The notes under the pieces were generated by a model. That model made no database searches. It had not been told where the DNA came from and saw nothing but the letters and a program-made list of their open reading frames with translations. A DNA stretch of 25,781 nt from a virus. Location: IMG/VR virus record IMGVR_UViG_3300025107_000099, positions 1-25,781 of that record. One strand, given 5' to 3'. How positions within the stretch are numbered: position 1 is the stretch's first letter; each line of letters starts with the position of its first letter. Below, in pieces: positions 1-25,781 of the stretch. A program made the position numbers and the translations under genes.

Positions 1-369
1 TTTACCTTTTGTATTTTGGAGTTCTTTATTGAGTTTAGATACTTCAGCTTCTGTGTAGGAAACATTACGTGCTAGTTTGTTAAACTCAGTTTCACTCATT
101 TCACCAAGTTTGACTGCTTGTTTTGCTTTATTGAGTTCTTGGTTTTGAGTTTCCAGTTTCTTCTTAGTAGTTTGAAGGATATCATTGAGTTTTGATTGTT
201 TCTGTTTCCAGAGTTCAACATTTGAGCTGTCATACTTAAGATTCGTATTGATAGCTTTGAGATCTCTCTGTTGTTCTTTGAGATCTGATTGAATCTCTTT
301 AAGTTCGTTCTCTAAATCTCTACCATCAAGACTTAACTTAATGTTTAACCCTTTGACTGTTTCTGCCAT
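1..369 (-). CDS. Tail tape measure protein, N-terminal part (cut by window edge)
   Basis: The first 123 codons of a long tail gene that runs off the left edge. The visible protein starts MAETVKGLNIKLSLDGRDL and is then almost entirely charged, heptad-like helix rich in K, E, Q, N and L, as in tape measure proteins, which set tail length and line the tail tube. The ATG at 367-369 is preceded by an AGGTGGTG ribosome binding site. In siphophages this gene normally follows the tail assembly chaperone pair directly; here a foreign-looking cassette of about 1.9 kb separates them. Family call is from position and coiled-coil character; the diagnostic C-terminal part is outside the window. Confidence 0.85.
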   Translation of the reverse strand, partial: MAETVKGLNIKLSLDGRDLENELKEIQSDLKEQQRDLKAINTNLKYDSSNVELWKQKQSKLNDILQTTKKKLETQNQELNKAKQAVKLGEMSETEFNKLARNVSYTEAEVSKLNKELQNTKGK

Positions 370-384
370 CTTTATTCACCACCT

Positions 385-392
385 TAACTATA
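385..392. repeat. 8-bp direct repeat, left copy flanking the cassette
   Basis: The sequence TAACTATA (minus strand TATAGTTA) lies between the cassette terminator and the tape measure ribosome binding site. An identical copy is at 2280-2287, at the stop codon of the tail chaperone T frame. Collapsing the two copies into one leaves the T-frame stop a few bases before the tape measure ribosome binding site, the normal phage arrangement. It may therefore be an insertion scar. Eight bases in AT-rich DNA could also recur by chance. Confidence 0.4.
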
Positions 393-396
393 AAGA

Positions 397-418
397 AAAA
401 AGCACCGAAGTGCTTATT
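397..418 (-). terminator. Rho-independent terminator closing the three-gene cassette
   Basis: On the minus strand AAGCAC and GTGCTT pair around a TTCG tetraloop (hairpin 400-415) and are followed by a run of six T. The UUCG loop is especially stable. The hairpin overlaps the stop codon of the 290-residue gene (414-416) and lies just before the tape measure ribosome binding site. It should stop cassette transcription from entering the tape measure gene, and could also reduce read-through of late transcripts. Confidence 0.85.
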
Positions 419-1286
419 CATCGTACCAACTTGAATTATCAACATCCACAGAAACAACATTTACTTCCATAACCATTAATTCACCACCATCACGTGCATA
501 TACTAGTTCAACAACGGCTTCAAGCGGAAACTCAATATTCATTGTTGCTCCTTCATCCCTAGTTTGATCTGCATCAGATCCATATTGTAATTCGGAACTA
601 ATTCGACCTTGGCATAAAACATTTACTTTCATACCATCACTAGATTCTTCTAATAATTCTTGTATCACGATTTTATCGATTTCAACGTCATGCGAACCGT
701 AATGCGTAGCGATTTCATCAAGTTCTTGAATCGTTCTTGATCGAACATCATCAAAAACACCTTCTTCGGTAATTTCAACTAAATCTTCTATTTCCTTTTG
801 CACAGAACTTAATGTCTCGAAAAAGCTGCCACAGATTACTATGACATTTTCTAATTCATCGGTAATCTGATCACTCTCTAGTCTTAATGAGAGATGCACA
901 TAATTACTTAGCTTTTTCATCATTTCACATAGAGCGTCTATGCTGTTATCAATAGGAAATAATTTGAACAAAACATCCTTTGAATGTTCTTTAAGTACAA
1001 TATTGGCCAGCAGCTGTTTGGTTGAGATCTTTTTTGGGTCATCCCCGTGTGTTCCATAGCTAGGAAACCATTCACTATTACGTACTTGCTCCTTATTTGA
1101 TAATTCACTTATTGTTCTATTAACTACTTCACGCATACCTAATGCAAAATAGTTAAATGCAATTTCAGATTCAAGGAATAGTACGCTGAAATTACTATCA
1201 AAAATTGATAACAATGACACTGGGATCTTAGATCTTATAAGGCGTAATTTTGATACAATTTCTTCTTTCAACAATGAGACTATCAT
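414..1286 (-). CDS. Third cassette gene, unidentified 290-residue protein, possibly pPIWI-associating nuclease-like
   Basis: A soluble protein with no signal peptide or membrane segment. Residues about 1-190 look all-helical and include a segment around LSNYVHL. Residues about 205-290 look beta-rich, with ELQYGSDADQTRDEGA and a terminal SSWYDE. From memory this two-part plan and the LQYGS...W ending recall proteins annotated as 'predicted pPIWI-associating nuclease', but I cannot confirm that and no classical nuclease motif stands out. The ATG has an AGGAG site upstream. It is the last gene of a unit with its own promoter (2227-2256) and terminator (397-418), ten bases after the 96-residue gene. 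It is foreign to the tail operon; an effector or defence role is inference only. Confidence 0.75.
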   Translation of the reverse strand: MIVSLLKEEIVSKLRLIRSKIPVSLLSIFDSNFSVLFLESEIAFNYFALGMREVVNRTISELSNKEQVRNSEWFPSYGTHGDDPKKISTKQLLANIVLKEHSKDVLFKLFPIDNSIDALCEMMKKLSNYVHLSLRLESDQITDELENVIVICGSFFETLSSVQKEIEDLVEITEEGVFDDVRSRTIQELDEIATHYGSHDVEIDKIVIQELLEESSDGMKVNVLCQGRISSELQYGSDADQTRDEGATMNIEFPLEAVVELVYARDGGELMVMEVNVVSVDVDNSSWYDE

Positions 1287-1296
1287 AGTTTATCTC

Positions 1297-1587
1297 CTAA
1301 CTTTGTTTAGTCACAAACTCTTGAAATCTCTTTAAAGCATTGATGACTGCTCTATGACTTTTATTACCTATATTAGATTTCAATCCACAAAAATCATACA
1401 TTTTGACATACAGATCTATTTCATTCATAAGTGTTTGGATGCTGATTCGTTCTTCTCTTAATACAAACGGAATTCTTGCATGCGCATAATCATAAGTAGT
1501 GCTTGGTAAACCCTTGGGTGTTACTACACTGTATCCTTCTGATTCCAAGTATAATTCAAAGCGATTAAGAATTTCTTTTTCAGTCAT
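1297..1587 (-). CDS. Second cassette gene, small helical protein of unknown function
   Basis: I chose the ATG at 1585-1587 because it has an AGGTG site at good spacing; an upstream GTG at 1596 would overlap the ribosome binding site. The 96-residue product is mostly helical, with a conserved-looking C-terminal half that includes YVKMYDFCG and KSHRAVINALKRFQEFV. No membrane segment or catalytic motif is visible. The start lies two bases before the upstream gene's stop codon (1589-1591) on the map, so translation is probably coupled. Its place between an RHH-domain protein and a possible effector suggests an adaptor or regulatory partner, which is inference. Confidence 0.7.
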   Translation of the reverse strand: MTEKEILNRFELYLESEGYSVVTPKGLPSTTYDYAHARIPFVLREERISIQTLMNEIDLYVKMYDFCGLKSNIGNKSHRAVINALKRFQEFVTKQS

Positions 1588-1588
1588 C

Positions 1589-2182
1589 TCATTCACCTTC
1601 TATCTTAGATAGCAGCACTTCCATACCTTCTGCAAAAGTTGGAATGTTGCTTTTCCAATAAGGAATTGATATTCTTACAGATTCAATGGCATTTTTGTAC
1701 ATTCCATCGCCAAACTCATCTTTAAATTTCTTGAGAAAAAACTCGAAATCACTTGTTTTCATTGAACGACGATTAATCTCGCCCTTTGAAAGTTTGATTA
1801 AAATGTTCAAATAAATTGTCGCACTTCCGAGATTCATTCCAGATTTTAATGAAACTAAATAAGCTAATACTTTTACTTCTTCGAGTCCGTTTTGATAGTT
1901 TTTAAATGCACTCCAAACTTCCTCAATCATTTCAGGACTAATGCTGTTGTTTGAACGTCGTGATCGAATTGCTTCAAGTGTAGTCTCATCTCCATCATCA
2001 GTTATCACTTCACGATGAATCGATTCAGCATTTTGCTTAACTGCAAAGGGTAACCCCTTCTCTTTAATGATTTTTTTGATGAAAATACTAAACGCAATAT
2101 CAAGATCTAATCCTACTGAATCCAAAATTCGACTCACTTCTTGTAGTTGAACATCATCAATCTCAAACGTTAACTTAGACAT
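1589..2182 (-). CDS. First cassette gene, RelB/DinJ-type ribbon-helix-helix protein with extra C-terminal domain
   Basis: Residues 1-50 (MSKLTFEIDDVQLQEVSRIL onward to KGLPFAVKQ) match the RelB/DinJ antitoxin pattern: a beta strand, two helices and the terminal GLPF element. RelB/DinJ proteins dimerise, bind operator dyads and neutralise a YafQ/RelE toxin. This protein is 197 residues, about twice the usual 85-100, and the extra 145 residues (helical, unrecognised) are not a typical antitoxin tail. No RelE/YafQ gene is adjacent. It is the first gene after a strong promoter whose -35 and -10 each overlap an inverted repeat, so autorepression by this protein is likely but inferred. The ATG has an AGAAGGGTG ribosome binding site. 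Confidence 0.8.
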   Translation of the reverse strand: MSKLTFEIDDVQLQEVSRILDSVGLDLDIAFSIFIKKIIKEKGLPFAVKQNAESIHREVITDDGDETTLEAIRSRRSNNSISPEMIEEVWSAFKNYQNGLEEVKVLAYLVSLKSGMNLGSATIYLNILIKLSKGEINRRSMKTSDFEFFLKKFKDEFGDGMYKNAIESVRISIPYWKSNIPTFAEGMEVLLSKIEGE

Positions 2183-2226
2183 ATATTCACCCTTCTCTCT
2201 TTTTGTTACTTCGATTTACTGATTAC

Positions 2227-2256
2227 AGTATATACGATTACTCTATTTACTGTCAA
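2227..2256 (-). promoter_or_regulatory. Sigma-70-type promoter of the tail-cluster cassette
   Basis: Minus-strand TTGACA (2256-2251) and TATACT (2232-2227) are 18 bases apart, close to consensus. The -10 is about 45 bases upstream of the first cassette gene. A constitutive-type promoter inside a structural operon is what expression from a repressed prophage would need. Confidence 0.85.
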
Positions 2257-2279
2257 TAGTAATTTAGTAAATTGTATAG

Positions 2280-2287
2280 TAACTATA
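2280..2287. repeat. 8-bp direct repeat, right copy flanking the cassette
   Basis: Second copy of TAACTATA; the other is at 385-392. It overlaps the stop codon of the tail chaperone T frame (2283-2285). See the left copy for the reconstruction that suggests an insertion scar. Confidence 0.4.
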
Positions 2288-2508
2288 GTAAAAAAGAGTC
2301 AATATCTCTTTGATTTGCTTTTCTATTGCTTTGTTTTCCATCAATAACTTTCATTTCAAGTTGAACTAACTCAAAATAAGTCGTTAAATCAAAATATTTA
2401 GAATCCTCAATTGAGAGTCCTAGATGAGCCAAGTTAAAGATAATGTTTGAGGTTGCACCAAACTCGGGCTCATCATTTGGACTGTGGGGATGGTTTGGTG
2501 CCTTTTTG
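2283..2508 (-). CDS. Tail assembly chaperone T frame, reached by ribosomal frameshift
   Basis: This frame has no usable start. It opens just after a stop upstream of the G-frame overlap and runs on as NDEPEFGATSN, FNLAHLGLSIED, YFDLTTYFEL and QLEMKVIDGKQ before TAG at 2283-2285. This is protein-like sequence of the size and place of the phage T domain, made as a GT fusion in siphophages. It is in the +1 (equivalently -2) frame relative to the G gene. Slip candidates in the overlap are CAA-AAA-GG (run of five A, 2503-2507), which allows perfect Lys-tRNA re-pairing at -2, and TCC-CCA (2486-2490). The fused GT protein would be about 190 residues and act in tail tube and tape measure assembly. 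Confidence 0.75.
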
Positions 2509-2823
2509 GAGAGTGCCTAACATCTCCCCGATAGTTTGCGATAGAACACCTAGTTCTTCTGTATCACTTAAGATCCCAAAATCAAGTGCCATCAAGAAAT
2601 CATTATAGGATGTTTTACTGAATGGACGATGAAGAACGTAGATGATCCGGAAGATCGTATCGATCACAAGCGAGAAATCTTCTTCCTTTATGTTCTTACC
2701 CTTTTCTAGTTTTTTGATGTCACTGAAAAGTTCAGAACCGAACACATTACGATAATCGATGATTGTAAAAAGTGACGAGTGGAGTTTATACTCCTTGTCA
2801 CCGAGTTTAATAACTTTTTCCAT
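2473..2823 (-). CDS. Tail assembly chaperone (G protein)
   Basis: A 116-residue soluble protein that starts MEKVIKLGDKEYKLHSSLFT, the beta-strand opening typical of Gp13/GpG-like tail chaperones. It follows the major tail protein and, cassette aside, precedes the tape measure gene, the usual place for the chaperone that coats the tape measure protein while the tube polymerises. The last residues, PSPQSK, precede a TGA reached in the unshifted frame. Downstream the T frame continues, so some ribosomes probably shift before this stop. The ATG has a good AGGAGG site upstream. Function is inferred from order, size and the frameshift arrangement rather than a catalytic motif. Confidence 0.8.
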   Translation of the reverse strand: MEKVIKLGDKEYKLHSSLFTIIDYRNVFGSELFSDIKKLEKGKNIKEEDFSLVIDTIFRIIYVLHRPFSKTSYNDFLMALDFGILSDTEELGVLSQTIGEMLGTLQKGTKPSPQSK

Positions 2824-2836
2824 AGTTCAATCCTCC

Positions 2837-3403
2837 TTAGATGAATGTAGGTAATACTGGCGATGTTGACAAGAAATTCGTGTAGTTCGTATCTCCAACA
2901 CTTGCAATCACTCGAAGGATCAGATTATTACCTGACTCGATCGGGCGAGCAGTGATGTTAAGTGAGATTGAGTTAGCTTCAATGGAGTCCGCTTTGGATT
3001 TGCTTGCATCCCCTGAAGGTGTAGCTGTACATAGGTAATACCAAATACGACGAGCTTTAGCATCGCCTTGAATTTCATAGCCCAATGCGAAGGTCTTGGT
3101 TTCATTGTTAACCACTTCGACAAAGTTGCCATTGGTGTCCGTCTTAAATCCAAAGATATCCTTTTTAAATTCATCATCAATCTCTGTAAACTTGAGCGTG
3201 ACGGTTGAGCCTGAATTGGAGACTAGGGTTGCGATAACCTTATCGTCTGCATAGACTTGTGAACTGCCACCGATAATTTCAGTAGTGATTTCTTGAGCAC
3301 CAACCAGACGCTTTGGTGTTCCAAAAGTCCAGGAACCATCTACTGCAATTGTAGCGAGTGCATAATGAACATTGGTAAGTCCGAATGTGACTTTATTACT
3401 CAT
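2837..3403 (-). CDS. Major tail (tube) protein
   Basis: A 188-residue protein that starts MSNKVTFGLTNVHYALAT, followed by G-, T- and S-rich beta strands, typical of the phi13/TP901-type major tail proteins that stack as hexamers to form the siphovirus tail tube. It carries the family-style SWTFGTPKRLVGAQEIT segment near the N-terminus, where a strand-loop describes a uniform ring subunit. It lies between the tail terminator-like gene and the tail chaperone, the standard order. The start overlaps the end of the upstream gene by eight bases and has an AGGAGG-like site. Length is normal for the family. Confidence 0.85.
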   Translation of the reverse strand: MSNKVTFGLTNVHYALATIAVDGSWTFGTPKRLVGAQEITTEIIGGSSQVYADDKVIATLVSNSGSTVTLKFTEIDDEFKKDIFGFKTDTNGNFVEVVNNETKTFALGYEIQGDAKARRIWYYLCTATPSGDASKSKADSIEANSISLNITARPIESGNNLILRVIASVGDTNYTNFLSTSPVLPTFI

Positions 3404-3746
3404 ATTTTATTTCCTCCTGTTTGATTTCATAAACTCTGGTTACCGAGTTATCGTCATTGACGTATTCTGTAATCATTTGATAATTAAAACCCGATTGATA
3501 TAGAGCTGATTCTAATTGCTCCTCAATTGTGGGTTCTTTTGATTCTGTGACAAGTGTGATTTGATAGGTGATGATACGAACTGCCGATTTGTTATCTGCA
3601 TAGATTTGAACTCTATCGCTGATTTCTTGATAGACAATAAATGGGTATACATGGAGTTCGTTTACACCTGTTATGTTTGTTCCATAAGACACTCGATTTG
3701 GTAAAACACCATCAAGTATCTGGAACAGATGTTCTATAAAACTCAT
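3396..3746 (-). CDS. Tail completion/terminator-type protein
   Basis: A 116-residue protein with an N-terminal helix (MSFIEHLFQILDGVLPN), then YPFIVYQEISDRVQIYADN, resembling the DUF3168/DUF806-like tail-terminator proteins that cap the tail and join it to the head. It lies between the gp10-like and major tail genes, where such a protein is expected, and overlaps the upstream gene by ATGA (3743-3746), indicating translational coupling. No catalytic residues are expected. The exact family is uncertain. Confidence 0.7.
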   Translation of the reverse strand: MSFIEHLFQILDGVLPNRVSYGTNITGVNELHVYPFIVYQEISDRVQIYADNKSAVRIITYQITLVTESKEPTIEEQLESALYQSGFNYQMITEYVNDDNSVTRVYEIKQEEIKYE

Positions 3747-4129
3747 GAGGATCCACCTCTTTCAATAATCGATTTGATTTTCTCAACCATATCAGGTGCG
3801 AATGCATCAAATGCTGGTCGCATGAATGGACGTGGTCCCACAAATTTACCACCACGATGTGTAAATCCAAACTCAAGTAAATGAGTTAACCTTCCTTTAG
3901 TGCTTGAATAGATGGCGATACGCTTATTGATGCCTTCACCTTCAGGAATAGCAACAAACGATTCTGCAAACCCATATGCCTGACCACTCTTTGGTGCTTT
4001 TGATTGAATGTAAGAAAGTACTTTATCTGCGATTTCGTCTAGTACTTTTTCCATTTCTTTGATGACATCATTTGCATAAGATTCGACAAGCTCACCAATT
4101 CCAAGTGCTAATTCATCCAATGAGACCAT
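3743..4129 (-). CDS. HK97 gp10-like neck/tail component
   Basis: A 128-residue protein from the ATG at 4127-4129, chosen over a GTG nine bases upstream because an AGGTG site sits at the right distance. It contains APKSGQAYGFAESF and the C-terminal HLLEFGFTHRGGKFVGPRPF segment, the signature of the HK97 gp10 family (G-x-F-V/PxPF before a terminal helix). These proteins act at the head-tail joint. It overlaps both neighbours slightly, as usual in the packed structural operon. The family call rests on that C-terminal motif and position. Confidence 0.85.
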   Translation of the reverse strand: MVSLDELALGIGELVESYANDVIKEMEKVLDEIADKVLSYIQSKAPKSGQAYGFAESFVAIPEGEGINKRIAIYSSTKGRLTHLLEFGFTHRGGKFVGPRPFMRPAFDAFAPDMVEKIKSIIERGGSS

Positions 4130-4451
4130 CAATATCACCTTTTTTTATCTTTGTTTCAACAAAATAAAGCTCAATAAACTGACCGCTGATGTAAGTTCGC
4201 TCGACTTTATAAACCTTTGAATCAATCAATGCATGTCTAGACCCATCATATAAGAAGCTCTGAATTTTGACTGCAACATCAATTCTGATGTCTGTTTTTT
4301 TGCTTTCATAATATTCTTTTGAAGTCACTGAAATATTAATACCAATAACCTCTTTAGAACTGATAAGGACTAGTTTTCGATTCCCTATGTTATCTGGTGT
4401 GTTATCTAGTTTTAGAAGCGTTAATTTGATGTTGGGAGAACTTGGAAACAT
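4113..4451 (-). CDS. Head-tail joining/stopper protein
   Basis: A 112-residue protein that starts MFPSSPNIKLTLLKLDNTPD and is mostly beta (IDVAVKIQSFLYDGSRHALI, KVYKVERTYISGQFIELYF), like the SPP1 gp16/HK97 head-completion adaptors that close the portal channel. Its start overlaps the upstream stop as TAATG, so it is translationally coupled. It sits between a gp6-like connector and the gp10-like gene, the expected place. Sequence conservation in this family is low, so the call is mostly by order and size. Confidence 0.7.
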   Translation of the reverse strand: MFPSSPNIKLTLLKLDNTPDNIGNRKLVLISSKEVIGINISVTSKEYYESKKTDIRIDVAVKIQSFLYDGSRHALIDSKVYKVERTYISGQFIELYFVETKIKKGDIDGLIG

Positions 4452-4738
4452 TAGGAAGTACTTCCTTTCGTGAATGATAGCTGCTTGATGAGCATTTCAA
4501 AACTCTTCGGAAGTTCTTTCACAGATCCATCGTTCTTAAAACCAAAGAACGTCTTACAGTAAATAAGGATGAGGGAATCCACGATTGGGACTCCCTCACC
4601 ATTTACGACATCATTGGCCACACCGACCGAACGAATGAGTTCTTTGCAAGCCTCAATATGAGACAATAACTCCTCATCAGCATATGTTTCTGTTAGAGGA
4701 ATCAAGAGTGCTTTCTTTACTATATCGAGTATGGCCAT
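4451..4738 (-). CDS. gp6-like head-tail connector protein
   Basis: A 95-residue, mainly helical protein (MAILDIVKKALLIPLTETYA, EELLSHIEACKELIRSVGV) that matches the small HK97 gp6-like connector family, which forms a ring beneath the portal. It comes directly after the capsid gene and before the stopper gene. The family's usual length is about 90-110 residues. The ATG at 4738 follows the capsid stop by 16 bases. Confidence 0.8.
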   Translation of the reverse strand: MAILDIVKKALLIPLTETYADEELLSHIEACKELIRSVGVANDVVNGEGVPIVDSLILIYCKTFFGFKNDGSVKELPKSFEMLIKQLSFTKGSTS

Positions 4739-4754
4739 GATTTAGTTCCTCCGA

Positions 4755-5885
4755 TTAAGCAGCGGCTTTCTTCTTGATACGAAGGAAACCTTTATAACCT
4801 ACCACATTACCACCAGTGAATACAGATGCTTTGTAGCAGATAATGCCATCTTTAAATTTGTAGTCTGTCGATTTGCCGATTTCAACCGGTGAGAAGATAG
4901 GCACTTCATAGTTCTTTAGAGAACCATAAGCCATCGCATACTCACCTGCAGTGGTTGCACTGTCAGCGATCGCTTTGCAATGTGAGTTGATCACATAAGG
5001 AATGCCATCGATGGTTTGATTGATGTAATCAACGGTATGAACCTTACGACCTTCGGAAGTACGAAGACCAGCAAATGCACGCAAGTCATTCTTATTCAAG
5101 ATAAGAACAGCACCACCTTCGACTTCTTCATCGCCACCATAAGCAAAGATGATGTCATCAAGTGTAGTATCAGTGATTGCTGAGAGTTCGACTGGTGTCG
5201 TATCCGCTAGTGCAACTGCTTGATCACTAAAAATCCCTGTGAATGTATTGGATGTACCAGCACCACGAAGGATTTGTTCAGAGATTTTCTTTTTCAAGGA
5301 TACATTGATGTTTCTAAGTACCTCTGCTTGATATGGAATGCTTGGAAGCTTTTCAAGTTCTTCTGTGATTTCGGTGTAAGCAGTAATCTTAACTTTTGTA
5401 ATGGTGACATAACCAAATGCTGGTTCAGTTTCAGTGTATGCTGCACCTTCAGCTGTAGTTCCTGCAATGCCATTTGATTTCACGAATGACTTCTTGTAGG
5501 TTTCACCACCGTTGAGATTGATGATATTGACTTTATCAACAAGAGTGGATACTTGTGCATATGGAACTGGTGCGAGGTTGTTTGATACGGTTTCAGGAAC
5601 CAAAACTTCCGAACTGGATACTTGGATAACTCGATTCTCACGGAGCTGTTTACCGCGTAGTTCTAGGGTTTCCTTATTGTCAGTGCGTACATCAATGACA
5701 ATTGGTTTGACATCAACTTTGGATGCAATCATCATCTTTTTATCGATGACAGAGCGTTCCTCTTGTAGGGTATTGCATTCAGTATCGAATGCTTCCAATT
5801 TTGCTACATCTGATTCCGCTTCAACAAGTGAGCGAATTTCAGTTAAGCGTGCTTCAATTTCTTTGCGTCTTTTTTCTAAGTTCAT
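4755..5885 (-). CDS. Major capsid protein, HK97 fold
   Basis: A 376-residue protein. Residues about 1-55 are a charged coiled coil (MNLEKRRKEIEARLTEIRSL onward), the scaffolding-like delta domain removed by the prohead protease in HK97-type phages. The rest carries capsid features: LVPETVSNNL, EGAAYTETEPAFGYVTITKV, ITEELEKLP, QILRGAGTSNTFTGIF and a C-terminal EIGKSTDYKFKDGI strand region. It follows the protease gene and precedes the connectors, the canonical HK97 order. The ATG has a GGAGAG site. Position of the cleavage is not evident by eye but should lie near residues 80-100. Confidence 0.92.
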   Translation of the reverse strand: MNLEKRRKEIEARLTEIRSLVEAESDVAKLEAFDTECNTLQEERSVIDKKMMIASKVDVKPIVIDVRTDNKETLELRGKQLRENRVIQVSSSEVLVPETVSNNLAPVPYAQVSTLVDKVNIINLNGGETYKKSFVKSNGIAGTTAEGAAYTETEPAFGYVTITKVKITAYTEITEELEKLPSIPYQAEVLRNINVSLKKKISEQILRGAGTSNTFTGIFSDQAVALADTTPVELSAITDTTLDDIIFAYGGDEEVEGGAVLILNKNDLRAFAGLRTSEGRKVHTVDYINQTIDGIPYVINSHCKAIADSATTAGEYAMAYGSLKNYEVPIFSPVEIGKSTDYKFKDGIICYKASVFTGGNVVGYKGFLRIKKKAAA

Positions 5886-5907
5886 GTTTTTTCTCTCCTT
5901 TAGAGTT

Positions 5908-6498
5908 TTAGTAATTGGTTTTGATACGGATCTTCTTTTTCATCACATCAACATGTTGTTTCTGCTCTTCTAACTCCATAGCCTTTAGTTCTACATCCAT
6001 AGACTCTAAAGAACGAGCATATATACTAGTTGAATCGTAAGCTGGCGTGTCTACCACTGAGACATCATAGAGCCTTCCAATTTTAGTGATGGTACGTTTA
6101 GGGATTTTGCCTTCCTTATTCCATGTCTGTTCTTCAACAGTGAAAGCAAAGCTCATCTTATCAAGCAGGCCACTACGGACCATCTTGTAGATGTCTTGGT
6201 TCGATTGGGTGTCGACTAATTCTGCTTGTACTTTTAGCCCAATGTTATCGATAGATAACGTCAATGATTTATTCTTTGTTCGAGCGATTATAAGGAAGGA
6301 ATCCATATGGTTGTATTTCATAGGAACATCTTTCATTTGGGTATTTTCAAGAGCTCGATGATCTATAGATTCAACGAAACCGTACTCTTCATTTCCGATG
6401 AGTGTTTCCTGGTTGAACACAATCGCATAACCTTCTAAGGTCATCTTACCTTCAGCTTCTTCAAACTTAACATCCGCAAGTCTTGTTTCTTTAATCAT
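5908..6498 (-). CDS. HK97-family prohead protease
   Basis: A 196-residue serine protease (peptidase family U35/S78) that matures the prohead by cutting the capsid delta domain. The family landmarks are present: EGYAIVFN near residue 22, VPMKYNHMD with the catalytic His at residue 64, and LDKMSFAF with the catalytic Ser at residue 116, followed by RTITKIGRLYDVSVVDTPAY. The K/R/E-rich C-terminal tail (about 170-196) is typical. The start overlaps the upstream 66-residue gene by eight bases. Directly upstream of the capsid gene, as expected. Confidence 0.92.
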   Translation of the reverse strand: MIKETRLADVKFEEAEGKMTLEGYAIVFNQETLIGNEEYGFVESIDHRALENTQMKDVPMKYNHMDSFLIIARTKNKSLTLSIDNIGLKVQAELVDTQSNQDIYKMVRSGLLDKMSFAFTVEEQTWNKEGKIPKRTITKIGRLYDVSVVDTPAYDSTSIYARSLESMDVELKAMELEEQKQHVDVMKKKIRIKTNY

Positions 6499-6691
6499 TG
6501 TTTCTCACCTCTATTTTTGGTTTGTTAGGTTTCCCATCAAGGGTGTATTCAAGTTCTGAATCCTTGTAGTAAAAACTTGTAATCTTGTTTTCTTTGCAAA
6601 ACTCATCAATGATTTGTGTTTTTACTTTCTGCGTTTCTAGAATCACTTTGAGTGCTTCTTTTGATATCGTTCCATTAACTGTGACTTTCAT
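6491..6691 (-). CDS. Small phage protein of unknown function between portal and protease
   Basis: The frame is open further upstream inside the portal gene, but I take the ATG at 6689-6691 because GAGGAG precedes it and the upstream codons overlap portal coding sequence. The product is 66 residues: MKVTVNGTISKEALKVILET, then QIIDEFCKENKITSFYYKDSE. It is soluble, with an alpha/beta look and no recognisable motif. It overlaps the portal end by 17 bases and the protease start by eight, so it is coupled into the head operon. Perhaps a head assembly accessory, but its role is unknown. Confidence 0.65.
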   Translation of the reverse strand: MKVTVNGTISKEALKVILETQKVKTQIIDEFCKENKITSFYYKDSELEYTLDGKPNKPKIEVRNND

Positions 6692-7889
6692 CTTTGTTCT
6701 CCTCACCAACTTGGTATTTGTTTGCCTTATCAGCATCCACAAAGTTGAGCGATTGCAGTCGCTTGTTTCCACCCTCAATAGGTTCTAGTCCAAGCAATGC
6801 TCTGGATTCATTTAAGGTCATGATCCCTAGGCTCATCAGTTTTTCGATGGCACTCACTTTTGTATTCCAGCTTGCATACTGCAATCGTTCACTATAGAAA
6901 ATAATCTCTTCACCACGAGTTAACTCATTTTCGGTAAGCAATCCCAAAGAAAAAGCCTCTGATAGCTGAATGGCTAGAGGCTCAATGGTTGACTCATAAA
7001 ACGAGTTGAAATCTTCTTCACTATATTTGTTTGCGAAGATTGGTACCGATACGCCAAAATAATCAAGTATCTTGGATTGTAAGAATTCGAGTGTTTCTTT
7101 GTCGATCAACTTAGGATCTACTGTTAAAGGTACATATTCCGACTTTAAATCAATGGGGATGATGGAGCTTCCTTTAGTACTGATAGAATCGTTGAGTGCT
7201 AAATCAAAGAGCTCTCTTTGTTTCTTCTTATCAGCTTCCGAAAGCATCCCATTCATTTTGATGATCCCTTTAATCTGCATCGATGATCTGACTGCGTTAT
7301 CGATTCCTTGAAGCACATTCTCATTGATTGAGATGGTTTTTAGGATTGCTTCATGATCACCAGATGATCCGTTCCCACCAAAGATATCATTGGATGCAAA
7401 GTACTTCCTCAAGTGGATGATATTCTCATAAGGCAGCATAAATTGTTGACCATCATCAAAGTAGAACTTCAAGTAATAACCATCAGCATTATCTACTATT
7501 GCTTCTACCAAAATCGGTCGGAGAGGATAGAGTGCTTTAAGCCCACCATCTATTGGGTCAAACATTGGATAAACGAATGCATTATCATTCAGTAGCAATA
7601 ACGTAATCACTTTATAGATAAAGTCATAAGGTGTCATGAGTGGGTTTGGCTTGTGCTTCAATAAAAAAGACAGTCGACCTTGTTTCTCGGTTACTGTCTT
7701 ATCTGCTTCAGTTTTTATGTATCTTGGTTTGAGTTTTGCACATTGGCTCGCAACCCTATCAATACATATCTTGACCACATCACTTTTGGATATGTTGTTA
7801 CCAAAAGGTATGAAGAACGTATTGTTTTGATTCAATAACTGGAAGGTGTTTGTTGAACCTTCCTTTTTCTTACTTGTTAACCAACTCAA
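6675..7889 (-). CDS. Portal protein, HK97 family
   Basis: A 404-residue protein. The start is TTG (7887-7889), seven bases after a GGAGG site. It contains the HK97 portal features: an N-terminal FFIPFGNNISKSDVVKICID, a central LLLLNDNAFVYPMF, LPYENIIHLR, and DYFGVSVPIFANKYSEEDFN followed by TIEPLAIQLSEAF. It forms the dodecameric ring through which DNA enters and to which the tail attaches. The large terminase gene is normally directly upstream; here an accessory gene (7938-8429) and its terminator lie between. The C-terminus overlaps the next small gene. Confidence 0.93.
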   Translation of the reverse strand: MSWLTSKKKEGSTNTFQLLNQNNTFFIPFGNNISKSDVVKICIDRVASQCAKLKPRYIKTEADKTVTEKQGRLSFLLKHKPNPLMTPYDFIYKVITLLLLNDNAFVYPMFDPIDGGLKALYPLRPILVEAIVDNADGYYLKFYFDDGQQFMLPYENIIHLRKYFASNDIFGGNGSSGDHEAILKTISINENVLQGIDNAVRSSMQIKGIIKMNGMLSEADKKKQRELFDLALNDSISTKGSSIIPIDLKSEYVPLTVDPKLIDKETLEFLQSKILDYFGVSVPIFANKYSEEDFNSFYESTIEPLAIQLSEAFSLGLLTENELTRGEEIIFYSERLQYASWNTKVSAIEKLMSLGIMTLNESRALLGLEPIEGGNKRLQSLNFVDADKANKYQVGEENKDESHS

Positions 7890-7905
7890 ATTATCACCTC
7901 CAATG

Positions 7906-7925
7906 AAAAAGAGGCATTTGCCTCT
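7906..7925 (-). terminator. Rho-independent terminator after the accessory HNH-like gene
   Basis: Minus-strand AGAGGC and GCCTCT pair around a four-base loop (7910-7925) and are followed by TTTTT. It lies 13 bases past the stop of the 163-residue gene and just ahead of the portal ribosome binding site. Late transcription must read through it to express head genes, so it may be leaky or overridden by antitermination. Confidence 0.8.
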
Positions 7926-7937
7926 AATTTCCGTTAA

Positions 7938-8429
7938 TCACTTTTTATAAATTTCTAAAACAATACCACTTTTCTTATAAATCTCTTCCCAACCATTGGG
8001 TCTATCCTGCTTACCTTCTTTATTTTCATTAATACGTTTGTTTTCATCAGAAGTTATCAGAGCTAAAGGAAATTTATCTAACAAGTTAATTGCATCATCA
8101 TCTGTTTTAGCAAATAATACTTCTTTTGCTTGTTTTGCTGCAGGGATTAAATGATCAAGCGTTAATAATCCTCTTTTCCCAAGAACTTTGTTAGCTTTAT
8201 TTAAGTCTCCGTGGTTTCTCATCTTTAATTTGCTCTCATCTAACAATGATTTTGCTGAAGATGATATATAATCGGCTCCATTATGATTTGTGTGACTCTT
8301 AATTGATTCTCGAACTAATTTAATCAAACACTTGGTTTGCTCTGAGTTGGGCTTAGATTCATTATAAATAATCCTTAGTTGTTTAATCGTCCATATTAAG
8401 TTTTCCTTGTTACGCCATTCTATACTCAT
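7938..8429 (-). CDS. Accessory gene between terminase and portal, HNH-like protein candidate
   Basis: A 163-residue basic soluble protein. The N-terminal half is helical. The C-terminal half has LGKRGLLTLDHLIPAAKQ (Asp92-His93) and then PLALITSDENKRINE (Asn130), which resembles the DH...N pattern of a divergent HNH nuclease without zinc cysteines; a canonical final His is not evident. The gene has an extended -10 promoter (8464-8472) and its own terminator (7906-7925), so it is an independent unit dropped between two genes that are normally adjacent. A free-standing nuclease of homing type or a prophage-expressed moron are both possible. Function is not established. Confidence 0.75.
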   Translation of the reverse strand: MSIEWRNKENLIWTIKQLRIIYNESKPNSEQTKCLIKLVRESIKSHTNHNGADYISSSAKSLLDESKLKMRNHGDLNKANKVLGKRGLLTLDHLIPAAKQAKEVLFAKTDDDAINLLDKFPLALITSDENKRINENKEGKQDRPNGWEEIYKKSGIVLEIYKK

Positions 8430-8463
8430 ACTTTCACCCGATATCTTTATCTTTATTGGATTT

Positions 8464-8472
8464 ATTATAGCA
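8464..8472 (-). promoter_or_regulatory. Extended -10 promoter of the accessory HNH-like gene
   Basis: Minus-strand TGCTATAAT is a perfect extended -10 element (TGnTATAAT), overlapping the terminase stop codon and 35 bases upstream of the gene's ATG (8427-8429). No good -35 is visible, which is usual for extended -10 promoters. Confidence 0.65.
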
Positions 8473-10108
8473 TATTTTCGTAATCTATCTTATACCTATT
8501 AAGAACTGCATAAGCAATAATCAAAGCTACTGTTCCATCAATTCGCTTGTATTTGGAGTTAAGTTTCGAAGGTTGAATATTGCCATTTAAGTCAACTTTG
8601 GCTTGGGTGTTAGACAAACACCATTTCAAGATCGGATTATTGTCGTAGTTGATAAGCTTATTCTTTAGGTCTGCTTCCAGTTGTTTCATTGGTTCCGATA
8701 AAGAGTAGACACCTTGACGAACCTTCTCCATATTAAATCCTAGCTCTTCCATTTCTTTAATCCAATATTGAGAATTCCAGGGGTCGAATCCTACCCAGAG
8801 AGGTCTAATTTGGTGCTCTTGAATCATCTTCATAAACCATTGAGTCACCAATGAAAAATCATTTTGACTGCCTTCAGTTAGTGTAATAAAACCTCTTCTA
8901 ATCCATATATCATACGGGACATTGTCTTCTTCCATACGTTTCTTAACAACATCACTCGGCATAAAGAAATGTGATAACACATACTTCTTGTTGTCATCCT
9001 TCTTCTGAATGATTAGGATTGCTGCTGTTAGGTCAGTTGTTGATGATAAATCGACACCAGCAATTGCATATGAATTCTTCAGAGTGCTTAGTTCATACTT
9101 AGCTTCATTGTTTAAATCATCAAAAGATAACCATGCACCTTGATCGACTTGCTTGATATTGAAATCCTTACATAACATAGTCACTCTTGTTGAGTGGTCA
9201 TTTTTTGATTTGTTCATCACATCTTCGAGATACGAGGAGAGTTTTACCACACCTAAACTGGGATTAGATTTCACCCAATTCTTAGGGTCATCATATATTT
9301 CTTGCGTGTTATCTTGGGTATATAACCAGGGAAGTACACGTTCGTCAGTGATTTCACCTTTCAGCATCTTTCTTGCATAGTCTAATTTGTTATCGAGGAA
9401 TCCACCCACTGTGGTTCCTTCGGTTGTGATGATGAAGATTAGTGGTTCCTTTTTTGTTGATTGGCTCTGCTTGATGGCATCATATACTTTTGAATCAGTC
9501 ATCTCATGCACTTCATCAATACAACCCACTTCAATGTTATAACCATCTTTGTTTCTACTTTGTGCAGATAATTTCTTAATCTTGTTCTTTGTTTTCGGAG
9601 AATAGATGAAGAATATATTCTTTTTACTACGTTTCTCATTTGATAGAGTAGGTGACTGTTCACGCATGTTATTGATTTCTTCAAAGAGAATGTTCGCTTG
9701 CTCACTCGTGTTTGAAGCACATACGATATCAACTCCACCTTTGGAAAGAAAGAATTCAGCAAGGTCAATCCCAGCGATGAAGGTTGTCTTTCCATTCTTA
9801 CGTGCAATCAGTAATATGACTTCATTAAATCGTCTTAATCCAGACTCAGCAATCTTAAACCCATAGGCAGTTTGAATGATTGCTTTTTCCCAAAGTTCTA
9901 AAATGAATGGTTGTCCATTGAATGGGGACTTCGTATGCTTGCAGAAGGTTTCGATAAAATCGATTCTCATGTTTCCTGGCTTTTCATCAAAGTCGTATCG
10001 AGGATTAACCATATCATCCATCAGTTTTCGAAGAGTGCTCTTTAATTCCTCTCCAGCTAGTATTTCATTGGACATCACTTTCTGGTAGTACTCAATTAAA
10101 TAGTTCAT
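8465..10108 (-). CDS. terL: Terminase large subunit
   Basis: A 547-residue packaging ATPase/nuclease of the phage Terminase_1 type. The ATPase part has a Walker A-like ARKNGKTT (102-109) and Walker B VGCIDEVHE with Asp198-Glu199. The nuclease part starts around AIAGVDLSSTTDLT (Asp353, Asp359), with further acidic residues at WVGFDPWNS. It binds the portal, cuts concatemeric DNA and drives it into the head. It overlaps the small subunit gene by ATGA (10105-10108). Full length and apparently intact. Confidence 0.95.
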   Translation of the reverse strand: MNYLIEYYQKVMSNEILAGEELKSTLRKLMDDMVNPRYDFDEKPGNMRIDFIETFCKHTKSPFNGQPFILELWEKAIIQTAYGFKIAESGLRRFNEVILLIARKNGKTTFIAGIDLAEFFLSKGGVDIVCASNTSEQANILFEEINNMREQSPTLSNEKRSKKNIFFIYSPKTKNKIKKLSAQSRNKDGYNIEVGCIDEVHEMTDSKVYDAIKQSQSTKKEPLIFIITTEGTTVGGFLDNKLDYARKMLKGEITDERVLPWLYTQDNTQEIYDDPKNWVKSNPSLGVVKLSSYLEDVMNKSKNDHSTRVTMLCKDFNIKQVDQGAWLSFDDLNNEAKYELSTLKNSYAIAGVDLSSTTDLTAAILIIQKKDDNKKYVLSHFFMPSDVVKKRMEEDNVPYDIWIRRGFITLTEGSQNDFSLVTQWFMKMIQEHQIRPLWVGFDPWNSQYWIKEMEELGFNMEKVRQGVYSLSEPMKQLEADLKNKLINYDNNPILKWCLSNTQAKVDLNGNIQPSKLNSKYKRIDGTVALIIAYAVLNRYKIDYENML

Positions 10109-10443
10109 GCCATATTCGCCTTCTTGAGAAACTCATCAAACGCATCATCGCCATCAATTACGTTCTTTCCCATGATTGAATTGAGTGTTTTGATAACTGT
10201 TCCATACGAGTTGATAAGTTTAGTGTAGTACTTAGCTGCTTCTGTTTGTCTTTGAGCACCTTTGCTTGAAACTTGAACAGCTCCATACTTCCTTATCTGT
10301 TCTTGAAGGACCCCAAGTTCAACCTTCATAAATGCAGCCTGCTCAATAAGGTTATCGACTAGTTGGGTTTTGGTCTCATCGACCGATGAAAAAAGCGACC
10401 GAAGTCGCTCAATCTCAATATTCACATCTTTTATTTTAGACAT
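10105..10443 (-). CDS. terS: Terminase small subunit, P27 family
   Basis: A 112-residue helical protein (LFSSVDETKTQLVDNLIEQA, AAKYYTKLINSYGTVIKTLN) matching the short P27-type small terminase subunits that accompany HK97-type large subunits and recognise the packaging site. The ATG has a GAGGAA site. It ends inside the ATGA overlap with terL, so the two are coupled. The C-terminus DDAFDEFLKKANMA is typical of this group. Confidence 0.85.
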   Translation of the reverse strand: MSKIKDVNIEIERLRSLFSSVDETKTQLVDNLIEQAAFMKVELGVLQEQIRKYGAVQVSSKGAQRQTEAAKYYTKLINSYGTVIKTLNSIMGKNVIDGDDAFDEFLKKANMA

Positions 10444-10456
10444 TTCAGTTCCTCAC

Positions 10457-10648
10457 TCAGTTGACTCTTTCAACTACCTCAGAGTTTATGACTTCAATCA
10501 AATCTTCTTCTGGAATGATTGCTAATCCACCCCAAGTTCCATGTAGTTGATCAAGTCCATCTATGTATTCGATGACTCCTTCACGACCGTTGTAATGGTC
10601 TTCACCCTTCATGTTAATGATTCTAATTTTATCTCCAATTTTATACAC
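10457..10648 (-). CDS. DUF4314 family phage protein
   Basis: I take the GTG at 10646-10648 as start, six to seven bases after a perfect GGAGG; an upstream TTG lies on the ribosome binding site itself. The product of about 63 residues reads YKIGDKIRIINMKGE, GREGVIEYIDGLDQLHGTWG and LAIIPEEDLIEVI, which I recognise as DUF4314, a small SH3-like beta barrel common in Firmicutes phages beside terminase genes. Function unknown. It is the first gene after the HEPN unit's terminator and follows the conserved motif at 10674-10691, so it probably begins the packaging transcript. Confidence 0.8.
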   Translation of the reverse strand: MYKIGDKIRIINMKGEDHYNGREGVIEYIDGLDQLHGTWGGLAIIPEEDLIEVINSEVVERVN

Positions 10649-10673
10649 ACCGATTACCTCCAATGATTAGTAA

Positions 10674-10691
10674 TATAAATCACTCTAAAGA
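10674..10691 (-). promoter_or_regulatory. Conserved 18-base motif before the DUF4314-terminase genes (copy 1)
   Basis: Minus strand TCTTTAGAGTGATTTATA. An 17-of-18 match lies at 15395-15412, also about 30 bases before a phage gene. The AT-rich 3' half could serve as a -10. The shared non-consensus block upstream could be a binding site for a phage late regulator. Confidence 0.55.
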
Positions 10692-10706
10692 GGACAAATA
10701 GCAAGT

Positions 10707-10728
10707 AAAAAAGCCACTTAAGTGACTT
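10707..10728 (-). terminator. Rho-independent terminator after the HEPN-motif gene
   Basis: Minus-strand AAGTCAC and GTGGCTT pair (one G-T pair) around a TTAA loop (10711-10728), followed by more T residues. It overlaps the stop codon of the upstream gene and closes that unit before the packaging genes. Confidence 0.8.
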
Positions 10729-12038
10729 TATTTTGACAAACCATAGTTTTGCTTTTCTCTTTTTACTACCACTAGATAAAACATTTCGAGTTGATGCTTC
10801 ATTTCATAAAGTACATTCAATTTGTAAAAAAGTTTAAGACACAAGACTCCAAATTCAACAAAATATAATGAGTTAATTCTCTCTTTATCTTTGTTTTTAT
10901 CAATGAAGTTAATCCTCTGATTAATCACATCCATGTTAAACGTCCTATGAGCAATCGCATTGCGTATGTTATTGTTCACTACGGATTTATATGTGTGTCC
11001 AAATACTTCTGAACCATTTACAAGTTGATTTACTTTATTATATTTTGATCCCACACTATTAACTGTTTCATCAAAATCAAAGCCTTTTCTATTACTAAAA
11101 GAATCATACTTCTGTCTATGCATAATATTGTTTATTCCTATTATTAGGTCGCAATGATCACAATATGTTTCGTACATATTCATGTAGAAATCAACTAGAT
11201 TTTCATAAGATACAGTAGTTACTCCAAGCTCGTTAAGGTCAAAACGATCAATGATTTCATAATTATTTACGATCGGGATTAAAAGCGGAAACAAATCAAT
11301 AAACTCTTCAGTTAACTTCAAGATTTTGATATCAAAGTCTAGAAACTTGTTTTTTCCATACAAATAACTACTGAAACGTGCAATTTCAGGATAAAGAAAC
11401 GTTTTCCCATGGACGGTGATGCGGACTTTATCAGCCTCGATAAAAGTTTGCTTGTTTATTAATCCACTTAACCAATATTTTCTTGCGTGATGAAGAATTA
11501 ATCTAGCATCAATTCTTGATTTAGCAGCATATATATAATCTCCACTTTTTAGAATACTAGTATAAGGATCATCCTTTTCAAGATTCTGAATCAAAATATC
11601 AATCTTATTATTAATCCAAAGATTATTCAAATTTTTCATAGAATTTTTCATCCTTAAAAGATCATCATACGATTTATGAAGTGATTGAAGATTCAACACA
11701 GATTCTTCACCACCCAACATCATCATCCTTAAAAATGGTGTTATATCAGGTATATCGTCATCTTTACGAAGTTTTCTCTGAAAAAATTCTGCAGATAATT
11801 CGGCAACATAGATAGGTTTGTCATTTGATTTATGAACATTTTTTATCTGATACTGAAACCATTCGTTTTGATCTAAACTAAGGGGTCCATCATCATTTGG
11901 AATTCTAATTGTTCCACTTATTAGTGTTGAACAAACAGGACAATGTATATTCACAGGAATATCATAATGATCCACCTGAAATCTCAATCTAATAGGTGTA
12001 TTGCATATTGAGCAATTACAAATGTAATTATGCACCAT
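10728..12038 (-). CDS. Zinc-ribbon protein with C-terminal HEPN-type RNAIAH motif
   Basis: A soluble protein of 436 residues from the ATG at 12036-12038 (a TTG just upstream is less likely; GAGGAAGTGA precedes). Residues about 9-36 hold CSIC and CPVC pairs, a zinc ribbon. The middle is long and helical with no recognised motif. Near residue 359 is NNNIRNAIAHRTFN: Arg-Asn-x3-His fits the R-x4-6-H signature of HEPN ribonucleases with the favoured polar residue after Arg, in a helical surrounding. HEPN RNases act in many abortive infection and toxin systems. The gene is a separate unit with its own terminator between nuclease and terminase genes, a common cargo site. A HEPN fold is inferred from the motif alone. 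Confidence 0.75.
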   Translation of the reverse strand: MVHNYICNCSICNTPIRLRFQVDHYDIPVNIHCPVCSTLISGTIRIPNDDGPLSLDQNEWFQYQIKNVHKSNDKPIYVAELSAEFFQRKLRKDDDIPDITPFLRMMMLGGEESVLNLQSLHKSYDDLLRMKNSMKNLNNLWINNKIDILIQNLEKDDPYTSILKSGDYIYAAKSRIDARLILHHARKYWLSGLINKQTFIEADKVRITVHGKTFLYPEIARFSSYLYGKNKFLDFDIKILKLTEEFIDLFPLLIPIVNNYEIIDRFDLNELGVTTVSYENLVDFYMNMYETYCDHCDLIIGINNIMHRQKYDSFSNRKGFDFDETVNSVGSKYNKVNQLVNGSEVFGHTYKSVVNNNIRNAIAHRTFNMDVINQRINFIDKNKDKERINSLYFVEFGVLCLKLFYKLNVLYEMKHQLEMFYLVVVKREKQNYGLSK

Positions 12039-12146
12039 CAAAAATCACTTCCTCACTTTAACATTTTCAAAAATTTTGCCTTCCATTTTTTGTTTGCCAC
12101 CCTGTACGGTACCCTTTTGAATTACTCATAATTAAGAAGGGGGGGA
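12039..12146. other. Intergenic spacer with a run of seven G; possible cos region
   Basis: A spacer of about 108 bases between the ImmA-like and HEPN genes. It has a run of seven G (12139-12145) and a small GTACCGTAC symmetry. It lies between the HNH gene and the terminase genes, where HK97-like cos phages often carry their packaging site. No -10/-35 pair for the HEPN gene is convincing. The cos idea is positional only. Confidence 0.25.
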
Positions 12147-12728
12147 TCAATTTAATGCACTAATTCTTAATTTCATTGTTTGAATATAAATATTTTTCTT
12201 CTTAATCTCATCACTGTTATTTGGAACTATTTCATTGAATCTATCTATCAAATAATTCAACGAGTTTATGTATGTGTTTTTATTTCTCAGTAATCCTAAT
12301 GCTTCTAAATCAGCAGAATGTTCATTTTGATTTACAATATTAGCTAGGGCTTCCTGTTCTTTATCTTCATATGATTGTAATGGGAATTTTTTTCCTTTAA
12401 TCTCAGAAACAATATGACCTAATTCATGTGCTATGTAACATCTATATTTCTGGTCATTAATCTTCATGTAGCATTCATAATCAAACATGATAATGTATTC
12501 ATCATCCTTTTTTGTTTCTGCAATGAAAGGAATAACGGTTTCATCTTCAGTATCTTCTTTAACCGCAAGCACGACACAAATATCATTGTATTCCAAATAA
12601 CCAATCTCTAGTACATTGAACTTAGAATCTTCAGATTCCTTAATTTCGAATATTCTTTGAAATTCATTTCTAAATTTTACTTTAATTGGACCTATATTAA
12701 AATCCAACCTCTTTTTTTGTGGTTGCAT
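12147..12728 (-). CDS. ImmA/IrrE-like zinc metallopeptidase, accessory
   Basis: I take the ATG at 12726-12728 (MQPQKKRLDF) because AGGTGA precedes it and the upstream ATG lies within the promoter/leader. The 193-residue product has HELGH at 101-105 in YIAHELGHIVSEI, the zinc-binding catalytic motif, and a later NEHSADLEALGL whose acidic residues (136, 140) could supply the third ligand. ImmA/IrrE peptidases cleave Xre-type repressors or antitoxins and usually sit next to that partner. No such partner is adjacent here. Residues 1-90 are beta-rich. It has its own extended -10 promoter, suggesting expression in the lysogen. Target unknown. Confidence 0.75.
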   Translation of the reverse strand: MQPQKKRLDFNIGPIKVKFRNEFQRIFEIKESEDSKFNVLEIGYLEYNDICVVLAVKEDTEDETVIPFIAETKKDDEYIIMFDYECYMKINDQKYRCYIAHELGHIVSEIKGKKFPLQSYEDKEQEALANIVNQNEHSADLEALGLLRNKNTYINSLNYLIDRFNEIVPNNSDEIKKKNIYIQTMKLRISALN

Positions 12729-12750
12729 GATTTCACCTGCTTTTATAAAC

Positions 12751-12759
12751 ATTATATCA
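12751..12759 (-). promoter_or_regulatory. Extended -10 promoter of the metallopeptidase gene
   Basis: Minus-strand TGATATAAT (TGnTATAAT), 22 bases upstream of the chosen ATG. No clear -35. Its place supports the downstream ATG as true start, since the first in-frame ATG overlaps the element. Confidence 0.6.
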
Positions 12760-12772
12760 AAAAATGTTTACT

Positions 12773-13069
12773 TTAATTAGGTTTTTCTGGATTTATTAGG
12801 TTGCCATCTACATCAAATCGAATCTTATTATTGAATCTGTCATGTTCCTTATTATGGCATTCTCTACAAAGTAATTCCAAGTTCTCTTGATTAAAACTAA
12901 TCGATGAGTCATTAACATTCTCAATGGTCAGTCTTTCTTTGTGGTGAACTTCGATTCCGATTTGTCCACATCGCTCACAAAGCCCATTTACTGACATTAT
13001 TTTTATTTCACGAGCAGCTAGCCATGCGGGTGACTTATAGAAGTTATGCAGAACCTTTGGCTTTTTCAT
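12773..13069 (-). CDS. HNH endonuclease, packaging-associated
   Basis: A 98-residue nuclease with FYKSPAWLAAR near the N-terminus, a CERC zinc pair (31-34), VHHKE with the catalytic His pair (42-43), ENLELLCRECH with Asn63 and the second zinc pair (68, 71), and HNKEH ending in His76. This is the small phage HNH type which, in HK97-like cos phages, cooperates with the terminase in cutting DNA for packaging. The start lies 26 bases inside the end of metK in another frame. Normally the terminase genes follow directly; here two accessory genes intervene. Confidence 0.92.
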   Translation of the reverse strand: MKKPKVLHNFYKSPAWLAAREIKIMSVNGLCERCGQIGIEVHHKERLTIENVNDSSISFNQENLELLCRECHNKEHDRFNNKIRFDVDGNLINPEKPN

Positions 13070-14183
13070 ATGCTTCTTTTAGCTCTGCTGCTTTTGCTTC
13101 TACATGCTCCCATCGGACAGGTAAATCTTCGCGACCCATGTGTCCATAGGCTGCTAACTTTTGAAACTTCACTGTTTCAAACTCTAGTTCTTTCCTAATG
13201 TTTCCTGGTGTGAAGTTAAAGTATTGTTTAACCAACTCAAGCAAGTCTTCATCGGATAATTTCCCAGTTCCTAAGGTATCGATCGAGACAGCGATTGGAT
13301 TTGCTACTCCAATGGAATAGGACACACAAACTTCGCACGTGTCGGCCAATTCTGCCGCTACAACGGCTTTTGCTACATATCTGGCATAATAACTCGCACT
13401 GCGATCAACCTTGCTTACGTCCTTACCAGAAAAGGCACCACCACCATGCTTTGCATATCCACCATAAGTATCTACGATTATCTTTCTGCCAGTTAATCCT
13501 GAATCACCATAAGGACCACCAATGATGAATGCACCTGTAGGATTAATTAGAACATTGATACTAGTCAGATCCTTGCTGATCATTGGTTTGAGTACTTCCT
13601 CAATAATGATTTCTTTTGCGAGTGATAGGCTTGCTCCTGGTCTTGTTTGGGCTGAAACAATAATCGTGTCGTATGCAAAAGGTTGACCATCTACATATCT
13701 TACCGATACTTGGCACTTACCATCTGGACCAAAGATGTGGTTGTACTTAGCTTTTCTAAGTGCATCTACTTCTTTAGCAATCTCATGTGCAACTACAATC
13801 GGAAGTGGCATGAGCTCAGGAGTTTCATTGCATGCAAAACCATACATCATCCCCTGATCACCAGCACCCTGTTGATGATCTAGCGTTTCATTGACACCCT
13901 GTGCAATGTCTGGTGATTGTTTGGATATCTTTTCTAGGACACAAAACGTATCGTCATATCCGATGTCCTTGAGTACTTGTTTTGCAATATCTGAGTATTG
14001 AACGTTAGCTGTTGTTGTTACCTCTCCAAAGATAACAACTAAGTCATCTTTGATAGCTGTTTCAACTGCTACTCTTGCTGATTGATCTTGTTCAAAAATG
14101 GCATCCAGTATTGCATCACTGATTTGGTCACAGATTTTATCTGGATGTCCACTAAAGACCGATTCGCTTGTTATGATTTTCAT
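13044..14183 (-). CDS. metK: S-adenosylmethionine synthetase (methionine adenosyltransferase)
   Basis: A complete 379-residue enzyme that makes S-adenosylmethionine from methionine and ATP. Hallmarks: GHPDKICDQISDAILD (12-27; ATP-binding His13), GAGDQGMMYGFACNETPELM (about 107-126), FIIGGPYGDSGLTGRKIIVD, and GGGAFSGKDVSKVDRSASYY with the conserved Lys/Asp. No frameshift or missing motif is visible; length is near the bacterial norm of 380-400. MetK is a central host enzyme, so a second copy on a phage is notable. It follows a ParB-methyltransferase fusion and overlaps the HNH gene. The likely role is to supply cofactor for methylation of phage DNA, an inference. AGAGGA precedes the ATG. A hairpin terminator lies just upstream (14204-14228). 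Confidence 0.96.
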   Translation of the reverse strand: MKIITSESVFSGHPDKICDQISDAILDAIFEQDQSARVAVETAIKDDLVVIFGEVTTTANVQYSDIAKQVLKDIGYDDTFCVLEKISKQSPDIAQGVNETLDHQQGAGDQGMMYGFACNETPELMPLPIVVAHEIAKEVDALRKAKYNHIFGPDGKCQVSVRYVDGQPFAYDTIIVSAQTRPGASLSLAKEIIIEEVLKPMISKDLTSINVLINPTGAFIIGGPYGDSGLTGRKIIVDTYGGYAKHGGGAFSGKDVSKVDRSASYYARYVAKAVVAAELADTCEVCVSYSIGVANPIAVSIDTLGTGKLSDEDLLELVKQYFNFTPGNIRKELEFETVKFQKLAAYGHMGREDLPVRWEHVEAKAAELKEAYEKAKGSA

Positions 14184-14203
14184 GTTGTCCTCTTTTCTAG
14201 CAA

Positions 14204-14228
14204 GAAAAAGGAAGCACTTAGCCTCCTT
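14204..14228 (-). terminator. Hairpin terminator or attenuator just before metK
   Basis: Minus-strand AAGGAGGC pairs with GCTTCCTT (one G-T pair) around a five-base loop and is followed by TTTTTC. It sits 23 bases after the preceding gene and 21 bases before metK, with no clear promoter between, so metK expression from upstream would need read-through. Confidence 0.7.
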
Positions 14229-14250
14229 GGTCTGCTTTGATTTGACTGTG

Positions 14251-14547
14251 TTATTTTATTGCTGCTTTTGGTAAGTATGCAGTGTACCTTGCGTAATGAT
14301 ATCCTTCGCTTTCGACTAAAATACCAAAATCGTGTGAATCAGATGTAACGAAGATACAGTGAAATACTTCTTCTTGGTCACAGTACATATGCTCTAGATT
14401 TTCTTTGATGAAATCGTAGTCATTCAGTGGATCCTTGATGAAGCATTCAAATAAATCTTTATCAATGACCACTTGTTTATCAATAACAAACTCATCATTA
14501 GGTATGAGTTCTGTTGATGTTGCTTTGCGTATAAAATTTGTTTTCAT
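14251..14547 (-). CDS. Small phage protein, probable DUF6329 type
   Basis: A 98-residue soluble protein: NDEFVIDKQVVIDKDLFECF, NDYDFIKENLEHMY, EEVFHCIFVTSD and GILVESEGYHYARYTAYLP. The DYDFIKEN and ESEGYxYARY segments recall a DUF6329-like family, common in Firmicutes phages and mobile elements; I give that name from memory. No catalytic motif is seen. The gene belongs to a run of small genes between the ParB-methyltransferase and metK, 12 bases after the cysteine protease-like gene. Confidence 0.7.
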   Translation of the reverse strand: MKTNFIRKATSTELIPNDEFVIDKQVVIDKDLFECFIKDPLNDYDFIKENLEHMYCDQEEVFHCIFVTSDSHDFGILVESEGYHYARYTAYLPKAAIK

Positions 14548-14559
14548 ATTGTTGTCCTT

Positions 14560-14934
14560 CTAGTCGATTTTCCAAGCGGTATAGACGCTTCGGTAAGTGC
14601 AATCCCAAGTATCTAGAATAACGCCATCTTTACATACTGTAACATGGCCAGTCATCTTCAAAACATATGTCCCGCGCGTATAGAGACCGGTAAAAGTGGA
14701 ACCCTTGATTCGAGGTTCTCCCTTGATTGCTTTAAAGATCAACCGAGGTTTTCCTTCGAAGTATTTGTACAAAAACTCAGTATCTTTATAACTTGTGAAC
14801 TTCCATTCTCGTTTGAGTTGATTGAGTTCTCGTCTGCATTCCATGTAGTCTTTATTCATGGCTGTGCTAATCGCTCTTACCACACAGTCAGTTGTTTTGA
14901 TTCCCTTTGGGTGTGCATTGTATTCTTGGAACAT
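14560..14934 (-). CDS. Putative papain-like cysteine protease, small phage type
   Basis: The ATG at 14932-14934 overlaps the upstream stop as TAATG and has AAAGGGTGG ahead, so I prefer it to a GTG twelve bases earlier. The 124-residue product has TTDCVVRAISTAMNKDY with Cys17 at a helix start, GHVTVCKDG with His97, and ILDTWDC with Asp108, the Cys-His-Asp order of papain/transglutaminase-fold proteins. YVLKMTGHVTV is the usual core strand before the His. It could be a protease, amidase or an inactive relative. No signal peptide, so it acts in the cytoplasm. Substrate unknown. Confidence 0.65.
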   Translation of the reverse strand: MFQEYNAHPKGIKTTDCVVRAISTAMNKDYMECRRELNQLKREWKFTSYKDTEFLYKYFEGKPRLIFKAIKGEPRIKGSTFTGLYTRGTYVLKMTGHVTVCKDGVILDTWDCTYRSVYTAWKID

Positions 14935-15362
14935 TACTTTGACCACCCTTTATTGAACCACTTCACAAGCTCTCTGGAGGAGTTGGTTTGAAACACTGGC
15001 TTTTCGAAACCATCAAGTCTTTCAAAGACTGTATACTTGAAGTCGTTCCACACACAATCAATTTGAACAACGAATAGGTTGTTATTGGTTTCGTTGTCTG
15101 CGATTCTGAAATCATCATAGAGTGGACCATTGAGTGGGCAGTTGTTCTTGAACCAAACATAACTTGTTTCAAGGTCTACCTTTCCACCAGCTTTGAATTG
15201 CTTGATGATGTTACCCATCTTTATTGTTTTGTTTACTAGACTTGAATCTCGACAAAACCAATCGAACCAACCTGCCTTGATTTGAGTTGTTGAATCAGGC
15301 TTATCGAACTCACCTGACTTAAATCTTTGAATCCATTCAGATAACTTGATTTGTTTATCCAT
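14934..15362 (-). CDS. Conserved-looking phage protein of unknown function
   Basis: A 142-residue soluble protein with several aromatic clusters: KAGWFDWFCRDSSLVNKT, TSYVWFKNNCPLNGPLYDDF, VVQIDCVWNDFKYTVFERLD and ELVKWFNKGW. No motif gives a function. It is the first gene after the second copy of the 18-base motif (15395-15412) and is coupled by TAATG to the cysteine protease-like gene, so it heads a small operon. The ATG at 15362 has a GTAGGT site eight bases upstream. Confidence 0.7.
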   Translation of the reverse strand: MDKQIKLSEWIQRFKSGEFDKPDSTTQIKAGWFDWFCRDSSLVNKTIKMGNIIKQFKAGGKVDLETSYVWFKNNCPLNGPLYDDFRIADNETNNNLFVVQIDCVWNDFKYTVFERLDGFEKPVFQTNSSRELVKWFNKGWSK

Positions 15363-15394
15363 CTTGTGACCTACTTTCTACCTTTTGGTATGTA

Positions 15395-15412
15395 TATATA
15401 TCACTCTAAAGA
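15395..15412 (-). promoter_or_regulatory. Conserved 18-base motif before the 142-residue gene (copy 2)
   Basis: Minus strand TCTTTAGAGTGATATATA, differing by one base from the copy at 10674-10691. A TTGATA lies 18 bases before the ATATAT part and could act as a -35. Copies at the head of two phage gene groups point to a common promoter or regulator site. Confidence 0.55.
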
Positions 15413-15448
15413 CCTTTTATATCAAGTCAATTCGACACTAAATGCTTA

Positions 15449-16660
15449 CTATAGTGATAAATTTTGAAAGTCATCAATGTCATTAAGCGATAGCTTCTTA
15501 CCCTTTCGGATCAGATAGCAATTGTCACTTGATCCTTTGTGTCTTATATATCGTTTAACTATCACATCGACGAATCTCTCATCAAGTTCCATTAGATAAG
15601 ATTTTCTTTGAAGCTGATCGGATGCGATCATAGTTGATCCAGAACCACCGAACAAATCGAGTACATATTCATTAACTCTGGAGGAGTTTGCAATTGCTCG
15701 TCCACAAAGTTCAAGTGGTTTCATCGTTGGATGGTCATCATTTCGCTTAGGCTTGTTATATTCCCAGATGGTATCTTGTGTGCGGTCATCAATAAAGTAA
15801 TGAGCTGCACCTTCTTTCCATCCGTAAAGAATAGGTTCGTGTCTCCAGTGATAATCTTGTCTACCTAGTACTAAGGCATTCTTAACCCAGACTAAGCACT
15901 CCGCCAATTTGAATCCTGCATTCTTAAATGCATTTCTAAAGTTGATACCTTCTGTATCCGCATGACAGACATAGATGGCTCCACCAGGTTTGGTTGCTTC
16001 AAACATATTTGTGAATGCGTCATATAAAAAAAGATAGAAGCTGTTATCTTCCATCTTGTCATTCTTAATCTTGCCAGCTGTTCCTTCATAGTCCACATTA
16101 TATGGTGGATCTGTGAAGATCATATCAATCTTTTGTCCATCCAGGAGTTTTTGAACATCTTGTTTCTTAGTTGAGTCACCACACATGACTCTGTGATTAT
16201 CTAATAGATAGATATCACCTAATTCAGAATAGGGTGTTTCACTAACTTCATCAGAAGGATCGAAGTCATCATCACTCGCATTATCTGGGACATCTGACTC
16301 TAACTCTTCAAAACCAAATTGAAGCATATCAATATCGATATTCGAGAGTTCTTCTTCTAGTTTACTAAAATCCCAAGTAGCTAGTTCTGCTGTCTTGTTA
16401 TCTGCCAAACGAAAGGCCTTAATTTGCCCTTCTGTGAGGTCATCTGCAGTAATACAAGGAATAGTGGCCAATCCTAGTTTAAGGCTTGCTTTGAGCCTAG
16501 TGTGGCCGGCAATTATTACTAGATCCTTGGTGATCACTATCGGAACCTTGAATCCGAACTCTTTGATACTATTAGCTACAGCATCGACAGCAGCATCATT
16601 ATTTCTTGGGTTGTTTTCGTATATTAACAACTCCGAGGGTTTCTTCATCACTATGTTCAT
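15449..16660 (-). CDS. ParB-like nuclease domain fused to DNA adenine/cytosine-N4 methyltransferase
   Basis: A 403-residue fusion. Residues about 5-95 are a ParB/Srx-type domain with VIIAGHTRLKASLKLG (49-64). Residues about 150-375 are a beta-class DNA methyltransferase with FTDPPYNVDY (DPPY 184-187) and the SAM-binding VLDLFGGSGST (333-343), the motif order of N6-adenine or N4-cytosine enzymes. Such fusions are common in Firmicutes prophages, as orphan methylases that may protect phage DNA or mark packaging regions. The start overlaps the HTH gene by 62 bases. The ribosome binding site is weak, so an internal ATG (16648) is possible. No partner nuclease is adjacent. Confidence 0.92.
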   Translation of the reverse strand: MNIVMKKPSELLIYENNPRNNDAAVDAVANSIKEFGFKVPIVITKDLVIIAGHTRLKASLKLGLATIPCITADDLTEGQIKAFRLADNKTAELATWDFSKLEEELSNIDIDMLQFGFEELESDVPDNASDDDFDPSDEVSETPYSELGDIYLLDNHRVMCGDSTKKQDVQKLLDGQKIDMIFTDPPYNVDYEGTAGKIKNDKMEDNSFYLFLYDAFTNMFEATKPGGAIYVCHADTEGINFRNAFKNAGFKLAECLVWVKNALVLGRQDYHWRHEPILYGWKEGAAHYFIDDRTQDTIWEYNKPKRNDDHPTMKPLELCGRAIANSSRVNEYVLDLFGGSGSTMIASDQLQRKSYLMELDERFVDVIVKRYIRHKGSSDNCYLIRKGKKLSLNDIDDFQNLSL

Positions 16661-17117
16661 TAATCCAAGTTTCCTCGCCTTTTTCTATGCGTTTAAGCAT
16701 GATGTCAATTTCTTCTTTACGTTCGTTGTATTCACGTCCGAACTTTATTATTAATAAGTATTTGATAGCATTAAAATCGGGTAGAGCTTTCTTCTTAGTT
16801 TTCACAAGTCGCTTCTTTGTACCCGATGATGTTTCTTCAATGATGGTTTGTACTTCCTCATACTCCATACCAACAGCTCGTTGGAACAAGGCATCCATGA
16901 GCTTATACTTAAGTTCATCATCTCCATTGATAAATGCTTGATTTAGTCTGGGATGAGATCGTTTCAATTTGATAAGTGTGTTCTCACTTAGGTTCATGGC
17001 TTTGGCGATATCCTTTTGGATAATCCGCCTTGCTACCATATCTTGAATACTTTTTATTCGTTCATCAAGTACTCCATCAGCCTCCCATTGCTGATATGTA
17101 TCCAGTACCTTTGGCAC
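16599..17117 (-). CDS. Phage HTH protein, terminase-small-like or transcriptional regulator
   Basis: A 172-residue basic protein from GTG 17115-17117. Residues about 30-60, RRIIQKDIAKAMNLSENTLI onward, form a helix-turn-helix; later residues are charged helices (ERKEEIDIMLKRIEKGE). This type is found beside ParB-methyltransferase fusions in Firmicutes prophages and is variously called regulator or small terminase. Because a P27 small subunit accompanies terL elsewhere, a DNA-binding regulatory role is more likely. It is the first gene after the terminator at 17201-17233; its own promoter is not evident. Confidence 0.75.
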   Translation of the reverse strand: MPKVLDTYQQWEADGVLDERIKSIQDMVARRIIQKDIAKAMNLSENTLIKLKRSHPRLNQAFINGDDELKYKLMDALFQRAVGMEYEEVQTIIEETSSGTKKRLVKTKKKALPDFNAIKYLLIIKFGREYNERKEEIDIMLKRIEKGEETWINEHSDEETLGVVNIRKQPKK

Positions 17118-17200
17118 ATCGATTCCAACCTTTCAGGGTTCAGTAAATTTATCAAAAACTGAAGTTATCCAAGGGTTGAATACTACATATTTTTCTGCAA

Positions 17201-17233
17201 AAGAAAAGAAACCCCCTGTTTTTGAGAGTTTCT
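17201..17233 (-). terminator. Rho-independent terminator before the HTH gene
   Basis: Minus-strand AGAAACTCTC pairs with GGGGGTTTCT (including G-T pairs; arms 17224-17233 and 17207-17216) and is followed by TTTCTTTT. It ends both the small RNA unit (17201-17270) and read-through from the PHP-ATPase operon. Confidence 0.8.
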
Positions 17234-17270
17234 ATCTTCTAGGCTTCATCTAAAGCCAGTATTCCACGCT
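17201..17270 (-). ncRNA. Predicted small RNA of about 70 nt, unknown class
   Basis: A promoter (17277-17305) and a terminator (17201-17233) are only about 45 bases apart, too close for a gene. The predicted RNA starts near 17270 with AGCGTGGAATACTGGC. It contains a hairpin GGCTT-TAGATG-AAGCC (minus strand, about 17257-17242) and ends with the terminator hairpin. No open frame with a ribosome binding site is inside. It is not a tRNA and no known class was recognised. Possibilities are a regulatory antisense RNA, a phage antitermination element or part of the adjacent defence block. Confidence 0.55.
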
Positions 17271-17276
17271 AATTGT

Positions 17277-17305
17277 AGTATATGAAATATGTCAATTTTT
17301 GTCTA
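17277..17305 (-). promoter_or_regulatory. Promoter of the small RNA unit
   Basis: Minus-strand TAGACA (17305-17300) and TATACT (17282-17277) are separated by exactly 17 bases, each one change from consensus. An embedded TTGACA in the spacer has no fitting -10. Confidence 0.7.
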
Positions 17306-17482
17306 CATGCCGGCGGCACAATAATCTTAGCAAAGTCGCGCTTTTTAACGTTTCTTGCCATAGTACTTGAAGCATACTTGACAACTACTTTAACCACACT
17401 TGTTATTAACTTGCCTTATAGTTGGCATTACTGTTCACAAGTATTATCGGTAGCCACAATGATTTTTACTTTTAATTCTCGA
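17283..17482. other. Gap without a gene, possible decayed coding remnant
   Basis: About 200 bases between the small protein's stop and the small RNA promoter. One minus-strand frame would be long apart from two nearby stops, with fragments such as KVKIIVATDNTCEQ and KKRDFAKIIVPPACRQ. I do not recognise the protein. A plus-strand frame here lacks a ribosome binding site and runs into the neighbouring gene, so I do not call it. It could be debris left when the defence block was inserted. Confidence 0.3.
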
Positions 17483-17764
17483 TTAATTACTTTGAACGTT
17501 TTGAGTTTTTATAAAATCAGCCAACTCGATTACTTTAAGGTTGTAATCTGCGACTAGAGCAGTTACTAGATTAACCAATTCGTTTTCAGCCTCAGATGGA
17601 TCATTAATTGTGTTTTTTAATGTTATCTCTTCTTCTAGATTCTTGCTTAGTAAAAGTTCAATGAATTTAGAAAAAGTTATAGATTCATCCATTTTGTATA
17701 CTTCAATTATTTCTTGATTCATAATTGCAATTCCTTCGGTTACTCTAGATATTGTTATTTCCAT
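17483..17764 (-). CDS. Small acidic partner protein of the PHP-ATPase
   Basis: A 93-residue acidic, largely helical protein (IIEVYKMDESITFSKFIELL, EAENELVNLVTALVADYNLK). No motif is recognised. Its ATG (17762-17764) lies 20 bases inside the end of the PHP-ATPase gene and has an AGGAGA site, so the two are coupled. Small acidic proteins paired with SMC-like ATPases in defence loci may be regulators or antitoxin-like partners; here that is inference. It is the last gene before the terminator at 17201-17233. Confidence 0.7.
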   Translation of the reverse strand: MEITISRVTEGIAIMNQEIIEVYKMDESITFSKFIELLLSKNLEEEITLKNTINDPSEAENELVNLVTALVADYNLKVIELADFIKTQNVQSN

Positions 17765-20216
17765 ATTCTTCTTCTCCTAAGATATTTCCATATTTTTTGT
17801 TTCTGTTCGAAAATGATGGTTTACCACCGTCTAATATCTTCATGATATTAAGTTTATCATCAACATTTTCAATAAAATAATTAGTGTATGTGATATTGCC
17901 ATCATTTTCAGCATAAATATAATTAAATGCATCACCATAAACTGCTACTGATGGGTTATGTGTAACAAAAATCAGCTGTTTATCTCGTTTTTTTGACTTA
18001 ATTAATGGAACGAGGTAATTACTTATATAATCATTATCAATATTATCTTCTGGTTGATCAAACATAAGAATGCTTTCAGAAAGATCAAAAATTAAATCAA
18101 GATAGGCAACGCTTTGCATGCCTAAGGATGCGTTAGATAAGTTGGTGATTGACCCCTCATCTAATAGTTTCAAAATATCATTGTAATTATTAATCTCTAA
18201 ATTTGGAACCGACTTGCTGTTCATTTGATAGAACTCTTTCTTAGGTAAAAATATATCACTGTTTATGAACTTTTTCAAACCATCTGTCATATTCGATACT
18301 GTAGATTTTAGATTTTTTTCACCATTAACATATTTTTCTAGTAATGTAATAGAATTCGTATCGTTCTTTAGCTTTGATATTGAGTTTGTTAATTCTTCAA
18401 CGAGCAGATCAGTAATGTTATCTGGAATTTTATATGTAGTAACAAACATATATTTATTTACAATGGCTTTACCTATTTGTGGAGCATCTAAAGTGAAATT
18501 ATTCAGCAAATGTTTTAATTTATTAAACTCAAGCAAAATTGAAAAGTTATTTTTTAGACTGGTCAATATTTGATTAATCTCACGTCTTAGATCTGTCATA
18601 ACTCTCTGCAGTTCAGTTTTCCCCTTATTTACTACACCAATTCTTGTGTTATGGTTGTCAAAAATGGAATTGTAGAGATCATATAATTTCTTGAAATATG
18701 CGTGATTTTTTTTCAAGACTGAGAGCTGAACACTTATACGTTCACTGTTTATTCCTGTTGAAGAAATATCGGTCTTTATTTTATTCAACATCGTTTCAGC
18801 ATTAGTGAAATATCCATCAATTGTGGTGAAGTTGAGTTTATTGTGAATAGTAAAAGTGAAGAAATCCAGTCTCCTAATTTGCTTGACTATTGAAGTTATG
18901 CTCTTGTAGTTTTTATCGTATGGTTTAACCCCTAGAGCAATAGATAGTACTAGTTCCAACTTTGATTTGTCATATGGTGCAAGTATCGGAAACTTACTAG
19001 AAATTGTTTGTAATGCTCTATCTGGGTTCTCGTAAACCTCTTTAATTTTATCCTGCTTTATTATAGCTATTGATGATAACTGTCCTTCTGAAAGTGGGAT
19101 TCCATCATAGTAATTACCAGAAATGTTTTTAATGTCAAATGCTTTATATTCTTTAATATCCAAACTCTCGCGATTACTTAATCTTTCAATAACAGATAGT
19201 AAAAGCGATTTACCGCTACCACGTTTCCCTACTATAACATTCAAACCAGGTGAAAATTGGATGGGATGTTGAACGCCTTTCATACTAAACTGTACGGAAC
19301 CAAGTATATTACCAGGAATAACCACTTCGTTATCAGTAGTTCTTATGATTCTCGACTTAGGATCAAGAACAGCCATTTCAAACGAATCAAAATATGTATC
19401 GTAAGATCCGAAAATGAAGTTATTCAAAACTGGTGAGTAAGGTTCGGAGTTGTGCCAATCACTAAAAGTAAAATATGAGAAATATGAACCGTAGTTAACA
19501 ATATACTCATACAATGCCTTCTCGTCATCTTCAAGCGTGTAGTTTACATCATGGATTCTTTTTCTGATATTATCGAGTAATGTTTTTCTATCTTGCTCTG
19601 TCTTATCATTAAGTATCTCATCAGCTCTTACTGAATGTGTATAAAAGTTTGCTGCCCATTCATTTTGGCTGATTTCATTAAAGCTCGGTCTAACATCATA
19701 TGCGCTAAAAATTTTATACATCGCAAATTTGTATATATCATCTTTAGAAATATCGTCGAGATACTTTAAAACATCAACAATCCCTTTCGCTTTATTACCT
19801 TCGGGTATAAGTATAAACTTCGTTTTTAACCGAAATAATCCAGCAATTATCTCACTTAATAATGGTTTTTTCCCGTCTTTGTAAAGTTCAGTAATAATAG
19901 GGTTTATTTTTGTCATATCGACATTTGGAGAAAAATATGTTCCCATTTGAAAAAAGTTATTAGTGTCTACATAAACATCTAACTCAACCCCATAAATCAG
20001 TCTAATATTTTTATCCATTATATAATCTGTCAGTTTCGAATAAAAATCACAATCGAAAACATTATGATCAGTCACACTAAAAACTTCAACACCAGCATTA
20101 AGCAATATGTTTGCAAAAGATTGTGCATCCATTTCTTTGACTCTACCATTATCCTTGTGTTTTGAAGCAAATGAATGCATATGTAAATCATACTTAAGCC
20201 ATTTCGATTTGTTCAT
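17745..20216 (-). CDS. PHP-domain/SMC-like ATPase, defence-type (TrlF-like)
   Basis: An 823-residue two-part protein. Residues 1 to about 280 are a PHP metal-dependent phosphoesterase domain: YDLHMHS (His12, His14), FSVTDHNVF (Asp50, His51), GVELD (Glu78) and FSDWHNS (Asp253, His255) give nearly the full PHP metal ligand set. From about 310 is an ABC/SMC-type ATPase: VIVGKRGSGKSLLL (Walker A 330-337), a long helical region about 430-650, then ILMFDQPEDNID (Walker B about 716-724) and FVTHNPS (switch His753). The plan resembles TrlF-family ATPases seen near restriction-modification genes. It probably couples DNA or RNA sensing by the ATPase to PHP nuclease or phosphatase action. GGAGGGG precedes the ATG. 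It is separated from the methyltransferase by a terminator (20252-20280); its own promoter is weak by eye (TATAAT at 20245-20250). Confidence 0.88.
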   Translation of the reverse strand: MNKSKWLKYDLHMHSFASKHKDNGRVKEMDAQSFANILLNAGVEVFSVTDHNVFDCDFYSKLTDYIMDKNIRLIYGVELDVYVDTNNFFQMGTYFSPNVDMTKINPIITELYKDGKKPLLSEIIAGLFRLKTKFILIPEGNKAKGIVDVLKYLDDISKDDIYKFAMYKIFSAYDVRPSFNEISQNEWAANFYTHSVRADEILNDKTEQDRKTLLDNIRKRIHDVNYTLEDDEKALYEYIVNYGSYFSYFTFSDWHNSEPYSPVLNNFIFGSYDTYFDSFEMAVLDPKSRIIRTTDNEVVIPGNILGSVQFSMKGVQHPIQFSPGLNVIVGKRGSGKSLLLSVIERLSNRESLDIKEYKAFDIKNISGNYYDGIPLSEGQLSSIAIIKQDKIKEVYENPDRALQTISSKFPILAPYDKSKLELVLSIALGVKPYDKNYKSITSIVKQIRRLDFFTFTIHNKLNFTTIDGYFTNAETMLNKIKTDISSTGINSERISVQLSVLKKNHAYFKKLYDLYNSIFDNHNTRIGVVNKGKTELQRVMTDLRREINQILTSLKNNFSILLEFNKLKHLLNNFTLDAPQIGKAIVNKYMFVTTYKIPDNITDLLVEELTNSISKLKNDTNSITLLEKYVNGEKNLKSTVSNMTDGLKKFINSDIFLPKKEFYQMNSKSVPNLEINNYNDILKLLDEGSITNLSNASLGMQSVAYLDLIFDLSESILMFDQPEDNIDNDYISNYLVPLIKSKKRDKQLIFVTHNPSVAVYGDAFNYIYAENDGNITYTNYFIENVDDKLNIMKILDGGKPSFSNRNKKYGNILGEEEYGNNNI

Positions 20217-20251
20217 TATATTATCCCCTCCTTGACTCGTCGTAATTATAT

Positions 20252-20280
20252 AAAAAAAACTCTATAAGATTATTATAGAG
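20252..20280 (-). terminator. Rho-independent terminator after the R-M operon
   Basis: Minus-strand CTCTATAA and TTATAGAG pair perfectly around a five-base loop and are followed by eight T residues. It lies 125 bases past the methyltransferase stop and 36 bases before the PHP-ATPase start, so the two defence units are probably transcribed separately. The 124 bases between it and the methyltransferase stop are AT-rich and hold nothing I can name. Confidence 0.85.
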
Positions 20281-20404
20281 CTAATACATGATAAATACAA
20301 AATTTATTTATATTTAACACATTCCAATATTCGTTTTTTTGAAGTAATCAAATACAAATTTTGTGATTTTGCCAGATGTTGAAAACATTCTTATGTCATT
20401 TGTA

Positions 20405-22027
20405 TTAATGTGTTCTTGATAATCGTCTGGTTTGCAATTTCTTCCAAATATTACGGAATTCCTTACATGTTTTATCACTAATTCCCAAAATATCAATCAA
20501 AATGACACTATCAATAAGATCCATCACAACTTCAATAGCACTTCCTTTGCGAATTAAATCGTCTACTTTTTTGAGTGTCTCTAGCAATAAAGCATTATCA
20601 ATATTATCGATAATAGGCAAATAAATATCTCCTACTTCACTCGGTAAAATTTCAAGTACTCCACCACCATAACTACGACCGTTAATTTCAGTGAATGTCA
20701 TAGATATGCTATTATAATAAGACAGCAATACTATATTTGGATTCACTCCTTCACGAAATTTTATTCTGTGCATAGTATCAGTCGATATCGCATTGATCTT
20801 ATTGATGACAAATTTAGGATATAGATTGTTTCTTCTTAAGAAAAAAGCGTCAGGAATCCAAATTGAAGGTACAACGTACCATTTATCACGTATTCTACAT
20901 TTATAACCAGTATTTGCTTCGTTATTTACACCATACTCGATGTACTTTTTGTACCCATCTTTCAAAAGATTATCATTTTCGGGAAAATGAACTAAATATG
21001 ATCTTCTACCTTTTTTGACATTAAATTCTGCATCACTTTTTGTATAGAAAATACCATGGACATGTGAACTTTTACCTATTAACGGTATACAAACTTCACT
21101 TAGATCGTAATTAATTTTAGTTTCATCAGTAACTGAAAAATATGAGTTGTTTCCAGTTGTGACACCTACATTGATTATCGCATAATCAGAAAATTTCTTA
21201 AAACGAGCATCTTTCTTTATGGAAGATATAGCCGAAATTTCACTGCTATCCACAAAGTATTTTGTCCATTTTTCTGAAGTATTATTTGTTTTTATAAAAG
21301 GTATAGTGTCAATATCTAGGTTATCAATATCAGAAACATTTGTCATTTGTATGACTCGGATTCCTTTATGTTTTAATCCTTTTTTTGCAATGAGAACTAC
21401 AACCTCTTGCTCAATGTCCGAAAATATTAACTCTGTAAATGTGAGCAAAGTAATCTCACTGTATTTAGAGATTAACAGATCACGCAATTGTCTAGCGTAT
21501 ACAACTTGTAGCAACTCTGCTGGTAAGACAAAAACCATTGTACCATTATTGCTCAAAAGGGTTGTTGATGCCACTACAAAGGCAACCCATGAATTTATTA
21601 GTTTATTAGGGACTAGTCCTTCATGAATTAGCATTTCTGACATTTCATTTCTTTGTAATTCTGTTAAATATTGATATCTGATATATGGTGGATTCCCTAT
21701 GATTAAATCAAATGAATTATTTATATTATCTAAGTAAAACTTAAAAAAATCTTCATGGACTATTTCTATATTAGATTTACTCCCATATTTTACAGAAAGC
21801 TTTGTGGTCTCTTCTTCGTTAATTTCAACTGCTGTAATCTTTGTACTTTTTCTCAATCCTGACTCAATTATTGCGTCTATAAAAACACCGTCACCGCAAC
21901 TCGGTTCAAGTACGTTTTTATAGTCGGATAGACGTATGAATTTGTTAACTATAGAAGTAGCTAAATCATACGGTGTATAATACGCTCCTCTTAGTTTGAT
22001 CTCTTCAGTATTACTCTTTAGCTTCAT
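20405..22027 (-). CDS. Eco57I-type adenine-N6 DNA methyltransferase
   Basis: A 540-residue enzyme. RGAYYTPYDLATSIV opens the methylase fold, VLEPSCGDGVF (39-49) binds SAM, and LIIGNPPYIRYQYL (NPPY 112-115) is the catalytic motif of gamma-class N6-adenine methyltransferases. Residues about 250-480 are the likely target recognition region, including INVGVTTGNNSYF; the C-terminus ends with a basic helix. It overlaps the type IIG gene by ATGA (22024-22027), so the two are translated together. It is probably the modification partner, or modifies the second strand or half-site. No nuclease motif of its own was seen. Confidence 0.92.
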   Translation of the reverse strand: MKLKSNTEEIKLRGAYYTPYDLATSIVNKFIRLSDYKNVLEPSCGDGVFIDAIIESGLRKSTKITAVEINEEETTKLSVKYGSKSNIEIVHEDFFKFYLDNINNSFDLIIGNPPYIRYQYLTELQRNEMSEMLIHEGLVPNKLINSWVAFVVASTTLLSNNGTMVFVLPAELLQVVYARQLRDLLISKYSEITLLTFTELIFSDIEQEVVVLIAKKGLKHKGIRVIQMTNVSDIDNLDIDTIPFIKTNNTSEKWTKYFVDSSEISAISSIKKDARFKKFSDYAIINVGVTTGNNSYFSVTDETKINYDLSEVCIPLIGKSSHVHGIFYTKSDAEFNVKKGRRSYLVHFPENDNLLKDGYKKYIEYGVNNEANTGYKCRIRDKWYVVPSIWIPDAFFLRRNNLYPKFVINKINAISTDTMHRIKFREGVNPNIVLLSYYNSISMTFTEINGRSYGGGVLEILPSEVGDIYLPIIDNIDNALLLETLKKVDDLIRKGSAIEVVMDLIDSVILIDILGISDKTCKEFRNIWKKLQTRRLSRTH

Positions 22028-25023
22028 TTGTTCCCCTCAATAAGTTTGAATATCATTCTTATTTGATTATTTATATTTTCTATCAATGCTTGCTTTTTAC
22101 TTTCAAGTATCATCGCTCTTTTACGTACCTTTTCATTTACTAAGTTAGTATTAATCTGTCTAATATGTTGAGCTGATTCTGTTATATTCCTATGAATTTC
22201 TTCCTCAAATTTATTACTTAAATCAAGCGGATATATCAATATTTGATTCAGAATTGATGTTCCTCTAGAATAGAACCCATTTTCAAAAGGACTGCCTAAG
22301 TCTCTTACTAATTCTTCTATTATTTCAGAATTTAACCATGCTTGAATATACTCCAAACTGTATGGACTACAATCTTTTACAGCTATAGCACAATAGCCTG
22401 CTGTTCCACCAGAAGCTATAAGCATATTATCTTCATCAATACAATACATTGGAGTGTCACTCAAAATTCGTACAATTATCTTTGTACGACTATTGAAAGA
22501 AGTCAATGCTTGAGTACGTCCATATTGGTACCAAGTATCGTGAGTACTATTTGGAACATCTCTAGTTCCAATTGTAGGATCTATTTGTTTTGGCACCAAT
22601 AAACTATAACAATCCATCAAGTATTCCCATGTTTTTGGATACATTTCAATCATTACACTCTTTTCGATCAAATTGCCACTTAGATCATATGGAAAAATAA
22701 TAAATTTGTCAGTAGACAATTTATCATATGTTGTAAAGCCTTTTTGATTACGCAAAGTAGGTTTAAAATAAGGTCTAAGGATCGATTTTTCGATATGATA
22801 TGTTTTCTTATTTCGGACCACTGATATAAGGCTGTCATTCTGATCACATATTTCAGATTGAGAGAACCAATATATAGGTTTCGGTCTTTCCGCTGATGTT
22901 TGAATTCCGTTAAAAATATCAACATAATTTATGATGCTCTTCATACAATGATTATATGCTTCTTTAAATGCTACAGAGTGTAAGCTCCATGCATCATTAG
23001 CAATGTTTTCCACACTGATTTCACCAGATAGTAGCACTTTACTAAGTAGTAAATCATCAAGATTGCTAACTTTGTTATATTTAAGTGTTGAATTATCAAC
23101 TTTCTTTTTTGAGGCAAAGAATAGCGATGTATATGTTGTCTTGTCCTCAAAAAGCTGTGTATCACCAAAATCAAACACTTCGATGCTCGATAACTCAGAT
23201 ACAAGTATTTCTCTTAACATAATACCCGAGTTTATTTTCATAAATTTGTTTGGAATTATAAAACCCAAGACACCATTGTCTCTCAACAAATGAATTGATC
23301 TTTCAACAAACAAAAAGTATTTGTCAAACTGCTTGTATGCCGCCTGATAATTTTGTTTGTAGTACTCAATTTCTATTGGACTTAATAGTTTATACATTCC
23401 CTCTGTATTGACATAGGGTGGGTTACCAACTATTACATCGAATCCAGAAAAATCATTAAACTTGGTCCAACTAAACGGAACAATTGAGAATTCATCCTGT
23501 GAGGTAATAGAATCATTATCGAACACATTAGTATTAACCAGTGAATTCCCAAATAAAATATTATTATCAAGCTTTGGTAATAGTGATGTTGATTTATCAA
23601 GTGTCGCAGATGTTTCACCTTCAAGCAGCTTAATTAACAGTGAGAATTTCGATACTTCAACTGCTTGAAGGTCTATATCTACACCATACATACAGTTAAT
23701 CAATATTTTTCTTTTGTCAGCGAATGTTAATTTAGGAAAACCAGATTCAGAGAACTCAATTGAAGTCGGTTCATTTTCTTCATACCATTCAACACAGTAT
23801 TCTTGCAATTGAGAATACATCTCGACTAAAAAGACCCCTGAGCCGCAGCTTATATCAGCGAAGCGAAGTTTGACAATATCTGATGGTGTTAATCCATTCA
23901 CCTTTCTATCTAGTACGTTTTTCACAATAGTTCGTACTATTTCAATAGGAGTTGATATTATAGATTTATCAACATAGTCTTTTTTCTTCAATAAAACAAT
24001 TTCATCGGCAATGATGGATATTTTTTCAGTAATAAATAATTCGTATATTTTGCCCAATATGCTTGGTTCAATAATATTAAAAAGATATGGGCTCTCTGGA
24101 TAATATAGTTCCTTAATAATGTTATAAATTACCAAATTATTCAAATCAAACATTATTCCTTGGCCGCTAAAGATGCCTGAATTGAATCGAGCATCAGCAT
24201 CTTTGAAAAGCTCATTTAGTTTATTAAGTCCTAGATCAATATCATCAAAACTGCTTTTAAGTTGATGGTATGTAGATATGTTTCGATCCTCACATATACG
24301 CAAAAAAATGAGCTTATTAATAAACCTTTGAATTTCATCATCTAGATAATCAAGGTTTGAATACATAGCATAATTTGTGTTGACTAGGTTTTTTGCAAGC
24401 GAAACACGCCAATTATTCATTTGGTTTAAAAAGTACTTATCAATTGGGAGTATCGTTCTTGATAGTTCAAAAGAACCTTCAAGAATACTATCAAATTCAC
24501 CACTGTAGACGATGTCCTTTGATATAATGCCTTTAATCTCATCGTATCTTGTTATATACTCGGTGTAATGGAATATCTTGTATCTTGATTTGCTTACAGA
24601 GTCAGTATTTAACGGGGGTTGTTTTGTATCGTAAATTACCAAATATTCGAAATTCGTCAATATTGCAATTTTATGATTGGCGTTCCATCCGTACTTTCTT
24701 GTTTGCAATGCTGAATTATCGGAGTGTAATATATCCACCGAAGGTTTCTTTGCCTCAACGAATAATTTACTTATACCTCTTAATGTCAAAGTATAATCAG
24801 GTCTAGACATGTTCTCTTCATATTTTTCAACAACAACCTCTTTATACTGTGGTTTATTACCAATACTGTTATAAACATCCCAACCTAAAAACAAAAGTAA
24901 CTTGTCAATATACTCAAGTCTGCAGGAAGTTTCATTAAATGCGTTTAATGGATTTTTATAGTATTCAATATTTTCACTAAATCTATCGATTATAATTTGA
25001 AAATCCTCTTTTGTTATAAGCAT
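22024..25023 (-). CDS. Type IIG-like restriction and methylation protein
   Basis: A 999-residue single-chain enzyme from ATG 25021-25023, which has GAGAGGG upstream; a TTG at 25038 overlaps the leader. Residues 1-150 form a PD-(D/E)xK nuclease: SRPDYTLTLRG (Asp76) and LFVEAKKPS (Glu90, Lys92). Residues about 200-350 are a helical connector. The N6-adenine methyltransferase follows with FADISCGSGVFLVEMY (motif I, about 388-403) and VIVGNPPYVNTEG (NPPY 534-537). From about 680 is a target recognition region (IFNGIQTSAERPKPIYWFSQ), and a coiled coil ends the protein. It cleaves unmodified DNA near its site while the paired enzyme protects self DNA. No fusion break or stop is seen. Confidence 0.92.
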   Translation of the reverse strand: MLITKEDFQIIIDRFSENIEYYKNPLNAFNETSCRLEYIDKLLLFLGWDVYNSIGNKPQYKEVVVEKYEENMSRPDYTLTLRGISKLFVEAKKPSVDILHSDNSALQTRKYGWNANHKIAILTNFEYLVIYDTKQPPLNTDSVSKSRYKIFHYTEYITRYDEIKGIISKDIVYSGEFDSILEGSFELSRTILPIDKYFLNQMNNWRVSLAKNLVNTNYAMYSNLDYLDDEIQRFINKLIFLRICEDRNISTYHQLKSSFDDIDLGLNKLNELFKDADARFNSGIFSGQGIMFDLNNLVIYNIIKELYYPESPYLFNIIEPSILGKIYELFITEKISIIADEIVLLKKKDYVDKSIISTPIEIVRTIVKNVLDRKVNGLTPSDIVKLRFADISCGSGVFLVEMYSQLQEYCVEWYEENEPTSIEFSESGFPKLTFADKRKILINCMYGVDIDLQAVEVSKFSLLIKLLEGETSATLDKSTSLLPKLDNNILFGNSLVNTNVFDNDSITSQDEFSIVPFSWTKFNDFSGFDVIVGNPPYVNTEGMYKLLSPIEIEYYKQNYQAAYKQFDKYFLFVERSIHLLRDNGVLGFIIPNKFMKINSGIMLREILVSELSSIEVFDFGDTQLFEDKTTYTSLFFASKKKVDNSTLKYNKVSNLDDLLLSKVLLSGEISVENIANDAWSLHSVAFKEAYNHCMKSIINYVDIFNGIQTSAERPKPIYWFSQSEICDQNDSLISVVRNKKTYHIEKSILRPYFKPTLRNQKGFTTYDKLSTDKFIIFPYDLSGNLIEKSVMIEMYPKTWEYLMDCYSLLVPKQIDPTIGTRDVPNSTHDTWYQYGRTQALTSFNSRTKIIVRILSDTPMYCIDEDNMLIASGGTAGYCAIAVKDCSPYSLEYIQAWLNSEIIEELVRDLGSPFENGFYSRGTSILNQILIYPLDLSNKFEEEIHRNITESAQHIRQINTNLVNEKVRKRAMILESKKQALIENINNQIRMIFKLIEGNK

Positions 25024-25042
25024 GGTAAACCCTCTCAATTTC

Positions 25043-25052
25043 TACTGCAGTA
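25043..25052. promoter_or_regulatory. Palindrome TACTGCAGTA after the R-M promoter
   Basis: A perfect 10-base palindrome about 12 bases downstream of the -10, where a repressor would block transcription. Its half-sites TACTG/CAGTA are those of the cassette operator at 2217-2230, without the four-base spacer. Confidence 0.35.
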
Positions 25053-25063
25053 AATATAAACCT

Positions 25064-25072
25064 ATTATAACA
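25064..25072 (-). promoter_or_regulatory. Extended -10 promoter of the R-M operon
   Basis: Minus-strand TGTTATAAT (TGnTATAAT), about 40 bases before the type IIG start. No strong -35. It lets the restriction genes be expressed independently of phage late transcription. Confidence 0.65.
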
Positions 25073-25086
25073 TGAACAACAAGATT

Positions 25087-25485
25087 CTATCCCAAAGTTT
25101 TATACCATGATCTCACTATTTTATTAACATCAATTCTATTAGACTTGTTATGTACAACACCAGAAATCCATTCATCAAGTGTTAAAGCCTCTTTTATACC
25201 AACACTCTTCTTAAAATCATTGTATTTTAAGATAATATTTGAATATCTTTTAATCTGTTTTTCAACAAGGTCTATCTTATCCAACCAATACAACAACTCA
25301 CTATCACCTGATGAACGTGAACCAGATGATCCAATTCGATCATAAGAAACACCTTTATATCTAATAAGCTTCATATTATAGAACTCTAGTTTTTCCTGGA
25401 GTTCCTTTTCTTTTCTCATCGCTCTTCTTACATCGTCAATCCACCTGTAAAAGGGTTCGTTTAATCCACGATTCGAATGACTCAT
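25087..25485 (-). CDS. DUF1492/ArpU-like phage regulator candidate
   Basis: A 133-residue basic protein from ATG 25483-25485, ten bases after a perfect AGGAGG; a TTG upstream would lie on that site. It opens with FYRWIDDVRRAMRKEKEL coiled helices, then GVSYDRIGSSGSRSSGDSEL, resembling the SYD..G.S.G element of DUF1492/RinA/ArpU-type regulators, which activate late genes through a sigma-70 region 4-like C-terminus. That C-terminus is not obvious here: the end reads ALTLDEWISGVVHNKSNRID. The protein may be a divergent member or a shorter relative. The start lies inside the preceding gene by 50 bases. Late regulators lie just before packaging genes, which fits but for the inserted block. Confidence 0.7.
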   Translation of the reverse strand: MSHSNRGLNEPFYRWIDDVRRAMRKEKELQEKLEFYNMKLIRYKGVSYDRIGSSGSRSSGDSELLYWLDKIDLVEKQIKRYSNIILKYNDFKKSVGIKEALTLDEWISGVVHNKSNRIDVNKIVRSWYKTLG

Positions 25486-25781
25486 TGGCTGTTTTCCTCC
25501 TATGTTCAAATTGCTTTAAATTTGTTTGAACTGATTCTCTCATGAAAGCGAACTTATCTTCTATAGGTGGATTTGGGTTCTTAGAATACTTAACCACATA
25601 ATCTACCGCGGATAAGACATCTTCAAATCCATACCCATGGATTAAATCTTCAAACAAGATATTAAATTTGATGATGTCAAGAGATGACTCATCGATGTAT
25701 TTGTTTTTGATTAAAGAATTGGTAATAAAATGTAATTTAGGGAGGCCGTACGGCCCTTTATCTTCTTTATCCTCTTTATCA
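25436..25781 (-). CDS. C-terminal part of an unidentified early phage gene (cut by window edge)
   Basis: The frame is open to the right edge, so the start lies outside. A TTG at 25657 is inside this frame and is not the likely start. The visible 114 codons read DKEDKEDKGPYGLPKLHF, an acidic linker, then helices ending RKTANESFESWIKRTLLQVD. The segment EDVLSAVDYVVKYSKNPN recalls C-terminal parts of DnaD-like replisome organisers, and the early-region position agrees, but the evidence is thin. It overlaps the next gene by 50 bases. Confidence 0.6.
   Translation of the reverse strand, partial: DKEDKEDKGPYGLPKLHFITNSLIKNKYIDESSLDIIKFNILFEDLIHGYGFEDVLSAVDYVVKYSKNPNPPIEDKFAFMRESVQTNLKQFEHRRKTANESFESWIKRTLLQVD

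Follow-up and report, generated by a model that had tools for sequence, protein, structure and literature searches.

The putative four-gene defence block of this phage is best explained, with a rough probability of slightly above one half, as two independent and exchangeable defence modules: an Eco57I-type restriction-modification (R-M) pair and a Ppl-like nuclease-ATPase with an obligate small partner that would restrain or position it, so that the DNA ends made by restriction would give synergy without dependence. The evidence comes from the layout of the block, from the conserved motifs of the ATPase and its coupling with a small acidic gene at 38 loci, and from the comparison of related phages in which the modules are exchanged.

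Layout of the block and its two transcription units

The window, which is the whole stretch of DNA analysed, is a phage record of 25.8 kb (IMG/VR) whose carrier is a temperate phage of low-G+C Bacillota; a megablast search with the whole phage gave no match. The four genes are all on the minus strand and lie between a terminase small subunit gene and the gene of a conserved phage protein (Table 1): the R-M pair is followed, past a terminator, by a PHP-SMC/ABC ATPase and a small acidic protein. The initial annotation had described this block at the same place, as defence-type cargo arranged in two transcription units next to the packaging-side genes, and in these respects it was right; the "phage regulator" that it put on the right flank was a guess only, the protein found there having no Pfam family and being unclassified. 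An Rfam scan of the block gave no match.

The phage also encodes MetK (S-adenosylmethionine synthetase; window 13044-14183, minus strand; 2e-121 to solved enzymes), a phage-made supply of the methyl donor, whose family is entered in PHROGs as of unknown function; the gene is kept in the related phages L004, L099 and L101 and is located near a ParB-methyltransferase gene. This ParB_N-N6/N4 methyltransferase fusion (window 15449-16660, minus strand) lies directly behind the terminase small subunit and is conserved across the related phages read.

Table 1. Features of the defence block and its borders; positions are those of the window.
Feature	Position	Strand	Remarks
Right hotspot border: conserved phage protein, 133-140 aa, without known family	25087..25485	-	3' of a DnaD-like gene; homologues adjoin restriction genes in 9 related phage contigs
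Type IIG restriction-methyltransferase, Eco57I-like, 999 aa	22024..25023	-	HSDR_N PD-ExK nuclease, Eco57I N6-MTase, TaqI-like specificity domain; PADLOC PDLC03604, 8e-249
Companion Eco57I-type adenine methyltransferase, 540 aa	20405..22027	-	M_Eco57I_C, 1e-38; PADLOC PDLC03267, 4e-175
Candidate promoter of the PHP unit: TTGTAT, 17 nt, TATAAT	20272..20300	-	-10 box inside the terminator stem
Intrinsic terminator: CTCTATAA-TAATC-TTATAGAG-T8	20252..20282	-	between the R-M unit and the PHP unit; L004 and L008 have the same stem
Fusion protein of 823 aa: PHP nuclease domain (about 1-260) and SMC/Rad50/AriA-type ABC ATPase	17745..20216	-	short-form relative of Ppl/TrlF/PDC-M49A
Small acidic partner, 93 aa, pI 4.2	17483..17764	-	overlaps the ATPase stop by 20 nt; RBS GGAGAAG within the ATPase gene
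Left hotspot border: terminase small subunit	16599..17117	-	phrog_309, 3.5e-19

The restriction half is an ordinary and complete Eco57I-type type II R-M pair, as predicted from its sequence. The translation of the IIG enzyme contains the PD..EAK, CGSG and NPPY motifs, and its ATG at 25023, located behind GAGAGGG, is preferred as the start over a TTG at 25038; the start of the companion methyltransferase overlaps the IIG stop in an ATGA coupling. PADLOC labels the two proteins REase_MTase_IIG and MTase_II with the E-values of Table 1. The pair shares with the Eco57I type IIG systems the R-M protein of about 1000 aa, in which a PD-(D/E)xK nuclease, an N6-methyltransferase and a specificity domain are joined in one chain, and the separate adenine methyltransferase of about 540 aa, with all motifs present. 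Domains, motifs and PADLOC matches agree with the earlier description of a IIG-like enzyme with a coupled Eco57I-type methyltransferase; the idea that the pair itself is unusual was dropped, its layout being textbook Eco57I.

The two units are separated by a terminator whose 8-bp stem (20280-20260) is perfect and AU-rich, with 2 G-C pairs, and is followed by 8 T; it folds with -9.9 kcal/mol (z -3.2 vs shuffles). A consensus terminator scan missed this stem because it asks for 3 G-C pairs. The perfect terminator reported initially is thus real, and the same stem is found in two related phages. A promoter upstream of the PHP gene is speculative: the candidate recognised in the sequence has a weak -35 box (3/6) and is below the threshold of the consensus scan. 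The promoter/terminator element (window 20252-20300) is conserved in three phages.

The PHP-ATPase and its small acidic partner

In the window ATPase, Pfam recognises AAA_21, SMC_N and a weak PHP domain, while the NCBIfam matches (TrlF, Spaf_1101 and Ppl) are all well under the cut-off; phage and plasmid protein searches returned only distant TrlF-like matches. The protein is related to Ppl, TrlF, PDC-M49A and mad3, most of which are families with a defence role or candidates for one. In the PHP domain, H12, H14, H51, E78 and D253 are invariant among 14 divergent relatives, as are G335, K336, G699, D720 and H753 of the ATPase, which include the Walker A/B motifs and the H-loop, and a C-terminal G-G...R...Y; H255 is kept in 11 of the 14. 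Position 139 is a Glu in the window and a His in 7 of the 14 relatives, which explains why the metal ligand set had been called "almost complete": the "missing" ligand is Glu139. The ligand set and both Walker motifs are therefore as initially annotated, and the numbering of His12/His14 and Lys336 is correct. A family-profile search indicated AriA (2e-12), SMC and Rad50 as the nearest solved ATPase heads. The AlphaFold2 models of the ATPase and of the small protein are poor (pLDDT 43.6 and 52.5, from shallow alignments of 7 and 6 rows); the best solved neighbour of the PHP part of the low-confidence ATPase model is RNase AM. These models were discarded as a structural test of the small protein or of a complex, being too poor beyond the resemblance of the PHP domain and the ATPase head.

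The small gene is a genuine and conserved partner of the ATPase. Loci were compiled by profile searches in genomes of the class, the phylum and two orders of related hosts, together with plasmid and viral records, and they span Bacilli, Mollicutes, Alphaproteobacteria and viral contigs; the near-identical window, L003, L007 and L008 were counted as one locus. The 3' side was readable at 38 loci whose PHP-ATPase is either short (670-858 aa) or split, and at all of them a small acidic ORF of 84-136 aa follows at the 3' end of the ATPase gene on the same strand, nearly always overlapping it. Where measured by script, these ORFs start from -80 to +3 nt relative to the ATPase stop and have a pI of 4.1-5.4. 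Such an ORF is found behind 20 of the 244 other large ORFs of those loci (8%), and a chance overlap was discarded as an explanation on this comparison. An alignment (A3) was the starting point, so the locus set is partly self-selected; the loci added after it behave alike. None of the eight relatives of the longer TrlF kind has a partner ORF; seven of them are long and TrlF-like (869-1059 aa), and the eighth is a divergent protein of 833 aa, whose lack of a partner makes length alone an imperfect definition of the class.

In four loci the PHP and ATPase parts are separate adjacent genes that precede the small gene (L066:6123-8805; L067:5988-8590; L069:5945-8678; L078:6402-8970; TGA read as Trp). 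When 392 genomes were searched with a profile built from one small-protein subgroup, nine strong matches were obtained, each next to an ATPase, although most of these are members of the profile; with this one-subgroup profile no orphan small gene was seen in those genomes. Two weak matches lie away from an ATPase; the one read out, a supposed orphan in a Mycoplasma-type genome, was dropped, as it is among housekeeping genes and has no PHP-ATPase in its surroundings.

Between the closest phages, dN/dS is 0.10-0.15 for the ATPase gene and 0.07-0.27 for its small neighbour, which indicates purifying selection on both. The small proteins have diverged too far for their sequences to prove a shared ancestry, and their equivalence is based on position, size and acidity: profile-profile tests with reversed controls linked the window protein to none of the others and joined only two subgroups of other loci (51%), and a solved-structure search with the small-protein profile gave no match. 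The initial annotation had also named as a refuting observation that homologues of the two proteins never co-occur; at the 38 loci, a small acidic ORF always accompanies the ATPase. In this branch of PHP-ATPases the small partner was previously unrecognised.

Comparison with known systems

The two-gene layout is already catalogued in PADLOC as a candidate defence system, PDC-M49, in which the gene of a PHP-ATPase has an overlapping gene for a protein of 94-135 aa immediately downstream; the window has this layout, with an acidic protein within a 90-135-aa range, and the pairs of Phaeobacter and Rhizobium plasmids share with it the 20-nt overlap. The PDC-M49A model, of about 675 aa vs 823 aa of the window ATPase, gives the latter only partial matches (6e-11, vs 7e-260 for Phaeobacter), and PDC-M49B matches neither the window protein nor any of the 15 further proteins in the first small-protein set; L088, L089 and L080 do match it. 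Near-perfect PDC-M49A and PDC-M49B pairs were found in Alphaproteobacterial plasmids (Phaeobacter, Rhizobium) and in one Bacillota genome, while the window pair and most pairs of Bacilli and Mollicutes fall outside the models. By sequence, the window pair is a divergent variant with PDC-M49 architecture and, by PADLOC's own test, a non-member. The literature search found no paper on PDC-M49 and no experiment on any member of the PHP-ATPase/small-protein family.

Among characterized proteins, Ppl shares the PHP nuclease domain and the SMC-like ATPase, and its C-terminal half aligns with the window protein (1.6e-19); in contrast to the pair, which always has its partner, Ppl is a single gene. 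Ppl is reported as a PHP 3'-5' DNA exonuclease-ATPase that senses DNA 3' ends and is released by nucleotide depletion together with 3'-OH ends (PMC12904381). The window protein reaches 69.4 bits against a curated Ppl cut-off of 1000, and the best NCBIfam match, TrlF (3e-66), which has the same domain order, gives 224.9 bits against a cut-off of 350; with scores so far under the cut-offs, the Ppl mechanism is transferred by analogy. TrlF proteins are longer and lack the small overlapping partner; their long members also adjoin restriction and BREX genes. In the literature, TrlF was found only in a temperature-restriction operon, the Photorhabdus TRL operon, in which trlF stands with trlG (AlbA_2) and a 79-aa trlR (PMC7554251).

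Two other systems are similar in part. PrrC/RloC are ABC-ATPase nucleases that can adjoin restriction genes; they carry an anticodon-nuclease domain, in place of which the window enzyme has PHP, and most PHP-ATPase relatives have no restriction neighbours. AAA_13 is the Pfam family that includes PrrC-like ATPases, and Pfam found no AAA_13 match in the window ATPase. By analogy, Ppl appears the better functional counterpart. The ATPase head has its nearest solved relative in AriA of PARIS, a system in which an AriA-like ATPase releases a tRNA-cleaving effector, AriB, whereas in the window the nuclease is fused and the partner has only 93 aa, and no AriB effector gene is present in the block.

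The AriA-like head, as in PARIS, is one of the observations that would fit an abortive-infection toxin-antitoxin, in which the small protein is antitoxin to a PHP domain of the RNase AM type whose target in the host is RNA or a small molecule, and DNA ends play no role. RNase AM as the best solved PHP neighbour, the translational coupling and the strong acidity of the small protein also point to it. We regard it as improbable, considering that the confidence of the model is low, that the small gene lies downstream, the reverse of most antitoxins, and that Ppl, with the same PHP and ATPase layout, is reported to act on DNA.

Restriction linkage, phage hotspot and proposed function

Restriction genes are directly beside the pair, or within two genes of it, in about 7 of the 38 loci, and they are linked to it in all phages of the family that carry the pair. 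Their types are Eco57I (window), AlwI (L004), DpnII (L010), a ResIII-Eco57I fusion (L043), an EcoRI methylase with GmrSD/HNH (L062) and HsdR (L065, L072). One BREX locus (L096) and looser neighbours (Mrr, Dcm, Schlafen-type helicase, HerA, AAA_13) were also found, while most Mollicute pairs stand alone. In the BREX locus, a viral contig (L096:5998-8370), PglZ and BrxL are directly upstream of the PHP-ATPase, whose reading frame is interrupted by a single stop close to the 3' end. Restriction also accompanies the long form in L057:1-7777, where the gene of a long TrlF (939 aa) comes after those of an Eco57I-type IIG/MTase pair and of a PLD-like protein.

The lone Mollicute pairs, several of which are among housekeeping genes, could mean that the pair does not serve defence and is an enzyme of phage or host DNA metabolism with a chaperone-like small partner, placed in the hotspot by chance. 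This is unlikely in view of the patchy distribution, of the recurrent defence neighbourhoods (restriction, BREX, Schlafen-type helicase and TIR-like genes) and of the kinship with Ppl, a tested defence protein.

Related phage contigs were found via the two border genes and then read, and only the lineages with a readable interval were counted; genes were identified by local BLAST and, where run, Pfam, those of type I and cytosine-methyltransferase systems by eye. Restriction or DNA-methyltransferase genes adjoin the border protein in 10 of the 10 lineages read and belong to at least five types: Eco57I-type (window group and L099), AlwI/D12 (L004), type I (L103, L104, L106), cytosine-methyltransferase based (L105, L120) and DpnII/D12 (L108, L109). 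The restriction system is usually followed by a changeable second module, which is the PHP-ATPase with its small protein, an AAA_13 ATPase with a RAMA-domain protein (L099) or, as judged by eye, an AbiH-like protein (L104) or an exonuclease-like protein (L106). In L099:9775-12999 the IIG/MTase pair is as in the window, and the place of the PHP pair is taken by an ATPase of the AAA_13 type (739 aa) and a protein of 328 aa whose C-terminus is RAMA-like and whose N-terminus is apparently a nuclease. In the near-identical phage L008, three extra genes (230, 131 and 375 aa; L008:8429-10668) separate the small gene from the terminase gene, and the two of them tested have no Pfam family.

The DNA of the window resembles that of L004 as far as 20331 and then from 25256 onwards; hence, the exchange was confined to the restriction cassette, and the PHP unit kept its terminator. 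The PHP pair is 94% identical in the two phages, though the restriction genes switch from Eco57I-type to AlwI-type, and the best reading is that it is an exchangeable, independently transcribed defence cargo.

These data bear on the proposal of the initial annotation that the ATPase is a guard of the PrrC/RloC kind, silenced by the restriction enzyme or monitoring it and fired by an anti-restriction factor. PrrC is described as silenced by its linked type I enzyme (PMC2610378). The constant presence of restriction at the hotspot, usually with a second module and once with an AAA_13-type ATPase, speaks for such a guard, as do the unrelated loci where the ATPase stands beside DpnII/D12, type ISP-like, EcoRI-methylase/GmrSD and type I systems and the long TrlF relatives beside type I and IIG systems. 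On the other hand, about 30 of the 38 pairs, mostly from Mollicutes, have no restriction neighbour, the pair does not change with the restriction type, the restriction partners have no common subunit that a guard could bind, and the unit has its own terminator/promoter region and no PrrC/RloC-type match. Guarding is therefore unlikely; the pair prefers defence neighbourhoods in which restriction is optional and, with restriction genes at so few loci, it is not an obligate restriction guard. Of the earlier idea of R-M with an accessory ATPase, the combination of restriction with a changeable second module stands for this phage family, while the guard logic is unsupported and not needed.

In the preferred reading of two independent modules, a dimer of ATPase heads would sense infection through DNA ends and/or a fall in nucleotide levels, the cues reported for Ppl, and would license the PHP site to degrade phage nucleic acid. 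The small acidic protein would be an obligate subunit and dedicated regulator that restrains or positions the nuclease, and restriction by the first module would supply extra ends to the PHP-ATPase. This proposed feeding of ends, drawn by analogy, fits the frequent but optional company of restriction better than a guard that has to be held by one particular restriction complex.

A wider proposal, possible but doubtful in its full extent, is that of a broad and previously unconnected two-component immune family, formed by a PHP-SMC ATPase, sometimes split, and an obligate acidic switch protein, which in phages would be joined to interchangeable restriction and triggered by restriction-made ends or by restriction failure. 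The analysis turns a hunch on one locus into a prediction at the family level: every short PHP-ATPase of this kind would have a small acidic partner, which is not modelled by Pfam, NCBIfam and PHROGs, nor by PADLOC outside the PDC-M49 core. Since the partner is universal among these loci, the smallest unit for cloning and testing comprises both genes; and the phage hotspot, with its constant restriction and changing second module, offers a natural experiment that reveals the weapons combined with restriction.
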